From: Mesorhizobium sp. AR02
GTDB taxonomy: Bacteria; Pseudomonadota; Alphaproteobacteria; Rhizobiales; Rhizobiaceae
Assembly: GCF_024746835.1 (NCBI RefSeq)
Contig: NZ_CP080531.1
Coordinates: forward strand, 3,410,001-3,474,000
Length of the DNA stretch: 64,000 nt
Reading direction: 5' to 3'
The notes beneath the pieces are model-generated. The model made no database searches. It saw only the letters and a list, made by a program, of their open reading frames with translations, and was not told the origin of the DNA. Shown here piece by piece: positions 1 through 64,000 of the stretch; position 1 is the first letter of the stretch, and each line of letters begins with the position of its first letter. The translations under genes were made by a program, and so were the position numbers.

Positions 1-129
1 CGCTCCCGGCTGGCGCAGGAACTCGACAATTCCGAAGCGCGCGCCGAACGGCTGGAGGACGCCAACAAGGAAGTATCGCGACGGCTGGTGACCGCCATGG
101 AAACCATCCGCGCCGTGTTGGACAGATAG
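1..129 (+). CDS. C-terminal end of a coiled-coil protein (DUF4164-like), 5' truncated
   Basis: An open frame enters from the left edge and stops at TAG 127-129. The 42 visible residues are charged and heptad-like (Glu, Arg, Ala, Leu) with no hydrophobic segment, as expected for a coiled coil. It lies 10 bases upstream of zapA and is probably cotranscribed with it. In Hyphomicrobiales a short DUF4164 coiled-coil gene often sits directly before zapA, so that family is the best guess. The start and most of the protein lie outside the window. Confidence 0.6.
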   Translation, partial: RSRLAQELDNSEARAERLEDANKEVSRRLVTAMETIRAVLDR

Positions 130-139
130 GAGCTGGCCC

Positions 140-502
140 ATGGCACAGGTCACGGTTTCAATCGACGGCAAACAGTATCGGATGGCCTGTGACGAGGGCC
201 AGGAAGACCATCTGATCGACCTTGCCGAGCGCTTCGACCGCTATGTCTCGCATCTGAAGGATTCGTTTGGCGAGATCGGCGACCAACGGCTGACCGTCAT
301 GGCCGGCATCATGGTGATGGACGAACTCTCGGAGCTGCAGAAACGCGTCAAGGGCATGGAAAGCGAAGTGCTGACCTTGCGCAAGACGCGCGACGAGGCG
401 CTGACCAAGGCCGACAAGAGCGACAGCGTGCTGACCAACGCGCTTGGCGCGCTGGCGCAGCGGATGGAAGATCTCGCCACGTCGCTGGCCGTGAAATCCT
501 AG
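140..502 (+). CDS. zapA: Cell division protein ZapA
   Basis: A 120-residue protein of usual ZapA length. Residues 1-60 form the ZapA head, opening MAQVTVSIDGKQYRMACDEG and followed by a Leu-Ala-Glu-Arg-Phe-Asp stretch. Residues 65-115 are a charged coiled coil. ZapA binds and bundles FtsZ filaments at mid-cell. The start is supported by GGAGCTGGCCC just upstream and by close coupling to the preceding coiled-coil gene. In many bacteria the 6S RNA gene follows zapA; the 163 bases after this gene lead into a peroxiredoxin and I could not recognise a 6S RNA fold. Confidence 0.92.
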   Translation: MAQVTVSIDGKQYRMACDEGQEDHLIDLAERFDRYVSHLKDSFGEIGDQRLTVMAGIMVMDELSELQKRVKGMESEVLTLRKTRDEALTKADKSDSVLTNALGALAQRMEDLATSLAVKS

Positions 503-665
503 ACTTTAGCGACGCCGACAGCGAAATTTCTACATTCCCCAAGAAAAGGCGAAAATTTTTCGCGGGCTGCATCACTGCCGGCGACCTCACCGTTTTGAAC
601 GTCGCCGAGGGAGTGGTAAAAGGGTGGGAGCCCGCCAACTGGCGGCATTCACAGGGGTAGGAACC

Positions 666-1325
666 ATGAGCCTTCGTATCAACGACATCGCGCCGGATTT
701 CACCGCCGAGACCACCCAAGGGACGATCAGCTTTCACGACTGGATCGGTGACGGCTGGGCGATCCTGTTCAGCCACCCGAAGAATTTCACACCGGTCTGC
801 ACGACCGAGCTTGGCACGATGGCCGGGCTCGAAGGCGAGTTCAAGAAGCGCAACGTCAAGATCATCGGCATCTCCGTCGATCCGGTTGCGAGCCACGACA
901 AGTGGCAGGCCGACATCAAGACGGCGACCGGCCAAACGGTGCACTATCCGCTGATCGGCGACAAGGACCTCAAGGTCGCGAAGCTGTATGACATGCTGCC
1001 CGCCGGTGCCGGCGAGACCTCGGAAGGCCGCACGCCAGCCGACAACGCCACCGTGCGCTCGGTCTATGTCATCGGGCCGGACAAGAAGATCAAGCTGGTG
1101 CTGACATACCCGATGACCACGGGCCGCAATTTCGATGAGATCCTGCGCGCGGTCGATTCCATGCAGCTCACCGCCAAGCATCAGGTGGCGACGCCGGCCA
1201 ACTGGAAGCAGGGCGAGGACGTCATCATCACCGCCGCCGTTTCCAACGAGGATGCGATCAAGCGCTTTGGCGCCTTCGAGACCATCCTGCCCTATCTCAG
1301 GAAGACCAAGCAGCCGTCCGCCTGA
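666..1325 (+). CDS. 1-Cys peroxiredoxin (Prx6/AhpC-TSA family)
   Basis: A 219-residue peroxiredoxin that reduces hydrogen peroxide and organic peroxides in the cytoplasm. The peroxidatic cysteine is Cys45 in the Pro-Val-Cys-Thr-Thr-Glu motif. No other cysteine is present, which marks the 1-Cys Prx6 type, and the long C-terminal extension (residues 160-219) is typical of that class. ATG 666 is preferred over the upstream start at 624 because AGGGGTAGG precedes it and the family begins with Met-Ser-Leu-Arg-Ile. It is monocistronic in the visible context. Confidence 0.93.
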   Translation: MSLRINDIAPDFTAETTQGTISFHDWIGDGWAILFSHPKNFTPVCTTELGTMAGLEGEFKKRNVKIIGISVDPVASHDKWQADIKTATGQTVHYPLIGDKDLKVAKLYDMLPAGAGETSEGRTPADNATVRSVYVIGPDKKIKLVLTYPMTTGRNFDEILRAVDSMQLTAKHQVATPANWKQGEDVIITAAVSNEDAIKRFGAFETILPYLRKTKQPSA

Positions 1326-1468
1326 AAACCGGCGCCGGAACGGTTTTTGCCGTTTCCGTCCTTGCGGGCCAAGTCATGCTTGACTGGCCTGCTTGGGTGG
1401 ACAACCATGCTCCTATTGGAGCTCGGCGGAGAAAATCGTTCCTGTCGGCTGGGGTTGGGGAGTTCGGT

Positions 1469-2341
1469 TTGGACGTGGCTTTGGCAGGACCGCAGGTTAG
1501 AGGCTTCTACGACAAGCCGACCGGGGCCATCCAGTATGTCGTCACCGATCCGGCGACCAAGCGGTGCGCCATTATCGATCCGATCCTCGACTTCGATGAG
1601 AAATCCGGCGCAACGGCTACGAAGAGCGCTGATGCGCTGCTCGATTTCGTCGGGGAGAACGGGCTGGAGCTCGAGTGGATCCTCGACACCCACCCGCACG
1701 CCGACCATTTCTCCGCTGCGCACTACCTGAAACAGAAGACCGGAGCGCCGACGGCGATCGGCGACAGGGTCGTCGACGTCCAGAAGCTGTGGAAGGCGAT
1801 CTACAACTGGCCGGATTTTCCCGCCGACGGCTCGCAGTGGGACCGGCTGTTTGGGCAAGGCGAGACGTTTCGGATCGGCAGCCTTCCAGTCAAGGTGCTG
1901 TTCTCCCCCGGACACACGCTGGCCTCGATCACCTATGTGGTCGGCGATGCCGCTTTCATTCACGATACGCTGTTCATGCCCGACAGTGGCACGGCACGCG
2001 CGGATTTTCCCGGCGGCAGTGCCGCGCGGCTCTGGCGCTCGATCCAGGACATACTGGCGTTGCCCAATGAGACGCGCGTCTTCGTCGGCCATGACTATCA
2101 GGCCGGTGGCCGCGAGCCCTCGTGGGAAAGCACGGTGGCCGTGCAGAAAGCCAGCAATATCCATCTCGTTGCCGCCCACAGCGAGGCTGAGTTCGTCGCC
2201 CTGCGCGAAGCACGCGACCGGACATTGCCGATGCCGCGGCTGATCCTGCACGCGCTGCAGGTCAACATGAATGGCGGACGGCTGCCGGAACCGGAAGCCA
2301 ATGGCCGGCGCTATCTGAAGTTTCCGCTGGATGGGCTTTGA
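1469..2341 (+). CDS. MBL-fold metallohydrolase, persulfide-dioxygenase (ETHE1/Blh) type
   Basis: A metallo-beta-lactamase-fold protein of about 290 residues. The metal motif His-Pro-His-Ala-Asp-His is clear, followed by Ser-Pro-Gly-His-Thr and a late Gly-His-Asp. Family members with this layout are iron-dependent persulfide dioxygenases (ETHE1, and Blh next to the sulfide regulator BigR) that oxidise glutathione persulfide to sulfite. I place the start at TTG 1469 because GGGGAG lies 6 bases upstream and homology begins just after it; GTG 1475 and ATG 1376 are alternatives. No rhodanese domain or bigR gene is adjacent, so the substrate is inferred. Confidence 0.8.
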   Translation: MDVALAGPQVRGFYDKPTGAIQYVVTDPATKRCAIIDPILDFDEKSGATATKSADALLDFVGENGLELEWILDTHPHADHFSAAHYLKQKTGAPTAIGDRVVDVQKLWKAIYNWPDFPADGSQWDRLFGQGETFRIGSLPVKVLFSPGHTLASITYVVGDAAFIHDTLFMPDSGTARADFPGGSAARLWRSIQDILALPNETRVFVGHDYQAGGREPSWESTVAVQKASNIHLVAAHSEAEFVALREARDRTLPMPRLILHALQVNMNGGRLPEPEANGRRYLKFPLDGL

Positions 2342-2370
2342 GGCAATCGCAGCCTGGCTACGGTGTACGA

Positions 2371-2402
2371 AAAAGGCGGCGCCAGTTTCCTGACGCCGCC
2401 TT
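2371..2402. terminator. Bidirectional rho-independent terminator between the MBL gene and rpoH
   Basis: The arms GGCGGCG (2375-2381) and CGCCGCC (2394-2400) form a stem. Five A residues lie on the left and TT on the right, so transcripts leaving rpoH on the minus strand get a stem followed by a U run. It lies between the convergent stops at 2341 and 2427. Confidence 0.75.
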
Positions 2403-2426
2403 GATATTTCCTGGCCGAAGCCGACT

Positions 2427-3338
2427 TTAAGCCGCCGGCTGTGCTTCGATGGTGCGCAGCGCCTGGGTCTGGCGCTTGGCGGCGGCCTTGACCGCATCCT
2501 GCACCTTCTCAAAGGCGCGCACCTCGATCTGGCGCACGCGCTCGCGGCTGATGTCGAACTCGGCTGACAGCTCTTCCAGCGTCAGCGGCTCTTCGGCGAG
2601 GCGACGGGCCTCGAAGATGCGCCGCTCGCGCTCGTTGAGCACGGCAAGAGCGCCTGACAGCATGCCGCGCCGGTTTTCCAGCTCGTCCTGCTCGATCAGC
2701 ATCTCTTCCTGGCTTTCGTGGTCGTCGACCAGCCAGTCCTGCCATTCACCGGATTCGCCTTCCGTCGCCCGGATCGGCGCGTTGAGCGAGGCGTCGCCGG
2801 ACAGGCGGCGGTTCATCGACACCACTTCGGCTTCGGAAACGTTCAGCCTGGTGGCGATTTCGGTGATCTGATCGGGCTTCAAATCGCCGTCGTCCAGAGC
2901 CTGGATCTTGCCCTTCACCTTGCGCAAGTTGAAGAACAGGCGCTTCTGGTTGGCGGTCGTGCCCATCTTGACCAGGCTCCACGAGCGCAGGATGTACTCC
3001 TGGATCGAGGCCTTGATCCACCACATGGCGTAGGTCGCGAGGCGGAAGCCGCGTTCGGGTTCGAATTTCTTGACGGCCTGCATGAGGCCGACATTGCCTT
3101 CCGAGATCACCTCGCCGATCGGCAGACCGTAGCCGCGATAGCCCATGGCGATCTTGGCGACGAGCCGCAAATGGCTGGTGACGAGCTTGTGCGCAGCGCT
3201 GGTGTCTTCATGCTCGGCATAACGCTTGGCGAGCATGTACTCTTCCTGCGGCTGAAGCATCGGAAAGCGGCGGATTTCTTCCAGGTAGCGGCTGAGGCCG
3301 CCTTCGCCGGAAACAATACTGGGTAGTGACTGGGCCAT
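2427..3338 (-). CDS. rpoH: RNA polymerase sigma-32 factor RpoH
   Basis: A 303-residue heat-shock sigma factor. Region 2 contains a Tyr-Ala-Met-Trp-Trp-Ile-Lys-Ala-Ser-Ile-Gln-Glu-Tyr stretch that recognises the -10 element, and the RpoH-box-like segment near Gln-Lys-Arg-Leu-Phe-Phe-Asn-Leu-Arg follows. Region 4 ends with the helix-turn-helix Ser-Arg-Glu-Arg-Val-Arg-Gln-Ile-Glu. ATG 3338 follows AGAGGGGGCG. Rhizobia often carry two rpoH copies, and which one this is cannot be told here. It is transcribed alone, with a strong terminator downstream. Confidence 0.96.
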   Translation of the reverse strand: MAQSLPSIVSGEGGLSRYLEEIRRFPMLQPQEEYMLAKRYAEHEDTSAAHKLVTSHLRLVAKIAMGYRGYGLPIGEVISEGNVGLMQAVKKFEPERGFRLATYAMWWIKASIQEYILRSWSLVKMGTTANQKRLFFNLRKVKGKIQALDDGDLKPDQITEIATRLNVSEAEVVSMNRRLSGDASLNAPIRATEGESGEWQDWLVDDHESQEEMLIEQDELENRRGMLSGALAVLNERERRIFEARRLAEEPLTLEELSAEFDISRERVRQIEVRAFEKVQDAVKAAAKRQTQALRTIEAQPAA

Positions 3339-3550
3339 GATAGCGCCCCCTCTCTATTGGAGTGATGCCCCCGAAACGCGGCGGGCATGTGACGCGAGCA
3401 CCAAAAGGCTCGCTCGCGACATCAGATCTTATACAGGAACAAAACCAGAAAAGACAGGCATTTGTTCAACACGAAACAGTGTGTCACGCTGAAGTGAACA
3501 ATGCCAGTCAGGTTTTTTGATGGCTGGTTTCGAGCTTGTTGATGACAGGT

Positions 3551-4606
3551 TTAGAGATTGCGAAAGCCGCCGACGAGTTCCTCCATATCCCCCGGTATCG
3601 GCGCCTCGAACCTCAGAGGTAAATGGGTATCGGGATGGCGAAATGCAAGGAGCCAGGCATGCAAAGCTTGCCGGGAAAATGCCTTGACCTGACCTTTCAG
3701 GGGTTCCGGCAACCGGTTGGCCTTGGTGCGGAAGGCCTGGCCGTAGTCTGGGTCGCCGACGACTGGATGCCCGATATGGGCCATGTGGACGCGGATCTGG
3801 TGGGTGCGGCCGGTTTCCAGCCGGCATTCGACCAGGCTTGCGGTGGCGAACTCCTGCTGTTTTTCGCCAAAACGCTCCTGGACGGCAAAGTGGGTGACGG
3901 CATGGCGGGCGTCGTCGCGGCCTTCCGGTACCACGGCACGGCGCACCCGGTCGGCGGCGCGGCCAAGCGGCGCATCGACCGTTCCGGTCGGCCTCTGCGG
4001 TATGCCCCAGACCAGCGCCAGATAGGCGCGTTCCAGATCGCCGCTCCGGCCATGATCGGCGAAGGCTTCCGACAGCGCCTTATGGGCGCGGTCGGTCTTG
4101 GCCACCACCATGACGCCGCTGGTCTCCTTGTCCAGGCGGTGCACGATGCCCGGCCTGCGCACCCCGCCAATGCCAGACAGGCTGTCGCCGCAGTGATGGA
4201 TCAACGCGTTGACGAGTGTGCCGGTCCAGTTGCCGGCGCCGGGATGCACGACAAGCCCTGCCGGCTTGTTGATGACGATCAGTGCGTCGTCTTCATAGAG
4301 CACATCGAGCGCGATGTTCTCGCCCTGCGGCGTGGCCGGCTCCGGTTCCGGCATCGCGACCGACACGCTTTCGCCAGCGGTCATCTTGCGCTTGGTCTCG
4401 TCGACCGGCTTGCCGTTGATGCTCACGGCGCCCTGCCGGATAAGCATCTGCACGCGGCTGCGCGACATGTCGGGGCCGAGGCTGGCCGCCAGCCATTGAT
4501 CGAGGCGCTGTCCGGCCGCATCCGCGCCCGCCACAAGCACGGTGGGCGCTGCCTCGATGAATTGGTCCTCTATCAATTCGGGGGCCTCTTCGTTATGAGC
4601 GCTCAT
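3551..4606 (-). CDS. rluD: RluD-type 23S rRNA pseudouridine synthase
   Basis: A 351-residue RluA-family enzyme that isomerises uridines in 23S rRNA. An S4 RNA-binding domain occupies about residues 32-90. The catalytic motif His-Arg-Leu-Asp-Lys-Glu-Thr-Ser-Gly follows near residue 160, with the catalytic Asp in it. The Arg-Thr-His-Gln-Ile-Arg-Val-His motif of the family is near residue 265. The frame is open far upstream to 5560, but homology and the divergent gene at 4631 place the start at ATG 4606. The symbol reflects subfamily resemblance; RluC-like specificity is possible. Confidence 0.88.
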   Translation of the reverse strand: MSAHNEEAPELIEDQFIEAAPTVLVAGADAAGQRLDQWLAASLGPDMSRSRVQMLIRQGAVSINGKPVDETKRKMTAGESVSVAMPEPEPATPQGENIALDVLYEDDALIVINKPAGLVVHPGAGNWTGTLVNALIHHCGDSLSGIGGVRRPGIVHRLDKETSGVMVVAKTDRAHKALSEAFADHGRSGDLERAYLALVWGIPQRPTGTVDAPLGRAADRVRRAVVPEGRDDARHAVTHFAVQERFGEKQQEFATASLVECRLETGRTHQIRVHMAHIGHPVVGDPDYGQAFRTKANRLPEPLKGQVKAFSRQALHAWLLAFRHPDTHLPLRFEAPIPGDMEELVGGFRNL

Positions 4607-4630
4607 TGAAAAATTCCGGAATGTTTTGCC

Positions 4631-5014
4631 ATGGCCAGCCCGATTGCCGACGAAGACCAGGAGAAGCCGCTCGACGCTGAAGCTGAAAAGGTGCGCAAGA
4701 AGCTCATCCGCTTCATGGGTATCAATCTCGGCCTGCTGTTTGTCGCCCTTATGGTGGTGATCGGGGCCCTTGTCTACAAAGCGCGCAACGCTCCGCCCAC
4801 GAGCGCGCAGTTGGCCGGCGATGTCCAGGTGCCCGCCAGCGAGCCGTTGAGTGGCGACATCGTGCTGCCGGTCGGCGCAAAAGTGGTCAGCCAGTCGCTG
4901 TCCGGCAACCGCATCTCGATCGACGCCGAGCTTGCCGACGGCGGTCGTGCGATCTTCGTCTATGATATCGCCGAGCGCCGCCTGATCGGCCAGTTTGCAA
5001 TTCGCAACAAATAG
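4631..5014 (+). CDS. Single-pass membrane protein (DUF6476-like)
   Basis: A 127-residue protein with one membrane segment at about residues 35-55 (Leu-Gly-Leu-Leu-Phe-Val-Ala-Leu-Met-Val-Val). The C-terminal domain, with beta-strand character and a Leu-Pro-Val-Gly-Ala-Lys-Val motif, probably faces the periplasm. Small proteins of this design commonly neighbour rluD in Hyphomicrobiales. It starts 24 bases from the divergent rluD start, so the two promoters overlap. The function is unknown and the family name is from memory of its pattern. Confidence 0.75.
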   Translation: MASPIADEDQEKPLDAEAEKVRKKLIRFMGINLGLLFVALMVVIGALVYKARNAPPTSAQLAGDVQVPASEPLSGDIVLPVGAKVVSQSLSGNRISIDAELADGGRAIFVYDIAERRLIGQFAIRNK

Positions 5015-5053
5015 GCTGGCCGCAACAGTGCAACAAACAAGCGTGTCGCAGAA

Positions 5054-5461
5054 ATGACCGGCTTTGCCGAACATCGTCGTGTGGCGACTGTCGCACTGGT
5101 CGTCGCCAATTATGACGAGGCGATTGCCTGGTATGTCGGGCGGCTGGGTTTCCTGCTCCTCGAGGACGTCGATCTCGGCGGCGGCAAGCGCTGGGTCACG
5201 GTGGCGCCGGCCAACGGGCAGGGTGCCAGACTGCTGCTGGCCGAGGCGTCCGACGAGGCACAAAGGCAAAGCATCGGCAATCAGACGGGTGGCCGGGTTT
5301 TTCTGTTCCTCGAAACCGACGACTTTGCCCGCGATCATGCGGCGATGCTGGAAAAGAGCGTCGAATTCCGCGAGGCGCCGCGTTTTGAGCCCTATGGCAC
5401 GGTCGCGGTTTTCGCCGATCTCCACGGCAATCTCTGGGACCTGATCGAGCCGAAACGCTAG
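5054..5461 (+). CDS. VOC (glyoxalase/bleomycin-resistance fold) protein
   Basis: A 135-residue protein with one vicinal-oxygen-chelate domain. The first beta-alpha-beta module starts Val-Ala-Thr-Val-Ala-Leu-Val-Val-Ala-Asn-Tyr and contains the usual Trp-Tyr-Val-Gly-Arg-Leu-Gly-Phe helix. The second ends Asp-Leu-His-Gly-Asn-Leu-Trp-Asp-Leu-Ile-Glu, which supplies the typical metal-ligand Glu. It starts 39 bases after the DUF6476-like gene and may share its transcript. The substrate is unknown. Confidence 0.82.
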   Translation: MTGFAEHRRVATVALVVANYDEAIAWYVGRLGFLLLEDVDLGGGKRWVTVAPANGQGARLLLAEASDEAQRQSIGNQTGGRVFLFLETDDFARDHAAMLEKSVEFREAPRFEPYGTVAVFADLHGNLWDLIEPKR

Positions 5462-5552
5462 GCTTGCGGCCGGCTTTTCCCTGATGTGGTAAAGCTGGCC
5501 AAACCCCAGTTGCTTTTTCCCGGCCGTCAGCCTATATCGCCGGTTCTTGAGC

Positions 5553-5627
5553 GCGCCCATCGTCTAGCGGTCAGGACACCGCCCTCTCACGGCGGGAACA
5601 GGGGTTCGATTCCCCTTGGGCGTACCA
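5553..5627 (+). tRNA. tRNA-Glu (anticodon CUC)
   Basis: A cloverleaf can be drawn by eye. The acceptor arms are GCGCCCA (5553-5559) and TGGGCGT (5617-5623), the anticodon stem is CCGCC/GGCGG, and the seven-base loop CTCTCAC holds anticodon CTC at 5586-5588. The T arm carries GGTTCGATTCC, and the discriminator A and an encoded CCA close the gene. Confidence 0.95.
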
Positions 5628-5736
5628 GAGATTTCAAGCACTTAGCGTTGCACCTGCAAAAATCGTCAAATATTCGTCAAATATGCCTTCCGTGGAGGTC
5701 ATTTTCGCTTCCCATTGAGCCGCATGCGCCCCATTC

Positions 5737-5765
5737 GCCCGCTGGTTCCCGCCGGCGGGCTTTTT
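5737..5765 (+). terminator. Rho-independent terminator downstream of tRNA-Glu
   Basis: GCCCGC (5737-5742) pairs with GCGGGC (5755-5760), followed directly by TTTTT. It is the first such signal after the tRNA gene. Confidence 0.75.
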
Positions 5766-5825
5766 CGTTTTGGGAACCATTTCAGCGCAAGCTAAATCAA
5801 TCGCGGTGTTTCGAGGAATGAGACC

Positions 5826-6089
5826 ATGAGCAGCGGCCCCGACGATCCGCCAATTGAGCGACGCTCGCATCCTCGGAGTGCTGTCCTAAAAGACGGGACC
5901 ATCATCACTGAAGATGCGACCATCCGGTGCTCCGTCAGAAATCAGCACGCTCACGGTGCTGAGCTACGAGTGGATCCGGGCGTGGTTATTCCTGACCGGT
6001 TCGTTCTTCACATCCCTGCGGATGACGCTAGATATCGTGCCGTCGTGCGGTGGAGAAAAAACGAGCGGCTTGGTGTGCAGATCTATTGA
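5826..6089 (+). CDS. PilZ-domain protein
   Basis: An 87-residue protein that is a single PilZ domain. The N-terminal Glu-Arg-Arg-Ser-His-Pro-Arg matches the RxxxR cyclic-di-GMP motif in relaxed form. The second motif, normally D/NxSxxG, reads Asn-Gln-His-Ala-His-Gly-Ala, so the central Ser is missing. It ends in the typical Val-Arg-Trp-Arg strand followed by Leu-Gly-Val-Gln-Ile. The weak second motif means cyclic-di-GMP binding is uncertain. It is a stand-alone gene after the tRNA-Glu terminator. Confidence 0.8.
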   Translation: MSSGPDDPPIERRSHPRSAVLKDGTIITEDATIRCSVRNQHAHGAELRVDPGVVIPDRFVLHIPADDARYRAVVRWRKNERLGVQIY

Positions 6090-6165
6090 AACAGGATGCG
6101 GAAAATGGCTGTGGCTAAGAAGACAGCCCTAAACTGTCGGCAAGGATCGTGATCTGGGCTAGGCC

Positions 6166-6378
6166 ATGGGAATACTTCGACCGAGATCTGAGCCAAAAAA
6201 GGCTTACCCAAATAGCGATCGGTTCGGCGAGGACGGCCGGCGCATTTACAGTTCTTATGCCGCCGCAGACGGAAGGCCAGTCAAACGAGGCAAACGCCGC
6301 CGCTTGCCGCTGCTTATCAGCGGAGCGTCGGTAGCCGCCGTTGTGGGCCTCTTGATGTACTTGATAGGGGCTGGCTAA
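6166..6378 (+). CDS. Small C-tail-anchored hypothetical protein
   Basis: A 70-residue protein with a hydrophilic, Arg/Lys-rich N-terminal part and one hydrophobic segment at residues 48-68 at the extreme C terminus. The run Lys-Arg-Gly-Lys-Arg-Arg-Arg before the helix predicts a cytoplasmic N terminus. I do not recognise a family. The ribosome-binding site (GGGCTAGG) is weak, and the membrane-protein composition is the main support for coding. Confidence 0.5.
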   Translation: MGILRPRSEPKKAYPNSDRFGEDGRRIYSSYAAADGRPVKRGKRRRLPLLISGASVAAVVGLLMYLIGAG

Positions 6379-6557
6379 CCAGCCAGCGCATGCCCACCCT
6401 TTTCCATCAAAGTCTAATGATTGGCACAGTGCACTGGAAAGTACGTGCGGTAACTGTTGATTCAACCATTGCTGGTATTTTAGATGAGTGTGGTAGCGGC
6501 TCCGACAGTGCGGCGGGGGCTGGATTGCCGGAGCCGCCTGCGCGGTCCGGTTGGGGT

Positions 6558-6594
6558 TTGACCGCGCTGTTCCAAAATAGGACAGCGCGGTCAA
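6558..6594. repeat. Long perfect stem-loop in a gene-free stretch
   Basis: The 13-base arms 6558-6570 (TTGACCGCGCTGT) and 6582-6594 are exact reverse complements around an 11-base loop. It lies in the 325-base non-coding gap 6379-6703. No U run follows on either side, so a simple terminator is unlikely; a mobile-element remnant, an RNA structure or a protein-binding palindrome are alternatives. Nothing else was recognised in this gap. Confidence 0.6.
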
Positions 6595-6703
6595 CGATTC
6601 GTTAAAATTCCCTTGACCTAATTAAGTGCATGCTAATGGATCGCGGTTTGCGGGTCGGTGCGATTCCTGGGAAAAATGAGCACATTAGAGCAGGTCTTCG
6701 CTG

Positions 6704-6931
6704 CTACGCCTTTTGTTTCGCTGCCCTGTAGTCAGCTTCCCATGGCAATGCGTCAAAGTCCGGCTTGAGCCCGCCAGCGCGGTAGGCTTCCTGGGCAATG
6801 TAATTGCATTTGGCCTTCTCCAGGGTGCAGGCAAAGGGCGGATTTCCTGGGCAACGGTAAAGGCCTACTGCTTCCACGTTAGAAATTCCCCGCGAATATC
6901 TCAGATATGGATTCCATGGCTGCCTACGCAT
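6704..6931 (-). CDS. Small hypothetical protein with three cysteines
   Basis: A 75-residue frame read from ATG 6931, which has AAGGA six bases upstream. The frame is open back to 7195, but the extra N-terminal part has low-quality composition. The visible protein contains Cys residues in a Tyr-Arg-Cys-Pro context, then Phe-Ala-Cys-Thr-Leu and Lys-Cys-Asn-Tyr, and ends in a charged helix rich in Ala and Lys. No family is recognised, and it could also be a decayed gene. Confidence 0.38.
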   Translation of the reverse strand: MRRQPWNPYLRYSRGISNVEAVGLYRCPGNPPFACTLEKAKCNYIAQEAYRAGGLKPDFDALPWEADYRAAKQKA

Positions 6932-7159
6932 GTCGTCCTTCGTTGTGATGAAGCCCAAGGACTTGGTACCGAGGCCCGGTGCACAGTTGGGTGCGGGCCT
7001 CACCGGCCGCGGCTTATATTCTCTGTTGCTAATTCTTCCGACATGCGAATGAAGGAGCGCCAGCAAGGACGTGCCACGAGGCGCGGGACGCGTCTCCGCT
7101 GTAGGTAGCCGGCGGCACCAAGTTCGACGATGCGCTGCGACCGGAGTGCTCCGGGAGAG

Positions 7160-7185
7160 ACGAGCCTCTCCCGTCGGAGGCTCGT
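7160..7185. other. Inverted repeat, possible weak terminator
   Basis: ACGAGCCTC (7160-7168) pairs exactly with GAGGCTCGT (7177-7185) around an 8-base loop. It lies between the minus-strand gene ending at 7278 and the small gene at 6931. No run of T or A follows, so its role is open. Confidence 0.4.
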
Positions 7186-7277
7186 TGCTCCTCACGACTG
7201 TCCAGTCAGAACGCTATGGAGTGAACGCAGTTCTCATCCTGGCATGTCACGGCGCGCCAGGATGCGGATCAACCCGT

Positions 7278-7739
7278 CTAGACAGCCGGCGTCCCCCTCG
7301 CCGTAACGGCGCGGTGGATCTCCTCGGTCAGGCTATTGTTGACCTCGATGAGCCGGTGCACCTCATCCTGGATTTTCAAGAGCGCTTCGGCGTCCTTGTA
7401 GGTCTGCAGCGCCTGCTTGTCTGAGGCGGCGGCCGAAACCTTTTGGCCAACCATGATTACCGACAGCAGCACCAGCTGCAAAAATGTCTGTGCGATCCAA
7501 GCGATCAGCGTCGCTACTCCGCCCTGGATGGCAGCCGGCAAGCTGATGAGGGCGATCCCCGCGAAGACATAGGCGCACCACATCGTGCCAACAGAGTTCG
7601 TGATGACGAGAGCGATTCTCCCGTTTAGGCCCAATTGTTCATGCCGGGTGAGGTGAGGTCCGACCTTCTCGCGTTCCTTAATTCGCGGATTGGGAATGTG
7701 TTCGACGTTCACGATCGGCTTTTTCATGATCGAGATCAT
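7278..7739 (-). CDS. Two-helix membrane protein (DUF1003-like topology)
   Basis: A protein of about 153 residues. A hydrophilic N terminus is followed by two membrane segments at roughly residues 50-72 and 78-102, then by a charged alpha-helical tail rich in Gln, Glu and Lys. The pattern Asn-Gly-Arg-Ile-Ala, two helices, then Lys-Gln-Ala-Leu-Gln-Thr-Tyr-Lys-Asp-Ala-Glu resembles DUF1003 proteins, but the classic motifs of that family are not exact. ATG codons at 7739 and 7727 are both possible starts, and neither has a clear ribosome-binding site. Confidence 0.6.
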   Translation of the reverse strand: MISIMKKPIVNVEHIPNPRIKEREKVGPHLTRHEQLGLNGRIALVITNSVGTMWCAYVFAGIALISLPAAIQGGVATLIAWIAQTFLQLVLLSVIMVGQKVSAAASDKQALQTYKDAEALLKIQDEVHRLIEVNNSLTEEIHRAVTARGTPAV

Positions 7740-7829
7740 CGCCGGCTGATACCGGAAACACAAGTCGACCGCGCGCCGAACTTGGCGCCTAACCCGGCCA
7801 ACAGTGTAAGCGGGCAGATGCCCAATGGA

Positions 7830-8171
7830 CTACCTGTAATAGTACCTGTGGTGGTGGTGCCTGTGGTGGTGGTGATAATGTCTATGATGGTAGTAGTACC
7901 GCTGCGGGTAGTAATAGCAGTGGTGGTACCTGTAGTGGTATCGGTAGTATGGGCGATATGGCTCGTAGTACGGGTCGCCGTAGTAATCGCCGCTATAGCG
8001 GTAGGGGAAAGGGAACCCTCCGAAACCACCATAATAGCCGCCGAAGGGCGAGAAGAGAAACTGCGCCTGGGTCGGCGAAGTGACGTAGTGGTCCGGCTGC
8101 TCGGGTGAATCGCCCGTCGGGTCGCTCACCTTGCGCGAGGAAGGCACAGGGATGATGATGACAGCCTGCAA
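7830..8171 (-). CDS. Tyr/His/Gly-rich low-complexity protein
   Basis: A 113-residue frame. Residues 1-40 look ordinary (a Val-Ile-Ile-Ile-Pro-Val-Pro stretch). Residues 42-65 are Gly/Tyr/Phe-rich. From about residue 68 to the end the sequence is almost only Tyr, His and Arg, with runs of up to four His. The only start I find is TTG 8171; upstream in frame the sequence reads on to a stop near 8247 with no ATG, so the true N terminus is uncertain. Such tails suggest metal binding or an exported surface protein. The opposite strand reads as an artefactual Val-rich frame. Confidence 0.5.
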   Translation of the reverse strand: MQAVIIIPVPSSRKVSDPTGDSPEQPDHYVTSPTQAQFLFSPFGGYYGGFGGFPFPYRYSGDYYGDPYYEPYRPYYRYHYRYHHCYYYPQRYYYHHRHYHHHHRHHHHRYYYR

Positions 8172-8245
8172 GGTTTCCTCGGTCGTATCGATCGAACAAG
8201 ACCCTGCGCCGACTTTCCAAGCGTGCCAAAACAGATGTCGCCTTC

Positions 8246-8635
8246 ATGATCGACCCACCCAAGCGTCAGGATCCCGATGAGGCCATCGAGCCGGGTTTTC
8301 AGGCAATCGAGGCGCGTAGAGTTCCTTTGCCCGGTGGCTACCGACAGGGTGTGATTTCCGCGATCACCGTATTGCTCGGATTTTCACTTCTTTTCCTGCG
8401 GTATTGGAATTTCGAAGCTGATGGCGGATGGACGACTGCCTCGATCCTGGCGACGCTCCTGCTCGCGCTGGCCATCGTCCTCCAACTCGTCACACTGTGG
8501 CGTTCGCTGCTCCCGCGCGACGACGACGAGCCGGTCTATCAGGTCACGCTGCGCTGGTTCCTCGCCTCGATCATCGCTCTCCTTGCGGGCGTGCTGCTGG
8601 CCGGGCTGACCGCTTCGCACGTCTTCAATCTTTGA
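8246..8635 (+). CDS. Hypothetical inner-membrane protein, three predicted helices
   Basis: A 129-residue protein with hydrophobic segments at about residues 33-52, 63-85 and 105-126, joined by short charged loops (Arg-Asp-Asp-Asp-Glu-Pro). The cytoplasmic N terminus is Pro/Asp-rich. The membrane segments and codon use support a real gene. No family is recognised and no transport or catalytic motif is visible. Confidence 0.62.
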   Translation: MIDPPKRQDPDEAIEPGFQAIEARRVPLPGGYRQGVISAITVLLGFSLLFLRYWNFEADGGWTTASILATLLLALAIVLQLVTLWRSLLPRDDDEPVYQVTLRWFLASIIALLAGVLLAGLTASHVFNL

Positions 8636-8716
8636 TCGGACTTTGATCGGAACAATTCCGGGCTGCGCGACCATCCACTTTTACGCCGCAAGGTCATCCT
8701 GTTGACTGCATGGAAA

Positions 8717-8744
8717 AGCCCCGCCGACCGGGAGTCAAGCGGGG
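8717..8744 (-). terminator. Terminator-like hairpin within a 470-base gap
   Basis: GCCCCGC (8717-8723) pairs with GCGGGGC (8738-8744). On the minus strand the stem is followed by TTTTCC. It lies in the gap 8636-9109. In that gap the only coding candidate is a doubtful short minus-strand frame ending at 8779, whose transcript this hairpin would terminate. Confidence 0.45.
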
Positions 8745-9109
8745 CCCTTGGAGTGGCCGCAAGGGGACTGGCTGCGGACTACTCAGTGATCCGTAGGATC
8801 ATCTTCAATATGGCCCTCAGAATGAGGTGGCGCATCGGCCGAACAGATGAAGGAAACAGCCCTATCCACATTTCGTGGCCATCCTCTCTACGAGTAGAGA
8901 GGGCAGGGACAACACTCGGGCACGCACCCGCGCGGATCGTGTTTGGCCGGGAGGGATTGGCGAAGCCCGCGAAAGCGCGGCGGGCCCGCGTGCCCGAATC
9001 CACCCAATTTAAGTCAGGCCGCGACGCTTGAAAGCGCAACGATCCCTGTTACTTACGGCGTGGGGGTAGCATCCGCGGCAATGTGGATATTGGGTCGGGT
9101 AGAGTTGGA

Positions 9110-9307
9110 ATGGCGTCAGTGAAGATGATTTGCCCGCGCTGCCATGGCGGTGGCAAGATTTTCGATTGCTCCAGATGGGGCGAGTCGAAGGGGCATTGCT
9201 GCCCGCAAGGGACGCACCAGATCAGTTGCCCGGGGAAGACCGTTACCTGCACCGAGTGTCGTGGCTTGGGAATGTTGGCGGAAGCGGAACTCAGGGCGGT
9301 CGCTTAG
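9110..9307 (+). CDS. Small zinc-ribbon protein with DnaJ-like CxxCxGxG motifs
   Basis: A 65-residue protein from ATG 9110 (an earlier start at 9083 is possible). The first motif is Cys-Pro-Arg-Cys-His-Gly-Gly-Gly and the last Cys-Thr-Glu-Cys-Arg-Gly-Leu-Gly, with four further cysteines between (Asp-Cys-Ser, His-Cys-Cys, Ser-Cys-Pro-Gly). This matches the cysteine-rich zinc modules of DnaJ without J domain or client-binding domain. It probably binds one or two zinc ions; a redox or RNA-linked role is speculative. The 258 bases after it show no gene. Confidence 0.62.
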   Translation: MASVKMICPRCHGGGKIFDCSRWGESKGHCCPQGTHQISCPGKTVTCTECRGLGMLAEAELRAVA

Positions 9308-9565
9308 TCTTGCTTCGGCCAGGATGCGATGAGGGCGGCTTTCGCGTTGCGATCGTGTCCGCCGTCTCTTGAATAGGTCCTGCAGGCTTTTACCGCCAAG
9401 AGCGATTCCACCGTCGTGCAACGATAGGGCTCGCCGCTTCTGGCGTGGCGGGGCCGATTGCACTAGCATCACGCCATGGATTTCGAGGCACGGCTCAAGC
9501 GGCGCACAGAACGCCGGGTGCCAGGCAGATCCTGACGGGCAATCGAGGCCACGGGGAGAAGGCCA

Positions 9566-10147
9566 ATGCAGAAGCTGCAAGCGCAGGGCGTCCACCACAT
9601 CACGCTGGTCGGCGCCGGGCGCCAGACCTCGATCGATTTCTGGGAAGGCGTGCTCGGCATGCCGTTCATCTTCGAGCAGCCCAACCTCGACAAGGCCAGC
9701 GAAAGCCATCTCTATTTCGATCCAGGCGACGGCCGGCTGATCACCGTCTTCACCGATGAGAGCCGCACGCCGCAGAAGCGGCGCACGCCGACCGATCCGG
9801 GCTGCGTCCACCACATCGCGTTCGCGGTGTCGCGCGTCACCTTCCTGCAGGCGGTCGCCCGGCTCGACGAACGCGGCATCAAGCACAGCGGCGTCAAGGA
9901 TCGCGGCTTCATGGATTCGATCTATTTCGAGGATCCGCTCGGCCTGCTGATCGAACTCGCTTCCTACCGCTTCGAGCCGCCGGTGGGTTTCACCCATGCC
10001 GACGTGCTGATGCAGGCGCACCGGCTGCGTGTCGCGCGCGGCGATTACAACATTGCCGAGGTGCACCTTGCCGACGCGATCCAGGCGCTTGTCGAGAGCT
10101 CCCGCGCGACCTTGTCGGACGACCGGGCGCCGAAGAATCCATACTGA
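9566..10147 (+). CDS. VOC family protein, two-module dioxygenase-like
   Basis: A 193-residue protein. It opens with Gly-Val-His-His-Ile-Thr-Leu-Val, the His-bearing first strand of a vicinal-oxygen-chelate module. The second module starts with Cys-Val-His-His-Ile-Ala-Phe near residue 80 and ends with a Leu-Leu-Ile-Glu ligand strand. This is the arrangement of extradiol-dioxygenase and glyoxalase relatives. The C-terminal 40 residues form an extra helical tail. The GST gene follows 29 bases later and may be cotranscribed, suggesting a shared detoxification role (inference). Confidence 0.82.
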   Translation: MQKLQAQGVHHITLVGAGRQTSIDFWEGVLGMPFIFEQPNLDKASESHLYFDPGDGRLITVFTDESRTPQKRRTPTDPGCVHHIAFAVSRVTFLQAVARLDERGIKHSGVKDRGFMDSIYFEDPLGLLIELASYRFEPPVGFTHADVLMQAHRLRVARGDYNIAEVHLADAIQALVESSRATLSDDRAPKNPY

Positions 10148-10176
10148 CGGCCAACAAAAACAGAGGGAGGACCACA

Positions 10177-11064
10177 ATGGCAAAGACAGTGACAAAGAGT
10201 GCGAAGAAGGCTTCTGCCCAGGCAAAGCCGAAAGCCGCCGCGGCGGCAAAAGTGGCCGCGAAGCCGGCTGCAAAAGCCGCGCCGAAGGCGGCCGCGAAAG
10301 CCGCGGCGAAGCCGGCAGCCCAAAAGTCGGCGCCGAAGACCGCCAAGGCCAAGTCGGCGAAGAAGCCGGCGCTGAAGCTCAGCATGCTGAAGCCGAGCGT
10401 CAACAACATGACCGTGCGGGTGTTTGCCCGCGCGGCCGGGTTCGACGCCGCCGAGACCGACGCCTGGGGCCACACGCGCTCGCCGGAATACATGGCGCGC
10501 AATCCGGCGCATCTGACGCCGATGATCGAGGATAAGGGGCTGCCCAGAGGCGTGCTTTGGGAAAGCTGCGCCATCATGCAGTATCTCGCCAACAAGCACG
10601 GGCTGGAGAAATTCTATCCGAAGGCGCCGGCCAAGCGGGCGATGGTCGACAGCGCCATGTTCTACCTGATCGGCACGCTCTACCCCTATGTGGCGCGCGC
10701 CACCTATCCGGCGCTGGGTTTCCCGCAATATGCCGGCGAGGTCGGCCACAGCGATGCTCATCCCGACAAGAAGTCGGAAGCACAGAAGGCCGCCATGGCC
10801 GCGATCGCCGAGCCGCTGGAGGTCTTCCACAGCTTCTTCAGGGATGGCAAGCCGTTCATCGGTGGCAAGAACCCGTCGATCGCCGACATCCGGCTGGCGG
10901 CGACGCTCGAGTTCCTGGCGGTCATCGACTACGTGCTGCCCAAATGGGCGAAGGAATACATGGCAGCAATCGAGAAGAAGCTGGGCAAGGCCTACGCCGA
11001 GCCGGCCGGCGACGTGCGTGGCTACATTGCCTATGTGAGGTCGCAGGCGAAGGCTTCAGCTTAA
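10177..11064 (+). CDS. Glutathione S-transferase with Lys/Ala-rich histone-H1-like N-terminal tail
   Basis: A 295-residue protein in two parts. Residues 1-68 are almost entirely Lys, Ala and Pro in repeats such as Ala-Ala-Lys-Pro-Ala, like histone H1 or AlgP tails. Residues 69-295 form a GST: a thioredoxin-like part containing Leu-Trp-Glu-Ser-Cys-Ala-Ile-Met-Gln-Tyr-Leu, then a helical C-terminal domain with Pro-Ser-Ile-Ala-Asp-Ile-Arg, the GST N-capping motif. AGGGAGG lies before ATG 10177. The tail is in frame and shows no break, so it is not an annotation artefact. The tail may bind nucleic acid or polyanions (inference). Confidence 0.85.
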   Translation: MAKTVTKSAKKASAQAKPKAAAAAKVAAKPAAKAAPKAAAKAAAKPAAQKSAPKTAKAKSAKKPALKLSMLKPSVNNMTVRVFARAAGFDAAETDAWGHTRSPEYMARNPAHLTPMIEDKGLPRGVLWESCAIMQYLANKHGLEKFYPKAPAKRAMVDSAMFYLIGTLYPYVARATYPALGFPQYAGEVGHSDAHPDKKSEAQKAAMAAIAEPLEVFHSFFRDGKPFIGGKNPSIADIRLAATLEFLAVIDYVLPKWAKEYMAAIEKKLGKAYAEPAGDVRGYIAYVRSQAKASA

Positions 11065-11146
11065 GCATTCGTTAACCAAAGCCCTGTCTACTGCCAGGAA
11101 TTCGCCGCGCGACCACGGATGTACTGGCGCACCATCGGTGGAAGGA

Positions 11147-11172
11147 AAGGTCGGCTCCGTGCCGGCCTTTTT
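11147..11172 (+). terminator. Rho-independent terminator after the GST gene
   Basis: AAGGTCGGC (11147-11155) pairs with GCCGGCCTT (11161-11169), with one G-T pair, around a TCCGT loop. A T run follows, with a second run of six T shortly after. Confidence 0.82.
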
Positions 11173-11225
11173 GCTTTTTTCGGGCCTCATGTCGGGACAT
11201 CGCGCGACGGTGATCGGGCAGTGCC

Positions 11226-11331
11226 AGAGCATTTCGCCGTTTCACGGAAACGGCGAGCCGCTCTATCTCTTTGTTTTTGCGCAATTCCGGACGGAAAACC
11301 GCTCACACTTTTCCTGGAATTGCGCCAGAGC
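11226..11331. repeat. Intergenic mosaic repeat made of two nested hairpins
   Basis: The first hairpin has arms CGCCGTTTC/GAAACGGCG near 11235-11255, bounded by AGAGC and GCTCT. The second has arms TGCGCAATTCC/GGAATTGCGC near 11278-11324. The block is non-coding and fills the gap between the GST terminator and the gene at 11437. From memory, elements of this form are abundant between genes in Mesorhizobium; its copy number cannot be checked here. Confidence 0.65.
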
Positions 11332-11436
11332 ATCAACTTTTCACATCGGGATATTGTCATCGCCGACGTTGACTCTAACATCGCTTCCAGCGGATTCGGC
11401 TTCGAATGCCGGCCTGGAGTGAGATGAGGGCTTGCG

Positions 11437-11808
11437 ATGAAATGCGTGGCGGCAATGCTGATGATCGCCGTTGGAATGCTGGCCGGGACGCTTCTCCCGT
11501 CACAGGCCGCGATGCTCAACACAATGGATGATGTCGGGGACGCGATCCAGGCGTGCTGGACGCCGCCGGCGGACGCCGGGAATTCGACCGTAACCCTGAG
11601 CTTCAGCTTCAAGCGCGACGGCTCGCTGATCGGTCCGCCGCGGCCGACTGCCGCCAAGGTGGCCGGCGATGACAAGGCGCGGAAGGCGTTCATCGAGGCG
11701 GCCGTCGCCGCCGTCAAGAATTGCACACCGCTGACTTTTTCACCGGCTTTGGCGCAGGGCATTGGCGGCAACGTCTTCACGTTGCAGCTGGCCGCCCCGA
11801 AGCAATAA
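11437..11808 (+). CDS. Secreted protein with TonB/TolA C-terminal-like domain
   Basis: A 123-residue protein with a Sec signal peptide at residues 1-24 (Met-Lys-Cys, then a Leu/Ala/Val core, cleavage near Ser-Gln-Ala-Ala). The mature part has a conserved Cys-Trp-Thr-Pro-Pro near residue 40 and a second Cys in Lys-Asn-Cys-Thr-Pro near residue 97, which could form a disulfide. The strand pattern Thr-Val-Thr-Leu-Ser-Phe-Ser-Phe-Lys-Arg-Asp-Gly-Ser resembles TonB or TolA C-terminal domains. It is probably periplasmic. No membrane helix or Pro-rich linker is present. Confidence 0.72.
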   Translation: MKCVAAMLMIAVGMLAGTLLPSQAAMLNTMDDVGDAIQACWTPPADAGNSTVTLSFSFKRDGSLIGPPRPTAAKVAGDDKARKAFIEAAVAAVKNCTPLTFSPALAQGIGGNVFTLQLAAPKQ

Positions 11809-11905
11809 CGGTTCGCGCCGACCTCTCATCGAGAAATGGCGGACTAAAGCGCGTCGCCCGGCAAGGCTTTACGCTTCCGCCGGGCTGCTTTTCAGAACCA
11901 ATTGC

Positions 11906-12121
11906 TCAATGGCTCAGTCGCCGAACCTCAGCATGCCGTGCCAAGTCCGGTGTCTCGAAGACATAGTCGCTCCAGGCCGATTCCGGGATTTGCCCGGCCA
12001 GATAGCACTCCACCAACAGGTTTTGCTCGGGATTGAGCGGTCGTGGCGCGCGCTCATGATCCAGCCCGAGAGAATGGAAAAAGTTCCGTGTCAGTTCCGA
12101 TACCGTGAAGTGGATCGACAT
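11906..12121 (-). CDS. Small conserved-looking hypothetical protein
   Basis: A 71-residue acidic protein, read from ATG 12121 because AGGAG lies 8 bases upstream. The frame is open further upstream, but that part overlaps intergenic sequence. The protein has a helical N terminus (Val-Ser-Glu-Leu-Thr-Arg-Asn-Phe-Phe) and a single Cys. No family is recognised. The following gap 12122-12443 is AT-rich compared with its surroundings and holds no gene I can support. Confidence 0.6.
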   Translation of the reverse strand: MSIHFTVSELTRNFFHSLGLDHERAPRPLNPEQNLLVECYLAGQIPESAWSDYVFETPDLARHAEVRRLSH

Positions 12122-12443
12122 CTGCGTTCTCCTCTGCCCATCAACGCCGCAGTCAGGCAAAGGTTTCAGCGTCAGGCGCCGGTAACGCCGGATTGATCGG
12201 TCGCTGGGGCCATGGCCCGGCAATTTCGACAGCCATCGGTCTGGCCGCATTGTTTTCCGGTTCGTCTCAATCTTGAAATAAAAACGTAATATCGAATTTA
12301 CAGGAGCCATTCTATTACACTAGATGAAAATCTGTTTCAGGCAGTAACTCTTTAAGTATTAGATATAGCTCATTTAGTCGAAGATTACCCAAGTCGAAAG
12401 AATGTGATTCCAGTCCGTCAGCAACAAGGACAATGTCGTCCCG

Positions 12444-13343
12444 ATGATCCGTTTCTGGCTTCTCATGATGATCGCACTGGTGACGGTGGCCGCCTTTGCG
12501 CTCGGCACGACGTCTTCTTATGCGGATAGTTGCAGCGCGATCAGAGGTCAGTTGCTTTCTGGCGGCCGCGGTGGGGGCGTAAGCCCCGAACTGGCGCAAC
12601 TGCGCCGCCAGCTTGCAGCGATCCAGGGCCTGGAGAGGCAGCGCAGATGCACGGCGCAAAGTGCCACGGGCGGCTTCTTCAACGCTTGCGCCGACCTTGC
12701 CAGAAACCGGACGGAGGTGCTGCGCCAGATCGCGGCCGGTTCCGGCCGGGACGTTTCGGGCCGGTTCGCGGCGCTCGGCTGCACGTCCGGGGCGAAGGAT
12801 CAGCGCCCGGCGTCGAAGACCCAGTCCACAGCGGGCGGAGCAACATATGCCGGCAATACGATGCTGTTTTGCGTACGCCTGTCGGATGGATATTTCTTCC
12901 CCGCGCCAAAGTCGCAATTCGCCGGCAGCGACGATGTCAAGGATATGGCCGATCAGTGCCGTTATATCTGCGATGATCCGGCCGTCGATCTCTACACGCT
13001 GAGCGACGCCAGTCTGGAAACCGAAAAGATGGTCGCGCTTGATACGCGCAAACCCTATACCGAATTGCCGTCGGCTTTCCGCTACCGGGACGATGCCAAT
13101 TTCAAGGCCTGCGACGTCAAGCGCTACTACCAGCGGGTCGCCGAACTGAGGGCAAGGACGGTGACGCCGACAAACATGACCAACGCCATCATTCCCCTGC
13201 CGCAGTCAAAGCCGGACGTCGGCAGTGTCGCGGCAATCCCGCAATCCGGGACAGAAGCCGCGGGTGCCGCTCAGGAGCAGTCGATCGAGGCCAGCAGGCG
13301 GCCGGTGCGCGTGGTTGGCCCGGCCTTCTTCCCGGCTGAATGA
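12444..13343 (+). CDS. DUF2865 domain-containing secreted protein
   Basis: A 299-residue exported protein. Residues 1-28 are a signal peptide ending near Ser-Tyr-Ala-Asp. Residues 30-115 form a helical, Cys-containing segment (Cys-Ser-Ala-Ile-Arg, Arg-Arg-Cys, Asn-Ala-Cys, Gly-Cys). The DUF2865 core follows, with Phe-Cys-Val-Arg-Leu-Ser-Asp-Gly-Tyr-Phe-Phe-Pro near residue 145 and Asp-Gln-Cys-Arg-Tyr-Ile-Cys near residue 175. The C-terminal 60 residues are Pro/Ala-rich. This family is common in Hyphomicrobiales and has no known function. Confidence 0.85.
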   Translation: MIRFWLLMMIALVTVAAFALGTTSSYADSCSAIRGQLLSGGRGGGVSPELAQLRRQLAAIQGLERQRRCTAQSATGGFFNACADLARNRTEVLRQIAAGSGRDVSGRFAALGCTSGAKDQRPASKTQSTAGGATYAGNTMLFCVRLSDGYFFPAPKSQFAGSDDVKDMADQCRYICDDPAVDLYTLSDASLETEKMVALDTRKPYTELPSAFRYRDDANFKACDVKRYYQRVAELRARTVTPTNMTNAIIPLPQSKPDVGSVAAIPQSGTEAAGAAQEQSIEASRRPVRVVGPAFFPAE

Positions 13344-13419
13344 GCGCCCCTCTCTGCGCATCCATCGGATAACAGGTTGCCGCGGGCTGTCATGGTGCAG
13401 CCTTCTATAGGACCCATCT

Positions 13420-13444
13420 GGAACAGAGGGGCGTTCACGGCGTT
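13420..13444 (+). promoter_or_regulatory. EcfG-type (general stress response) promoter for the gene at 13470
   Basis: GGAAC at 13420-13424 and GTT at 13442-13444 are separated by exactly 17 bases, the alphaproteobacterial EcfG consensus. The downstream start codon is 26 bases from the -10 element. It lies about 20 kb from the main stress-response cluster in this window. Confidence 0.75.
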
Positions 13445-13469
13445 GTGATCGACAGCCAGGAGAAACGCC

Positions 13470-13706
13470 ATGGCCACGTTCAGGGAAATGCGGGTTCTGG
13501 AGATCGTCGAAAGCGGCTCTCTGACCAATGACGAGAAGGTCGCCGAACTGCGTGAGATCGAATCCGAGGCGCGCGGCCTGCAGCGGGCCGCGTCGGAGAG
13601 TTCCATGGGCGATGATGACGGCTGGCAGGACGATCTGCGCCAGGTTCGCCTCGCGCTCGACAAGCTCGGAGCGAAGGAACCGAAGAAGGGCGCGGCATCG
13701 CTATAG
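13470..13706 (+). CDS. Small helical hypothetical protein, predicted stress-regulon member
   Basis: A 78-residue highly charged protein, predicted to be mostly alpha-helical (Glu, Arg, Ala, Leu) with an acidic Asp-Asp-Asp-Gly-Trp segment near residue 50 and a basic C terminus. There is no signal peptide or membrane segment, so it is cytoplasmic. CAGGAG precedes ATG 13470, and an EcfG-type promoter lies directly upstream. No family is recognised. Confidence 0.68.
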   Translation: MATFREMRVLEIVESGSLTNDEKVAELREIESEARGLQRAASESSMGDDDGWQDDLRQVRLALDKLGAKEPKKGAASL

Positions 13707-13746
13707 GGCCTGTCCGCCATAAGGCTCGGCGGGTTGCTTTCCAGAT

Positions 13747-14109
13747 TTAGTCGCAGACCATGCGAACCCGTTGGCCCGGCGCGCTTACGTTCCTGCACGC
13801 CAGTTGTTTTTCCGGATCCGAGGGCGGCGGAGGCGGCGGTGAAAATCTCGTCTGGTGTCGTCTGTGCATGGCAGGTTTCAAAACCCTGCGTTCGGAAAAT
13901 CGTCCTGGCGGCTGTGGCGGCGGTGGCGGCACCGGAAAGGCGCCGTTGTTGGTCTGCGGCGCGTAGTCGATATTGGGTGGCGGCCGGTCCCAGAAGCGCC
14001 TGGCGTCGAGCGGCCGCGGAATGATGACCGTGCCGTCATAGCTGCGCGAACAGCCACTGCCGAAAAGCAGCACCACGCCCAGCAAGAAAGGCCCTATCCG
14101 TCCAATCAT
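13747..14109 (-). CDS. Proline-rich lipoprotein
   Basis: A 120-residue lipoprotein from ATG 14109 (AGGGGTG upstream). A short hydrophobic signal ends in the lipobox Phe-Gly-Ser-Gly-Cys, with lipidation at about residue 20. The mature protein contains two runs of six or more prolines (near residues 65-72 and 93-99) and Arg-rich segments, suggesting an extended periplasmic chain. The final 20 residues hold Cys-Arg-Asn-Val and Met-Val-Cys-Asp, a possible disulfide. The family is unknown. Confidence 0.68.
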   Translation of the reverse strand: MIGRIGPFLLGVVLLFGSGCSRSYDGTVIIPRPLDARRFWDRPPPNIDYAPQTNNGAFPVPPPPPQPPGRFSERRVLKPAMHRRHQTRFSPPPPPPSDPEKQLACRNVSAPGQRVRMVCD

Positions 14110-14292
14110 AAGCAACACCCCTGCACGGGCTTATAACGCGGCCTTGGTCCACCCGACAACCGGACGGAATAACGCAGGAGGAACGTGGTGGTTGCGCAAT
14201 TAAGGTTAGCGGATCGTTAATGCTTCTCGGGCACATTCCGTCGACGAACCGCGGAGGGAGGGTTCGACCTTGATTTTCGGGGTGGGGACAGT

Positions 14293-17200
14293 ATGGCGGA
14301 AGCGGACGAAGCAATCGGCGCGCGCGGCAAGCGTGGACCCGGCAAGGCGGTGCATCGCGGAGACGCGCTACCGCACGCGGATATGGATTCGACCGATGCG
14401 CTTCGCCAACTGGTCGAGGCAGGCTCGGACTGGATCTGGGAGACCGACGCCGAACTGCGCTTCTCCTGGCTTTCCCCCAGCTACCAGGCGGCCACCGGTA
14501 TCGATCCGGCTGATGTACTTGGCCGGTTCCGCTTCGATTTCCTCAGCCAGGTCCTGAAAGGCAACCACAGCGCGGCAGCGCATCTGGAGGATCTGCAGGC
14601 GCACCGGCCCTTTCGCGACTTCGTCTACGAACTGAAGGGGGGCGGCGCCGACTGCCGCTGGGTGCTGACGTCAGGCTTTCCACGGTTTGACAGCGAAGGA
14701 AAATTTGCCGGCTATCGCGGCATGGGCCGCAACGTCACCGCGCTGGCCAGCGCCTTCGAGACCGTGGAGCAAAACCCGTTGTCGGGCAGCGAACCCGACC
14801 GGCATCTTGCCGATCTCGAACGGACGATGGACGCCATGCACATGGGCGTCGTGCTTCTCGATGCCAAGCTCGACACACTGATCGTCAACAAGGCGTATCG
14901 CGACCTGTCCAGGATTCCGGACGGTGCGGTGACCGTCGGCGCTCCGTTCAGTCAGTTGATGGAACTCAACCGCCGCAATGGCATTTATGGCGACATCGAC
15001 GAACAGCAGTGGCAGCGCTACCTCGCCACCCGTATCGAGGAGATTCGCGCCGGCTCCGTCGCGCCACGTGAATTTGTCCATGCCAACGGCAGGACGATGA
15101 TGTTCTCGGTGACGGCGCTGTCCGGGGGCAAGCGGTTATTGACCTACTATGAGGTCACCGAACTCAAGCGTCGCGATGCCGAGATCGAAAGCGCCAACGC
15201 CAAGATCGCCGAGACCTTCGTCAACCTACGCACCATGGTCGATGAGATGCCGATCGGCGTTCTCGTCCTCGATGCCGATATGCGTGCCGAAGTCATCAAT
15301 CGCGCCTTCTATGACTTCTGGAGGATCGATCCGGGCCGAGCCGGGATCGGCTCGGCCTTCCGAGAATTGATGGAGGCCAGCCGCGCCATCGATCCCTACG
15401 GCGCCGATGAAATTGCCTGGCAACGTCACACCGCCGAGCGCGAAGCCGAAATCAGGGCCGGCGTCGCCGGTTCCAGGCAATTGCCGCACAATGACGGGCG
15501 CACGCTTGTCGCATCGCTGGCGCCGCTGCCCGGCGGCAAGCGGCTCATTTCCTATGTCGACGTCACCGACATGAAGGGCCGTGAGACCGAGGCACAGGAC
15601 GCGCGCAAGCATCTCGCCAGCGTGCTGGAATCACTACCGGCCGGCGTCATCATCTACGACCGCGACGACAAGTTCGTCTTCGCCAACCACAAGCTGCAGG
15701 ACTCGCTGCCGGCGCTGAAGCCCTTCTGGCAGCCCGGCCGGACCTTCCGCGAGGCGCTGGAATTCGGCCATTCGGTCGGCTATTTCCGCTCGAGCGGCGA
15801 TGCCGGGATCGACAGGTTGTACGAGGCCGATTCCGAACGCTGGCTCGACAGCATGCTGGCGCGCTACCACCTGCCAAATTCTTCCTACGAGCGCCTCAAT
15901 GCCGATGGACGCTGGTACCAGGTCTACGACATGCGCACCGATGACGGTACGTTCATCGGCGTGCGCGTCGACATCACAGACATCAAGAGTCGCGAGGCGG
16001 CGCTGCGCGACTCGATGCGCCAGATCGATCTGTTCCGGCACGTCATGGACGAGTTGCCGGTGGCCGCCTTCATCAAGGCGCAGGATCTGAGCATCGAATT
16101 CGTCAACAAGGCCTGGTGCGCGATCACAGGCCTCGCCAAGGAAGACGTCATCGGCCGCACCGACCGCCAGCTGTTCGGCGCCGAGGAGGCGGAAGGCTAC
16201 AGCCATGACGACACCGATGTCGTGGTGACCGGCGCTGTGCGCGAGGTCGAGGAGCCCGTTACCCATCGTGACGGCACGGTGCGGCAGTTGATGACACGCA
16301 AGAGCCGGCTGGTGGCGATCGACGGATCGGTGCATCTGGTTGGTTCCAGCACCGACATCACCGACGTCAAGGCGCGCGAGCGGGCTCTGGAAGAGAGCAT
16401 GCGCGAGAACGAGGTGTTCCGCAGCCTGATCGACAATGTGCCGGTGTCGATCTACGCCAAGCGCTCCGATCTCAGGCAGTTCTATGTCAACAAGGGCTGG
16501 TGCGATCTGACCGGTCTCAGCAGGGAAGATGCAATCGGCAAGACCGACATCGAGATTTTCGGGGAGGACGGCGAGGCTTTCGTGGCCGGCGATCTGGCCG
16601 TGCTGCGCACCGGCGACACCCAGGAGATCGAGGAGACGGTGCGGCTTGCCGACGGCAGCATCAGGCATCAGTTCGCGCGCAAGGGCGCGATGATCGCGTC
16701 GGACGGTTCGCTCTACCTGATCGGATCGACCACCGATATCACCGAACTGAAGATGCGCGAGGCCGAACTCAGCGAGGCGCGCCAGCGCGCCGTGCTCGCC
16801 GACCGCGCCAAGTCGGAATTCCTCGCCAATATGAGCCATGAGATCCGCACGCCGATGAACGGTGTGCTGGGCATGGCGGAACTCCTGGCCAAATCCAATC
16901 TCGATCCGAAGCAGAAGACGTTCACCGACATCATCGTCAAATCGGGCAACGCGCTCCTGACCATCATCAACGACATCCTGGATTTCTCCAAGATCGATGC
17001 TGGCCAGTTGGTGCTCGATCCGGCGCCCTTCAACCTTGCCGAGGCGATCGAGGACGTGGCGACGCTGGTGTCGACACGCGCCAAGGAAAAGGACCTCGAG
17101 CTCATCGTGCGCATCGAGCCGAGGCTCGAAAGCCTGTTCATCGGCGATGTCGGCCGCATCAGGCAGATCGTCACCAACCTCGTCGGCAATGCGGTGAAAT

Positions 17201-18468
17201 TCACCGATGAGGGCCATGTGCTGGTCGACGTGACCGGCGAGAGGGTCCCGACCGGAACCAGGCTGACGATCTCGGTCACCGACACCGGCATAGGCATCCC
17301 CGAGGAAAAACTGAAACTGGTGTTCGAAAAATTCAGCCAGGTCGACACCTCCTCGACAAGGCGGCACGAAGGCACCGGGCTTGGCCTTGCCATCACCTCA
17401 CGGCTGGTCGAGCTGATGGGTGGCACCATCGGTGTCGAGAGCGCCGAGGGCAAGGGCTCGACCTTCTGGTTCACCGTGACACTACCCAGGGCCGGTCAGC
17501 AGAACGGGCAGCGCATCATGCCGGTGGACGTGACGGGCGCACGCGTGCTGATCGTCGACGACAATGCCGTCAACCGGGCCATCCTGACCGAGCAGATGAC
17601 GTCGTGGACGTTCGATTCCTGCGCGGCCGAAAGCGGCGCCGAGGGCTTGAAGGTGCTGATCGCCGCCGCCGCCTATGGCGTGCCTGTGGATTGCGTCGTG
17701 CTCGACTACCAGATGCCCGAGATGAGTGGCGCCGAAATGGCGCGCATCGTGCGCAATACCGAAGGCCTCGCCGACACGCCGATCATCATGCTGACCTCGG
17801 TCGACCAGTCGCTCGCCAACACCAGCTACCGCGATCTCGGCATCGATGCCCAGCTGATCAAGCCGGCGCGCTCCTCTGTGCTCCTGGAAACGCTGGTCGC
17901 GACCATCCAGCGCCATCGCCACGCCACGGACGGCTACGCCGCGCAGCCATCCGCAGGCGAGGCGCTCGATGCTCCTCAGCGGCCGCCGTTGGCGCTGTCC
18001 GAACAACGGGCGCAATTGCAGCCGCCGCCGATTCGTCCCAGGCTTCCCGCCACTGGCGATGGCGGACACAGGCTGGACATCCTCGTGGCCGAGGACAATG
18101 AGGTGAACCAGATGGTCTTCACCCAGATCCTCGGTGAGACCGGCTACGGCTTCGAGATCGTCGGCAATGGCCGCAAGGCGCTCGACGCCTTCGGCAAGCT
18201 CAATCCGTGCATGATCCTGATGGATGTCTCGATGCCGGAGATGAGCGGGCTCGAGGCGACCGCCGCGATCCGCCGACTGGAGCAGGAAACCGGCACGCAT
18301 GTGCCGATCGTCGGCGTCACCGCGCATGCGCTCAAGGGCGACCGCGAACGCTGCCTGGAGGCGGGCATGGACGACTATCTGCCCAAGCCGATCAGCCCCA
18401 GAGCCCTGCTGGAGAAAGTCGAGCGCTGGATCGGCGCCGGCCGCCAGGTCCAGCGCAACGCGGGATAG
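14293..18468 (+). CDS. Multi-PAS hybrid sensor histidine kinase with two receiver domains
   Basis: A soluble 1391-residue hybrid kinase. Six PAS-type modules fill about residues 35-825; the second to fourth look like PAS_7 repeats (Leu-Asp-Ala-Lys-Leu and Val-Leu-Asp-Ala openings). HisKA follows with the phospho-acceptor His849 in His-Glu-Ile-Arg-Thr-Pro-Met-Asn. The HATPase domain is at about 950-1070 (Asp-Thr-Gly-Ile-Gly-Ile and Gly-Thr-Gly-Leu-Gly-Leu boxes). Two receiver domains have phospho-acceptors near Asp1138 and Asp1311. No membrane segment is visible, so it senses a cytoplasmic cue. It is the nearest upstream gene to pstS, in the place where phoR often lies, but 530 bases separate them. 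No HPt domain is fused, so a separate phosphotransfer partner is expected. Confidence 0.92.
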   Translation: MAEADEAIGARGKRGPGKAVHRGDALPHADMDSTDALRQLVEAGSDWIWETDAELRFSWLSPSYQAATGIDPADVLGRFRFDFLSQVLKGNHSAAAHLEDLQAHRPFRDFVYELKGGGADCRWVLTSGFPRFDSEGKFAGYRGMGRNVTALASAFETVEQNPLSGSEPDRHLADLERTMDAMHMGVVLLDAKLDTLIVNKAYRDLSRIPDGAVTVGAPFSQLMELNRRNGIYGDIDEQQWQRYLATRIEEIRAGSVAPREFVHANGRTMMFSVTALSGGKRLLTYYEVTELKRRDAEIESANAKIAETFVNLRTMVDEMPIGVLVLDADMRAEVINRAFYDFWRIDPGRAGIGSAFRELMEASRAIDPYGADEIAWQRHTAEREAEIRAGVAGSRQLPHNDGRTLVASLAPLPGGKRLISYVDVTDMKGRETEAQDARKHLASVLESLPAGVIIYDRDDKFVFANHKLQDSLPALKPFWQPGRTFREALEFGHSVGYFRSSGDAGIDRLYEADSERWLDSMLARYHLPNSSYERLNADGRWYQVYDMRTDDGTFIGVRVDITDIKSREAALRDSMRQIDLFRHVMDELPVAAFIKAQDLSIEFVNKAWCAITGLAKEDVIGRTDRQLFGAEEAEGYSHDDTDVVVTGAVREVEEPVTHRDGTVRQLMTRKSRLVAIDGSVHLVGSSTDITDVKARERALEESMRENEVFRSLIDNVPVSIYAKRSDLRQFYVNKGWCDLTGLSREDAIGKTDIEIFGEDGEAFVAGDLAVLRTGDTQEIEETVRLADGSIRHQFARKGAMIASDGSLYLIGSTTDITELKMREAELSEARQRAVLADRAKSEFLANMSHEIRTPMNGVLGMAELLAKSNLDPKQKTFTDIIVKSGNALLTIINDILDFSKIDAGQLVLDPAPFNLAEAIEDVATLVSTRAKEKDLELIVRIEPRLESLFIGDVGRIRQIVTNLVGNAVKFTDEGHVLVDVTGERVPTGTRLTISVTDTGIGIPEEKLKLVFEKFSQVDTSSTRRHEGTGLGLAITSRLVELMGGTIGVESAEGKGSTFWFTVTLPRAGQQNGQRIMPVDVTGARVLIVDDNAVNRAILTEQMTSWTFDSCAAESGAEGLKVLIAAAAYGVPVDCVVLDYQMPEMSGAEMARIVRNTEGLADTPIIMLTSVDQSLANTSYRDLGIDAQLIKPARSSVLLETLVATIQRHRHATDGYAAQPSAGEALDAPQRPPLALSEQRAQLQPPPIRPRLPATGDGGHRLDILVAEDNEVNQMVFTQILGETGYGFEIVGNGRKALDAFGKLNPCMILMDVSMPEMSGLEATAAIRRLEQETGTHVPIVGVTAHALKGDRERCLEAGMDDYLPKPISPRALLEKVERWIGAGRQVQRNAG

Positions 18469-18904
18469 CATCGCGCCGCCGGGTTCGAGGTATCCGGAGA
18501 GGCAAGCCGAGGGAATCAATCGCGGATTTGCTGCTACCCCTGCGTGCAATGACTATGGTGCGATCGCACCATATCAAAGGCGGTGCCGAGCCGGGACAAT
18601 GGCAAAATCGAATTCCGCCCTTGCAGTTACGGGCGGGAGCAGCGACCGCCGGCAAGAGACAGCGTCAACCTACCCCAACGGACCTGTTTTTGGCGATGGC
18701 CCGGCCATGACACGCTCTGGCCTTGAGCAACGCGCTCCCGTCCGGATTTTCTTCAGTTGGGAAAGCCCCGTCGAATCCGGCGGCGGCTCCAGCCGATGAA
18801 TGGCCCAAGTCACTGATTCCGGGGGCAAACTCGGATCAGGCCACGACCACCCAACGCCACCGCCTTTTCCAGTGCCGGCAACGCGTTACCGGGCTGACAC
18901 GAAA

Positions 18905-18922
18905 CTGTCATGCGACTGTTAT
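18905..18922 (+). promoter_or_regulatory. PHO box upstream of pstS
   Basis: Two direct heptamers, CTGTCAT (18905-18911) and CTGTTAT (18916-18922), are spaced 11 bases apart, the classic PhoB-binding arrangement. The box ends 78 bases before the pstS start. The rest of the 532-base gap 18469-19000 shows no gene or further motif that I can support. Confidence 0.85.
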
Positions 18923-19000
18923 AATCGAAGGCTATTGGCCTCAGCGGGCGCTGGTTAGGAATGGCGCCGAGAGACCATCTTCCGAACAGGAGCAGGCCAC

Positions 19001-20056
19001 ATGAGACATTTCATCCGCTCGGCGGCCGTTGCGATCGCAATGGCTACAGCGTCTACCTTCACCCTTTCCGCAGCAATGGCAGCTGACCTTTCCGGCGCCG
19101 GCTCGACCTTCATCTATCCGGTGTTCGCCAAGTGGGCCGACACCTACAAGAAGGATACCGGCATCGGCCTCAACTACCAGTCGATCGGTTCCGGCGGCGG
19201 CATCAAGCAGGTCATCGCCAAGACCGTGACTTTCGGCGCCACCGACAAGCCGATGTCCGATGCCGATCTGGAAAAGAACGGCCTCGTGCAGTTCCCGATG
19301 GTGATGGGCGGCATCGTGCCGATCGTCAACCTCACTGGCGTCAAGCCGGGCGAACTCGTCCTCGACGGCAAGACGCTCGCCCAGATCTATCTCGGCGCCA
19401 TCACCACCTGGGACGATGCCGCGATCAAGGCGCTGAACCCCACCCTCACCCTGCCGTCGACCGCGATCGCCGTCGTGCATCGTTCGGATGGCTCGGGCAC
19501 CACCTTCAACTTCACCAACTATCTGGTGAAGCTCTCGCCCGACTGGAAGGACAAGGTTGGTTCGGACACCGCCGTCGAATGGCCGACGGGCGTCGGCGCC
19601 AAGGGCAGCGAAGGCGTTGCCAACACCGTCAAGCAGACGGATGGCGGTATCGGCTACGTCGAATACGCCTATGCCAAGCAGAACAACCTGTCCTACTCCA
19701 AGATGCTGAATGCAGCCGGCAAGGTCGTCGAGCCGTCGCTCGAATCCTTCGGCGCTGCCGCTTCGAATGCCGACTTCAAGACTGCCAAGAACTTCAACGT
19801 CATCATCACCAACGAGCCCGGCGACACCACCTGGCCGATCGCGGCTTCCACCTGGGTTCTGATCCACAAGGCTCCGGATGATGCCGCTGCCACCGGCGAA
19901 GCCCTGAAGTTCTTTGCCTGGGCCTACAAGGACGGCAAGGAAACCGCCAAGGCGCTCGACTATGTCTCGATCCCCGACAGCGTCGTCGACCTGATCAAGG
20001 CTTCGTGGAAGGCCGACATCCAGGCCGACGGCAAGCCCGTCTACGCCGGCGAGTAA
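19001..20056 (+). CDS. pstS: Phosphate ABC transporter substrate-binding protein PstS
   Basis: A 351-residue periplasmic phosphate-binding protein. The signal peptide covers residues 1-27 (cleavage before [10 protein letters not shown]). Phosphate-contact motifs are visible: Ala-Gly-Ser-Thr-Phe, Gly-Ser-Gly-Gly-Gly, Gly-Ala-Thr-Asp and Arg-Ser-Asp-Gly-Ser-Gly-Thr. It is the first gene of the pst operon under a PHO box, with AGGAG upstream of ATG 19001. A strong hairpin follows the gene and should make its transcript more abundant than the permease genes. Confidence 0.97.
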
Positions 20057-20065
20057 TATCCCTTG

Positions 20066-20096
20066 AAGGAGCGCCGCGCCCGCGGCGCTCCTTTTC
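20066..20096 (+). terminator. Attenuator hairpin between pstS and pstC
   Basis: Arms at 20066-20078 and 20081-20093 pair perfectly over 13 bases, followed by TTTT and a pyrimidine tract. Placed after the binding-protein gene, it probably limits read-through and stabilises pstS mRNA. Confidence 0.82.
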
Positions 20097-20123
20097 CTTC
20101 AATTCGAAAGAGCCGAGCTTGAC

Positions 20124-21107
20124 ATGAGCGCTGTCCAGGAAGCCTTGCCAGCCGTCAGAAGTTCGCGCGATGCCACCGTTCGACGGTTCGCGCTGACCGA
20201 CTCGATCTTCCACGGAATGACCCGCGCTGCCGCAATCTTGGTGCTGGTCCTGCTCGGCGGCGTCGCGGTCTCGCTGTTTGCCGGTTCCTGGCAAGCCCTG
20301 TCGACCTTCGGCTTTTCCTTCCTGACCAGCGAAAGCTGGAACCCGGTGACCGAGAAGTTCGGTGCCCTGGCGCCCATCTACGGCACCATCATCACCTCGG
20401 CCATCGCCATCCTGATCGCCGTGCCGCTCGGCATCGGCATCGCCATCTTCCTCACCGAGCTTTGCCCGCGCCCGCTGCGGCGCCCGATCGGCATGGCGGT
20501 TGAATTGCTGGCCGGCATCCCTTCGATCATTTACGGCATCTGGGGCCTGTTCGTCCTGGCACCGTTCCTGCAAACGACCGTGCAGCCCTTCATCATCAAC
20601 GTGTTCCATGGCGTTCCCGGTCTCAACAGCCTGTTTGCCGGCCCGCCCTATGGCATCGGCCTGCTGACCTCGTCGATGATCCTGGCCATCATGGTGCTGC
20701 CCTTTATCACCTCGATCACCAAGGACGTCTTCGACACGGTGCCTCCCGTACTGAAGGAATCGGCCTACGGCATTGGTTGCACGACCTGGGAAGTGACCCG
20801 CCGCGTCGTCATTCCCTACACCCGGATCGGCATCATGGGCGGCGTCATGCTCGGCCTCGGCCGCGCTCTCGGCGAAACCATGGCGGTGACCTTTGTCATC
20901 GGCAACGCGCACCGCATCTCGACCTCGCTGTTCGCGCCGGCAACGACGATCTCCGCGACCATCGCCAACGAATTCACCGAAGCGGTCGGCGATCTCTACA
21001 CCTCCTCGCTGGTGGCGCTCGGCCTGATCCTGTTCGTCATCACTTTCCTGATCCTTGCCATCGCACGCTACATGCTGATGCGCATCGACGCCCGCACGGG
21101 AGCCTGA
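20124..21107 (+). CDS. pstC: Phosphate ABC transporter permease PstC
   Basis: A 327-residue inner-membrane permease with six or more predicted helices. The permease EAA loop appears as Leu-Lys-Glu-Ser-Ala-Tyr-Gly-Ile-Gly-Cys-Thr near residue 213, where it contacts PstB. It forms the phosphate channel with PstA. It ends 3 bases before pstA. Confidence 0.95.
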   Translation: MSAVQEALPAVRSSRDATVRRFALTDSIFHGMTRAAAILVLVLLGGVAVSLFAGSWQALSTFGFSFLTSESWNPVTEKFGALAPIYGTIITSAIAILIAVPLGIGIAIFLTELCPRPLRRPIGMAVELLAGIPSIIYGIWGLFVLAPFLQTTVQPFIINVFHGVPGLNSLFAGPPYGIGLLTSSMILAIMVLPFITSITKDVFDTVPPVLKESAYGIGCTTWEVTRRVVIPYTRIGIMGGVMLGLGRALGETMAVTFVIGNAHRISTSLFAPATTISATIANEFTEAVGDLYTSSLVALGLILFVITFLILAIARYMLMRIDARTGA

Positions 21108-21110
21108 CCG

Positions 21111-21962
21111 ATGTCGACAGCCACGTCGCTTCACCAGAGCCGCAAGCGCAAGAATGGCGTGATGATGACGCTGTGCGTCGTCGCCGCGGGCATCGGCCTT
21201 GCCTGGCTGGCGCTCATCCTCGGCGCGCTGCTCTACAAGGGCCTCGCCGGTGTCTCTCTCTCGGTCTTCACGGAAATGACGCCGCCACCCGGCGATGCCG
21301 GCGGCCTGCTCAATGCCATTTACGGCAGCATCGTGATGACCATCATCGGCATCATCGTCGGTACGCCGATCGGTGTGCTGGCCGGCACCTACATGGCTGA
21401 ATACGGGCGCTTCTCGAAGCTCACCACTGTTGTGCGTTTCATCAACGACATCCTTCTGTCGGCGCCGTCGATCATCATCGGCCTGTTCGTCTATGAGCTG
21501 ATGGTGCGGCCGATGGGGCATTTCTCGGCGATCGCCGGCGCTGTCGCGCTCGCCATCCTGGTCATCCCGGTCGTCGTGCGCACCACCGAGGACATGCTCA
21601 ACCTGGTGCCCAACGCCTTGCGCGAAGCCGGCACCGCGATCGGCGCGCCGCGCTGGGTGGTCATCAAGTCGGTCGCCTACCGCGCCGCACTGTCCGGCAT
21701 CGTCACCGGTATATTGCTGGCCATCGCCCGCATCTCTGGCGAGACGGCACCGCTTCTTTTCACGGCGCTGAACAACCAGTTCTGGTCGAGCAATCTCAAC
21801 GCGCCGATGGCCAGCCTGCCTGTCACCATCTTCCAGTTCGCTCTCAGCCCCTACGAGGAATGGCAGCAACTGGCCTGGACCGGCGCACTCATAATCACAT
21901 TGACGGTTCTCGCGCTCAGCATCTTTGCGCGCAGCCTGACCGGACGCAGAGAGGACAAATGA
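21111..21962 (+). CDS. pstA: Phosphate ABC transporter permease PstA
   Basis: A 283-residue permease with the EAA-type loop [10 protein letters not shown] near residue 170 and a conserved Ile-Ser-Gly-Glu-Thr-Ala-Pro-Leu segment. Its length is a little under that of enterobacterial PstA. It starts 4 bases after pstC, and its TGA overlaps the ATG of pstB (ATGA). Confidence 0.95.
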
Positions 21963-22762
21963 GCCAGATGTTGTCTCCAGACATGACGATCGCCGCCGAG
22001 GCGGTGGCCAAGGCCAAGATCGAGGTCAAGAACCTCAACTTCTACTATGGCCAGTCGAAGGCGCTGAAGGATATCACGCTGTCGCTGCCCGAGCGCAGCG
22101 TCACCGCCTTCATTGGCCCGTCGGGCTGCGGAAAGTCGACGCTGCTGCGCGTCTTCAACCGCATCTACGAGCTTTATCCCAAGCAGACCGCCGAGGGCCA
22201 GGTGCTGCTCGACGGCCAGAACGTTCTCGACCGCTCGCAGGATCTCAACCTGCTGCGCACCAAGATCGGCATGGTGTTCCAGAAGCCGACGCCGTTCCCG
22301 ATGTCGATCTATGAGAACATCGCTTTCGGCGTCAGGCTCTATGAGAAGATCAGCAAGGCCGAGATGGACGGCCGTGTCGAGCAGGCGCTGAAGCGCGCAG
22401 CACTGTGGACCGAGGTCAAGGACAAGCTCAATGCCAGCGGCCTCAGCCTGTCTGGCGGCCAGCAGCAGCGGCTTTGCATCGCCCGCACGGTGGCGGTGAA
22501 GCCGGAGGTCATTCTGCTCGACGAGCCGGCCTCGGCGCTCGACCCGCTGTCGACCGCCAAGATCGAGGAGCTGATCGACGAATTGCAGGCCGACTACACG
22601 ATCGTCATCGTCACCCACAACATGCAGCAGGCGGCGCGTGTCTCGAAGCAGACCGCTTTCATGTATCTGGGCGAACTGGTCGAGTTCGACAAAACCGAGA
22701 AGATCTTCACGTCGCCTCGCGAGAAGCGCACGCAAGACTACATCACCGGCCGCTTCGGCTGA
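21959..22762 (+). CDS. pstB: Phosphate ABC transporter ATP-binding protein PstB
   Basis: A 267-residue ATPase. Walker A is Gly-Pro-Ser-Gly-Cys-Gly-Lys-Ser-Thr, the signature is Leu-Ser-Gly-Gly-Gln-Gln-Gln-Arg, and Walker B is Val-Ile-Leu-Leu-Asp-Glu-Pro. The start ATG 21959 is chosen over the longer open frame because it overlaps the pstA stop codon, a sign of translational coupling. Confidence 0.97.
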
Positions 22763-22787
22763 TCGCACGCATACGAGGACCAGGATC

Positions 22788-23495
22788 ATGGCCGAACACA
22801 CAGTTGCAGCCTTCGACGAGGATCTCGGACAGATCAGCAGGCTGATCAGTGACATGGGCGATCTCGCCGGCTCGATGGTCGGTGGCGCCACCAAGGCGCT
22901 GCTGAATTCCGACAACGCTCTCGCTCAGCGCGTGGTTTCCGACGATGCCATCATGGACGCGCGTCAGCGCGAGCTCGACGACCGCGCCATCACGCTGATC
23001 GCCAAGCGCCAGCCGATGGCCGATGATCTGCGCCATGTCGTCGGGTCGATCCGCATGGCCGGCGACCTCGAGCGCATTGGCGACCTTGCCAAGAACATCG
23101 CCAAGCGCGTCGGCACCGTCGGCCTCAGCGCCACGCCGCGCGACCTGTCGCATTCCATCGACGCCATGGCACAGCTGGTGCTGATCCAGGTGCAGGGCGT
23201 GATCGAAGAGTATGCGGCGCGCGATGCCGCGGCACTGGCGAAGCTGCGCGCCGACGACGAACGCATCGACGTCAAATACACCTCCGTCTTCCGCGAACTG
23301 CTGACCTACATGATGGAGGATCCGCGCAACATCACGGCTTGCACGCATCTGTTGTTCTGCGCCAAGAATCTCGAACGCATCGGCGACCACGTGACCAACA
23401 TTGCCGAAAACGCCTACTATGTCCTGACCGGCACGCAGTTGCCCGCCAATCGTCCCAAGCAGGACGAGACGGCGATGTCGGCGCCCGCGGCCTGA
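22788..23495 (+). CDS. phoU: Phosphate signalling regulator PhoU
   Basis: A 235-residue all-helical protein with two PhoU repeats. Each carries the metal-cluster pattern: Asp-Leu-Glu-Arg-Ile-Gly-Asp-Leu-Ala-Lys-Asn near residue 90 and Asn-Leu-Glu-Arg-Ile-Gly-Asp-His-Val-Thr-Asn near residue 195. PhoU relays PstB activity to the PhoR kinase and dampens the Pho response. ATG 22788 gives the family start and follows ACCAGGATC. Confidence 0.95.
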   Translation: MAEHTVAAFDEDLGQISRLISDMGDLAGSMVGGATKALLNSDNALAQRVVSDDAIMDARQRELDDRAITLIAKRQPMADDLRHVVGSIRMAGDLERIGDLAKNIAKRVGTVGLSATPRDLSHSIDAMAQLVLIQVQGVIEEYAARDAAALAKLRADDERIDVKYTSVFRELLTYMMEDPRNITACTHLLFCAKNLERIGDHVTNIAENAYYVLTGTQLPANRPKQDETAMSAPAA

Positions 23496-23514
23496 CGCAA
23501 GAGGTGACCAATCG

Positions 23515-24204
23515 ATGATCGCGCCACGCATTATGGTGGTGGAGGATGAGGAGCCGCTGGGGGTGCTGCTCCGTTACAATCTTGAATCCGAAGGCTACCA
23601 GGTGGAGGTGGTGCCGCGCGGCGACGAGGCTGAAATCCGCCTGCAGGAGAACGTGCCCGACCTTCTGGTGCTCGACTGGATGGTGCCGGCGGTGTCCGGC
23701 ATCGAACTCTGTCGGCGCCTGCGGATGCGGCCCGAGACCGAGCGGCTGCCGATCATCATGCTGACCGCGCGGGGCGAAGAAAGCGACCGCGTACGTGGGC
23801 TCTCGACCGGCGCCGACGACTATCTGGTCAAGCCGTTCTCGACGCCGGAATTCATGGCTCGCGTCAAGGCGCTGCTGCGCCGCGCCAAGCCGGAAGTTCT
23901 GTCCAGCGTGCTCAAGGTCGGCGACATCGTGCTCGACCGTGAATCGCACCGGGTTTATCGCAAGAAGAGCGAGATCCGGCTCGGGCCGACCGAGTTCCGC
24001 CTGCTCGAATTCATGATGCGTCATCCCGGCCGCGTGTTCTCGCGCAGCCAGCTGCTCGACAATGTCTGGGGCGAGACGATCTATATCGACGAGCGCACCG
24101 TCGACGTGCATGTCGGCCGGCTGCGCAAGGCGGTCAACAATGGCCGCATGCCGGACGTGATTAGAACCATTCGGGGCGCCGGCTACGCGATCAGGGAAGA
24201 TTAG
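23515..24204 (+). CDS. phoB: Phosphate regulon response regulator PhoB
   Basis: A 229-residue OmpR-family regulator. The receiver domain (1-120) has the phospho-acceptor Asp54 in Leu-Asp-Trp-Met, the switch Thr in Met-Leu-Thr-Ala-Arg and Lys in Val-Lys-Pro-Phe. The winged-helix domain (130-227) includes Asp-Glu-Arg-Thr-Val-Asp-Val-His-Val-Gly-Arg-Leu-Arg. It lies 19 bases after phoU and closes the pst operon, so it should amplify its own synthesis through the PHO box. No phoR gene follows. Confidence 0.95.
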   Translation: MIAPRIMVVEDEEPLGVLLRYNLESEGYQVEVVPRGDEAEIRLQENVPDLLVLDWMVPAVSGIELCRRLRMRPETERLPIIMLTARGEESDRVRGLSTGADDYLVKPFSTPEFMARVKALLRRAKPEVLSSVLKVGDIVLDRESHRVYRKKSEIRLGPTEFRLLEFMMRHPGRVFSRSQLLDNVWGETIYIDERTVDVHVGRLRKAVNNGRMPDVIRTIRGAGYAIRED

Positions 24205-24416
24205 AGCCTTGGCGCGGAAGCGTTGATAGGTTGAATGTCTCCACTCCCGGGTCACACGCATTGATGATTGGCTGAGACGCTCATGACCTCGTCATCCTAT
24301 GGCGGAGCAAGGAGCGAAGCGACGCCACCATTCCTCAGAGTTGATGACGAAGCTGAGAGGCTTCTGCCAATCTCCAAAGTCGGCGATGGTCTACGGCATC
24401 AATGACGGACGTCAGC

Positions 24417-25661
24417 TCAGGCTACGTTCTTTCCAACGCCTGACTTACCCTGCACCCCCGGCGCGAAAATTTCCTGGTCGACGAAGGTCAGTGCGCGCAT
24501 GGCGCAGCCTTCGCGGATCAGCGGCAGTTCGTTCGGCTCGGTGTCGAAGGAAATCGATTTCGAGTGCTGGCCGCCTGCGGTCTGGGCGATCGCCTCGCGC
24601 AGTGCCGGCTCGATCAGGTCGAAGGCGGCGGCGCTGACGCCGACCATGGCGACGGGTGCGGGATCGATCAGCGCGAACAGGCTGCCGAGGCCATAACCGA
24701 GTGCCTCGCCGGCCCTGCGGTAGGCTTCGCGCTCGGGGCCGTCCCGTTCCCGCGCCGTCGCGGCGAGCGCCCGCATCTGCGCGTCGCTGACATCGGCGAC
24801 CGGCTCGGTGTCCTCGCTGAGCTGCCTGGCGTTGCGCCAGATGGCGTAGTTGCCGGCATAGGCCTCGACGCAGCCGCGGCGTCCGCAGCGGCAGAGCGCG
24901 CCGCCCGGCCGATGGATCATGTGGCCGAACTCGCCACCAGAGGAATGGGTGCCGGTAAACAGCTCGCCCTTCAGCACCAGGCCCATGCCGATGCCGTGCG
25001 ACAGAAGGATGGCGATGAAGTCGTCGCGGTAGCGCTCCGGATCGCGCCAGCGCAGCGCCACCGCCATCATGTTGCAGTCGTTTTCCATGGTGGCGGGGAT
25101 GCCGAACTCGGCCTCGAGTATGTCGGCGAAGGCGATGTCGGTCTGCGGTGTGATCGGCGACCACAGCATCGAGCGGGCCTCGGTGTCGGTGATGCCCTGG
25201 ATCGCCAGCGCGATGCGGGCGACGCTGCGCACGTCGATATCGGGATCCTCGAGGCGCCGTCGTACGATGGCGACGCATTCACCGATCAGCGCCTCGCGCG
25301 ACATGGTCAGCGTGTCCAGCCGGCGCTGTTCTTCCGATACCACCTGGCCGGCATAGTCGATGACGGCGACGGAGAGGAAATTCAGCGACAGCACCACGGT
25401 CATGACAGCCGCGGCCTCCGGATTGAGGCCGAGGCCAACCTGTGGCCTGCCGCGTTTCAGCGCGCCGGCTTCGCTCGGCTTGCCTTCGGCCAGGATGCCT
25501 TCGCCGATCAGGTCGGAAGAGATCGCCGATATGGTCGAATGGCTGAGGCCGGTGGTCGCGGCAATCTCGGTGCGCGAGGGCCGACCGGCCCGGCGCACGG
25601 CCGCAATCACCATCGCGCGGTTGCGCCGGCGCAGATCGTCGTGGCGGATTCCGACCGACAT
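24417..25661 (-). CDS. xylR: ROK-family transcriptional repressor (XylR type)
   Basis: A 414-residue regulator. The N-terminal winged helix (residues 1-75, Thr-Gly-Leu-Ser-His-Ser-Thr-Ile-Ser) binds DNA. The ROK sugar-binding domain follows, with the zinc motif Cys-Arg-Cys-Gly-Arg-Arg-Gly-Cys-Val-Glu near residue 265. ATG 25661 is chosen (GGGAGG upstream) over an open extension to 25757. It is divergent from the xylose-type transporter, and two matching palindromes lie between them, so it probably represses xylF and senses a sugar. The symbol is inferred from context. Confidence 0.85.
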   Translation of the reverse strand: MSVGIRHDDLRRRNRAMVIAAVRRAGRPSRTEIAATTGLSHSTISAISSDLIGEGILAEGKPSEAGALKRGRPQVGLGLNPEAAAVMTVVLSLNFLSVAVIDYAGQVVSEEQRRLDTLTMSREALIGECVAIVRRRLEDPDIDVRSVARIALAIQGITDTEARSMLWSPITPQTDIAFADILEAEFGIPATMENDCNMMAVALRWRDPERYRDDFIAILLSHGIGMGLVLKGELFTGTHSSGGEFGHMIHRPGGALCRCGRRGCVEAYAGNYAIWRNARQLSEDTEPVADVSDAQMRALAATARERDGPEREAYRRAGEALGYGLGSLFALIDPAPVAMVGVSAAAFDLIEPALREAIAQTAGGQHSKSISFDTEPNELPLIREGCAMRALTFVDQEIFAPGVQGKSGVGKNVA

Positions 25662-25761
25662 GTTTCCCACATCCTCCCGGTCGCCGCGGTTCTTCCTGCC
25701 CCTCGAACGCTGCCGACGACACGCCCAAATAGTGGCAGAAGCGGCCCGTCCTGTCATTTAT

Positions 25762-25782
25762 TTATTCCGGGGCTCGAAAAAA
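25762..25782. promoter_or_regulatory. Candidate ROK/XylR operator 1
   Basis: The right arm TCGAAAAAA and centre match operator 2 exactly; the left arm TTATTCCGG is degenerate, giving 18 of 21 bases identical. It lies 101 bases upstream of the ROK start codon, so it may serve autoregulation or looping. Confidence 0.6.
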
Positions 25783-25817
25783 ATTCGCAGGGACATCAAA
25801 ATCCATCAGAATCGTTG

Positions 25818-25823
25818 TTGACA
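25818..25823 (+). promoter_or_regulatory. Candidate -35 box (TTGACA) of the xylF promoter
   Basis: A consensus TTGACA at 25818-25823. Seventeen bases downstream the expected -10 position (25841-25846) reads CAGTGT, a poor match, and abuts operator 2. If used, the operator would cover the -10 and start region. Confidence 0.4.
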
Positions 25824-25845
25824 GCGTTCCGGTGTTGGCTCAGTG

Positions 25846-25866
25846 TTTTTTCGAGGCTCGAAAAAA
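25846..25866. promoter_or_regulatory. Candidate ROK/XylR operator 2, perfect palindrome
   Basis: The arms TTTTTTCGA and TCGAAAAAA flank a GGC centre, a perfect inverted repeat. It ends 64 bases before the xylF start codon. Its centre is exactly 84 bases from operator 1, close to eight helical turns. Confidence 0.72.
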
Positions 25867-25930
25867 TAGAGCCTCTGTGCCGGCCTTAGGGCCAGTTTGG
25901 TCGCGCCATACGCGGCGCAGGGAGGATATC

Positions 25931-26971
25931 ATGAAGAGATTCACGGCCGCCATCCTGGCGGGTGTCGCCATGTCGCTGACGCTTGCGTCGGTCGCGCAGG
26001 CGAAGGACAAGGTCATCGGTGTTTCGTGGTCCAACTTCCAGGAAGAGCGCTGGAAGACCGACGAAGCCGCCATGAAGAAGGCGATCGAGGCCGCCGGCGA
26101 CAAGTACATCTCCGCCGATGCGCAGTCCAATCCCGGCAAGCAGCTTACCGATGTCGAAAGCCTGATCTCGCAGGGCGCCAATTCGCTGATCATCCTGGCG
26201 CAGGACGCCTCGGCCATCGGTCCGGCCGTGCAGAAGGCGCTGGACGAAGGCATTCCGGTCGTCGGCTATGACCGCCTGATCGAGAACAAGGACGTCTTCT
26301 ACCTGACCTTCGACAACAAGGAAGTCGGCCGCCTGCAGGCCAGTGCGGTGTTCAAGGCCAAGCCGGAAGGCAATTATGTCTTCATCAAGGGCTCGGGCTC
26401 CGATCCGAATGCCGACTTCCTGTTCTCGGGCTCGATGGAAGTGCTCAAGGCGGCCATCGACAGCGGCAAGATCAAGAATGTTGGTGAGGCCTATACGGAC
26501 GGCTGGCTACCTGCCAACGCCCAGAAGAACATGGAGCAGTTCCTGACCGCCAATGACAACAAGGTCGACGCTGTGGTCGCCGCCAATGACGGCACCGCCG
26601 GCGGCGTCGTCGCGGCGCTGACGGCACAAGGTCTCGCCGGCACCGTGCCGGTCTCGGGCCAGGACGGCGACCATGCCGCGCTGAACCGCATCGCGCTCGG
26701 CACCCAGACCGTGTCGGTGTGGAAGGATGCGCGCGAACTCGGCAAGAACGCCGCCGAGATCGCCTCGCAGCTGGCCGATGGCAAGAAGATGACCGACATC
26801 GCCGGCGTGAAGGACTTCACGACGCCTGGCGGCAACACCGTCAAGTCGCTGTTCCTGACCCCGGTCGCCATCACCAAGGACAATCTCAAGGTTGTCATCG
26901 ACGCCGGCTGGATCAAGAAAGACGAAGTCTGCGCGGGCGTCGCCGCCGGCAGCGTCGCGGCCTGCAACTAA
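25931..26971 (+). CDS. xylF: D-xylose ABC transporter substrate-binding protein
   Basis: A 346-residue periplasmic sugar-binding protein. The signal peptide is residues 1-24 (cleavage near Ala-Gln-Ala-Lys). The mature start [15 protein letters not shown] is characteristic of XylF. Two Cys residues near the C terminus (Glu-Val-Cys-Ala and Ala-Ala-Cys-Asn) may form a disulfide. AGGGAGG precedes ATG 25931. A terminator-like hairpin separates it from the permease gene. Confidence 0.92.
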
Positions 26972-26996
26972 ACGTCGCAATACTGTTCGATATCGA

Positions 26997-27024
26997 CGCC
27001 GCGGCCCAAAAGCCGCGGCGTTTT
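26997..27024 (+). terminator. Attenuator hairpin between xylF and xylH
   Basis: CGCCGCGGC (26997-27005) pairs exactly with GCCGCGGCG (27012-27020), followed by TTTTCTC. It repeats the pstS-pstC design: a partial stop after the binding-protein gene. Confidence 0.82.
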
Positions 27025-27114
27025 CTCAAAAAGATTTGTATTTCCGCATCACGCGGATAGCTTCTAGGCTGGTCTCGGCATCCGCGTCAGACGGCAAGCC
27101 GGTGGGAGGAAATC

Positions 27115-28467
27115 ATGACCGACACGACGTCCAACCCGCAGGTCGACACCGCGCGTGCGTCGGAACTCGGCGCGCTGGCGCGGTTCCTGAAGGCAACCGA
27201 GATCGACACCCGCATGCTCGGCATGGTCGGCGCGCTGCTGATCATCTGGATCGGGCTGCACGTGATTTCCAGCTTGCGTCTGGGCGTCAATCCGCTCGAT
27301 TTCGACAGCCGCACCTTCCTCACGCCGCGCAATCTGTGGAACCTGTCGGTGCAGACGTCCGCCGTCGCCATCATGGCCTGCGGCATGGTGCTGGTCATCG
27401 TCATGCGCAATATCGACCTGTCCGTCGGCTCCGCCGAAGGCGTGATCGGCATGATCATGGGCTTTGCGCAGGTGCATTTCCTGGTGCGGTTTGTCGGGCT
27501 TGAACTCGGCAATCCGTGGATCTGGGTCCTGGCACTGGTCATCGGCCTCGCGCTCGGTCTGCTGATCGGTGCCTTTCAAGGTTTCATCATCGCCTATCTC
27601 GAAGTGCCGGCCTTCATCGTCACGCTGGGCGGGCTGCTGATCTGGCGCGGCGCCGCCTGGTGGGTCACGTCAGGCCAGACCGTGGCGCCGCTCGATGCCA
27701 CCTTCCAGCTGATGGGCGGTGGGCCGGCAGGATCGATCGGGGCAACATGGAGCTGGGTGGTCGGCATCGTCGCCTGTCTGGCGGTGGTGTTTGCCCTGTT
27801 CAACGGACGCGTGCAGCGCAAGCGTTTCCGCTTTCCGCTGCGCCCGATCTGGGCCGAGACGCTGCTCGGGGCGGTCACCTGCGCCATCATCATGGGCGCT
27901 GTCTGGCTCGCCAATTCGTATCCCTGGCCGGTCGGCATCGTGAACCGGTATGCGGCGGCCAACAACATCACGGTTCCCGAAGGCGGTCTGTTCATCGCCC
28001 ACGGCATTGCGATCCCGGTGCTGATGGCGATCGCGGTCGGGCTGATCATGACCTTCGTTACCAAGCGCACCCGTTTTGGCCGCTATGTCTTCGCCATCGG
28101 CGGCAATCCGGAGGCTGCCAATCTCGCCGGCATCAACACGCGCTGGATCACCATGAAGGTGTTCATGATCATGGGCGTGCTGGCGACGATCGCCGCCGCG
28201 ATCTCGTCCGCCCGGCAGAACTCGTCGACCAATGTGCTTGGCACATTGGATGAGCTGCTGGTCATTGCTGCGGCCGTCATCGGCGGCACGTCGCTCGCCG
28301 GCGGTTCGGGAACGATCATCGGCGCCATGCTCGGCGCGCTTTTGATGCAGTCGCTGCAGTCCGGCATGGTGCTGCTCGGCGTCGACTCGCCGCTGCAGAG
28401 CATCGTCGTCGGCGCCGTGCTGGTCATCGCCGTCTGGCTCGACACTGTTTACCGCAAGCGCGTTTAG
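27115..28467 (+). CDS. xylH: Xylose-type ABC transporter permease
   Basis: A 450-residue membrane protein of the ribose/xylose permease family (BPD_transp_2) with about ten helices. Asn-Ile-Asp-Leu-Ser-Val-Gly-Ser near residue 100 and Gly-Gly-Asn-Pro-Glu-Ala-Ala near residue 330 are family hallmarks. A long central loop with basic residues matches XylH rather than the shorter RbsC. GGTGGGAGG precedes ATG 27115, and the ATPase gene begins 13 bases after the stop. Confidence 0.9.
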
Positions 28468-28480
28468 GGGAGGCATCGCC

Positions 28481-29281
<801 letters not shown>

Positions 29282-29432
29282 GGCCTGCCGGCGGCCCGGT
29301 ATGGGCTGCTCGGGCATGGCTGGTTGCCGCTCACGTGATATGCCAGTGATCGCGATGGCTTGGCCTTGCCATTGTGTTGGCCCGGCGACTTGCCCATAAA
29401 GGTCCGGTATTGCTCATGGACCGCATCATCCG

Positions 29433-31073
29433 TTGAAGAAACTTTTTCCGATTGTCGCGTTCATCGCCGTTGCGCTGATCAGCATGACCATGGCGGGGTT
29501 CGCCTATTTCGCGACGCAGGAAGCCTCCCGCATCAAGTTCGAAGCGGCTGCCGACGACGCCCTCAACCGGATCGAGAGCCGGATCGACCTGCATTTGTCG
29601 CTGCTGCGCTCGACACAAGCCCTGTTCGACGCCCGCAATGGCGATATCTCCCAGAGCGAGTTCAAGGCGTTCTTCAACGCGCTGGATGTCGACAACAATT
29701 TCGCTGGCCTGCGCGGCATTGGCTTCCTCGGGCTCGTCAAGACGGGCGACGAAGCGGCGGTCGAACGCGACATCCTTCACGATTTTGGCGCCAGCCATCC
29801 GGTCTATCCGGACACGACGCAGCCCTGGCGCGCGCCCATCATGCTTTTCGAGCCGCTGGATCCGTCCAACCAGGCCAGCATCGGCTACGACATGTTCAGT
29901 GAACCGGTGCGGCGCGCGGCGATCGAGAAGGCAATGGCCGATGACCAGCAGCACGCGAGTGGGCTGGTGCAGCTGGGCCAGGGCACGGGTGCGACACAGA
30001 CCTTCACCGGCTTCCTGGTCCTCGTGCGGCTCAATGTCGAGACCGCGCCGGAGGTCATCAACGCATCGCGATCCTCGACTGCGGGCTTTCTCTACGCGGC
30101 CTTCCGGGCCCGCGACCTGTTCCAGATCGCACTCAGCCGCGCGCCGCTGCTGCCGGTCAACACCGAGATCTATGACGGCGCGGTGAACGGCGACAATCTG
30201 TTGTTCCGGTCGGAGACGCCGCCGGCTTCATCCTTTGGCGACCGGCTGCTGGTCACCCGCAAGATCACGGTGGCCGGCCGGCCGTGGACGGTGCTGTTCA
30301 GGCCGACCAGCGCCTTCTCGCAGCCGTCGTCGCGCGCCATACCGGTGATGCTGGGGCTGTTCGGCCTGCTGGCGGCGGGCGCCATCGCGCTGGTGGCGCG
30401 CTATCAGGAGCGGGCCTATGAGGCGGCATCGCGCCTGCACGAGACGACCGAAAAGAGCTTGCTCGAAAAAGACCTGATGCTGCAGGAGATGAAGCATCGC
30501 ATCAAGAATTCGATCACCAGGGTGCTGGCGATCGCGCGGCAGACGGCTTCGCGGGCGACCGACGTCAACGAGTTTTCGGCATCCTTCTCGGCCAGGCTGC
30601 AGGCAATGGCCGCCTCCCAGGACATGCTGACGCGCTCGCGCTGGCAGAAGGCCGATCTCGCCGACCTCCTGCGCATCGAGCTTGGCCAGGTGTTCGGCAA
30701 GGACCTGCCCGAGGGTCTGCTGTCGGGGCCGGAGGTGCTGCTCGACGAGACCACGACGCAGGCGCTTGGCCTGACCTTCCATGAATTGGCGACCAATGCA
30801 CTGAAATATGGCGAAGCCGGCAATTCCGCCAATTCGCTCAGGAGTGACTGGGCGCTCAAGGTGGACTGGTCGGTGGAAGGGCGTGGGCGCGAGCGGACGC
30901 TGGCGCTGAACTGGCGGGAGGCCGGAAAGAAGAAAGTCAAGGCGCCGGCCGAGACCGGATTCGGCACCAAGCTGATCGACCTCAACGTCACGCGCGAGCT
31001 GCGCGGCACGATCAAGCGCGATTTTCAGGCCGATGGTCTGAAGGTGGAAATACGAATTCCGCTCACGGGCTGA
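29433..31073 (+). CDS. CHASE-domain sensor kinase of the HWE family
   Basis: A 546-residue membrane kinase. It has a membrane segment at residues 5-27, a periplasmic CHASE domain at about 40-290, and a second membrane segment at about 300-325. The kinase core begins with His-Arg-Ile-Lys-Asn-Ser near residue 353. The N box reads [11 protein letters not shown], and Asn-Trp-Arg-Glu near residue 490 supplies the HWE-type Trp-x-Glu. The start is TTG 29433, inside the stop of a six-codon upstream frame (ATG 29416). HWE kinases commonly feed PhyR in alphaproteobacteria; phyR lies 3.5 kb away. Confidence 0.9.
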
Positions 31074-31159
31074 CGGCGAACAGCAATGGAACGCCCATAC
31101 GTGCAAAATCCGGGGGCCGGCGAACCGGCCTCCGGATCGAAGTTTCGACTATCGCCGAA

Positions 31160-31405
31160 TCAGTTGCAGCGGGCCGTGTAGATCCGGCCGTGGCGGTCGC
31201 GATACTGGCAATAGCCGTTCTGCAGCTTGCGCACCAGCAGGCCGGAACCGGCACCGACAGCCGCACCGATCAGCGCGCCCTTGCCGCCGCCGACCAAGCC
31301 GCCGATGCCGGCGCCAATCAAGCCGCCGCCAACCACGTCCTGCTCGGTCGAGGTGCAGCCGCTGAGAGCGGCCACCGCAACCATGGCAATAATCATCTTC
31401 CGCAT
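31160..31405 (-). CDS. Glycine-zipper lipoprotein
   Basis: An 81-residue lipoprotein from ATG 31405 with AGGAG upstream. The lipobox Ala-Leu-Ser-Gly-Cys gives lipidation at Cys17. A glycine-zipper segment follows (residues 25-55, repeated Gly-x-x-x-Gly spacing), as in SlyB/YmgG-type outer-membrane proteins. The last 20 residues hold Tyr-Cys-Gln-Tyr and Ala-Arg-Cys-Asn, a possible disulfide. It is convergent with the CHASE kinase. Confidence 0.82.
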   Translation of the reverse strand: MRKMIIAMVAVAALSGCTSTEQDVVGGGLIGAGIGGLVGGGKGALIGAAVGAGSGLLVRKLQNGYCQYRDRHGRIYTARCN

Positions 31406-31488
31406 AGAGTCACTCCTCACTTTGTGTCCACACTTTGGTAAGCTCCAGCAGCCATTTAGCATGAAATGACGGCCTTTGCTGCTGCAAT

Positions 31489-31815
31489 TTATTGTTGGCC
31501 AAGATAGTCTTTTTCTGGGCGCATTGCGTTGGATGCCATGACCAGGCTGGAAATTGCAAGAGAGGCCTCAAGGTTGCCATCGGGACGCACATTCCAGACG
31601 ATCTGGTCGTAGTCATCCTCGAGCGCGGGGTCGACAGCGAGGCACTTGGCGACGATATGCTGCGCCTGCCCTTGTACGTCGCCCATGGCGAAGGGACGTT
31701 CGGCAATGCATTCGTCGGCCGTTGCGAAAACACTGACCGGCACCTGCAGCTCACGGCACTCGGTCATCGAGTTGGTGCAGCCGATGACCAGCAACAATGC
31801 AGCGATGTGTTCCAT
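31489..31815 (-). CDS. Small lipoprotein-like secreted protein
   Basis: A 108-residue protein starting at ATG 31815. Residues 1-13 form a short hydrophobic signal ending in Val-Ile-Gly-Cys, a possible lipobox. The mature part has three more Cys (Thr-Glu-Cys, Asp-Glu-Cys, Ala-Lys-Cys), which could pair by disulfides. AGAGG lies 9 bases upstream. A GGAAC...GTT pair with an 18-base spacer lies at 31840-31865, one base longer than the EcfG promoters nearby. No family is recognised. Confidence 0.65.
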   Translation of the reverse strand: MEHIAALLLVIGCTNSMTECRELQVPVSVFATADECIAERPFAMGDVQGQAQHIVAKCLAVDPALEDDYDQIVWNVRPDGNLEASLAISSLVMASNAMRPEKDYLGQQ

Positions 31816-31946
31816 GGCGACATGTCCTCTCGCCACAATAACGGCCCACATCGGCCAAAAGTTCCTGAGAGGTCGGTGTGACACGCGAATAATGCCGCTG
31901 CAGCAAGCGGTTAAACACCGCGCACTATTGCCGGCAGGGATTTCGG

Positions 31947-32123
31947 TCAGGTCAGCTGGAACAGGGCGATGAGGAGAATTGTCGCGGCCGCCGCCAGGAC
32001 GATGCCCCACAGCAATGTGTGATGCGGCGGGGAAAGCGGTTGCGCGTATATTTCGGGATCCTGAAATTCGCCCATCGAAATACGGGCGGCCTGTTCCAGT
32101 CTGTTCATGTCGGCGACTGTCAA
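31947..32123 (-). CDS. Small C-tail-anchored membrane protein
   Basis: A 58-residue frame. TTG 32123 is preferred because GGGGAGGA lies 5 bases upstream; ATG 32108 is an alternative. The hydrophilic N-terminal 35 residues are followed by one hydrophobic helix to the end (Leu-Leu-Trp-Gly-Ile-Val-Leu and Leu-Leu-Ile-Ala-Leu-Phe). Family unknown. Confidence 0.5.
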   Translation of the reverse strand: MTVADMNRLEQAARISMGEFQDPEIYAQPLSPPHHTLLWGIVLAAAATILLIALFQLT

Positions 32124-32237
32124 GCATTCCTCCCCACACCGTGCCGCAACCCGGCGGATTGCGGCGGTATCTGGGGAAAACAGCATCCGCTCTTATGGTG
32201 AACAGCCGGTTAAGGATCGTCGCTTGCTGCAGGCCGC

Positions 32238-33266
32238 TCACTGCGTCTCGAAATTGCTGTGCGGGACGACAAGGCGGTATTCAAGGTGGCCGTCCGCGAT
32301 GTCGAGGCTCGCGGTTCCGCTGAGCGATGCTGGCACCACCCGCTCCAGCGCGACGCTGCCGAAACGTTTTTGATTCCGACCGCTATTGGTTCCGATGGTT
32401 TCGGCCCATGTCAGCGACAGGGCAACTTCGCCAGCGGCGGTGTTGAGATTGGCGGTCACTTCGACGAATCCATCCGGCCGGGACAAGGCGCCGTAGCTGA
32501 CCGAGTTGACGGCAAGCTCATGCATCGCCAAGCCGATATGCAGCGCGGCATTGGGATTGAGATAGGGGTTGGCGCCCCGGAAGCGAAGGCTGTGCGATGT
32601 GTTCGTCCCATAGCGGCCGACCTGGCTTATCACCAGTTCATGAAGGGCCGCACCGCGCCAGTTCGAGGAGGTCACCAGATCCTGGGAGGAGGCCAGCGAC
32701 TGCAGCCGGCCGCGAAAGCGTGTCAGGAAGTCGCCGATGCCGTCGGAATAGCGACCGGTCTGGGTCGCGATACTCTGGATGATCGCCAGGAGATTCTTCG
32801 AGCGGTGGCTGACCTCGCGCAGCAGCGTTGTCAGTGTCTGTTCGCGCCGCTTCTGCTCGGTTGTCTCGACCATGGTGGTGACGACACCTTGCACGTCGCC
32901 GGCGTCGCCCCGGTCGGCATCGACCCAAATCTGAAACCAGCGCACGCCATTCTCGACCGGAACGCTGATCTCAAGGCGCTCTGGATTGCCGCTCGCAACC
33001 ACGTCGCGCTTGGCGACGCTGATGCGGTCGGCCTGCGCCACCGGCAGAATGCCATTGCCATCGGAATTGTCCGAGGCCCAGGGCGCACGCATGTTGCGGG
33101 CCCATACAGTTTTCATTTCGCGATCCTGATAGAGGACGGAAATGCCGGCGTTGTGCAGTGCGTGGAGAAGAGCCCGGCCAAGCTGCATGCCACTTTCTGC
33201 CGGATGCAGGGCGATGACTTCGTCGCTCCGTGCGCCTTCCGTTTTATCTGCAGTCCTGGAGCGCAT
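32238..33266 (-). CDS. PAS-containing HWE-family sensor kinase, stress-regulon member
   Basis: A soluble 342-residue kinase. One PAS domain (about residues 30-135) is followed by the phospho-acceptor box Glu-Val-Ser-His-Arg-Ser-Lys-Asn near residue 150. The N box reads His-Glu-Leu-Ala-Val-Asn-Ser-Val-Ser-Tyr-Gly, and Thr-Trp-Ala-Glu supplies the HWE motif. An EcfG-type promoter lies 30 bases upstream. It is one of three HWE kinases within 10 kb of phyR and could act on it. Confidence 0.88.
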   Translation of the reverse strand: MRSRTADKTEGARSDEVIALHPAESGMQLGRALLHALHNAGISVLYQDREMKTVWARNMRAPWASDNSDGNGILPVAQADRISVAKRDVVASGNPERLEISVPVENGVRWFQIWVDADRGDAGDVQGVVTTMVETTEQKRREQTLTTLLREVSHRSKNLLAIIQSIATQTGRYSDGIGDFLTRFRGRLQSLASSQDLVTSSNWRGAALHELVISQVGRYGTNTSHSLRFRGANPYLNPNAALHIGLAMHELAVNSVSYGALSRPDGFVEVTANLNTAAGEVALSLTWAETIGTNSGRNQKRFGSVALERVVPASLSGTASLDIADGHLEYRLVVPHSNFETQ

Positions 33267-33295
33267 CGGTTGATCTGTCCACCCAACTCAGGCTG

Positions 33296-33320
33296 AACGG
33301 CTCACTGTGAAATGGGTTCC
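33296..33320 (-). promoter_or_regulatory. EcfG-type promoter of the PAS-HWE kinase
   Basis: On the minus strand GGAAC (33320-33316) and GTT (33298-33296) are 17 bases apart, 30 bases before the start codon at 33266. Confidence 0.78.
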
Positions 33321-33358
33321 CAATGAAATTTCCCGGGAAAGCTGCCTCCTAAAGCGGT

Positions 33359-33397
33359 CCGCCGGACGGTGTCCCTTTGAAGGATACCGCCCGGCGG
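33359..33397. other. Long hairpin downstream of the DUF1328 gene
   Basis: A 16-base arm starting CCGCCGGACGG (33359-33374) pairs with 33382-33397, with two mismatches, around a seven-base loop. It lies between the minus-strand DUF1328 stop (33458) and the promoter of the kinase at 33266, so it may terminate DUF1328 transcripts. No clear T run is present. Confidence 0.5.
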
Positions 33398-33457
33398 TGG
33401 CTGGAAACCGTTTGAGGGGTGCGGCTTCCAGTGTTCGCTCGGAGAAGCACGTTCGCG

Positions 33458-33622
33458 TCACGCCCGTTTGAACAGGCCGGCCAGAAGCGAAATGACCAGG
33501 AAAGCGAGAAAGATGAAGAACAATATCTGCGCTATCCCGGCAGACGTGCCGGCGATGCCGCCGAAACCAAGCGCGCCGGCTATGATCGCCACGACGAGAA
33601 ATACGAGCGCCCAGTAAAGCAT
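33458..33622 (-). CDS. DUF1328 small membrane protein (YtjA family)
   Basis: A 54-residue protein with two hydrophobic helices separated by a [13 protein letters not shown] turn, the DUF1328 signature; it ends Leu-Phe-Lys-Arg-Ala. AAGGAG precedes ATG 33622. An EcfG-type promoter 31 bases upstream makes it a stress-regulon gene. Members are typical small inner-membrane proteins induced by stress, with unknown molecular function. Confidence 0.9.
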
Positions 33623-33652
33623 GGTTCATCTCCTTCCGAATGGTGCGATGAA

Positions 33653-33677
33653 AACGTGGGTGGATGCGGTTTGTTCC
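33653..33677 (-). promoter_or_regulatory. EcfG-type promoter of the DUF1328 gene
   Basis: On the minus strand GGAAC (33677-33673) and GTT (33655-33653) have a 17-base spacer, 31 bases before the start codon. Confidence 0.8.
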
Positions 33678-33825
33678 ACCATTTGCCGAAAAAGGCGATG
33701 CTTGCAAATGGTTCGGGCGGAGCCCCTCGAAATTCTCGGCTGATGGACCCGGCTGCCAAAAGGCCGCCCGATGCATCGCACCGGACGGCCTTTGATGTCG
33801 GGTATTTCTGCCGGAAGCAGCGAGA

Positions 33826-34620
33826 CTATGCGGCGGCCTTCGCCTGACGGTCGAAGAACAGCGCCTGGCTGATCAGCGCCTTGACCATGTCGGGATTGAA
33901 CGGCTTGGTCACCAGGAAGGCCGGTTCGGGGCGCTCGCCGGTCAGGAGGCGCTCAGGAAAGGCGGTGATGAAGATCACCGGCACGGAGGTTGACGACAGG
34001 ATCTCGTTGACCGCCTCGATGCCCGAACTGCCGTCGGCGAGCTGGATGTCGGCCAGCACCATCTTCGGCCGCGTCTTGCCGAACATCGTCACCGCTTCGG
34101 CGTGTGTGCGCGCCGTTCCAACGACACGATGACCGAGGCTCTCTACCATCTCTTCTATGTCCATGGCGATCAGCGGTTCGTCCTCGATGATGAGCACGTC
34201 GGTCGCCACCTGGCGGGAAATCTCATTGCTTGCCTGGGCAAGCAGCTCGGAGAATTGCTGGTCGCCGACGTCAAGGATCTCGGCCGCCTCGTCCTCGCTG
34301 AAGCCTTCGACGGCAACCAGCAGGAAGGCCTGGCGGGGAAGGGGCGCGATCGCATTGAGATTGGCGGCGGCGCGCTGCTCCCACGCCGATTGTGCCTGCT
34401 CCTGCGGCACGCGGATGGCGATCGAGGTGAAGAGTTTGGCGAAAACCTTGTACAGGGCGATACGGTCGCTCGAGGCCTCGGGGAAGATGTCGATGTCGGC
34501 GATGATGGCCTCAAGCATCGCGGCGACCAGCGCGTCGCCGCTCTCTTGCGATCCCGAGACGGCACGCGAGAAGCGGCGCAGGAACGGCAGGTGCGGTGCG
34601 ATGGTGGCGGATAAACTCAT
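33826..34620 (-). CDS. phyR: General stress response regulator PhyR
   Basis: A 264-residue anti-anti-sigma regulator. Residues 1-135 are a sigma-like domain resembling ECF regions 2 and 4 that mimics EcfG to bind NepR. Residues 140-260 are a receiver domain with phospho-acceptor Asp191 in Leu-Ala-Asp-Ile-Gln-Leu, switch Thr in Phe-Ile-Thr-Ala-Phe-Pro-Glu-Arg and Lys in Thr-Lys-Pro-Phe. The FATGUY-type extension Phe-Ile-Thr-Ala-Phe-Pro is intact. It is divergent from nepR-ecfG, with back-to-back EcfG promoters between them, the canonical gene order. Confidence 0.97.
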   Translation of the reverse strand: MSLSATIAPHLPFLRRFSRAVSGSQESGDALVAAMLEAIIADIDIFPEASSDRIALYKVFAKLFTSIAIRVPQEQAQSAWEQRAAANLNAIAPLPRQAFLLVAVEGFSEDEAAEILDVGDQQFSELLAQASNEISRQVATDVLIIEDEPLIAMDIEEMVESLGHRVVGTARTHAEAVTMFGKTRPKMVLADIQLADGSSGIEAVNEILSSTSVPVIFITAFPERLLTGERPEPAFLVTKPFNPDMVKALISQALFFDRQAKAAA

Positions 34621-34693
34621 GATAGGACGTCTCCCTCAGAATGACGTGATTGCACGGATTGCAGGTCAAGCTGATTGCAAGCCCCGCTAATAC

Positions 34694-34718
34694 AACGCGG
34701 GTTTTCCGAAAAAGTTCC
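34694..34718 (-). promoter_or_regulatory. EcfG-type promoter of phyR
   Basis: On the minus strand GGAAC (34718-34714) and GTT (34696-34694) are separated by 17 bases, pointing at phyR. Confidence 0.85.
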
Positions 34719-34727
34719 GCCCGATAT

Positions 34728-34752
34728 GGAACGAATAGGCGGGAACGGCGTT
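34728..34752 (+). promoter_or_regulatory. EcfG-type promoter of nepR-ecfG
   Basis: GGAAC (34728-34732), a 17-base spacer and GTT (34750-34752). The -35 boxes of this and the phyR promoter lie only 9 bases apart, back to back, so both genes are under positive feedback by EcfG. Confidence 0.87.
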
Positions 34753-34843
34753 TGGTGTCGGGATGGGCAACCAGAACAGGGTGCCGCTTGCCTTGTGTTG
34801 AGTTGAATATGAGCGGCCTGAGTGCTGGGAATATAAGGGCGAA

Positions 34844-35047
34844 ATGAAGGATATGACGAAAGATATTTTGACTGGCGCCGCGGGCAGGCGCCGGAACGGT
34901 GTCGGCGACCCCCTGGGGCCGAACTCCGAAATCGGGCGCAAACTCAAACAATATTATGACGAGCTGGTCTCCGACGATGTGCCGGATCGCTTTGCCCAGT
35001 TGCTCAGCCAACTGGAACAGACCGAACCCGCACAGAAGAAGGACTGA
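34844..35047 (+). CDS. nepR: Anti-sigma factor NepR
   Basis: A 67-residue NepR. The conserved core begins with Leu-Gly-Pro-Asn-Ser-Glu-Ile-Gly-Arg-Lys-Leu-Lys-Gln-Tyr-Tyr (residues 24-38) and continues through Val-Pro-Asp-Arg-Phe-Ala-Gln-Leu-Leu. These two helices wrap EcfG or, in stress, phosphorylated PhyR. Flanking ends are disordered and charged. It ends 3 bases before ecfG, so the two are translationally coupled. ATG 34856 is a possible second start. Confidence 0.95.
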   Translation: MKDMTKDILTGAAGRRRNGVGDPLGPNSEIGRKLKQYYDELVSDDVPDRFAQLLSQLEQTEPAQKKD

Positions 35048-35050
35048 GGC

Positions 35051-35602
35051 ATGGCAGCGGTCTCCCAAGGCTTCAAGACCGATCTGCTTGGGGCGATCCC
35101 GAGCTTGCGGGCCTTCGCCGTGTCGCTGACGCAGAATGCCGACAAGGCCGACGACCTCGTTCAGGAAACGCTGGTCAAGGCCTGGGACAAGCATGAGAGC
35201 TTCCAGCCCGGCACCAACCTCAAGGCATGGCTTTTCACGATCCTGCGCAATGAATTCTATTCGCAGATGCGCAAGCGCGGCCGCGAGGTGCAGGACAGCG
35301 ACGGCATCATGACGGCCAGGCTTGCCGTGCATCCAGCCCAGCACGGCCAACTCGACCTCAAGGATTTTCGTGGCGCCCTCGAGCAATTGCCGGAGGATCA
35401 GCGCGAGGCCATCATCCTCATCGGCGCATCGGGCTTCTCTTACGAGGAGGCCGCCGAAATCTGCGGTTGTGCGGTCGGAACGATCAAGAGCCGCGTCAGC
35501 AGGGCCCGCACGCGGCTACAGGAAATCCTGAAGATCTCCGGCGAGGACGAATATGGTCCCGATGCGATCTCGGTTCAGGTCACGGGGACGGCGGCGCACT
35601 GA
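35051..35602 (+). CDS. ecfG: ECF sigma factor EcfG (general stress response)
   Basis: A 183-residue ECF15-type sigma factor. Region 2 (residues 15-80) includes Ala-Asp-Asp-Leu-Val-Gln-Glu-Thr-Leu-Val-Lys-Ala-Trp. Region 4 (110-165) includes Gly-Phe-Ser-Tyr-Glu-Glu-Ala-Ala-Glu-Ile and Gly-Thr-Ile-Lys-Ser-Arg-Val-Ser-Arg-Ala-Arg. It should recognise the GGAAC-N17-GTT promoters found throughout 33-41 kb. Confidence 0.96.
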   Translation: MAAVSQGFKTDLLGAIPSLRAFAVSLTQNADKADDLVQETLVKAWDKHESFQPGTNLKAWLFTILRNEFYSQMRKRGREVQDSDGIMTARLAVHPAQHGQLDLKDFRGALEQLPEDQREAIILIGASGFSYEEAAEICGCAVGTIKSRVSRARTRLQEILKISGEDEYGPDAISVQVTGTAAH

Positions 35603-35645
35603 CGTGAGGTCTGGATAACGGGATCGGGATGCGGCCGCATCGATC

Positions 35646-36095
35646 TCATCCCGGAGAACCACGTTCATAGGCCAGCGCCACCGCTTCGACGAGATCTTCG
35701 CCTGAATAGGGTTTGGTGACCAGCCTTACCCCCGGAAAGGACGCCTTGATCTCGTCCGCATCCGAATAGCCGGAAGCAAACACGAAAGGGACGCCTGTTT
35801 CACGCAAGCCGGCAGCGAATTCGAGCGTCGAGGTGCCGCCCAGCATCAGATCGACGATGGCCGCGTCGAAACGCGTTGCGACCTTTCGGCCATCGATCTC
35901 GGCAAGGTCGCGGGCGACCACCACCTCGCCGGCCCCGTGGTCGCGGCAGAGCTGCTCGACATCCATGGCGATGAGGAACTCGTCCTCCAGGACAAGAATT
36001 CGCAAACCGTCAAGCAAGTGGGGCACAGGCAATCGCTCCTTGAAACGCCGGGAGTCATGATCGCAATTCGGCGCGCTGTCATTTAAAAAAGACAT
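35646..36095 (-). CDS. Single-domain response regulator
   Basis: A 149-residue protein from ATG 36095 (weak ribosome-binding site). A 28-residue leader precedes one receiver domain with Leu-Glu-Asp-Glu at the acidic pocket, phospho-acceptor Asp82 in Val-Asp-Leu-Met-Leu and Lys in Thr-Lys-Pro-Tyr. There is no output domain. Such regulators near phyR often act as phosphate sinks or competitors for HWE kinases; this role is inferred from position. It is convergent with ecfG and divergent from the Crp/Fnr gene. Confidence 0.82.
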   Translation of the reverse strand: MSFLNDSAPNCDHDSRRFKERLPVPHLLDGLRILVLEDEFLIAMDVEQLCRDHGAGEVVVARDLAEIDGRKVATRFDAAIVDLMLGGTSTLEFAAGLRETGVPFVFASGYSDADEIKASFPGVRLVTKPYSGEDLVEAVALAYERGSPG

Positions 36096-36107
36096 GTCAC
36101 CAGCGGC

Positions 36108-36132
36108 GGAACCCGATCCCCGGCAAAGCGTT
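36108..36132 (+). promoter_or_regulatory. EcfG-type promoter of the Crp/Fnr regulator
   Basis: GGAAC (36108-36112), a 17-base spacer and GTT (36130-36132), ending 43 bases before the start codon at 36176. Confidence 0.78.
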
Positions 36133-36175
36133 TGAAACCGGCCTGCCGAGCGGCAGGCTTTCGAAGGGGGTCGAA

Positions 36176-36937
36176 ATGCCAGGCCAGAATGCACGTTCTT
36201 TCGCAAGCCGCCAATACCCTTGCGAGAATTGCCCATTGCGGCCCCTGCCGGTCTTCCGGGAATTCGAAAAACAGGAACTCGCCTTCATCAGCACATTCAA
36301 GAAAGGGGAACTGGCGGTCGACAAGGGCGCCACGGTCGTCGTGGAAGGAAGCCACAGCGCCCACCTCTACACCGTGCTGTCCGGCTGGGCTTTCCGCTAC
36401 AAACTGTTGCCGGACGGCCGCCGACAGATCCTCAATTACCTCATGCCCGGCGATCTCATCGGGCTGCAAGGCAGCGTCATGGGGGAAATGCAGCATTCCG
36501 TCGAGGCCTTGTCGCCAATGCTGCTGTGCGTCTTCGAGCGCGACAATCTGCATGAACTCTACCGCAACCATCCGGGTCTTGCTTACGACATCACCTGGAT
36601 CGCGTCGCGCGAAGAACGCATGCTGGACGAGAACCTGCTCAGTGTCGGCCGCCGCAGCGCGATCGAGCGCGCCGCCTACCTTATCGCCTTCATCGGCAGC
36701 CGCGCCAAGGTCGTCGGACTGAACGGCAAGAAATCCATCCAGATTCCGATCACGCAGCAGCACATAGCCGATACGCTTGGCCTCTCGCTGGTTCACACCA
36801 ACAAGACGATCCGCAAACTGATGGACCGCAAGCTGATCCTCTGGCGCGATGGTGGTTGCGAGGTCGTCGACAATGAAGCGCTCAAGTTGCTCGCCGGCTG
36901 GGAAGGGCTGGGCGAGGGACGTCGCCCACTGATCTGA
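36176..36937 (+). CDS. Crp/Fnr-family transcription factor
   Basis: A 253-residue regulator. An N-terminal Cys-Glu-Asn-Cys-Pro-Leu-Arg motif recalls FNR, but the third and fourth cluster cysteines are not arranged as in FNR, so an iron-sulfur sensor is doubtful. The cyclic-nucleotide-binding fold covers residues 35-150. The winged helix (165-235) includes Ile-Ala-Asp-Thr-Leu-Gly-Leu-Ser-Leu-Val-His-Thr-Asn-Lys-Thr-Ile. Its EcfG-type promoter places it as a secondary regulator in the stress response. Confidence 0.88.
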   Translation: MPGQNARSFASRQYPCENCPLRPLPVFREFEKQELAFISTFKKGELAVDKGATVVVEGSHSAHLYTVLSGWAFRYKLLPDGRRQILNYLMPGDLIGLQGSVMGEMQHSVEALSPMLLCVFERDNLHELYRNHPGLAYDITWIASREERMLDENLLSVGRRSAIERAAYLIAFIGSRAKVVGLNGKKSIQIPITQQHIADTLGLSLVHTNKTIRKLMDRKLILWRDGGCEVVDNEALKLLAGWEGLGEGRRPLI

Positions 36938-37007
36938 GACGCACCTCTCGCCATGGATTGGCGATTGGTGCGTACGCGCATGTTTTCGGCTAGTTTGTTC
37001 CGATGCC

Positions 37008-37032
37008 GGAACCTTGAGACGCAAGGCGCGTT
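37008..37032 (+). promoter_or_regulatory. EcfG-type promoter of the DUF883 operon
   Basis: GGAAC (37008-37012), 17 bases and GTT (37030-37032), ending 30 bases before the start at 37063. Confidence 0.8.
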
Positions 37033-37062
37033 TGAAATCGAGCAATCACAAGGAGTTAAGCA

Positions 37063-37389
37063 ATGGCAACCGCCACAGGGAAGACCGCCAACGAAGCGCG
37101 GGCGAATTCGGACCTCGAAGCCGACATCCGACAGTTGAAGGCCGATATCGACAAGCTCACCAAGCAGTTGGCCAAGACCGGGGAACATGGCTATGGCACT
37201 GCCCGCCGCGCGGCCACCGAGGGCGTCGAGCAATTGCGCGCGCAGGGCGAAGCTGCGTTTGACAGCCTTCGCGGCAGTGCCAAGGACATCGAGGCGCAGT
37301 TGCTGGCAAATGTCCGCGAAAAGCCGGTGACGTCGCTGGCGATCGCCGCCGGCGTCGGCTTCCTCTTCGCGCTGCTTGCGCGTCGCTAG
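37063..37389 (+). CDS. DUF883 (ElaB/YqjD-type) membrane-anchored protein
   Basis: A 108-residue protein. Residues 15-85 are a charged helix (Asp-Ile-Arg-Gln-Leu-Lys-Ala-Asp-Ile). A C-terminal membrane anchor at residues 88-106 follows Arg-Glu-Lys-Pro, the DUF883 signature. E. coli ElaB and YqjD are stationary-phase inner-membrane proteins that bind ribosomes. It has an EcfG-type promoter and starts an apparent two-gene operon with the gene 12 bases downstream. Confidence 0.88.
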   Translation: MATATGKTANEARANSDLEADIRQLKADIDKLTKQLAKTGEHGYGTARRAATEGVEQLRAQGEAAFDSLRGSAKDIEAQLLANVREKPVTSLAIAAGVGFLFALLARR

Positions 37390-37400
37390 TTCCGCGCCAG

Positions 37401-37859
37401 ATGGGTCTGCTGGCATCCCTGCTCTCGGGTTTCGCCTCGGGTGAAACCGTGGCCGCCATACGCCGTGCGCGCACGGCGGCCATCGTCTATGCGCTTGCCG
37501 CGCTGGCGGCATTCTGCGGTCTCGGCTTCCTGGTCGGGGCAGCCTACATCTGGGCCGCGGCCCGCTATGGATCGTTCGCGGTGGCGCTTGGTTTCGGTGT
37601 CGGCTTTCTGGTGATCGCCGGCCTCGTTCTTCTGATCCATCGGTTGATGTCCGGCGCCCGTGCCCGCCGCGCGGCAAGGCGGCGCAAAGCCGACATGAAG
37701 GCGCTCGGCATCACGGCCGCACTCGCCGTGCTGCCGGCATTGCTCAAGGGAAAAGGTGGCCTCGGTGTCATTCTGGGCCCGGCCGTGGCGCTCGCCGCCT
37801 ATGCCATCTACCGTGAGAATGTGAAGCCCGACGATCCGGATGCCGGGGAGGGGAAATAA
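37401..37859 (+). CDS. Hypothetical membrane protein, operon partner of DUF883 gene
   Basis: A 152-residue protein with hydrophobic segments at about residues 25-48, 52-80 and 97-135, separated by an Arg-rich loop (Arg-Ala-Arg-Arg-Ala-Ala-Arg-Arg-Arg-Lys). It resembles the holin-superfamily/YqjE-type proteins often paired with YqjD-like genes, as in the E. coli yqjCDEK operon; that link is by context. The start lies 12 bases after the DUF883 stop. Confidence 0.7.
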   Translation: MGLLASLLSGFASGETVAAIRRARTAAIVYALAALAAFCGLGFLVGAAYIWAAARYGSFAVALGFGVGFLVIAGLVLLIHRLMSGARARRAARRRKADMKALGITAALAVLPALLKGKGGLGVILGPAVALAAYAIYRENVKPDDPDAGEGK

Positions 37860-37890
37860 CGTCGGCGCCCGGCCTCGGATCAAAGATCCG

Positions 37891-39423
37891 TCACTTCGAC
37901 AGGTCTTCCAGCGGCATCGATATCTGGGCGAAGACGCCCTCCGGCCGGAATTCATGGGTCACCTCGCTCGAGATGACCTTGGCCAGGCTGCGGCGGATGA
38001 GGATCGAGCCGAAGCCGTGGCGTTCGGGCGGTGCGACTGCCGGGCCGCCGCTTTCGCGCCAGGTCAACACCAGGCGTCGGTCGCGCTTCCTGCCTTGTGT
38101 CTTCCAGTCGAGATCGACCTTGCCCGATGCAATCGACAGCGATCCATATTGCAGCGCATTGCTGGCCAGTTCGTGCAGGATGAGTCCGAGGCCAACAGCC
38201 TGGTCGGGCGACAGCAACAGGTCGGCGCCGGAGATCGTGATGCGCGGCTGGTCGGCTGTGTCAAAGGGCCTGATCTCGATCTGGACGAGCTCGCGGATGC
38301 CGATGCCGCGCCACTCGCGGTCGGACAAGAGATTGTGGGCGATGCCCAGCGCCTGAAGCCGGGCGCTGAAGGCTTCGAGGAATTCGCTCGGCTGGCGGGC
38401 ATGACGCACGGTCTGCGTCGCCAGCGCCTGGACGGTCGCCAGCGTGTTCTTGACGCGGTGGTTGAGCTCGCGCAGCAAGAGCCGCTGCCGCTCGTCGCCG
38501 AGCTTGCGTTCGGAAATGTCGTAGTTGACGCCGAAGATCAGTGTCGGCTTGCCGTCGCCGTCGCGCTCGATGACGCGGCCGCGCGTGGCCACCCAGCGCG
38601 GCGGATGAAAGCCTTTCACCCGGTATTCGCCGAAATAGTCGTCGCTGCCGGACAAGGCATCGCGAAAGCGGGTTTCTGTCTGGTAGACGTCGCGCGGATC
38701 GATGGCGGTCAGGATGTCGCGCGCCCGCAGCCGGGTCGAGCGCGGCAGGTTGAACAGCTCCGACAGCCGGACATCGCATTCGATCATGTTGGTGCGGATG
38801 TCCCATGCCCAGCTGGCGAGCGAGGCCGCGTCGAGCGCGATGGCGCGCCGCTTTTCCTCGCGCGCCAGGGCTGCCTCGGCAATGGCGCCGCTGCGGGTCG
38901 CGTCCTTCAAGGTGAAGAGGCTGCCGGCAAGGCCGGCCAGCGTCTTCAACTGGTCGAGCTTGGCCTGCGATGGAAAGGCATGCGGCTTGCGGTCGAGCAC
39001 GCACAGCGTGCCGATCCTGGCGCCTGCCACCACCATCGGCGCGCCGGCATAGAAGCGCACATGATGCTTGCCGGTGACCAGCGGGTTGGCTTTGAAGCGC
39101 GGGTCCGTCGTTGCATCCGTCACCACCATGGGATCGTCGCCGGCGGCGATGGCGTGGGCACAGAAGGAGATGTCTGTGGCGGTCTCGGTTTCTTCGAGGC
39201 CAAAGCACGACTTGAACCATTGCCGCTCGAGATCAACCAGCGTAACCAGGGCGATCGGCGCCTGCATCACGGCCGCGGCAAGGCTGCTGATGCGGTCGAA
39301 ATCCAGGTCGGCCGCCGTATCCAGCATTTCCAGCCCATGCAGTACGGCCAGCCGGTCTTCGGCATTGACCGCTAGCGCCACTTTAGCCGGCAGGCTTGCC
39401 CCTATTTCCGCCTTGCTGTTCAC
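37891..39423 (-). CDS. GAF-PAS HWE-family sensor kinase
   Basis: A soluble kinase of about 510 residues. A GAF domain covers 20-165 (Asp-Ile-Ser-Phe-Cys-Ala-His-Ala-Ile, the light/redox-type GAF pattern) and a PAS domain 185-310. The kinase core begins Glu-Leu-Asn-His-Arg-Val-Lys-Asn-Thr near residue 325, with the N box His-Glu-Leu-Ala-Ser-Asn-Ala-Leu-Gln-Tyr-Gly and Thr-Trp-Arg-Glu. GTG 39423 is chosen because homology begins there; ATG 39471 is possible, but a start at 39504 would overlap the divergent promoter at 39497. It is the third HWE kinase near phyR and a candidate PhyR activator. Confidence 0.88.
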   Translation of the reverse strand: MNSKAEIGASLPAKVALAVNAEDRLAVLHGLEMLDTAADLDFDRISSLAAAVMQAPIALVTLVDLERQWFKSCFGLEETETATDISFCAHAIAAGDDPMVVTDATTDPRFKANPLVTGKHHVRFYAGAPMVVAGARIGTLCVLDRKPHAFPSQAKLDQLKTLAGLAGSLFTLKDATRSGAIAEAALAREEKRRAIALDAASLASWAWDIRTNMIECDVRLSELFNLPRSTRLRARDILTAIDPRDVYQTETRFRDALSGSDDYFGEYRVKGFHPPRWVATRGRVIERDGDGKPTLIFGVNYDISERKLGDERQRLLLRELNHRVKNTLATVQALATQTVRHARQPSEFLEAFSARLQALGIAHNLLSDREWRGIGIRELVQIEIRPFDTADQPRITISGADLLLSPDQAVGLGLILHELASNALQYGSLSIASGKVDLDWKTQGRKRDRRLVLTWRESGGPAVAPPERHGFGSILIRRSLAKVISSEVTHEFRPEGVFAQISMPLEDLSK

Positions 39424-39496
39424 CCCAAACCCCAAATGCCCATGCCGGCCGTCGCCGTCTTGCCGATCCATCGGCTCATGACAAGCTGGCCTTCCC

Positions 39497-39521
39497 GGAA
39501 CCATCCTAGCGAGGAACCGTT
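39497..39521 (+). promoter_or_regulatory. EcfG-type promoter of a 57-residue membrane protein gene
   Basis: GGAAC (39497-39501), 17 bases and GTT (39519-39521), ending 57 bases before the start codon at 39579. Confidence 0.77.
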
Positions 39522-39578
39522 ACCCGACCGTGATTTGCCGAGCGCGCCCGCAGGCGCGGAGCAAAACAAGGATCGGCC

Positions 39579-39752
39579 ATGACCAAGATCATTCCTCAGG
39601 ACAAAGCGCGGCAGGGGCGATGGGGCTGGCACGGCTTGCGCATCCTGATCGCCGCGCTGCTTCTGGCTTTCGCGGCCTGGGGCATCGCCGAGATCTACGG
39701 CGAGCTGGCCAAGACACCGGCGACGGAGCAAGGAAGTGCGCCGAGCGGCTAG
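39579..39752 (+). CDS. Very small membrane protein, predicted stress-regulon member
   Basis: A 57-residue protein with a basic N terminus (Lys-Ala-Arg-Gln-Gly-Arg-Trp-Gly-Trp), one hydrophobic helix at residues 20-38 and a short polar tail. AAGGA lies 7 bases before ATG 39579, and a perfect EcfG-type promoter precedes it. The combination of promoter, ribosome-binding site and membrane helix makes it credible despite its size. No family recognised. Confidence 0.72.
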   Translation: MTKIIPQDKARQGRWGWHGLRILIAALLLAFAAWGIAEIYGELAKTPATEQGSAPSG

Positions 39753-39781
39753 ATCTTCAGCCGTCATCATTCGAGATCGCA

Positions 39782-40702
39782 TCAGGCCGCCTTTGCCTCG
39801 GCAATGCTGGCCGGCACCAGGACATTCAGCGCGCCGGGCCGGATTTCAATCGTTGTCTCACGCTCGAGCCCGACCAGTTCGCCATCCATGACGGCGCGGA
39901 ACTTTCTGCTGCCGGAATGGATTTTCAGGACGGTCCGGTCGGATTGATGGATTTCGACATGCTCGTTGTCGCGCCATTTGCCGCGCGCCACATTGAAGAG
40001 GAACTTCACCAGTTCGGCGCGCTGCTGCGCCACCGTGACATAGATGCCGAGCACGCCGCCCGAAGGGTTGTCCGCATAGGGAAGATGGCCCTCGCCGAAC
40101 AGATTGTTGGTGACGCCGATGCCTGATATGCGCGCCGTCATCTCGGCTTCGCCGATGCCGAGCGTGACGTTCATCGCCGGCGGGTTCTTGATCGTCGCCC
40201 ACGCCGCCTTGGCCGAAGCCCCGATCTTGCCCAGGCGCGAACCGAATTCCATTCCCTGGCGCAGCTGCACCATCTTCGCATGCATGCCGATCGAGAACTG
40301 ATGGACGAAGGGCCGACCGTTGGCGATGGCCATGTCGACCGCGATGATCTCGCCGTCGGTGAAGGATTTCAGCGCGGCGTCAAGCGACTGCGGAATGCCG
40401 AGGCCACGCGCGAACAGGTTCATGGTGCCGGCCGGCAGTATGGCAAGCGCCTTTTTCTTACCCATCAGCCTGGCGGCCGCCGCTGAAATGGTTCCGTCGC
40501 CGCCACCTGCCAGCACGACATCGACGGTGCGGCGCGAAGCAGCGCTGTCGAGGCCTTCCACCACGTCCTTGCCGGCAACCACGTCGATGCTCAGGGAGTG
40601 GCCCGCCGCTTCCAGCGTCTGACGCATCCTGTCGGAAAAAGCGGCGAGGTCGGTGGTGCGCAAGGTGCCGCCGTCCCGGTTCAGCACCGCCGCAAATTTC
40701 AT
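39782..40702 (-). CDS. Diacylglycerol-kinase-family lipid kinase
   Basis: A 306-residue protein of the DAGK catalytic family (YegS/BmrU-like). The nucleotide loop Gly-Gly-Gly-Asp-Gly-Thr is at about residues 66-71, followed by Leu-Pro-Ala-Gly-Thr-Met-Asn-Leu-Phe-Ala-Arg. The C-terminal beta-sandwich includes Val-Met-Asp-Gly-Glu-Leu. It probably phosphorylates a membrane lipid such as diacylglycerol. An EcfG-type promoter lies 57 bases upstream, divergent from the PRC-barrel gene, which also has one. Confidence 0.87.
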   Translation of the reverse strand: MKFAAVLNRDGGTLRTTDLAAFSDRMRQTLEAAGHSLSIDVVAGKDVVEGLDSAASRRTVDVVLAGGGDGTISAAAARLMGKKKALAILPAGTMNLFARGLGIPQSLDAALKSFTDGEIIAVDMAIANGRPFVHQFSIGMHAKMVQLRQGMEFGSRLGKIGASAKAAWATIKNPPAMNVTLGIGEAEMTARISGIGVTNNLFGEGHLPYADNPSGGVLGIYVTVAQQRAELVKFLFNVARGKWRDNEHVEIHQSDRTVLKIHSGSRKFRAVMDGELVGLERETTIEIRPGALNVLVPASIAEAKAA

Positions 40703-40758
40703 GCCCTGCTCCGTTGGCTCAGTCCAACCCGGCCGGGGCGCGCCCAGCCGAAGGCTGA

Positions 40759-40783
40759 AACGCGGCGAGGCAGGAAAGGTTCC
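40759..40783 (-). promoter_or_regulatory. EcfG-type promoter of the lipid kinase
   Basis: On the minus strand GGAAC (40783-40779) and GTT (40761-40759) are separated by 17 bases. Confidence 0.78.
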
Positions 40784-40868
40784 GGCAGCGCGGAATCAGC
40801 GGTTGCAACCCATGGCTCTCATGCTTCCGCTGGTGGTTTTGAGTACGAATGCCGGGACGTGTTTTGTC

Positions 40869-40893
40869 GGAACAACAGCATGGTCACGACGTT
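40869..40893 (+). promoter_or_regulatory. EcfG-type promoter of the PRC-barrel gene
   Basis: GGAAC (40869-40873), 17 bases and GTT (40891-40893), 90 bases before the start codon. Confidence 0.8.
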
Positions 40894-40982
40894 GTAAACC
40901 CATCGAGATGCCGCGTCCGATCTCGCAGCGACGGTTCAACCGGGCGCGGCGTGCATGAAATGACGCATCAGGAGAGACCATC

Positions 40983-42305
40983 ATGATCCGCACCCTTTTA
41001 GCCACGACCGCACTCGCAACGCTGATCGCGACCGGCGCCTTCGCGCAGAGTGCGGCGAGCCCCGCACCTGCCGCCGCGCCGTCCGTCCAGGAGCCTGCGG
41101 CCACCGCTCCGGTGCCGCGCGCCGAAGGCAGTATCGTCACCAACATCATCGGGGAATCCGTCTACAACGGCACCGGCGATGATGCCGAGAGCATCGGCAA
41201 GGTCAGCGATGTCGTCTTCGACAAAGATGGCATGGCGAAATCCGTCGTCATCGGCGTCGGCGGCTTTCTGGGCATCGGGGCGAAGAATGTCGCCTTCGAC
41301 TACGACAAGCTGCAGTGGGCCGAGAAGAACGGCGATCGCTGGCTGGTTGCCCAGACAAGCAAGGATGAACTGACGGCGCATCCGGAATTCGACAGCAAGC
41401 CCTATGGGCCCGCGCCGGCACCCGCCACTTCGCCGGATGCAGCAGCGCCCGCGACAACGGATACCGCGCAGAAACCTGTCGACATGAATGCCGCCCCGGC
41501 CGAACCGGTGAAGCGCGCCGACGGCAACCTTGCCACCAACATCATTGGCGAGACCGTCTACAACGGCACCGGCGATGACGCCCAGAACATCGGCAGCGTC
41601 AACGACATCGTGCTGACGAGGGAAGGCAAGGCCGAATCCCTGGTCATCGGCGTGGGTGGGTTCCTTGGCCTCGGTGCCAAGAACGTCACCTATGATTTCA
41701 GCAAGGCACAGTGGGCCGAGAAGAACGGCGACCGCTGGCTGGTTGCGCAGACCACCAAGGAAGAGCTGCAGGCGCAGCCGGATTTCAACCGCAAGGCCTA
41801 TGACCCGGTGCCGGCAACGACGGCATCCAATGAGCCGGCGGCAACCGCGCCGGCCGCTACCACGGCTCCTGCTGCCGCACCCGCGGATAGGACTGCCGAG
41901 GCGCCAGCGGCTACGGCCCCTGATGCCGCCGCTCCCGACCAGACACAGACTGCGGCCATCGACAAATCGACGCTGACGGAGATGCCGGTCGGCGAGATCA
42001 GAGCCGACGATCTGAAGGGCGCGACGGTCTATGGCGCCAATGACGCCAAGGTCGGTGAGATCGGCGATGTCGTGCTGACGCCTGACAAGAAGACCGATGC
42101 GGTGATCGTCAATGTCGGAGGTTTCCTTGGCATCGGCCAGAAGGAAGTGGCGGTCGGCCTGGATAATCTGAAGTTCATGACCGACAAGGACGGCAAGAAG
42201 TATCTTTACACGACCTTCACCAAGGAACAGCTCGAGGCACAGCCTGCCTATGACAAGGGCAGTTATGCCGAGAAGCGCGACCAGCAGCGGTTGATACTTC
42301 GGTAG
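40983..42305 (+). CDS. Secreted protein with three PRC-barrel repeats
   Basis: A 440-residue exported protein. The signal peptide is residues 1-21 (Ala-Phe-Ala-Gln). PRC-barrel repeats lie at about 45-140, 178-270 and 330-425. The first two are very similar, each with an Asn-Ile-Ile-Gly-Glu opening, Val-Ile-Gly-Val-Gly-Gly-Phe-Leu-Gly and Trp-Ala-Glu-Lys-Asn-Gly-Asp-Arg-Trp; the third is diverged. Linkers are Pro/Ala/Thr-rich. Periplasmic location is inferred. The stop codon directly abuts an octamer tandem array. Confidence 0.88.
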   Translation: MIRTLLATTALATLIATGAFAQSAASPAPAAAPSVQEPAATAPVPRAEGSIVTNIIGESVYNGTGDDAESIGKVSDVVFDKDGMAKSVVIGVGGFLGIGAKNVAFDYDKLQWAEKNGDRWLVAQTSKDELTAHPEFDSKPYGPAPAPATSPDAAAPATTDTAQKPVDMNAAPAEPVKRADGNLATNIIGETVYNGTGDDAQNIGSVNDIVLTREGKAESLVIGVGGFLGLGAKNVTYDFSKAQWAEKNGDRWLVAQTTKEELQAQPDFNRKAYDPVPATTASNEPAATAPAATTAPAAAPADRTAEAPAATAPDAAAPDQTQTAAIDKSTLTEMPVGEIRADDLKGATVYGANDAKVGEIGDVVLTPDKKTDAVIVNVGGFLGIGQKEVAVGLDNLKFMTDKDGKKYLYTTFTKEQLEAQPAYDKGSYAEKRDQQRLILR

Positions 42306-42306
42306 G

Positions 42307-42410
42307 CAGTAGGGCAGTAGGGCAGTAGGGCAGTAGGGCAGTAGGGCAGTAGGGCAGTAGGGCAGTAGGGCAGTAGGGCAGTAGGGCAGTAGGGCAGTAG
42401 GGCAGTAGGG
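42307..42410. repeat. Tandem array: 13 copies of octamer CAGTAGGG
   Basis: Thirteen perfect, uninterrupted 8-base units fill 104 bases, starting 2 bases after the stop of the PRC-barrel gene. Downstream, 42440-42475 holds degenerate complementary units (CTGCC, TGCCC, ACTGCCC) that could fold back on the array. It lies between convergent genes, so length change would not shift either reading frame. As the unit is not a multiple of three, antisense frames read as eight-residue repeats, which are not coding. Confidence 0.97.
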
Positions 42411-42454
42411 TGCGGCGTCGATGCCGATACACCCAAACATACTGCCTTATTGCC

Positions 42455-44020
42455 CTATTCCCTTACTGCCCTGCCGACATGGCCAACCACGCCATTTTCC
42501 GTCAATTCCGCCAGCGCCAGTGACTGGTCGAGATGTTCGGCCCGCCAGGCGAGAAGCCGCTCGGCGAATTCCAGACGGGTGGAGAGATGCGCGGGGCTGG
42601 TGGCGAGGTTGGTCAGTTCGCCAGGGTCTGTTTCGACGTTGAAAAGCAAGGGTGGCAAACCGCCGCCAAAATGCACGTATTTGAATTTTTTGGTGCGGAT
42701 GACTGCGAGGTTGCACTGGCGCGAGGCAATGCCGAAATGCTGCTCGGCCTCGCCCCCGGCGATCGAGCGGAAATCGAACTCCCAATGCGCGGCGTCGCGC
42801 CAGATAGCGGGGGTTCCACCGCTCAGGAATGGTTTCAGCGAGTATCCGTCGAGATGTGGTTCGGGCGGCTCGCCAAGCAGGTCTATCAGCGTGGGCAAGA
42901 TGTCTACCGCTTCGGTGAAGCGATCGACCGTGTTGCCAGCAGCCTTGCCATGTCGCGGATCGCGAATGATCAGCGGGATGTGGTAGCTGCCGTCGAAGTA
43001 GCCGCCCTTGCCCAGCATGAAATGGTCGCCCATCATCTCGGCGTGGTCCGAGGTCAGCACAATGACGGTGTCGTCCCAGGTGGCCGAAATCTTGAGCGCC
43101 TGCCATATCAGGCCAAGCTGTGCGTCGACCTCCGAGATCATGCCGTAATAAATCGCCCGGATGCGGCGGAAATCGTCCTCGCTCCAGTCGTGCACCTTGC
43201 CTGTAGCGCCGGGGCGGAACTTCGCGCGTTTCTGCCGGCTGAGATCGTAGGCGAGATAGGGGTGGCTTTGAGCTTCAGCCCGCCAGCTCTCCGCGCGGTG
43301 AAAGGCCGGGCCATCGGCCGGATCGTATAGAGTGTTGTAGGGCTCCGGCACGATGAAGGGTGGGTGGGGGCTGATGAAGGAGAGATGCGCGAACCAGGGC
43401 GTGGCCTGCTCCTGCTCGCCGAGCCAGCGGATGAACTCACCGGCAAGGAAAGCCGTCGGCGTATGATCTTTCGAATAGATTGGCGGCGCCTCGGTCACGG
43501 CGTCGGTGTCGTTTTCCTCGTCCACGGGACGGTGGATGCCCGGAGATCCGGCGCTGGCATCGATGCCCTGCTGCTTCAGCCAGGAGAGCCATTGCTTCTG
43601 ATGCTCAGGCAGCAGCTGTCGCACAGTGAATCCAGGCAGAACGCCTTCATAGCTTTTCAGCCTTGGATCGCCAGGGGCCAGCAGGCGTGGATCGAGCGAC
43701 ACGTCGGTGTAGCCGAACAGTGTCGGATCGTAACCGATGGCCCGGGCATACAGCGCGATATTGCCGTGGCGAGCATCAAGCGGCGAGCCGTTACGGCAGA
43801 CGCGGTTGTTCATCTGGTAGAGACCGGTGTAGAGGCAGGCACGCGCCGGCGAACAGGGCGCCGCGCCGCCATAGTGGCGCTCGAACAGCACGCCCTCGGC
43901 GGCGAGTGCGTCGGCGTTCGGCGTCTTCACCACGGGATGGCCGGCAGCCGACAGGCAATCGCCGCGCCACTGGTCGCAGGTGATCAGGAGAACGTTCGGA
44001 CGCCTGGCGTTTCCTGTCAC
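42455..44020 (-). CDS. Sulfatase / phosphonate monoester hydrolase-like enzyme
   Basis: A 521-residue alkaline-phosphatase-superfamily hydrolase. The formylglycine motif Cys-Ser-Pro-Ala-Arg is at residues 56-60, metal ligands include Cys-Asp-Gln near residue 15, and the late motif Thr-Ser-Asp-His-Ala-Glu-Met-Met-Gly-Asp-His is near residue 335. The region Thr-Gly-Leu-Tyr-Gln-Met-Asn-Asn-Arg, then Arg-Ala-Ile-Gly-Tyr-Asp-Pro, closely resembles the Rhizobium phosphonate monoester hydrolase/phosphodiesterase. There is no signal peptide, so it is cytoplasmic. A separate formylglycine-generating enzyme would be needed. The substrate is uncertain. Confidence 0.85.
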   Translation of the reverse strand: MTGNARRPNVLLITCDQWRGDCLSAAGHPVVKTPNADALAAEGVLFERHYGGAAPCSPARACLYTGLYQMNNRVCRNGSPLDARHGNIALYARAIGYDPTLFGYTDVSLDPRLLAPGDPRLKSYEGVLPGFTVRQLLPEHQKQWLSWLKQQGIDASAGSPGIHRPVDEENDTDAVTEAPPIYSKDHTPTAFLAGEFIRWLGEQEQATPWFAHLSFISPHPPFIVPEPYNTLYDPADGPAFHRAESWRAEAQSHPYLAYDLSRQKRAKFRPGATGKVHDWSEDDFRRIRAIYYGMISEVDAQLGLIWQALKISATWDDTVIVLTSDHAEMMGDHFMLGKGGYFDGSYHIPLIIRDPRHGKAAGNTVDRFTEAVDILPTLIDLLGEPPEPHLDGYSLKPFLSGGTPAIWRDAAHWEFDFRSIAGGEAEQHFGIASRQCNLAVIRTKKFKYVHFGGGLPPLLFNVETDPGELTNLATSPAHLSTRLEFAERLLAWRAEHLDQSLALAELTENGVVGHVGRAVRE

Positions 44021-44106
44021 TCGCGATACCTTTCGCTGGAGGTTCGAATGCCGCTCATGGAACCGATTTCCGGCAAGGGCGCAAGACCGTCCGCATTAGT
44101 CAATTG

Positions 44107-44133
44107 GTGAACAAAACTGTTTTGATTGTTCAC
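44107..44133. promoter_or_regulatory. Palindromic operator candidate between the sulfatase and mhqO-like genes
   Basis: GTGAACA (44107-44113) and TGTTCAC (44127-44133) form an inverted repeat, with an inner CAAAAC/GTTTTG palindrome at 44112-44124. It lies 113 bases upstream of the mhqO-like start. A dimeric MarR- or LysR-type regulator is likely, but none is encoded nearby. Confidence 0.55.
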
Positions 44134-44245
44134 TTTTAAAGCACAGTCCATTCTGTGTTTGCCGCCTTTGCCGCCAGCGGTGGTGTCCTCATATTGGCGT
44201 GGACAGCGGCAAGGGCCGCACGAACACCAAGGAAGGAGCAAGACA

Positions 44246-45178
44246 ATGCTCGACCAGATCAAGGGCCTGCATCACGTCACCTCGATGGCCAGGGATGCGC
44301 GGCAGAACAATGATTTCTTCACCCACAAGCTCGGCCTGCGCCGGGTCAAGAAGACAGTCAATTTCGACGCGCCCGACGTCTACCACCTCTATTATGGCGA
44401 TGAGGCCGGCACGCCGGGTTCGGTGATGACCTATTTTCCGTTTCCCAACATCGGCAAGGGCCGTCATGGCGTCGGCGAGGTCGGCACCACGGTCTACTCC
44501 GTGCCGGAAGGCACGCTCGCCTATTGGGAGAAGCGCTTTACTGACGAAGGCGTGGCCGGTGTTTCCCGCGAGGAGAGTTTTGGCGAGAAGCGGCTCAGAT
44601 TTGCCGGGCCCGACGGCGACGGTTTCGCGCTCGTAGAGGACAAGGCCGACAGCAGAGCGCCCTGGGCCAAAGGCGGCATTCCGACCGACGAAGCGATCCG
44701 TGGCTTTCACTCGGTTTCGCTCAGGCTGAAGGATGGCGGCGCCACCGAGGAGCTGTTGAAATTCATGGGCTACGAGGAAGTCGACAGATCAGGCAATGTC
44801 AGGCGGCTTGCCGTGAAGAACGGCAATGGCGCCGATGTCGTCGACATCGAATCGCTGCCGACCGCGGCCTTCGCCGATCTCGGCGCCGGCTCGGTCCACC
44901 ATGTCGCCTTCGCCGTCGAGAACCGCGCCAAGCAGCTCGAAGTGCGCAAGGCGTTGATGGATACGGGCTATGGGGTGACGCCGGTGATCGACCGCGATTA
45001 TTTCTGGGCGATCTATTTCCGCACGCCGGGCGGCGTGCTGTTCGAAGTCGCCACCAACGAGCCGGGTTTCGACCGCGATGAGGACACCGCGCATCTGGGC
45101 GAAGCGCTGAAGCTGCCGACGCAGCACCAGCATTTGCGGCCCTATCTTGAACAGCACCTGCAGAAGCTGGAAGGCTGA
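44246..45178 (+). CDS. Ring-cleaving dioxygenase / VOC protein, MhqO-like
   Basis: A 310-residue protein with two paired VOC modules. It opens Gly-Leu-His-His-Val-Thr-Ser-Met-Ala and has a second module with Arg-Gly-Phe-His-Ser-Val near residue 153 and Ser-Val-His-His-Val-Ala-Phe near residue 215. It ends near Gly-Gly-Val-Leu-Phe-Glu-Val-Ala-Thr, giving the His/Glu metal ligands. AAGGAG precedes ATG 44246. B. subtilis MhqO relatives act on hydroquinones; here that role is inferred from similarity and from the next gene. Confidence 0.85.
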   Translation: MLDQIKGLHHVTSMARDARQNNDFFTHKLGLRRVKKTVNFDAPDVYHLYYGDEAGTPGSVMTYFPFPNIGKGRHGVGEVGTTVYSVPEGTLAYWEKRFTDEGVAGVSREESFGEKRLRFAGPDGDGFALVEDKADSRAPWAKGGIPTDEAIRGFHSVSLRLKDGGATEELLKFMGYEEVDRSGNVRRLAVKNGNGADVVDIESLPTAAFADLGAGSVHHVAFAVENRAKQLEVRKALMDTGYGVTPVIDRDYFWAIYFRTPGGVLFEVATNEPGFDRDEDTAHLGEALKLPTQHQHLRPYLEQHLQKLEG

Positions 45179-45182
45179 GGCC

Positions 45183-45830
45183 ATGAGCAAGGACGCTTAC
45201 ATCAACAAGATGCTGCCCGGCTCGCTGGGCGGTCCTTTGCTTTTTGTCTTCCATGGCACGGGGGGCGACGAGAGCCAGCTCGTCTCGCTGGGGCGCGATC
45301 TGGTGCCCCAGGCCACCATCATCTCGCCGCGCGGCGATGTGTCTGAATACGGTGCGGCGCGCTTCTTCCGCCGCACCGGCGAGGGCGTCTATGACATGGG
45401 CGACCTGGCGCGGGCGACGGACAGGATGGCTGACTTCGTCAAGGCGCATGTCGTCGCGGCCCATGTCGGAGCGGCAAAGCCGTCGGCGGTGCTTGGCCTC
45501 GGCTATTCCAACGGCGCCAACATCCTGGCCTCGGTGGTGTTCGCGGAGCCTGAGCTGTTCGACGCCACGGTTCTGATGCATCCGCTGATTCCATTCGAAC
45601 CGGAGGTCAAGGGCAGCCTTGCCGGCCGCCACATCCTGGTGACCGCCGGCAAGCGCGATCCGATCTGCCCGCCGAACCTGACGGCGCGGCTCGAAGCCTA
45701 TTTGCGCGCCGACGGCGCCGATGTCACAGTGGAGTGGCACGAAGGCGGGCACGAGGTGCGGCCAAATGAAATCGAGGCGGCCCGGCGGTTCCTGTCCGCC
45801 ATGCCGGCCGAAGGAGCAAAAAATGCCTGA
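45183..45830 (+). CDS. Alpha/beta hydrolase (carboxylesterase, MhqD-like)
   Basis: A 215-residue carboxylesterase. The oxyanion segment is Phe-His-Gly-Thr-Gly-Gly-Asp-Glu, the nucleophile elbow Gly-Tyr-Ser-Asn-Gly-Ala near residue 105, the acid Asp in Gly-Lys-Arg-Asp-Pro-Ile-Cys-Pro and the His in Gly-Gly-His-Glu. It starts 4 bases after the mhqO-like gene and overlaps the next by 8 bases, forming a tight operon for quinone or aromatic detoxification (inference). Confidence 0.87.
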   Translation: MSKDAYINKMLPGSLGGPLLFVFHGTGGDESQLVSLGRDLVPQATIISPRGDVSEYGAARFFRRTGEGVYDMGDLARATDRMADFVKAHVVAAHVGAAKPSAVLGLGYSNGANILASVVFAEPELFDATVLMHPLIPFEPEVKGSLAGRHILVTAGKRDPICPPNLTARLEAYLRADGADVTVEWHEGGHEVRPNEIEAARRFLSAMPAEGAKNA

Positions 45831-46122
45831 CCAATTGCCCGAGATCGAACTGGAGGATCGCGGCTCCAAGGGCCGTTATGTCCTGCGCGGGCCTGGCGGT
45901 GCCGAGGCCGAGATGACCTTCACCAAGATCGGTGAGCACCAGATCATCATCGACCACACGGAAGTACCGGACGCGTTTCGCGGCCAGGGTGCCGGGCTTA
46001 GGCTCGTCAACCGGGCCGTTGAGGACGCGCGCGCGGCGGGCAAGAAGATCATCCCGCTTTGCCCGTTCGCCAACGCGCAATTCCGTCGGCATCCGGAATG
46101 GGCCGACGTCCTGAAGCAGTAG
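45823..46122 (+). CDS. GNAT-like small acetyltransferase (YjdJ/NATD1 type)
   Basis: A 99-residue compact GNAT domain. The acetyl-CoA motif is Phe-Arg-Gly-Gln-Gly-Ala-Gly, followed by Cys-Pro-Phe-Ala-Asn, typical of the Acetyltransf_CG family. Its ATG lies inside the end of the hydrolase gene (8-base overlap). Substrate unknown. Confidence 0.85.
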   Translation: MPDQLPEIELEDRGSKGRYVLRGPGGAEAEMTFTKIGEHQIIIDHTEVPDAFRGQGAGLRLVNRAVEDARAAGKKIIPLCPFANAQFRRHPEWADVLKQ

Positions 46123-46266
46123 GTGCGCGCAGGCTCTTCGTCGATCGGTACGCATGGGAAAAAGCGGCGGGCGCTGCTGTCGATAGCTTTGTCATTTGCC
46201 GCGACCGGATATCTTGCCTAGATATGATATATCGCCGTGCCGACAAACGAACTGAATGATCCCCTG

Positions 46267-47325
46267 ATGACCGAAACAGACCTTGTCCCCGTCTTCGACG
46301 GCCACAATGATACGCTGCTTAGGCTGTATCAGTCGAAGGACACGGACGTCGAAAAGCTGTTCATCGAAGGCAAGTCGGGCGGCCATATCGATCTGCCGCG
46401 CGCCAAGGCAGGCGGCTTTGCCGGCGGCATGTTCGCCATCTTCCCGCCGCCGGTCGAGAAAGCCAGGCGCAGCGCCGTACCCTTGGCGCCGAGCGACAGC
46501 GAGCCGCTGCCGCCGGAGGTGCCGCGCGCCGACGCGCTCAACTCGACGATCGCGATGGCCTCGATCCTGTTCCGGCTCGAACGGGCCGGAGCGCTTGCCG
46601 TCTGCCGCACTGCCGCCGACATACACAACGCGATGGCCAAAGGCACGATTGCCGCGGTGTTCCATATCGAAGGCGTCGAGGCGATCGATCCCGAACTCAC
46701 CATGCTCGATGTGCTGCATGCGGCCGGCCTGCGCTCGCTCGGCATCGTCTGGAGCCGGCCGAATGCTTTCGGCCACGGTGTGCCGTTCCGCTTTCCATCC
46801 TCGCCCGACACCGGCCCAGGGCTGACCGATGCTGGCAAGGCGCTGGTCAAGGCCTGCAATGAGTTGAAGATCATGATCGATCTTTCGCATCTCAACGAGA
46901 AGGGTTTTCGCGACGTGGTTGCGCTTAGTGATGGACCATTGGTCGCCACCCATTCCAATGTGCATGCGATCTGCGGCCATTCGCGCAACCTCACCGACTG
47001 GCAGCTCGGCGCGATCCGCGAGTCCGGAGGCATGGTGGGGCTCAACTTCGCCACTGGCTTCCTGCGCGAGGATGGCCGCATGAATGCCGACACCAGCCTC
47101 GACATCATGGTGCGTCATGTCGATTCCCTGCTGCAGGCACTGGGCGAGGACGGCGTTGGCCTCGGTTCGGATTTCGACGGCGCCATGATCCCGGCCGTCA
47201 TCGGTGACGTCGCCGGCCTGCCGAAGCTGATCGATGCGTTGGCGGCGCGCGGTTTTGGCCGTGCCCTGATCGAGAAGATCGCCTATCGCAATTGGTTGAG
47301 CATGCTGGAAAGAACCATTGGATAG
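46267..47325 (+). CDS. Membrane-dipeptidase-type metallopeptidase (family M19)
   Basis: A 352-residue zinc dipeptidase. The first metal motif is Asp-Gly-His-Asn-Asp near residue 10, the bridging Glu lies in His-Ile-Glu-Gly-Val-Glu near residue 130, and later ligands include Asp-Leu-Ser-His, Ala-Thr-His-Ser-Asn and a Gly-Ser-Asp-Phe-Asp-Gly motif. Despite the family name, no signal peptide is present, so it is cytoplasmic. ATG 46267 is chosen; a GTG at 46237 would add ten residues. Confidence 0.88.
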   Translation: MTETDLVPVFDGHNDTLLRLYQSKDTDVEKLFIEGKSGGHIDLPRAKAGGFAGGMFAIFPPPVEKARRSAVPLAPSDSEPLPPEVPRADALNSTIAMASILFRLERAGALAVCRTAADIHNAMAKGTIAAVFHIEGVEAIDPELTMLDVLHAAGLRSLGIVWSRPNAFGHGVPFRFPSSPDTGPGLTDAGKALVKACNELKIMIDLSHLNEKGFRDVVALSDGPLVATHSNVHAICGHSRNLTDWQLGAIRESGGMVGLNFATGFLREDGRMNADTSLDIMVRHVDSLLQALGEDGVGLGSDFDGAMIPAVIGDVAGLPKLIDALAARGFGRALIEKIAYRNWLSMLERTIG

Positions 47326-47335
47326 CGTGTAGGCG

Positions 47336-47596
47336 CTACTCGAAACCGATCCTCTTGAGCCAGTCCTTGCCGACGCCGCGGTCGCGGATGATCGACAGCG
47401 GGTTTTCCGAATCGAGCCGCGCGCAGATGCGGTAGACCTCCAGCGTCTCGGCGCTCATCTCGCCACGCTTGTAGAAGAACATGGCTGCAGCGTAGCGCGT
47501 GCGGCCCGACCATTTCTCGCCGAGCGGAGTGTTGACCAGCTCCCACTGTTCGGCGGCTTCCCCATCTTCCTGCTGCTTGTCCGCTTCGTCGGCCAT
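47336..47596 (-). CDS. Small hypothetical protein at the end of the flavoprotein operon
   Basis: An 86-residue acidic protein. The N-terminal 20 residues are Glu/Gln-rich. The rest holds Trp-Glu-Leu-Val-Asn, Tyr-Ala-Ala-Ala-Met-Phe-Phe-Tyr-Lys-Arg and a C-terminal Asp-Trp-Leu-Lys-Arg-Ile-Gly-Phe. It starts 2 bases after the aminomethyltransferase stop, so it is probably the last gene of that operon. Family unknown. Confidence 0.7.
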   Translation of the reverse strand: MADEADKQQEDGEAAEQWELVNTPLGEKWSGRTRYAAAMFFYKRGEMSAETLEVYRICARLDSENPLSIIRDRGVGKDWLKRIGFE

Positions 47597-47598
47597 GG

Positions 47599-48858
47599 TC
47601 AGAAATCCGCCGGCGGATTGGCGGTGCGGCGGTCGAGCTTGATGAACGGCCGCGTCACCACCTTGGCCCGTTTCATCAGCTTCTGATACTGCAACTCGCG
47701 CATGGCGTAGATCTCGACCCAGAGGTCCTCGACCATGGTATCACCGTAAGGCCGCGCCAGCGAGGCGATGGCGATGTTGCGTTTGGCCATCGGCGACCAC
47801 ATGGCGGCGCTGACCAGGCCAACCTCCTGGCTTTTCTTGTGGTAGACGATGGCGTGTTCGGCCGGGATGTTGCCTTCGATCTCCAGTCCGACCAGCACAT
47901 GGCGCAGCTTGCGCTTGGCGCGCGCTTCGAGAATGGCGCGGCGACCGTTGAAATGGCCTTTTTCCAGATCGATCATGAAGCCGAGGCCGATCTCGTCGGG
48001 CCTGCGCAAGCGGCCGGCGCGGATGGCGTGTTCGGCGGTGGTGAAGTCGGCATTGGCAACGATCAGCCCGGCCTCGAGCCGCGCGCGGTTGAGCGCAGTG
48101 TAGCCGATGGCGCGGATGCCGCGCAGTTCGCCCGCTATCATCAGCCGGTCCCACAGGCTTAGCGCCTTGCCGGCCGGCACGAAGAGTTCATAGCCGAGAT
48201 CGCCGGTGAAGCCGGTGCGCGAGATGCTGACGGTGCCGCCGTCATGCGGGAAATCGGCAAGGTCAAAGATCTTCAATCTCTCGATGCCGGCAAAGCCGGC
48301 ATCGCGCAGCACGGCGAAGGAGGTTGGCCCCTGCAGCGCGAGCCCGGCGACGGCCTCGGTTTCTTCCTCGACCTTGACGTTGAAACCGATGGCGCTGTCG
48401 AGCAGCCATGGCAGATGCCGCTCCTGCGAACACAAGCGGAAGCGCGTTGGCGATAACCTGAACAGAGTGCCATCATCGAGGACGAAACCCTCGTCATCGC
48501 ACCACGCGGTGTAGTGGACGCGGCCGGGTTTGAGTTTCGTCACGTCGCGCAAGGTAACCCGGTCGAGGAAGGCTTCGGCATCCGGCCCTTCGATCCGGTA
48601 TTTGGTCATCGGCGAGATGTCGAACAGCGCCGCCTGGCTGCGGATGGCGAAGTATTCGAGCTCCTCGTCCCACAGCGAATGCGGCGCGCGGTAGCCGGCC
48701 CAATTGTACCAGTCCTGGGTTTTGGCCAGCGCGTCGAGGCGCGGCTGGAACGGCGTGCCGAGGCGCAGTGTGCGGAAATGATCTTGCGCGGCGATGCGGG
48801 CCGAAACAGCCGCATTGGCTGTCTTTGCAACGGGCTTCTTCCTGGTCGCTTGGGCCAT
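47599..48858 (-). CDS. Aminomethyltransferase (GcvT-like, folate-dependent demethylase)
   Basis: A 419-residue GcvT-family protein. About 25 Lys/Ala-rich residues precede the fold. Conserved elements are Ala-Leu-Phe-Asp-Ile-Ser-Pro-Met, the Leu-Gln-Gly-Pro-Thr-Ser segment, Arg-Thr-Gly-Phe-Thr-Gly-Asp-Leu-Gly-Tyr-Glu and Arg-Leu-Glu-Ala-Gly. Proteins of this type pass a one-carbon unit from N- or O-methyl groups to tetrahydrofolate; a glycine-cleavage role is unlikely as no gcvH or gcvP is adjacent. It follows the flavoprotein gene by 3 bases. Confidence 0.87.
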   Translation of the reverse strand: MAQATRKKPVAKTANAAVSARIAAQDHFRTLRLGTPFQPRLDALAKTQDWYNWAGYRAPHSLWDEELEYFAIRSQAALFDISPMTKYRIEGPDAEAFLDRVTLRDVTKLKPGRVHYTAWCDDEGFVLDDGTLFRLSPTRFRLCSQERHLPWLLDSAIGFNVKVEEETEAVAGLALQGPTSFAVLRDAGFAGIERLKIFDLADFPHDGGTVSISRTGFTGDLGYELFVPAGKALSLWDRLMIAGELRGIRAIGYTALNRARLEAGLIVANADFTTAEHAIRAGRLRRPDEIGLGFMIDLEKGHFNGRRAILEARAKRKLRHVLVGLEIEGNIPAEHAIVYHKKSQEVGLVSAAMWSPMAKRNIAIASLARPYGDTMVEDLWVEIYAMRELQYQKLMKRAKVVTRPFIKLDRRTANPPADF

Positions 48859-48861
48859 GAC

Positions 48862-50427
48862 CTATCCCTTCATCGCCATGATGCGTCGTGCGGCATTGAG
48901 CCCCGGCGCACCGGAAACACCGCCACCCGGATGCGAGCCGGCGCCGGCCAGGAACAGCCCTTCGAGCGGCGTGTCGTAACCCGACCAGCCGGAGACGGGA
49001 CGCGAGATCAGCATCTGGTCGGCCTGCAATTCGCCGTGATGCCAGTGGCCGCCTGGCATGCGATAGCGTGTCTCGATATCGGCCGGCGTCAGAAGCTCGG
49101 CGTGGACGACGCTCTTGCCGATGCCGGGTGCGTAAGCCTCGAGTTGCGCCATAACAGCCTTGAGGAATTTCGGCTTGCCGGAATCCCAGCCCTCTTTCAG
49201 TGCATAGGGCGCGTATTGCACGACCGCTGACAGCACGCAGGCGCCGGCGGGTGCGAGTGGCGGATCGGCAAGGCTGGGCAGCGTGATCTCCATCACCGGC
49301 TCGGGTGAGAACTCGCCATATTTGGACGGGTTGAAGGCGCGCTCGACGTGATCGGACGAGGGCGCGATGACCAGCCGGCCCTTGTGAGCGGCGGCATCGG
49401 CACCGGTGAATTGCGGCGGCCGATCGAGCGCCAGATGAAGCTTGGCGGCATCACCCTTCATGCGGATGTTTTTCACCTTGCGCACGAAGCCGGTGTCGAT
49501 CTCGCGCGGCCCGACAAGGTCGAGGAAGGTGGTTGCCGGATTGATGGCCGAGACAATGGTCCTGGCGCGCAGTTCCTCGCCAGTGTCGAGCGCGACGCCG
49601 ACGGCGCGGCCTTTCTCGACGATGATTTTTGCCACGGCAACCGATGTGCGGATGGTGACACCGGCCCTCTCCGCCGAAGCACGAATGGCGGCGACGACAG
49701 CGCCCATGCCGCCTCGCGGCAGCATTTGCGCGCCAGCCGCTCCGCCAGTCTCGCCGGCGAGGCGATAGTAGAGGCCTAGCAGCGAGGTCGGCGAGCGCGG
49801 GCCGAGATGGCTGCCCAGCATCGCGTCGAAGGCGAGCAGTCCCTTCAGCCTGATATCGGCAAGCTGCTCGTCGAGCAGGTCGGCGACATTCATCAGCAAC
49901 ACACGCAGGAAGTCGCGCATGTCTTCCTTGCCGAGTTTTTTCAGCGCCAGCGCCGTCTGGCCGAGGGCAGCGGTCTCGAGCAACGACATGCCGGCGAGAT
50001 CGGGCGGCCGGCGGGAGAGGAACGGCTTCAGGATGCCGGCATAGCGCAGCAGCTGCGCGCGCAACTCCTTCCAGGCTGACTGTTCGGAGGGACTGGCGCC
50101 GGTCAGCACCTCGCCATAGGCGCCATGCAGCATAAGCGCTGGGCCATCCCTGGACAGGGCAACCGACGGCAGGAAGTCGGCGCGGGCGAATTGCAGCCCA
50201 TGCTTCTCCAGTTCCAGCGTCTTCACCACATCGGGATGCAGGCGATTCAGCACATGAGCGACCGAGGAGACGCGAAAGCCCGGGGCGAATTCCTCGGTGC
50301 GCGCGGCGCCGCCTACTTCGCTTCCAGCCTCCAGCACCAGCACCTTGCGGCCTGCTTTCGCCAAAGTCGCGGCGGCGACGAGGCCATTGTGGCCGCCGCC
50401 GATGACGATTGCATTAAATGACGTCAT
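48862..50427 (-). CDS. FAD-dependent oxidoreductase, PYROXD2/CrtI-like (second copy)
   Basis: A 521-residue flavoprotein. The N-terminal dinucleotide fold reads Val-Ile-Gly-Gly-Gly-His-Asn-Gly-Leu, with Glu as ribose ligand about 25 residues later. A C-terminal Gly-Ala-Gly-Ser-His-Pro-Gly-Gly-Gly-Val-Ser-Gly segment closes the FAD site. It resembles the neighbouring paralogue in layout and likely arose by old duplication. It overlaps that gene by 14 bases. Desaturase or amine dehydrogenase activity is possible. Confidence 0.87.
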   Translation of the reverse strand: MTSFNAIVIGGGHNGLVAAATLAKAGRKVLVLEAGSEVGGAARTEEFAPGFRVSSVAHVLNRLHPDVVKTLELEKHGLQFARADFLPSVALSRDGPALMLHGAYGEVLTGASPSEQSAWKELRAQLLRYAGILKPFLSRRPPDLAGMSLLETAALGQTALALKKLGKEDMRDFLRVLLMNVADLLDEQLADIRLKGLLAFDAMLGSHLGPRSPTSLLGLYYRLAGETGGAAGAQMLPRGGMGAVVAAIRASAERAGVTIRTSVAVAKIIVEKGRAVGVALDTGEELRARTIVSAINPATTFLDLVGPREIDTGFVRKVKNIRMKGDAAKLHLALDRPPQFTGADAAAHKGRLVIAPSSDHVERAFNPSKYGEFSPEPVMEITLPSLADPPLAPAGACVLSAVVQYAPYALKEGWDSGKPKFLKAVMAQLEAYAPGIGKSVVHAELLTPADIETRYRMPGGHWHHGELQADQMLISRPVSGWSGYDTPLEGLFLAGAGSHPGGGVSGAPGLNAARRIMAMKG

Positions 50428-52033
50428 GGGCCGGGCTCATATGCGAGGTGGATTTGGCGAGATCGCGCAGGATTTCGGCGGCGGCATTGCGGCCGGGCGC
50501 GCCCATGACACCGCCGCCGGGATGGGTCGAGGAGCCGCACATATAGAGGCCGCCAACCGGCGAGCGATATTGCGCGTAGCCTGGCACCGGGCGGTTGAAC
50601 AGCAACTGGTCGAAAGTCAGTTCGCCCTGAAAGATGTTGCCTTCGGTGAGGCCGACCTCGGCCTCGATCTCGCGCGGCGTGCGCACTTCCATGTGGACGA
50701 TGCGGTCGCGGAAGCCCGGCGAATAGTCAGCGATCTGCGCGATCACGCTCTCGGCGAAGCCGTCGCGGTCGGCGTCGGTCCATTCTCGGCCGTTCACCTT
50801 TGGCGGCGCATACTGCACGAAGCAGCTCATGAAGTGCTTGCCGGGCGGCGCCATCGTTGGGTCCAGCGTCGTTGGGATCACCATGTCGAGGAACGGGTCG
50901 GCCGACCAGCGCCCGGCTTTCCAATCGTCATAGGCACGCTCCATGCGTTCCATCGAATCGGTGAAATGCATGTCGCCGCGATAGACTGGCGAATCCTTCG
51001 GCAGTGCCGGGAATTCCGGCAGCGAATCGAGTGCGATGTTGACCTTGCCCGAGGAGCCACGGATCTTGAAGTTCTTCACCCGCCGCAGGAAGATGTCGGG
51101 CAGTTCCTTTTCCTCGACCAGTTTCAGGAAGGTGCGCTTCACATCGGCATTGGAGACGACGAGCTTGCCGTAGATCTCCTCGCCGCCGGCCAGCACCACG
51201 CCTTTCGCCTTGCCCCGGTTCACCAGCACATGGTCGACCTCGGCGCCGGTGCGGATCGTTCCGCCCGAGGCCTTGAACGACGCGGCCAGCGCCTTGGTGA
51301 CCGCGCCCATGCCGCCGCGTGCATAGCCCCAGGCGCCGACCGAGCCGTCGACTTCGCCCATATAGTGGTGCAGCAGCACGTAAGCCGTGCCGGGCGACAT
51401 TGGCCCCAGAGCGGTGCCGATGATGCCGGACAGCGCGAAGTTCGCCTTGATGACATCGGTCTCGAAATATTCGTCGAGGAATTCCGAGATCGACATCGTC
51501 CAGAAGCGCAGCGTCAGCGCCATTTCTTCAGCTGAAAGGCCGGCAAACTTCTTGCCGAGATAGAGCAATTCGCCGAGATCGCGCGGCTTGAGGCTGGTCG
51601 GGTCGGGTGCGGTGCGCATCAGCAGCGGCTGGATGAAACGGCACTGCCGCGTCACGTCGCGGGCGTAGCGGTCATAGGCTTCGGCATCGCGCCTGGAGAA
51701 GCGGGCGAACTCGCGCCGGTGTGCGTCGTGGTCGCGGTAGTTGGCGAGGTAGTCGCCGTCGCGGGTGAACACCGCGCCGCCCTCGTAGGAGATGACCTGC
51801 AGGCCAAAGCGCGGCAGTTCGAGGTCGCGCATGATCTCCGGGCGGAACAGCGAGCAGACATAGGAGCAGTTGGAGTAGAGGAAACCCGGTGTCAGCTCGC
51901 GGCTGGTGGCGGCACCGCCGACCCAGTCGTTCTTCTCGACCACCAGCACGTCGAGCCCGGCGCGCTGCAGATAGCAGGCGTTGACCAGGCCGTTGTGTCC
52001 GCCGCCGATGATGATCGCGTCCCAAGCTTTCAT
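50414..52033 (-). CDS. FAD-dependent oxidoreductase, PYROXD2/CrtI-like (first copy)
   Basis: A 539-residue flavoprotein with the same fold: Ile-Ile-Gly-Gly-Gly-His-Asn-Gly-Leu at residues 7-15 and Gly-Ser-Ser-Thr-His-Pro-Gly-Gly-Gly-Val-Met-Gly near residue 510. It is the first gene of a four-gene minus-strand operon (two flavoproteins, aminomethyltransferase, small protein). Its promoter lies in the 200-base gap shared with the divergent methyltransferase gene. Confidence 0.88.
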   Translation of the reverse strand: MKAWDAIIIGGGHNGLVNACYLQRAGLDVLVVEKNDWVGGAATSRELTPGFLYSNCSYVCSLFRPEIMRDLELPRFGLQVISYEGGAVFTRDGDYLANYRDHDAHRREFARFSRRDAEAYDRYARDVTRQCRFIQPLLMRTAPDPTSLKPRDLGELLYLGKKFAGLSAEEMALTLRFWTMSISEFLDEYFETDVIKANFALSGIIGTALGPMSPGTAYVLLHHYMGEVDGSVGAWGYARGGMGAVTKALAASFKASGGTIRTGAEVDHVLVNRGKAKGVVLAGGEEIYGKLVVSNADVKRTFLKLVEEKELPDIFLRRVKNFKIRGSSGKVNIALDSLPEFPALPKDSPVYRGDMHFTDSMERMERAYDDWKAGRWSADPFLDMVIPTTLDPTMAPPGKHFMSCFVQYAPPKVNGREWTDADRDGFAESVIAQIADYSPGFRDRIVHMEVRTPREIEAEVGLTEGNIFQGELTFDQLLFNRPVPGYAQYRSPVGGLYMCGSSTHPGGGVMGAPGRNAAAEILRDLAKSTSHMSPAHDVI

Positions 52034-52137
52034 TGTGGCTCAATTCTCATGTGCGATCCGCTGTTCATTTTTGCGTGATCTGTTCCCGAATGTGTGGAAT
52101 TTGGCATGGTATCAGCCGTTTTGTCCAGCCATTCTGA

Positions 52138-52149
52138 ATGAATGTTCAA
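52138..52149. promoter_or_regulatory. Candidate BetI-type operator between divergent operons
   Basis: The minus strand reads TTGAACATTCAT, nearly a palindrome of the TTGAAC/GTTCAA type bound by BetI-like TetR repressors. An overlapping CAACA/TGTTG palindrome is at 52147-52161. A related TTGAAC...ATTCAA element lies at 60416-60431. Confidence 0.5.
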
Positions 52150-52233
52150 CAAATTATGTTGCGTTTTCCCAGGCATGCGCTAGGCTTTGCTGGCGTTCGA
52201 ACTGAGCATTCATCGATTGAGGATCGAGGGCTG

Positions 52234-53022
52234 ATGATCGAAACGGCAGATGCCGAGTATGACGACACCGCCATCCGCTTCCTCGAGGCGCTGTGGGGCG
52301 AGGGTTACTTGTCGCCGGGCGGACCTGAAGAGGTCGACCTGGTGGTCGACGGACTTTCGCTCAAAGGCAAGACGATCCTCGATATCGGCTGCGGCTCCGG
52401 CGGCATTGCGCTGCATCTGATCGAGCGCCATGGCGCCGCCCACGCCATCGGCTTCGATGTCGAGCAGCCGGTGATCGAGGCGGCCAGGCAGCGGGCCGCC
52501 GCGCGCGGGCTGGCGGACCGCGCCAGCTTCGTTCAGGCCCCACCCGGACCGCTGCCATTCGCCGATCGCTCCTTCGATGTCGTCTTTTCCAAGGATGCGC
52601 TGCTGCATGTGCCCGACAAGGACGGCCTGTTCGCCGAAATCTTCCGCGTACTGAAGCCGGGCGGCGTCTTTGCCGCTTCCAACTGGATGATTGGGCATGA
52701 CGGCGAACCGTCACCCGAGATGAAGGCCTACGTCGCCGCCGAGGGGCTGTCCTTCGCCATGGCCTCGCCGGCGCGCTATGCGCAGGCGATGCGCCGGGCT
52801 GGCTTTGCCGATGTCACCGTCAGAGACCGCAACCCCTGGTACCGCGAGGTCGCTCGCGGCGAGCTGGAGAGGCTGAAAGGACCGCTCTATGCACCGGTCG
52901 CCGCCGTGGTCGGCGTGGCCTATGTTGACAAGAACATCAAGACCTGGGAGGCCATGCAGAAGGTGCTTGACAGTGGCGAGCACCGCCCCACTCATCTGCG
53001 CGGTTGGAAGCCGGTTGGATAG
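52234..53022 (+). CDS. SAM-dependent methyltransferase, phosphoethanolamine-N-methyltransferase-like
   Basis: A 262-residue class I methyltransferase. Motif I is [10 protein letters not shown] near residue 52. Before it, [10 protein letters not shown] resembles the signature of phosphoethanolamine N-methyltransferases. The post-I acidic residue is in Gly-Phe-Asp-Val-Glu, and Ser-Lys-Asp-Ala-Leu-Leu-His-Val marks motif II. ATG 52234 follows GAGGG. It probably methylates an amine substrate; its position before betI-like regulation supports this (inference). Confidence 0.82.
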
Positions 53023-53048
53023 CCGGCATGCTGGAGACCGTCACATCC

Positions 53049-53714
53049 ATGAAGACTTCCGAGGCCAGGGACATTCTCGCCGAAACGGCGCGAAAGAGCG
53101 ATGCCGAAAAGCGCGGCCGCAAGGCTTCGAAGGAGGTCCGTCAGCTGCAGCTGATCGAGGCGACGATCGATTCGCTGGCCAAGCGCGGCTACGCCGAGAC
53201 GACGATGGCCGATGTCGCCGATGGCGCGGGCCTCTCGCGTGGCATCGTCAACTTCCATTTCGAGAGCAAGGAAAAGCTGCTGATCGCGACGCTGCAGCAC
53301 ATGTATGACGAGTATTCGGCGCATTGGCGCGCCTCCCTGCAGAAGGCAGGCGACGATCCGGCGCGGCAGCTGCAGCAACTGGTGTGGGCCGACTTCGACC
53401 GCTCGATCTGCAATAAGCGCAAGCTCGCCGCCTGGCTGGCCTTTTGGGGCGAGGCCAAGTCGCGGCCGACCTATCAGGCGCTGAGCAGTTCGCGCGATGC
53501 TTATTACCAGCAGGTCTTCATCGATCTCTGCACGACGCTCAAGCAGAGCGGCGCGTATGACTATGAGCCGCAGGTGATGGCGCTGGCGCTGTCGGCCATG
53601 CTGGAGGGGCTGTGGCTGCGGCTGATGATGGGCACCGAGGACACAACGCGCGAAACAGCCTTGCAGGCGGCCAACGCTTTTTTGGCCGCTGCCTTCCCGA
53701 AGCATTACGGTTAG
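53049..53714 (+). CDS. TetR-family regulator, BetI-like
   Basis: A 221-residue TetR repressor. The N-terminal helix-turn-helix (about residues 35-80) reads Ala-Asp-Val-Ala-Asp-Gly-Ala-Gly-Leu-Ser-Arg-Gly-Ile-Val-Asn-Phe-His-Phe, a pattern specific to BetI relatives (Gly-Ile-Val-x-x-His-Phe). A basic 30-residue leader precedes it. The C-terminal ligand domain includes Trp-Leu-Ala-Phe-Trp-Gly-Glu-Ala-Lys. ATG 53049 is chosen; 53028 and 53004 are possible. It probably senses an amine and controls the genes of 47-62 kb. Confidence 0.87.
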   Translation: MKTSEARDILAETARKSDAEKRGRKASKEVRQLQLIEATIDSLAKRGYAETTMADVADGAGLSRGIVNFHFESKEKLLIATLQHMYDEYSAHWRASLQKAGDDPARQLQQLVWADFDRSICNKRKLAAWLAFWGEAKSRPTYQALSSSRDAYYQQVFIDLCTTLKQSGAYDYEPQVMALALSAMLEGLWLRLMMGTEDTTRETALQAANAFLAAAFPKHYG

Positions 53715-53763
53715 CAACAGGCCGGCCGCCAAGACCGGCAAGACCAAAAGAGGATGGAACAGC

Positions 53764-54846
53764 ATGAAGAAACTTAGCCGACGCCTGACATTGACATTGG
53801 CGCTGGGCGGCGCGCTTGCGGCTTCGGCGGCAGCGTTCGCCGTCGCCGCCGACAAGGACTTGATCGTGTTCGACTGGTCCGGTTACGAGGATCCGAGCTT
53901 CCACCCGAAATATGTCGAGAAGAACGGCGATTCGCCGACCTTCGCCTTCTTCGGCGACGAGGATGAGGCCTTCGAGAAGGTGCGCTCCGGCTTCAAGGCC
54001 GATCTCGGTCACCCCTGCTCGCAGAGCGTGACGAAGTGGCGCGAGGCAGGCCTGCTGCAACCGCTCGACACATCGAAGATCGCGGGCTGGAAGGACCTCA
54101 ATCCCGGCATCATGGCGATGAAAAATCTCGCCACGACCGATGACGGCAAGGCGTGGTTCATGCCGTGGGACTGGGGCAACACACAGCTCACCTACAACTC
54201 CTCCAAGATCGACGCCAAGGACGTGCAGTCGCTGAAGGCATTCGCCGATCCGAAGTTCAAGGGCCGCGTGTCGATCGGCGACAATGTCGATGACGCCTAT
54301 GCGCTGGCGAGCTTGGCCATCGGCCTGAGGGACTGGACCAAGATGACGGACGACCAGTTCAAGCAGGCGTCCGACTTCCTGCGCCAGGTGCACAAGAACG
54401 TCCGCTCCTACTGGACCGACACCACCGACATCGTCCAGCTGTTGAGCGGCGGCGAGGTCGATCTCGCCTGGGCCTGGAACGATGCGACGGTGCAGTCGGT
54501 CAAGGCAGGCGTGCCGATCAAGTCGGTAAAGGATACCAATGAAGGCATCTCGACCTGGGTCTGCGGCTATGTGTTGTTCAAGGACGCGCCCGGCAACATC
54601 GACAAGGCCTATGATTATCTGAACGCCGTCAACGATCCGGAGACTGCCAAGGTGCTGGTCAAGGACTGGGGCTATGGCCAGGCCAACGCCAAGGGCATGG
54701 CCGGCGTCGATCCGGCGATCTTGAAAGAAAAGGGCTATGACGACGTGCAGAAATTCGTCGACAAGACGCTGTTCCAGTCGCCGCTGCCGTCTGACCTCAA
54801 GTTGAAGATGATCGCCGAATTCGAGAAGATCAAAGCCGGATATTGA
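53764..54846 (+). CDS. PotD/F-like periplasmic solute-binding protein 1
   Basis: A 360-residue binding protein. The signal peptide spans residues 1-29 (cleavage near Phe-Ala-Val-Ala-Ala). The mature N terminus Leu-Ile-Val-Phe-Asp-Trp-Ser-Gly-Tyr-Glu is typical of spermidine/putrescine-type binding proteins. It is followed after 111 bases by a close paralogue. The ATPase and permease genes of the same transporter type lie at 57.3-60.2 kb on the opposite strand. The ligand may be a polyamine or another amine. Confidence 0.9.
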   Translation: MKKLSRRLTLTLALGGALAASAAAFAVAADKDLIVFDWSGYEDPSFHPKYVEKNGDSPTFAFFGDEDEAFEKVRSGFKADLGHPCSQSVTKWREAGLLQPLDTSKIAGWKDLNPGIMAMKNLATTDDGKAWFMPWDWGNTQLTYNSSKIDAKDVQSLKAFADPKFKGRVSIGDNVDDAYALASLAIGLRDWTKMTDDQFKQASDFLRQVHKNVRSYWTDTTDIVQLLSGGEVDLAWAWNDATVQSVKAGVPIKSVKDTNEGISTWVCGYVLFKDAPGNIDKAYDYLNAVNDPETAKVLVKDWGYGQANAKGMAGVDPAILKEKGYDDVQKFVDKTLFQSPLPSDLKLKMIAEFEKIKAGY

Positions 54847-54859
54847 TCTCGTCTCGACT

Positions 54860-54893
54860 GCCCGTCCGCCGCCGACAGCGCGGACGGACGGGC
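54860..54893. other. Hairpin between the two binding-protein genes
   Basis: GCCCGTCCG (54860-54868) pairs with CGGACGGGC (54885-54893). There is no T run, so it more likely stabilises or attenuates the upstream mRNA than fully terminates it. Confidence 0.5.
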
Positions 54894-54957
54894 CTCGCCA
54901 AAGCTGGCGATTTCTCCTAACCTCGCAGCAGCTTTTTCGCGATGGGGGAGTTTTGCC

Positions 54958-56034
54958 ATGACGCCAATGCTACGCCGCCTGGCACTTGCCGCCGCCTGCA
55001 CGATCGGCGCCGGCGCGGCCTATGCCTGGGCGGAAGGTGGCGGCGATCTCGTGGTGTTCGACTGGTCCGGTTACGAGGATCCGCTGCTGCACCCCGCCTA
55101 CACCGCCAAACACGGCGCCGAGCCGACCTTTGCCTTCTTCGGCGACGAGGATGAGGCCTTCGAGAAGATGCGAGCGGGCTTCAAGACCGACATTGCCCAT
55201 CCCTGTTCGCAAAGCGTGGCGAAATGGCGTGACGCGGGCCTGTTGCAGCCGCTCGACACCTCCCGGATTGCCGGCTGGAAGGACCTCAATCCCGGCATCA
55301 TGGCGATGAAGAACCTCACCACCACCGCTGACGGCAAGGCCTGGTTCATGCCGTTCGACTGGGGCAATACGGCACTGCTCTACCGTACCGACAATGTGAC
55401 GGCTCAAGAGGCGCAATCGCTGAGGATCCTGGCCGATCCGAAGTTCAAGGGCCGCGTCACTATCGGCGACAATGTCGACGACGCCTACGCGCTGGCAAGC
55501 CTGGTCATCGGCCTGAAGGACTGGACCAAGATGACCGACGCGCAGTTCAAGGAGGCGTCCGATTTCCTGCGCCAGGTGCACAAGAACGTCCGTCTCTACT
55601 GGACAGACTCGAGCGACATCGACCAGGCTTTTTCCGGCAATGAGGTCGATCTCGCCTGGGGCTGGGGCCAGACACTGATCGCGATGAACGGGCAAGGTGT
55701 TCCCGTTGCCATGAACCGCGACACCAGGGAAGGCATGTCGACCTGGGTGTGCGGCTATGTGCTGATGAAGGACGCGCCGGGCAAGCTCGACCAGGCCTAT
55801 GATTTCCTGAGCGCGGTCAATGCGCCGGACATTTCCAAATACATGGTCACGACGTTCGGCTACGGCCATGGCAACAGCGCCGGCATGGCCGCGGTCGACC
55901 ACAAGGTGCTGGCCGAGCGCGGTTTCGACGACATCGACAAGTTCCTCGACAAGACGCTGTTCCAGCAGCCGGTCGCGCCCGAACTGAAGAAGCGCATGGT
56001 CGACGAGTTCGAGAAGATCAAGGCCGGCTATTGA
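54958..56034 (+). CDS. PotD/F-like periplasmic solute-binding protein 2 (tandem paralogue)
   Basis: A 358-residue protein with a signal peptide (residues 1-22, Ala-Tyr-Ala-Trp-Ala). It is collinear with the preceding binding protein and shares long identical blocks, such as the Phe-Asp-Trp-Ser-Gly-Tyr-Glu-Asp-Pro segment and Ile-Ala-Gly-Trp-Lys-Asp-Leu-Asn-Pro-Gly-Ile-Met. Differences cluster near residues 225-240 (Gly-Trp-Gly-Gln-Thr-Leu versus Ala-Trp-Asn-Asp-Ala-Thr), which lines the ligand cleft in the family. Its stop overlaps the start of the amine oxidase gene. Confidence 0.9.
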   Translation: MTPMLRRLALAAACTIGAGAAYAWAEGGGDLVVFDWSGYEDPLLHPAYTAKHGAEPTFAFFGDEDEAFEKMRAGFKTDIAHPCSQSVAKWRDAGLLQPLDTSRIAGWKDLNPGIMAMKNLTTTADGKAWFMPFDWGNTALLYRTDNVTAQEAQSLRILADPKFKGRVTIGDNVDDAYALASLVIGLKDWTKMTDAQFKEASDFLRQVHKNVRLYWTDSSDIDQAFSGNEVDLAWGWGQTLIAMNGQGVPVAMNRDTREGMSTWVCGYVLMKDAPGKLDQAYDFLSAVNAPDISKYMVTTFGYGHGNSAGMAAVDHKVLAERGFDDIDKFLDKTLFQQPVAPELKKRMVDEFEKIKAGY

Positions 56035-57341
56035 CGAGCGAACTGCAAAGAACCGACGTCGTCATCGTCGGCGCCGGTTTCACCGGCCTGTCGGCGGCGC
56101 TTGAGCTGAAGCAGGCCGGCGTCGGCTTCCTGCTGCTCGAGGCACGCAATCGCGTCGGCGGGCGGGTCGAAGCCAGACACAACGGACTTGGTGAGCGCAT
56201 CGACAGCGGTGGTCAGTTCCTGTGCGAGGACATGCCGGAAGTGATGGCGCTGGCGAAGGCGCGCGGCAAGACATTCGTTGAAACCTATGTCGAGGGCGAT
56301 TTCATCACCCATCCGTCGATGTCGGCCAAGGACGCCAAGCGGACCTATCACGGCGCGATGGCGATCCGGGAGCGGATGAACGGCATCGAGCCGGACGATC
56401 CGTCGATAGAAGGCATGACAGTCGCGGCTTGGCTCGAACGCCAGCATGATCCCATCGATGCCAAGACCGCTTTCCGGTCGGTGATCGAAGGCCTGTGGTG
56501 CCTGCCGATGGACAAGGTGCCGCTCTGGCACCTGATCGACAATGACCGGCGCATCACCAACGAGGTGCCGGAGCTCCAGTATTCTCTGCGCGAGACCATG
56601 CAGTCGCTGGCCGAAGATCTTTCTGGTGATCTCGGCGACCGGTTGCGGCTCAGCGAACCGGCCACGCGCATCGAGCACGGGCCGCAAGGCGTTCGTGTCG
56701 TCTCGGCCAACGGCGCGATCGAAGCGCGTCAAGTGCTGGTCGCCCTGCCGCCGGCGACGGCCGCGAAGCTCGACTTCGCGCCCGCTTTGCCGCCCTCTCT
56801 CGGGCAGGCGCTTGGCGTCTGGGAAAGCGGCGCGGTGATCAAGATCCTGGTGCGCTACGCCAAGCCGTTCTGGCGCGAGCGGGACTTGAGCGGCATGGTG
56901 ATGTGGCGCGACCTGCCGGGGCTGTTTGCCTGCGACGCCAGCAGGGACGCGGAGCATGCCGCGCTCGTCGTCTTCGTCGGCGGGCCGCTCGCGCTGCGCT
57001 GGCGTGCGCTCGACGCAGCGGCACTGCGTGCGGAAGTGACCACCCGATTGCAGGAAGCCCTCGGGCCGGATGCCGGCGATGCCATCGATTTCAGCTCACG
57101 CGACTGGATACAGGACCGCTGGAGCGGTGGCGCCTATAGTGACCTCATTGTCGACGTGACGGCCAGGGATGCGGAGCGGACGATTCTTGCGGGTGCACCG
57201 CCAGTCCATTTCGCCGCTTCGGAACTGTCGCCGTCATTCCCGGGCTATGTCGAGGGTGCGATCGTTGCCGGCCGCATCGCGGCGCGCAAGATCATCGCCG
57301 AGCTTCAGTCGCCCATTGCCACCAGCGCTTCGGGATCGTAG
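56031..57341 (+). CDS. Flavin-containing amine oxidase
   Basis: A 436-residue monoamine/polyamine oxidase. The FAD motif Val-Ile-Val-Gly-Ala-Gly-Phe-Thr-Gly-Leu is at residues 10-19, then Glu-Ala-Arg-Asn-Arg-Val-Gly-Gly-Arg, and a late Gly-Tyr-Val-Glu-Gly-Ala-Ile box. It should oxidise a primary or secondary amine to an aldehyde and hydrogen peroxide. The start is TTG 56031 in a TTGA overlap with the upstream stop, giving coupling. Its 3' end overlaps the end of the ATPase gene on the other strand by 37 bases. Confidence 0.87.
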   Translation: MTSELQRTDVVIVGAGFTGLSAALELKQAGVGFLLLEARNRVGGRVEARHNGLGERIDSGGQFLCEDMPEVMALAKARGKTFVETYVEGDFITHPSMSAKDAKRTYHGAMAIRERMNGIEPDDPSIEGMTVAAWLERQHDPIDAKTAFRSVIEGLWCLPMDKVPLWHLIDNDRRITNEVPELQYSLRETMQSLAEDLSGDLGDRLRLSEPATRIEHGPQGVRVVSANGAIEARQVLVALPPATAAKLDFAPALPPSLGQALGVWESGAVIKILVRYAKPFWRERDLSGMVMWRDLPGLFACDASRDAEHAALVVFVGGPLALRWRALDAAALRAEVTTRLQEALGPDAGDAIDFSSRDWIQDRWSGGAYSDLIVDVTARDAERTILAGAPPVHFAASELSPSFPGYVEGAIVAGRIAARKIIAELQSPIATSASGS

Positions 57342-58453
57342 GCGAGGCGGATCGGTGTGCCGACCGGAATATCGTCGGCGCCGAAATCGTTGGTTTCCGT
57401 CACCGACAGCGGTTTTTCCAGCCCCGGTATCTCGACGATCAGATGGGTGATTTCGCCGAAATAATGGCGTTCGACCACCTTGCCCGCGACCTCGAATTTT
57501 GCCGTCGCATTGTCCCACAAAACGCGCAGGCGCTCGGGGCGGATCCCCAGCGTGGCGGCGCCGCCATTGCGCACGAAGGCTTTCGGCTTGTCGGTCTTGA
57601 CGCGGCCGAAGCCCAGCGTGTCGACGATCAATGAGGCGGCATTCTCCTCGACGATCTCAGCCTTGACGAAGTTCATGCCGCCGAGGAAGTCGGCGACCTG
57701 GCGGTTGACCGGGCGCTGGTAGATTTCCTTGGGCGAGGCGACCTGCGCTATTCTGCCGCCGAACATCACGGCGATGCGGTCGGACATGGCGAGCGCCTCG
57801 TACTGGTCGTGGGTGACAAGCACGAAGGTGATGCCGACCGCTTGCTGCAGGCGGCGCAGCTCGACCTGCATCTGCTCGCGCAGCTTCTTGTCCAGCGCCG
57901 ACAGCGGCTCGTCGAGCAACAGCACCTTGGGACGCATCACCAGCGCGCGGGCGAGCGCCACACGCTGGCGCTGGCCGCCGGACAGTTCGGTGGCCAGCCG
58001 CTTGCCGAGGCCGGTCAGCGACACTTGCGCCAGCGCCTCCTCGACGCGGCGTTTTTCCTCGCCGCCTTGCAGCTTCAGCCGTTTTAGTCCGTAGGCGACG
58101 TTCTGCTCGACATTGAGGTGCGGGAAGATCGCATAGCTCTGGAACACCATGTTGGTCGGTCGGCGGTTGGCCGGAATGCCTTCCATCGGCTGGCCGCCGA
58201 CGGCGATCGAGCCGCTGGTCGGATTGTCGAAGCCGGCGATCATGCGCAAAAGCGTGGTCTTGCCGCAGCCGGACGGCCCGAGCAGCGAGAAGAACTCGCC
58301 TTCCCTTATGGTCAGGGAGGCGTCGTCCAGCGCCTTGAACGATCCATAGCTGCGGGTGACGTTGCGGATCTCGATCATTGCTCGATCAGACTGGGCCCGA
58401 TCAGACTGGACCCGATCAGATTGGGAGCGCTCGATTTGCGGCTGTTCAGGCAT
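57305..58453 (-). CDS. potA: PotA-type ABC transporter ATP-binding protein
   Basis: A 382-residue ATPase. Walker A is Gly-Pro-Ser-Gly-Cys-Gly-Lys-Thr-Thr, the signature Leu-Ser-Gly-Gly-Gln-Arg-Gln-Arg, and Walker B Val-Leu-Leu-Leu-Asp-Glu-Pro. The C-terminal TOBE domain is at about 300-375. ATG 58453 overlaps the permease stop by 8 bases; a later ATG at 58378 is where family homology begins. The first 25 residues come from a three-unit 15-base repeat. Symbol reflects family, not proven substrate. Confidence 0.88.
   Translation of the reverse strand: MPEQPQIERSQSDRVQSDRAQSDRAMIEIRNVTRSYGSFKALDDASLTIREGEFFSLLGPSGCGKTTLLRMIAGFDNPTSGSIAVGGQPMEGIPANRRPTNMVFQSYAIFPHLNVEQNVAYGLKRLKLQGGEEKRRVEEALAQVSLTGLGKRLATELSGGQRQRVALARALVMRPKVLLLDEPLSALDKKLREQMQVELRRLQQAVGITFVLVTHDQYEALAMSDRIAVMFGGRIAQVASPKEIYQRPVNRQVADFLGGMNFVKAEIVEENAASLIVDTLGFGRVKTDKPKAFVRNGGAATLGIRPERLRVLWDNATAKFEVAGKVVERHYFGEITHLIVEIPGLEKPLSVTETNDFGADDIPVGTPIRLAYDPEALVAMGD
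58384..58428. repeat. Three 15-base tandem repeats inside the potA-like 5' end
   Basis: Units at 58384-58398, 58399-58413 and 58414-58428 begin GATCAGACTGG or GATCAGATTGG. On the coding strand they give three Ser-Asp-Arg-containing pentapeptides. The length is a multiple of three, so copy change would keep the frame. Confidence 0.88.
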
Positions 58454-59267
58454 AGAGGCCTCCCTCGTTCTGGGTGCGTCTGGCCGCGCGGCGACGCAGG
58501 ATTTCGGCGATTGTCATCAACAGGAAAGAGGCAACGAGCAGCAGCGTGCCCAGCGCCAGCACGCCCGGCAGTTTCGAGGCGAAACGCAACTGGCCCCAGA
58601 TGTAGATCGGCAATGTTGCTTCGGTGCCGGTCAGGAAGAAGGCGATGATGAACTCGTCGAGCGAAATGGTGAAGCAGACGAGCAGGCTGGAGATGATCGC
58701 CGGTGCCACCATCGGCAGCGTCACCCGGCGGAAGGTGCCGAAGGCGCTTTCGCCGAGGTCGGCGGAGGCTTCCTCCAGGCTGCGGTCGAAACCCTCGAAG
58801 CCGGAGGTCAGCACCGTCATCGAATAGGGGACGCAGACCAGCACGTGGCCGAGCACGACGGTGAACAGCGAAAGGCTCAGGCCCAGCTGCAGCATCACCA
58901 GCAGCATCGAGATGGCGACGATCACCTCAGGCAGCACCAGCGGCGCCATGATCAGGCCGTTGATCGTGCGGCGGCCGGGGTAGCGGTAGCGGGTGATGGA
59001 GCGCGCGGCGAGGATGCCAAGCACCGTAGCGAGGATCGAAGCCGAGACGCCGACTTTCAGGCTGTTCCAGGCGGCGTCGAGCAGGGCCGGCGTGTGCGGC
59101 AGGTCCGCATACCATTGCAGGGTGAAGCCGGTGAGCGGGAATTTTGGCGTTGGCGCCGTGTTGATCGAGAAGATCGGCAGGAAGATGACAGGCAGATAGA
59201 GGAAGACGACATAGAGGAACGCATAGACGGACAGCCAGCCGCCCGACAGGAAACGCCGCGCCCTCAT
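58446..59267 (-). CDS. potC: PotC-type ABC transporter permease
   Basis: A 273-residue permease with six predicted helices and the EAA loop Leu-Glu-Glu-Ala-Ser-Ala-Asp-Leu-Gly-Glu-Ser near residue 170. ATG 59267 overlaps the upstream permease stop (ATGA), which rejects the longer open frame to 59636. It pairs with the PotB-type permease. Confidence 0.9.
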   Translation of the reverse strand: MRARRFLSGGWLSVYAFLYVVFLYLPVIFLPIFSINTAPTPKFPLTGFTLQWYADLPHTPALLDAAWNSLKVGVSASILATVLGILAARSITRYRYPGRRTINGLIMAPLVLPEVIVAISMLLVMLQLGLSLSLFTVVLGHVLVCVPYSMTVLTSGFEGFDRSLEEASADLGESAFGTFRRVTLPMVAPAIISSLLVCFTISLDEFIIAFFLTGTEATLPIYIWGQLRFASKLPGVLALGTLLLVASFLLMTIAEILRRRAARRTQNEGGLYA

Positions 59268-60181
59268 CGTGCCAGCCTCTGCAGTGCGCGGATGATCAGC
59301 ACGGTGGCGCCCGCCATCAGGGTGACGATCAGCATGGTGGTGACGGAAAGGGCGGCACCCAGCGGCCAGTTGGCCGCCTTGCCGAACTGCGCCTGGATGG
59401 CGTTGGCGATCATGACCCCGTCCTTGCCGCCGACCAGCTTCGGCGTGACGTAATCGCCAACGGTCGGGATCATGACGATCAGCGCCGCCGAGATGACGCC
59501 CGGTGCCGACAGCGGCAAGGTCACACGCAGGAATGAGCGCAAGGGACCATCGCCGAGATCGGTGGCCGCTTCGACCAGCGTACGGTCGACCTTTTCCAGC
59601 GAGACGAAGATCGGCAGGATGGCGAAGGCCGCCCATGCGTGGGTGAGGGTGATGATGACGGCGCTTGAATTGTAGAGCAGCGCCGTCGACGGCTCGTCGA
59701 TGATGCCAAGGCCCATCAGGCCGGAATTGAGCACGCCATTATAGCCGAGAATGACCTTCCACGACATCACGCGCAGGAGATAGCTGGTCCAGAACGGGAT
59801 GGTGATGAGGAACAGCCACAGGCTCTTGTGACGGCCGCCATGGAAGGAAATGAAGTAGGCGATCGGATAGGCGAGGATGACGGTGAACAGGCTGACCGTC
59901 AGCGAGATGTAGAGGGAGCGCCACAACAGATCGCGGTAAATCGGCTCGGTCAGCGCGACGCGGTAGTTTTCCAGTGTGAAGGTGCGGTCGATGGTCAGGT
60001 AGTGCTGCGTCCAGAAGGAGTGGGCGATGACCACCAGGATCGGCAGGACCAGCAGGATGAGGGCGTAGAGAAAGGTCGGACTGATCAGGGCAAAGCCCTG
60101 GACGGGCTCGGATTGCAGAAGGGCATTTCGTCTGGCCCGCGTCATGCGCCACGGGGGCGACCCCTCCACAGCCGCCGTCAT
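59264..60181 (-). CDS. potB: PotB-type ABC transporter permease
   Basis: A 305-residue permease. Six helices follow a 25-residue basic cytoplasmic leader. The EAA loop reads Leu-Val-Glu-Ala-Ala-Thr-Asp-Leu-Gly-Asp near residue 205. It is the first gene of the minus-strand potB-potC-potA operon. The operon has no binding protein of its own; two candidates lie at 53.8-56.0 kb. Confidence 0.9.
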   Translation of the reverse strand: MTAAVEGSPPWRMTRARRNALLQSEPVQGFALISPTFLYALILLVLPILVVIAHSFWTQHYLTIDRTFTLENYRVALTEPIYRDLLWRSLYISLTVSLFTVILAYPIAYFISFHGGRHKSLWLFLITIPFWTSYLLRVMSWKVILGYNGVLNSGLMGLGIIDEPSTALLYNSSAVIITLTHAWAAFAILPIFVSLEKVDRTLVEAATDLGDGPLRSFLRVTLPLSAPGVISAALIVMIPTVGDYVTPKLVGGKDGVMIANAIQAQFGKAANWPLGAALSVTTMLIVTLMAGATVLIIRALQRLAR

Positions 60182-60294
60182 TGCCAGACTCCGGGGGGCA
60201 GGGCTCCGGGCGTGATCTCCGTTGCTGGCCTGAACTGTTCCGCCATGCGCATCCCATTGTGCTGACGCCGGCTGTTTGTTCCCACTTTATCTTT

Positions 60295-60344
60295 GGAACG
60301 CGATCGAACGCAAAACCGGTGACCACTTTTGCTGGTCGCGTTCC
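60295..60344. repeat. Intergenic hairpin repeat
   Basis: GGAACGCGA (60295-60303) pairs with TCGCGTTCC (60336-60344); inside are CGCAAAACCGG and CACTTTTGCTGG, a form I recall from common rhizobial intergenic repeats. It lies in the 335-base gap between divergent potB and the aminotransferase gene. Confidence 0.55.
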
Positions 60345-60415
60345 TAGCTTGCCGGCTTTCTTTCATCATGCGCGCATCCGTGGATTGAAATCAAGCGCTA
60401 TTTCTGCGATATTGA

Positions 60416-60431
60416 TTGAACGGACATTCAA
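60416..60431. promoter_or_regulatory. Candidate operator sharing TTGAAC/ATTCAA arms with the site at 52138
   Basis: TTGAAC (60416-60421) and ATTCAA (60426-60431) flank a four-base centre. It lies 86 bases upstream of the aminotransferase start and in the region divergent to potB. Confidence 0.48.
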
Positions 60432-60516
60432 AATTAGGTGAAGAAAGCCGCCATTTCCGGCATTTGCCGCCGAATTTGAAGTTCAAGAAAAAATCGAAAG
60501 AGATGTGGAGACGACA

Positions 60517-61935
60517 ATGGCTGCGGTGAGGGACCTGAAGGCGACCGAAATGGCAGCGTCCGGTGGCGACGATGCCATTGAACTGGGCAAGCGCCATCTC
60601 ATCCAGCCCTGGCCTTATGCCGGTTCCGTCGGCGCCGAAGCGCGCGCGCTGATCGGCGAGGGCGATGGCATCTACATCACCGACAACACCGGCAAGCGGC
60701 TGATCGATGGGCCGGCCGGCATGTGGTGCGTCAATGTCGGGCATCGCCGCGAGGAACTGGCCAGGGTGATGTACGACCAGGCGATGGCGCTGTCCTACAA
60801 CACGCCCTGGTACACGATGAACGCGCCGTCGGCCGAACTTGCCATGCGCATCGCCGGCCATGCGCCAGGCGATCTCAGCCACGTTTTCTATACGACCGGC
60901 GGTTCTTCGGCCGTGGAGACGGCGCTGCGCTTCATGCAGTTCTACAACAATGTGCGTGGCAGGCCGGAAAAGAAGCTGATCCTGTCGCGCGGTGGCGCCT
61001 ATCACGGCTCGACCTATCTGTCGGCCTCGCTCAACGGCCGCCCGCGCGACCGCGACTGGATGGACTGCGCCGACGAGCTGGTGATCAAGCTGTCCTCGCC
61101 CGATCCGTTCCGCCGTCCGCACGGCATGAGCCTTGCCGCCTTCACCGATTTCCTGGTCGATCAGTTCCGCGATACGGTCGCCCGTGTCGGCGCCGACAAG
61201 ATTGGTGCTTTCGTCGGCGAGCCGGTGCAGGCATCGGGAGGCGTCGTGATCCCGCCGGACGGCTATCTCAAGCGCATCCGCGAAATCTGCCGCGACAACG
61301 ACATCCTCTATGTCTCCGACGAGGTGGTGACGGGCTTTGGCCGGCTTGGCCATGTCTTTGCCTCGGGCGACGTCTTCGGCATCGACCCCGACATGATCAC
61401 CTTCGCCAAGGGCGTCACCTCAGGCTATTTCCCGCTCGGCGGCGTCATCATCTCGGAACGGCTGCTTGAAGAGTTGCGCCGTTCGAACCATCCCGATGCC
61501 ATGTTCGGCCATGGCCTGACCTACACCAGCCACCCGGTCGGCTGCGCCGTGGCGCTGAAAAACCTCGACCTGCTGGAAGAAGGCGTGCTTGCCCATACGC
61601 AAGCGGTCGCCCCCTATTTCCAGGCGCAGCTGAAGACGCTGGAGGAACTGCCGCTGGTCGGCGAGGTGCGCGGCGTCGGGTTGATGGGCTGCGTCGAATG
61701 CGTGGCGGACCGCGAAAGCAGGGATCCGCTGCAGCTCGACAAGGATGTCGGCAAACGCATCGACGCGCATTGCCACGAACTTGGCCTGCTGGTGCGGCCG
61801 CTGATCAACATGTGCGTGATGTCGCCGCCGCTGATCATTACGCGCGAGCAGATCGACGACATGGTCGGGATTCTGCGCGAGGGTATTTCGCGGACGATGG
61901 ATGATCTCAGGAAAGAAGGCGTGTGGCGGGGATAG
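60517..61935 (+). CDS. Class III pyridoxal-phosphate aminotransferase
   Basis: A 472-residue omega-aminotransferase. Thr-Thr-Gly-Gly-Ser-Ser-Ala-Val-Glu binds the cofactor phosphate, Asp-Glu-Val-Val-Thr-Gly-Phe-Gly-Arg supplies the Asp that pairs with the pyridine ring, and Thr-Phe-Ala-Lys-Gly carries the Schiff-base lysine. ATG 60517 follows GGAG at 7 bases; GTG 60505 is possible. It resembles enzymes using putrescine, beta-alanine or similar omega-amines with pyruvate or 2-oxoglutarate. Confidence 0.9.
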   Translation: MAAVRDLKATEMAASGGDDAIELGKRHLIQPWPYAGSVGAEARALIGEGDGIYITDNTGKRLIDGPAGMWCVNVGHRREELARVMYDQAMALSYNTPWYTMNAPSAELAMRIAGHAPGDLSHVFYTTGGSSAVETALRFMQFYNNVRGRPEKKLILSRGGAYHGSTYLSASLNGRPRDRDWMDCADELVIKLSSPDPFRRPHGMSLAAFTDFLVDQFRDTVARVGADKIGAFVGEPVQASGGVVIPPDGYLKRIREICRDNDILYVSDEVVTGFGRLGHVFASGDVFGIDPDMITFAKGVTSGYFPLGGVIISERLLEELRRSNHPDAMFGHGLTYTSHPVGCAVALKNLDLLEEGVLAHTQAVAPYFQAQLKTLEELPLVGEVRGVGLMGCVECVADRESRDPLQLDKDVGKRIDAHCHELGLLVRPLINMCVMSPPLIITREQIDDMVGILREGISRTMDDLRKEGVWRG

Positions 61936-61950
61936 CTCCCTTCTCCCCGT

Positions 61951-62006
61951 TGTTTGGACCGGAGACATCGCGAACAGGTGTGCGAGGACATCGCGAACAG
62001 TTTTGC
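61951..62006. repeat. Left terminal inverted repeat of the IS481-family element
   Basis: A perfect 56-base match to the reverse complement of 63164-63219. It ends 3 bases before the transposase stop codon. Confidence 0.95.
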
Positions 62007-62009
62007 ATG

Positions 62010-63140
62010 CTATCGAGCCAAGGTGTTGAGGTCGATGGTTTCTATTTTCTGATGTCTGAACCATGTGTCGAAGACGCCATCTGTGTTGGTAGGCCTGAAG
62101 GCGACGGACTTTCCCGCGAAGGCCCTGCACAAGCGCATTGAGCGGCCAAGAATGGAGACGAAGCCGTGCTGCTGAACGCGGCGGATGAGATCGTCCTTAG
62201 CGTATTCGAACGGCTCGACAGTTTCGCGATACTGGCGCTGCGAGGCTTGGTAGCGATCGAGCGGCACGCCGCCGTCCAGCGCGTCGTGGGGACGCTGGGC
62301 GTTGTAGACGTGGCGCCACTGGTCGAATGCATCCTGGGCCTCGGCGAGATCGGCGAAGGGCGGTCCCTGCAGTGCCTCGGCCTTGAGCGAACGATGGAAG
62401 CGCTCGTCCTTGCCGAGTGTCTGCGGATGGCAAGGCCTGGAGTGGCTCATGGTGATGCCCGTTTCGATCAGCCAGACGGTGAGCAAGGTGAAGTCGTTGC
62501 GGCCGCCATCGCCCCAAGGCGGACCATTGTCGGTGGCGATGCGCCACGGCAGTCCGTAGCGACGGAAGGCGGTGATCAGCCGGGCTTTTACGGTCTCGGT
62601 GGTCTGGTCGGCGCAAGCCGACAGCGCGACCGAGAAGCGCGAATGGTCGTCGAGCACGGTAAGCGGGTGCAGCCGGCCGGTACGCAAGGCAACGTGCCCC
62701 TTGAAGTCCATCTGCCACAGGTCGTTGGGGGCGGCATGCTCGAAGCGAATGAAAGGCTGGGCTCCGCCGCCCAACGCCCCCAGTTCGATACCGTGGCGGC
62801 GCAGGATGCCGGTCACCGTCGAGGCCGCCGGCGTGCCAATACCTTCGCGGGCGAGCACGCGCGCGATCTTGCGCCCACCCCAGGCGGGATGCGCCACACG
62901 CACCGAAACGGCTGCCGCTTCCACCTCCGGCGCGCTGCGTGCCGGGCTCGACCGCGGCCGACGAGACTGCTCAACCAGTCCAGCCTCGCCCTCGATCCGA
63001 TAGCGCGAAAGCAACTTGTGGCCACAGGTCCGGCCGATACCGAAGCGCCGGCACAAAAGGCTCACATTCGCCCCAGGCGCTAGCGCCAGGCGCACAAACT
63101 CTTCCTTCTGCTTCATCGCGCTTCTGTCCTCGAATGGCAT
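62010..63140 (-). CDS. IS481-family transposase
   Basis: A 376-residue DDE transposase. A helix-turn-helix N terminus (residues 10-60) includes Leu-Cys-Arg-Arg-Phe-Gly-Ile-Gly-Arg. The rve catalytic core has Asp in Leu-Trp-Gln-Met-Asp-Phe-Lys-Gly, a second in Ala-Thr-Asp-Asn-Gly-Pro-Pro-Trp-Gly and Glu in Gly-Lys-Asp-Glu-Arg-Phe-His. The start ATG 63140 is chosen because upstream codons lie in the terminal repeat; ATG 63116 is possible. The gene is unbroken. Confidence 0.94.
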   Translation of the reverse strand: MPFEDRSAMKQKEEFVRLALAPGANVSLLCRRFGIGRTCGHKLLSRYRIEGEAGLVEQSRRPRSSPARSAPEVEAAAVSVRVAHPAWGGRKIARVLAREGIGTPAASTVTGILRRHGIELGALGGGAQPFIRFEHAAPNDLWQMDFKGHVALRTGRLHPLTVLDDHSRFSVALSACADQTTETVKARLITAFRRYGLPWRIATDNGPPWGDGGRNDFTLLTVWLIETGITMSHSRPCHPQTLGKDERFHRSLKAEALQGPPFADLAEAQDAFDQWRHVYNAQRPHDALDGGVPLDRYQASQRQYRETVEPFEYAKDDLIRRVQQHGFVSILGRSMRLCRAFAGKSVAFRPTNTDGVFDTWFRHQKIETIDLNTLAR

Positions 63141-63163
63141 CCCGAACCCCCTCGCGCAAAAGC

Positions 63164-63219
63164 GCAAAACTGTTCGCGATGTCCTCGCACACCTGTTCGC
63201 GATGTCTCCGGTCCAAACA
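63164..63219. repeat. Right terminal inverted repeat of the IS481-family element
   Basis: Perfect reverse complement of 61951-62006. It lies just upstream of the transposase start and probably carries its promoter. Confidence 0.95.
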
Positions 63220-63224
63220 CCCGT

Positions 63225-63514
63225 TTCATGGGGAGGTGAGGAGCGGTCCGCACAGCGGATGAAAAGCCAATTGCTTGGCTTTTCAAGCGACGAACGTCGG
63301 CAGGCGGATGAGGGGCCGCGCTGACGTTGGTGATTGACCGTGCATGAGGACTTCATCCGCCTGAGGCGATGACCTCACCGGCCGGCGCAGCGCCGGCTTA
63401 CAAGATTTCAGTCGAAGATGGCTTTCTGTGCTTGAGGGCAAGCCAATCGCGAGACGTTGGCGCCGCCCCTCATCCGCCCGTTGGGCACCTTCTCCCCGTG
63501 GAACGGGGAGAAGG
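63225..63514. repeat. Non-coding mosaic of palindromes between the IS and the Rieske gene
   Basis: No gene is seen in this 300-base stretch. It holds AAAAGCCAA/TTGGCTTTT (63262-63283), GCCGGCGC/GCGCCGGC (63381-63397), an inverted pair GGCGGATGAGGGGC near 63302 and its complement near 63465, and a perfect 12-base hairpin CCTTCTCCCCGT/ACGGGGAGAAGG (63488-63514). The last ends 8 bases from the Rieske stop and may terminate it. A half-copy of the same hairpin was split by the IS at 61941-61950. Confidence 0.65.
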
Positions 63515-63521
63515 AAGAGGT

Positions 63522-64000
63522 CTATCCCCGCGACCTCAGCGCGTCGTTCAAATTCCACATGTCCTTCTCCTCGGGCGCGGTCTCCAGGCCGAGCACCGGC
63601 AGCATCTTGCGCAGATGGTCGTGGTGGGTGCGCACGCCGTATTCGAGGTCGGAGAGATAAAAGCCCTCGAAGGCCTCGGACAGCATGGATTCGTTCGACC
63701 ACACCGACAGCTGGACATCTTCCGACATGGTGTCGCGGTCGATGCGGAAGGACAGGTACCTGGCGGCCGCCTGTTCGCGGTTTTCGTCGCGGTAGCGGTA
63801 GATGGCGCCGCGCAGCAGGGTCTCACCGGTCGACAGCGGAAACTCCTGATAGAACTGCACCGATTCCGGCATCACCGAAATGACCGCATTGGGGAAGATG
63901 CCGTAATAGACCCAGGCCTTCTTCAGATAGTCCGGCAGATGCGTCGGCTCGGGCGCGATCTTGACGTAGTTCTTGACGCTCCAGCGGCGGCCGGCATGCG
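63522..64000 (-). CDS. Rieske-type aromatic/quaternary-amine oxygenase alpha subunit, C-terminal part
   Basis: The frame runs off the right edge; 159 codons are visible up to the TAA/TAG-type stop at 63522-63524. The C-terminal catalytic domain pattern is Val-Lys-Asn-Tyr-Val-Lys-Ile-Ala-Pro-Glu, Tyr-Tyr-Gly-Ile-Phe-Pro-Asn, and Glu-Gly-Phe-Tyr-Leu-Ser-Asp near the end. In this family (GbcA, CntA and relatives) the N-terminal Rieske cluster and mononuclear iron ligands come first, so they lie beyond the window. Its place beside the amine genes suggests oxidative demethylation of a quaternary amine, but the exact substrate is open. Confidence 0.8.
   Translation of the reverse strand, partial: HAGRRWSVKNYVKIAPEPTHLPDYLKKAWVYYGIFPNAVISVMPESVQFYQEFPLSTGETLLRGAIYRYRDENREQAAARYLSFRIDRDTMSEDVQLSVWSNESMLSEAFEGFYLSDLEYGVRTHHDHLRKMLPVLGLETAPEEKDMWNLNDALRSRG

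Follow-up and report, generated by a model that had tools for sequence, protein, structure and literature searches.

The general stress switch of the Alphaproteobacteria is commonly depicted as a core of three genes with a scattered regulon. In the available excerpts on Rhizobium etli (PMC3892343), phyR-tcrY is divergent from nepR-ecfG1, a kinase gene follows phyR, a further EcfG-driven unit encoding the ncRNA ReC64 lies just beyond the kinase gene, and the promoter motif is GGAAC-N16-CGTT. The locus of Mesorhizobium sp. AR02 described here likewise has the same three proteins, the divergent arrangement, the motif, a kinase gene after phyR and an extra EcfG-type unit beyond that gene. It differs in that seven EcfG-type units are added to these three, a DUF1328 gene is located between phyR and the kinase gene, and the unit beyond the kinase gene precedes a conserved protein ORF.

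In S. meliloti, transcription starts have been mapped downstream of RpoE2-dependent promoters for rsiB1 and rsiA1. SMc01509-SMc01508, which its locus numbers suggest is close to rpoE2, and a PRC-barrel gene are also RpoE2-dependent; the excerpts of these reports describe no target cluster around rpoE2 (PMC3616915, PMC6180224). The EcfG targets of S. melonis include cAMP-binding (Crp-type) and PRC-barrel proteins, like the predicted targets in AR02, and its EcfG motifs show enrichment at distances of up to 100 bp from the start; their spacing is looser than here (N17-20-GTT), and the sections available mention no cluster (PMC6599016). The receiver adjoining crp in AR02 (PFVFASGY) is similar to the PFXFATG(G/Y) of the FATGUY receivers SdrG and MrrA as given in part of one report (PMC5964349), but has Ser for Thr and no EcfG element.

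The EcfG-type elements and their genes

The window analysed is a 64,000 nt stretch of contig NZ_CP080531.1 (3,410,001-3,474,000), and all positions below are window positions. It contained 13 GGAAC matches with a spacer of N16-18 ahead of GTT; 100 shuffles gave 3.5 on average and never more than 9. The original prediction was that nine GGAAC-N17-GTT elements with one spacing point at start codons; all nine were exact and in place, 29-91 nt from the start codon (Table 1), and all were intergenic according to a home-made ORF caller. The motif then assumed for EcfG, GGAAC-N16/17-GTT, agreed with the sites and could be refined: since C precedes GTT in 9/9 elements, GGAAC-N16-CGTT, the consensus reported in the R. 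etli EcfG1 excerpts (PMC3892343), is the better description. The nine were placed correctly at 33-41 kb, but the island is wider and includes a tenth element upstream of ORF10.

Table 1. Genes and EcfG-type elements of the locus, in window positions
Feature	Position	Strand	Evidence or remark
CHASE-HWE kinase	29433-31073		
ORF10, conserved 108-aa protein, downstream of tenth element	31489..31815	-	lipoprotein-like N terminus LVIGC (by eye)
Tenth EcfG-type element, upstream of ORF10	31840..31865	-	GGAAC-N17-CGTT; absent from the original prediction
K1, HWE histidine kinase, candidate PhyR kinase	32238..33266	-	PF07536 E=1.4e-22
EcfG-type element of K1	33296..33320	-	GTT to start codon 29 nt
DUF1328 small membrane protein	33458..33622	-	PF07043 E=8e-16
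EcfG-type element of DUF1328 gene	33653..33677	-	GTT to start codon 30 nt
phyR, anti-anti-sigma response regulator	33826..34620	-	PF22029, PF22233, PF00072
EcfG-type element of phyR	34694..34718	-	GTT to start codon 73 nt
EcfG-type element of nepR-ecfG	34728..34752	+	GTT to nepR start codon 91 nt
nepR, anti-sigma factor	34844..35047	+	PF18557 E=2e-16
ecfG, sigma factor	35051..35602	+	Sigma70 r2 and r4_2; NF009199 above cut-off
Single-domain receiver, PFVFASGY (FATGUY-like), no element	35646..36095	-	PF00072
EcfG-type element of Crp/Fnr gene	36108..36132	+	GTT to start codon 43 nt
Crp/Fnr-family regulator	36176..36937	+	PF00027, PF13545
EcfG-type element of DUF883 gene	37008..37032	+	GTT to start codon 30 nt
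DUF883 (ElaB/YqjD-like) protein	37063..37389	+	PF19029/PF05957 and weak ElaB match, all below cut-off
152-aa membrane protein, no own element	37401..37859	+	no family match
K2, GAF-PAS-HWE kinase, no element	37891..39471 (start 39471 or 39504)	-	PF01590, PF07536; PF08447 just below cut-off
EcfG-type element of m57	39497..39521	+	GTT to start codon 57 nt
m57, 57-aa protein, one hydrophobic stretch	39579..39752	+	codon-position bias
YegS/BmrU-type lipid kinase	39782..40702	-	PF00781, PF19279
EcfG-type element of lipid kinase	40759..40783	-	GTT to start codon 56 nt
EcfG-type element of PRC protein	40869..40893	+	GTT to start codon 89 nt
Protein with three PRC-barrel domains	40983..42305	+	PF05239, 3 stretches; signal-peptide-like N terminus (by eye)

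PhyR has both a sigma-like domain and a receiver. The ecfG gene, whose product we take from its context to be an ECF15 sigma factor, starts 3 nt after nepR and has no element of its own. K1 had been called a PAS-HWE kinase; the HWE domain was confirmed, and no PAS domain was found by Pfam at 1e-3. The DUF883 label comes from two Pfam matches, each below its cut-off. The gene downstream, for a 152-aa membrane protein that its position leads us to regard as YqjE-like, is probably co-transcribed with the DUF883 gene. For the receiver, the listed ORF from 36236 overlaps crp; the start at 36095 was preferred. Neither ORF10 nor m57 had a match in Pfam or NCBIfam; the sequence differences of ORF10 gather at codon position 3. 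A ReC64-like ncRNA is a possible but less favoured reading of the tenth site: an Rfam search of the whole window at the gathering threshold found the tRNA only (ReC64 may be absent from Rfam), and a conserved ORF comes after the site, so a protein was preferred.

Motif density and conservation

In the 8.91 Mb of the genome, the motif by itself shows no excess and is rarer than its reversed control: N17-GTT has 288 matches versus 428, and N16-CGTT 119 versus 171. The genome-wide scan suggested with the original prediction nevertheless found the island enriched. About 0.25 N17-GTT sites are expected per 7.6 kb and nine were found; 9/119 N16-CGTT sites fall in the island, which is 0.085% of the sequence. 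With all 119 sites located, no other 7.6 kb has more than three; the densest such stretches, with three each, are on contigs C2 and C4. When the 93 sites of contig C2 were placed at random 20,000 times, never did a 7.6-kb stretch receive more than five. The unusual feature is the clustering, not the motif frequency.

Classification of all 119 N16-CGTT sites with the home-made ORF caller gave 72 promoter-like sites (intergenic before an ORF), 13 intergenic sites without an ORF start and 34 coding sites. All nine in the island are intergenic before an ORF, as is a further window site at 13420. The 19 sites of contig C4 divide into 12 intergenic before an ORF, six intergenic without one and one coding; for the 90 other sites the figures are 50 (ORF start within 250 nt), seven and 33.

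Related loci were fetched by phyR; of 562 confirmed matches the best 80 were kept, so these are close relatives. A site counted if it lay no more than 250 nt upstream and had a spacer of N15-N18 ahead of GTT, and the following counts all refer to these best 80 of 562. The element was found in 80/80 loci for phyR and for nepR-ecfG, 79/80 for DUF1328, 77/78 for DUF883, 63/66 for the lipid kinase (42 N16-CGTT, 21 N17-CGTT) and 60/74 for PRC, missing in 14. An ORF10 homolog is present in 72/80 loci, 66 of them with the element upstream. The m57 gene is present in 66/80 with the element in 60, and the remaining six read GGAAC-N16-CATT. K1 has the element in 58/80 loci; of the 22 without it, four have a one-letter-off form upstream and two are not true neighbours. 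The side and strand of K1 with respect to phyR are unchanged in 78/80 loci (exceptions L079 and L080). Crp/Fnr has the element in 44 of the 55 loci having the gene, and five of the 11 without it encode a Crp 88-96% identical. Genes without an element of their own in AR02 almost never had one in these loci: ecfG 0/79 directly upstream, K2 0/46, the 152-aa protein 0 of the 78/80 loci where it occurs, and the receiver 2/79. The receiver motif PF[VI]FA[ST]G was found in 75/79 matched loci, with two lacking it and two unjudged (low identity).

Matches to phyR, nepR, DUF1328 and K1 were each found in 80/80 of these phyR-fetched loci, and the window's single tRNA (5553-5627) lies some 26 kb away from the closest element. 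Both observations argue against a recently acquired mobile genomic island carrying its own stress genes, which we consider highly improbable.

Upstream regions were aligned for orthologues sharing 60% identity or more, which gave each gene 54 to 80 loci. The motif letters were on average 97% identical, versus 61% for the spacer and 52% for the flank; at the tenth element they were 97% conserved versus 39% for the flank (54 aligned loci). In 9/10 upstream regions no other offset was as conserved as the motif. The exception is crp, where the motif is not the best-conserved offset and 5/125 offsets were as good; crp is the weakest member of the predicted EcfG targets. Chance matches of a short motif would fit the lack of genome-wide enrichment over the reversed control, but are refuted by the clustering and the selective conservation, with the position and strand of all nine elements also against them, and their probability is practically negligible.

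Because of the genomic clustering, the conservation of the motif letters and the near-absence at non-member genes, it is very probable that the elements serve as EcfG promoters and form a real locus with phyR-nepR-ecfG as its base. The promoters might instead be used chiefly by a different ECF sigma factor, or by several, rather than by EcfG: the genome has 13 sigma-like matches besides EcfG, two sigma factors at 38-39% identity could share promoters, and the excerpts on S. meliloti give RpoE6 27/40 targets in common with RpoE2 (PMC6180224). That assignment is improbable, as the motif is identical to the EcfG1 consensus and the sites are grouped around the one close EcfG that the genome has.

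Clusters in other genera and families

A further 60 loci, all with a good PhyR match, were hand-chosen from the PhyR matches, 40 from the same family and 20 from other families; two were from one genus, and genome sizes were rounded figures. In the 20 kb around phyR, these loci had 313 EcfG-type sites versus 18.4 expected; the reversed control had 31, with about 25 expected from its genome-wide count. Concentration near phyR reached P<0.001 in 42/60 genomes and fell short of it in 18, four of which had no site. In 20 of the 60 genomes, picked for long contigs, the core loci had 136 sites versus 18 in twice as much flanking sequence (one flank contained five), and site density was near background 10-30 kb from phyR. 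The pooled sites of other genera are AT-rich after the -35 and have a purine about nine bases after the -10, a promoter-like profile. Many genera of the order, and not just AR02, show the clustering. Its individual parts are already known; no description of order-wide clustering of EcfG-type sites was found in the available portions of the literature on regulon clustering and general stress response systems.

Cluster content, order and strand vary between the 60 loci, in which the genes behind the 313 sites were assigned by a home-made ORF rule. There are 52 ordered arrangements, a number inflated by lost sites, as a unit was counted only if its site was exact and its family recognised. Frozen synteny, in which ancestral neighbours were never separated and proximity has no function, is a quite possible reading, to which the nearly constant gene order within the Mesorhizobium-type loci (best 80 of 562) lends support. 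It is at odds with the 60 other loci, in which element-bearing DUF883 units share the strand of phyR in 15 cases and have the opposite one in 14, PRC, AI-2E, CsbD and DUF1328 units switch side and strand, and other families join; in AR02 itself, AI-2E and CsbD family genes with EcfG-type sites lie far from the cluster. Since the cluster is kept across the order while its members change, recruitment beside the regulator appears to recur. More tentatively, and we think it rather unlikely, proximity to ecfG may itself be selected: with the sigma factor scarce, buffered by NepR and supplied locally, nearby promoters would respond sooner or need less EcfG, and stress genes would repeatedly enter the few kb around phyR-nepR-ecfG and leave keeping their EcfG promoters.

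Proposed working and meaning of the locus

The original proposal of a coherent locus beyond phyR-nepR-ecfG gains support at the sequence level from genome-wide density, intergenic placement, motif conservation, per-gene retention and the promoter-like profile. With a probability of about 0.9, we read it as the general stress response locus of a Mesorhizobium-type bacterium, with a phyR/nepR-ecfG core and eight more putative EcfG promoters, each serving one short unit.

In the proposed scheme, phyR and nepR-ecfG would be divergently transcribed from back-to-back EcfG promoters. The HWE kinase K1, perhaps along with K2 and the CHASE-HWE kinase, may phosphorylate PhyR under stress, and PhyR~P would remove NepR from EcfG, allowing EcfG-RNA polymerase presumably to read GGAAC-N16/17-CGTT. 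The predicted output includes more PhyR, NepR-EcfG and K1, a feedback of presumed direction; the Crp/Fnr regulator as a possible second tier; and a group of envelope and small membrane proteins made up of DUF1328, the DUF883 protein and its 152-aa partner, m57, the PRC-barrel protein, ORF10 and the lipid kinase.

Of the 72 promoter-like N16-CGTT sites of the genome, nine are no more than about 8 kb from the switch, an appreciable share of the direct regulon as predicted. The locus points to likely stress genes among poorly known ones (ORF10, m57, DUF1328 and the DUF883 pair), and the clustering is a possible route to annotating the stress response in uncharacterised genomes. It also offers a natural system in which to test whether there is a physical reason for bacterial regulators to keep targets close to the gene that encodes them.

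Exact elements of the island and motif density in the genome

The genome comprises 8.91 Mb in four contigs, with the window at C2:3410001-3474000. All nine GGAAC-N17-GTT elements of the original prediction, in the island at 33.3-40.9 kb, were found exactly at the positions claimed, each lying 29-91 nt upstream of its named gene's start codon. C precedes GTT in nine of nine, and the element is therefore GGAAC-N16-CGTT, the motif published for R. etli EcfG1 in the available text of PMC3892343.

A genome scan showed an enrichment in the island: 7.6 kb holds nine N17-GTT strings versus about 0.25 expected. Genome-wide, N17-GTT occurs 288 times (reversed control, 428) and N16-CGTT 119 times (reversed control, 171). 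Since the string is rarer than its reversed control, the string alone is no proof; the proof lies in its concentration. When all 119 N16-CGTT sites were located, the next densest 7.6-kb stretches held three (one on C2, one on C4), and 20,000 random placements of the 93 C2 sites yielded no 7.6-kb stretch with more than five. Sorting the surroundings of the 110 sites outside the island with a home-made ORF caller placed 63 in intergenic DNA before an ORF start, 13 in intergenic DNA without one and 34 in coding sequence; the island thus contributes nine of 72 promoter-like N16-CGTT sites.

A Pfam scan of 19 downstream ORFs outside the island found, above cut-off, Ku, two CsbD, an AI-2E transporter, PAP2, three DUF982, DUF378, DUF3309, DUF3008 and a sugar-dehydrogenase-like protein; the remaining ORFs matched below cut-off or had no match. 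Within 24 kb of C2, a second, looser group comprises five GGAAC-N16-CGTT sites, each in intergenic DNA upstream of a small ORF; DUF378, DUF982 and DUF3309 are among these ORFs. The plasmid-like contig C4 (357,630 bases) is rich in EcfG-type sites, with 20 of the 119 N16-CGTT sites, a density roughly fivefold that of the remaining genome; 13 of the 20 are intergenic before an ORF. Two sequences there have an exact or near-exact second copy, and some of this DNA may therefore be duplicated. Two sigma factors, each 38-39% identical to EcfG, are possible paralogues by sequence.

Positions of features and occurrence of the element in the 80 related loci
Feature	Position (strand)	Element	Loci with element
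78-aa ORF (no Pfam match)	13470-13706	further exact GGAAC-N16-CGTT, 13420-13444 (+), 25 nt upstream	
CHASE-HWE kinase	29433-31073		0/72
ORF10 (108 aa), tenth unit	31489-31815 (-)	GGAAC-N17-CGTT, 31840-31865 (-), 24 nt before ATG with Shine-Dalgarno-like sequence	66
K1 (HWE kinase)	32238-33266 (-)	island	58/80
DUF1328		island	79/80
phyR		island	80/80
nepR		island	80/80
ecfG			0/79
Receiver			2/79
crp		island	44/55
DUF883, then directly 152-aa membrane protein gene	37063-37859	island (DUF883)	77/78 (DUF883); 0/78 (152-aa gene)
K2 (GAF-PAS-HWE kinase)	37891-39504 (-)		0/46
m57 (57-aa protein)	39579-39752 (+)	island	60/66; other six have CATT
Lipid kinase		island	63/66
PRC gene		island	60/74
Sulfatase			0/66
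Looser group (L236, L237)	C2:5500225-5524571	five sites	
CsbD gene (L265), 95-kb contig	C3:5020	exact EcfG-type	
Sigma factors	C2:6696992-6697444; C2:80042-80518		

Conservation in close relatives and spacer variation

Related loci were fetched by PhyR alone, and the best 80 of 562 confirmed matches were used; among these the nearest named loci are Mesorhizobium, with 98-99% identity for the first ones. Genes of this stretch that lack an element here lack it wholly, or nearly so, in the relatives too. In upstream alignments of orthologues of at least 60% identity (54-80 loci per gene, not chosen for the motif), mean identity to the window was 97% for the nine motif letters, 61% for the spacer and 52% for the flanks. 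The motif was the best-conserved offset in nine of ten upstream regions, the exception being crp, where 5 of 125 other offsets were as conserved. As a target, crp appears to be on its way into or out of the regulon. Loci L001, L004, L008, L009 and L026 have a Crp/Fnr gene 88-96% identical but without an EcfG element (window counterpart 36108-36176), and no crp match near phyR was accepted in 25 of the 80 loci, some of whose contigs end early.

A homolog of ORF10 was found in 72 of the 80 loci, differing mostly at third codon positions, and its upstream element has N16 in half of the 66 loci and N17 in half. The lipid-kinase element is N16-CGTT in 42 loci and N17-CGTT in 21, a switching in line with a single sigma factor that may accept both spacers.

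Clustering around phyR in other genera and families

A separate sample covered 20 kb around phyR in 60 genomes, 40 from the family and 20 from other families of the order. These loci hold 313 N16/N17-CGTT sites against 18.4 expected from each genome's own density, and only 31 of the reversed pattern. P<0.001 was reached in 42 loci and missed in 18, four of which have no site. Of the 313 sites, 203 are over 1 kb away from the midpoint of phyR, and density drops from 9.2 per 10 kb beside phyR to 0.4 at a distance of 9 kb. For 20 of the genomes, 136 sites were counted in the core 20 kb and 18 in the surrounding 40 kb, a single flank accounting for five of the 18.

The genes assigned to these sites with a home-made ORF rule recur across loci in changed arrangements: DUF1328 (34), phyR (34), nepR (29), DUF883 (29), PRC (26), AI-2E transporter (18), CsbD (17), ORF10 (14), crp (8), K1 (8), lipid kinase (5), m57 (4), ecfG (3), K2 (1) and 82 others, with one site lacking an ORF. 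CsbD units stand beside phyR in 16 of the 60 loci; DUF883, PRC, AI-2E, CsbD and DUF1328 units use both strands or both sides. Counting only units with an exact site, there are 52 ordered arrangements. Of the pooled N16 sites, the 243 whose flanks are long enough show AT-rich bases after GGAAC, a G ahead of CGTT and, about nine bases past it, a purine, a profile that looks like that of real promoters.

Proximity to phyR may serve a function or may result from gene turnover. Singly, the ingredients are all known: switch, motif and autoregulation, and also target families, PRC and Crp-type proteins among them (available text of PMC6599016 and PMC6180224). For R. etli, the available text of PMC3892343 records one additional EcfG-driven unit beside the core. 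In the literature searched, we met no account of EcfG promoters being concentrated round phyR across the order while the member genes change; one may already be in print.

Predicted targets, kinases and the partner switch

PhyR, NepR and EcfG, the known partner switch, form the core. Of the remaining predicted targets, one is the lipid kinase and the others are small membrane or envelope proteins. The DUF883 and 152-aa gene pair resembles the E. coli gene order yqjD-yqjE, which is under RpoS, a stress sigma factor unrelated to EcfG.

The receiver, which shares an intergenic region with crp, carries PFVFASGY, which resembles the FATGUY motif that the available text of PMC5964349 gives for SdrG and MrrA. 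Three HWE-family kinases lie within 6 kb of phyR, and K1 alone among them has an EcfG-type promoter. We infer that the kinases and the receiver are wired into the switch. As an HWE kinase with such a promoter, K1 would be raised from a predicted EcfG promoter, which points to a positive feedback at the sensing step.
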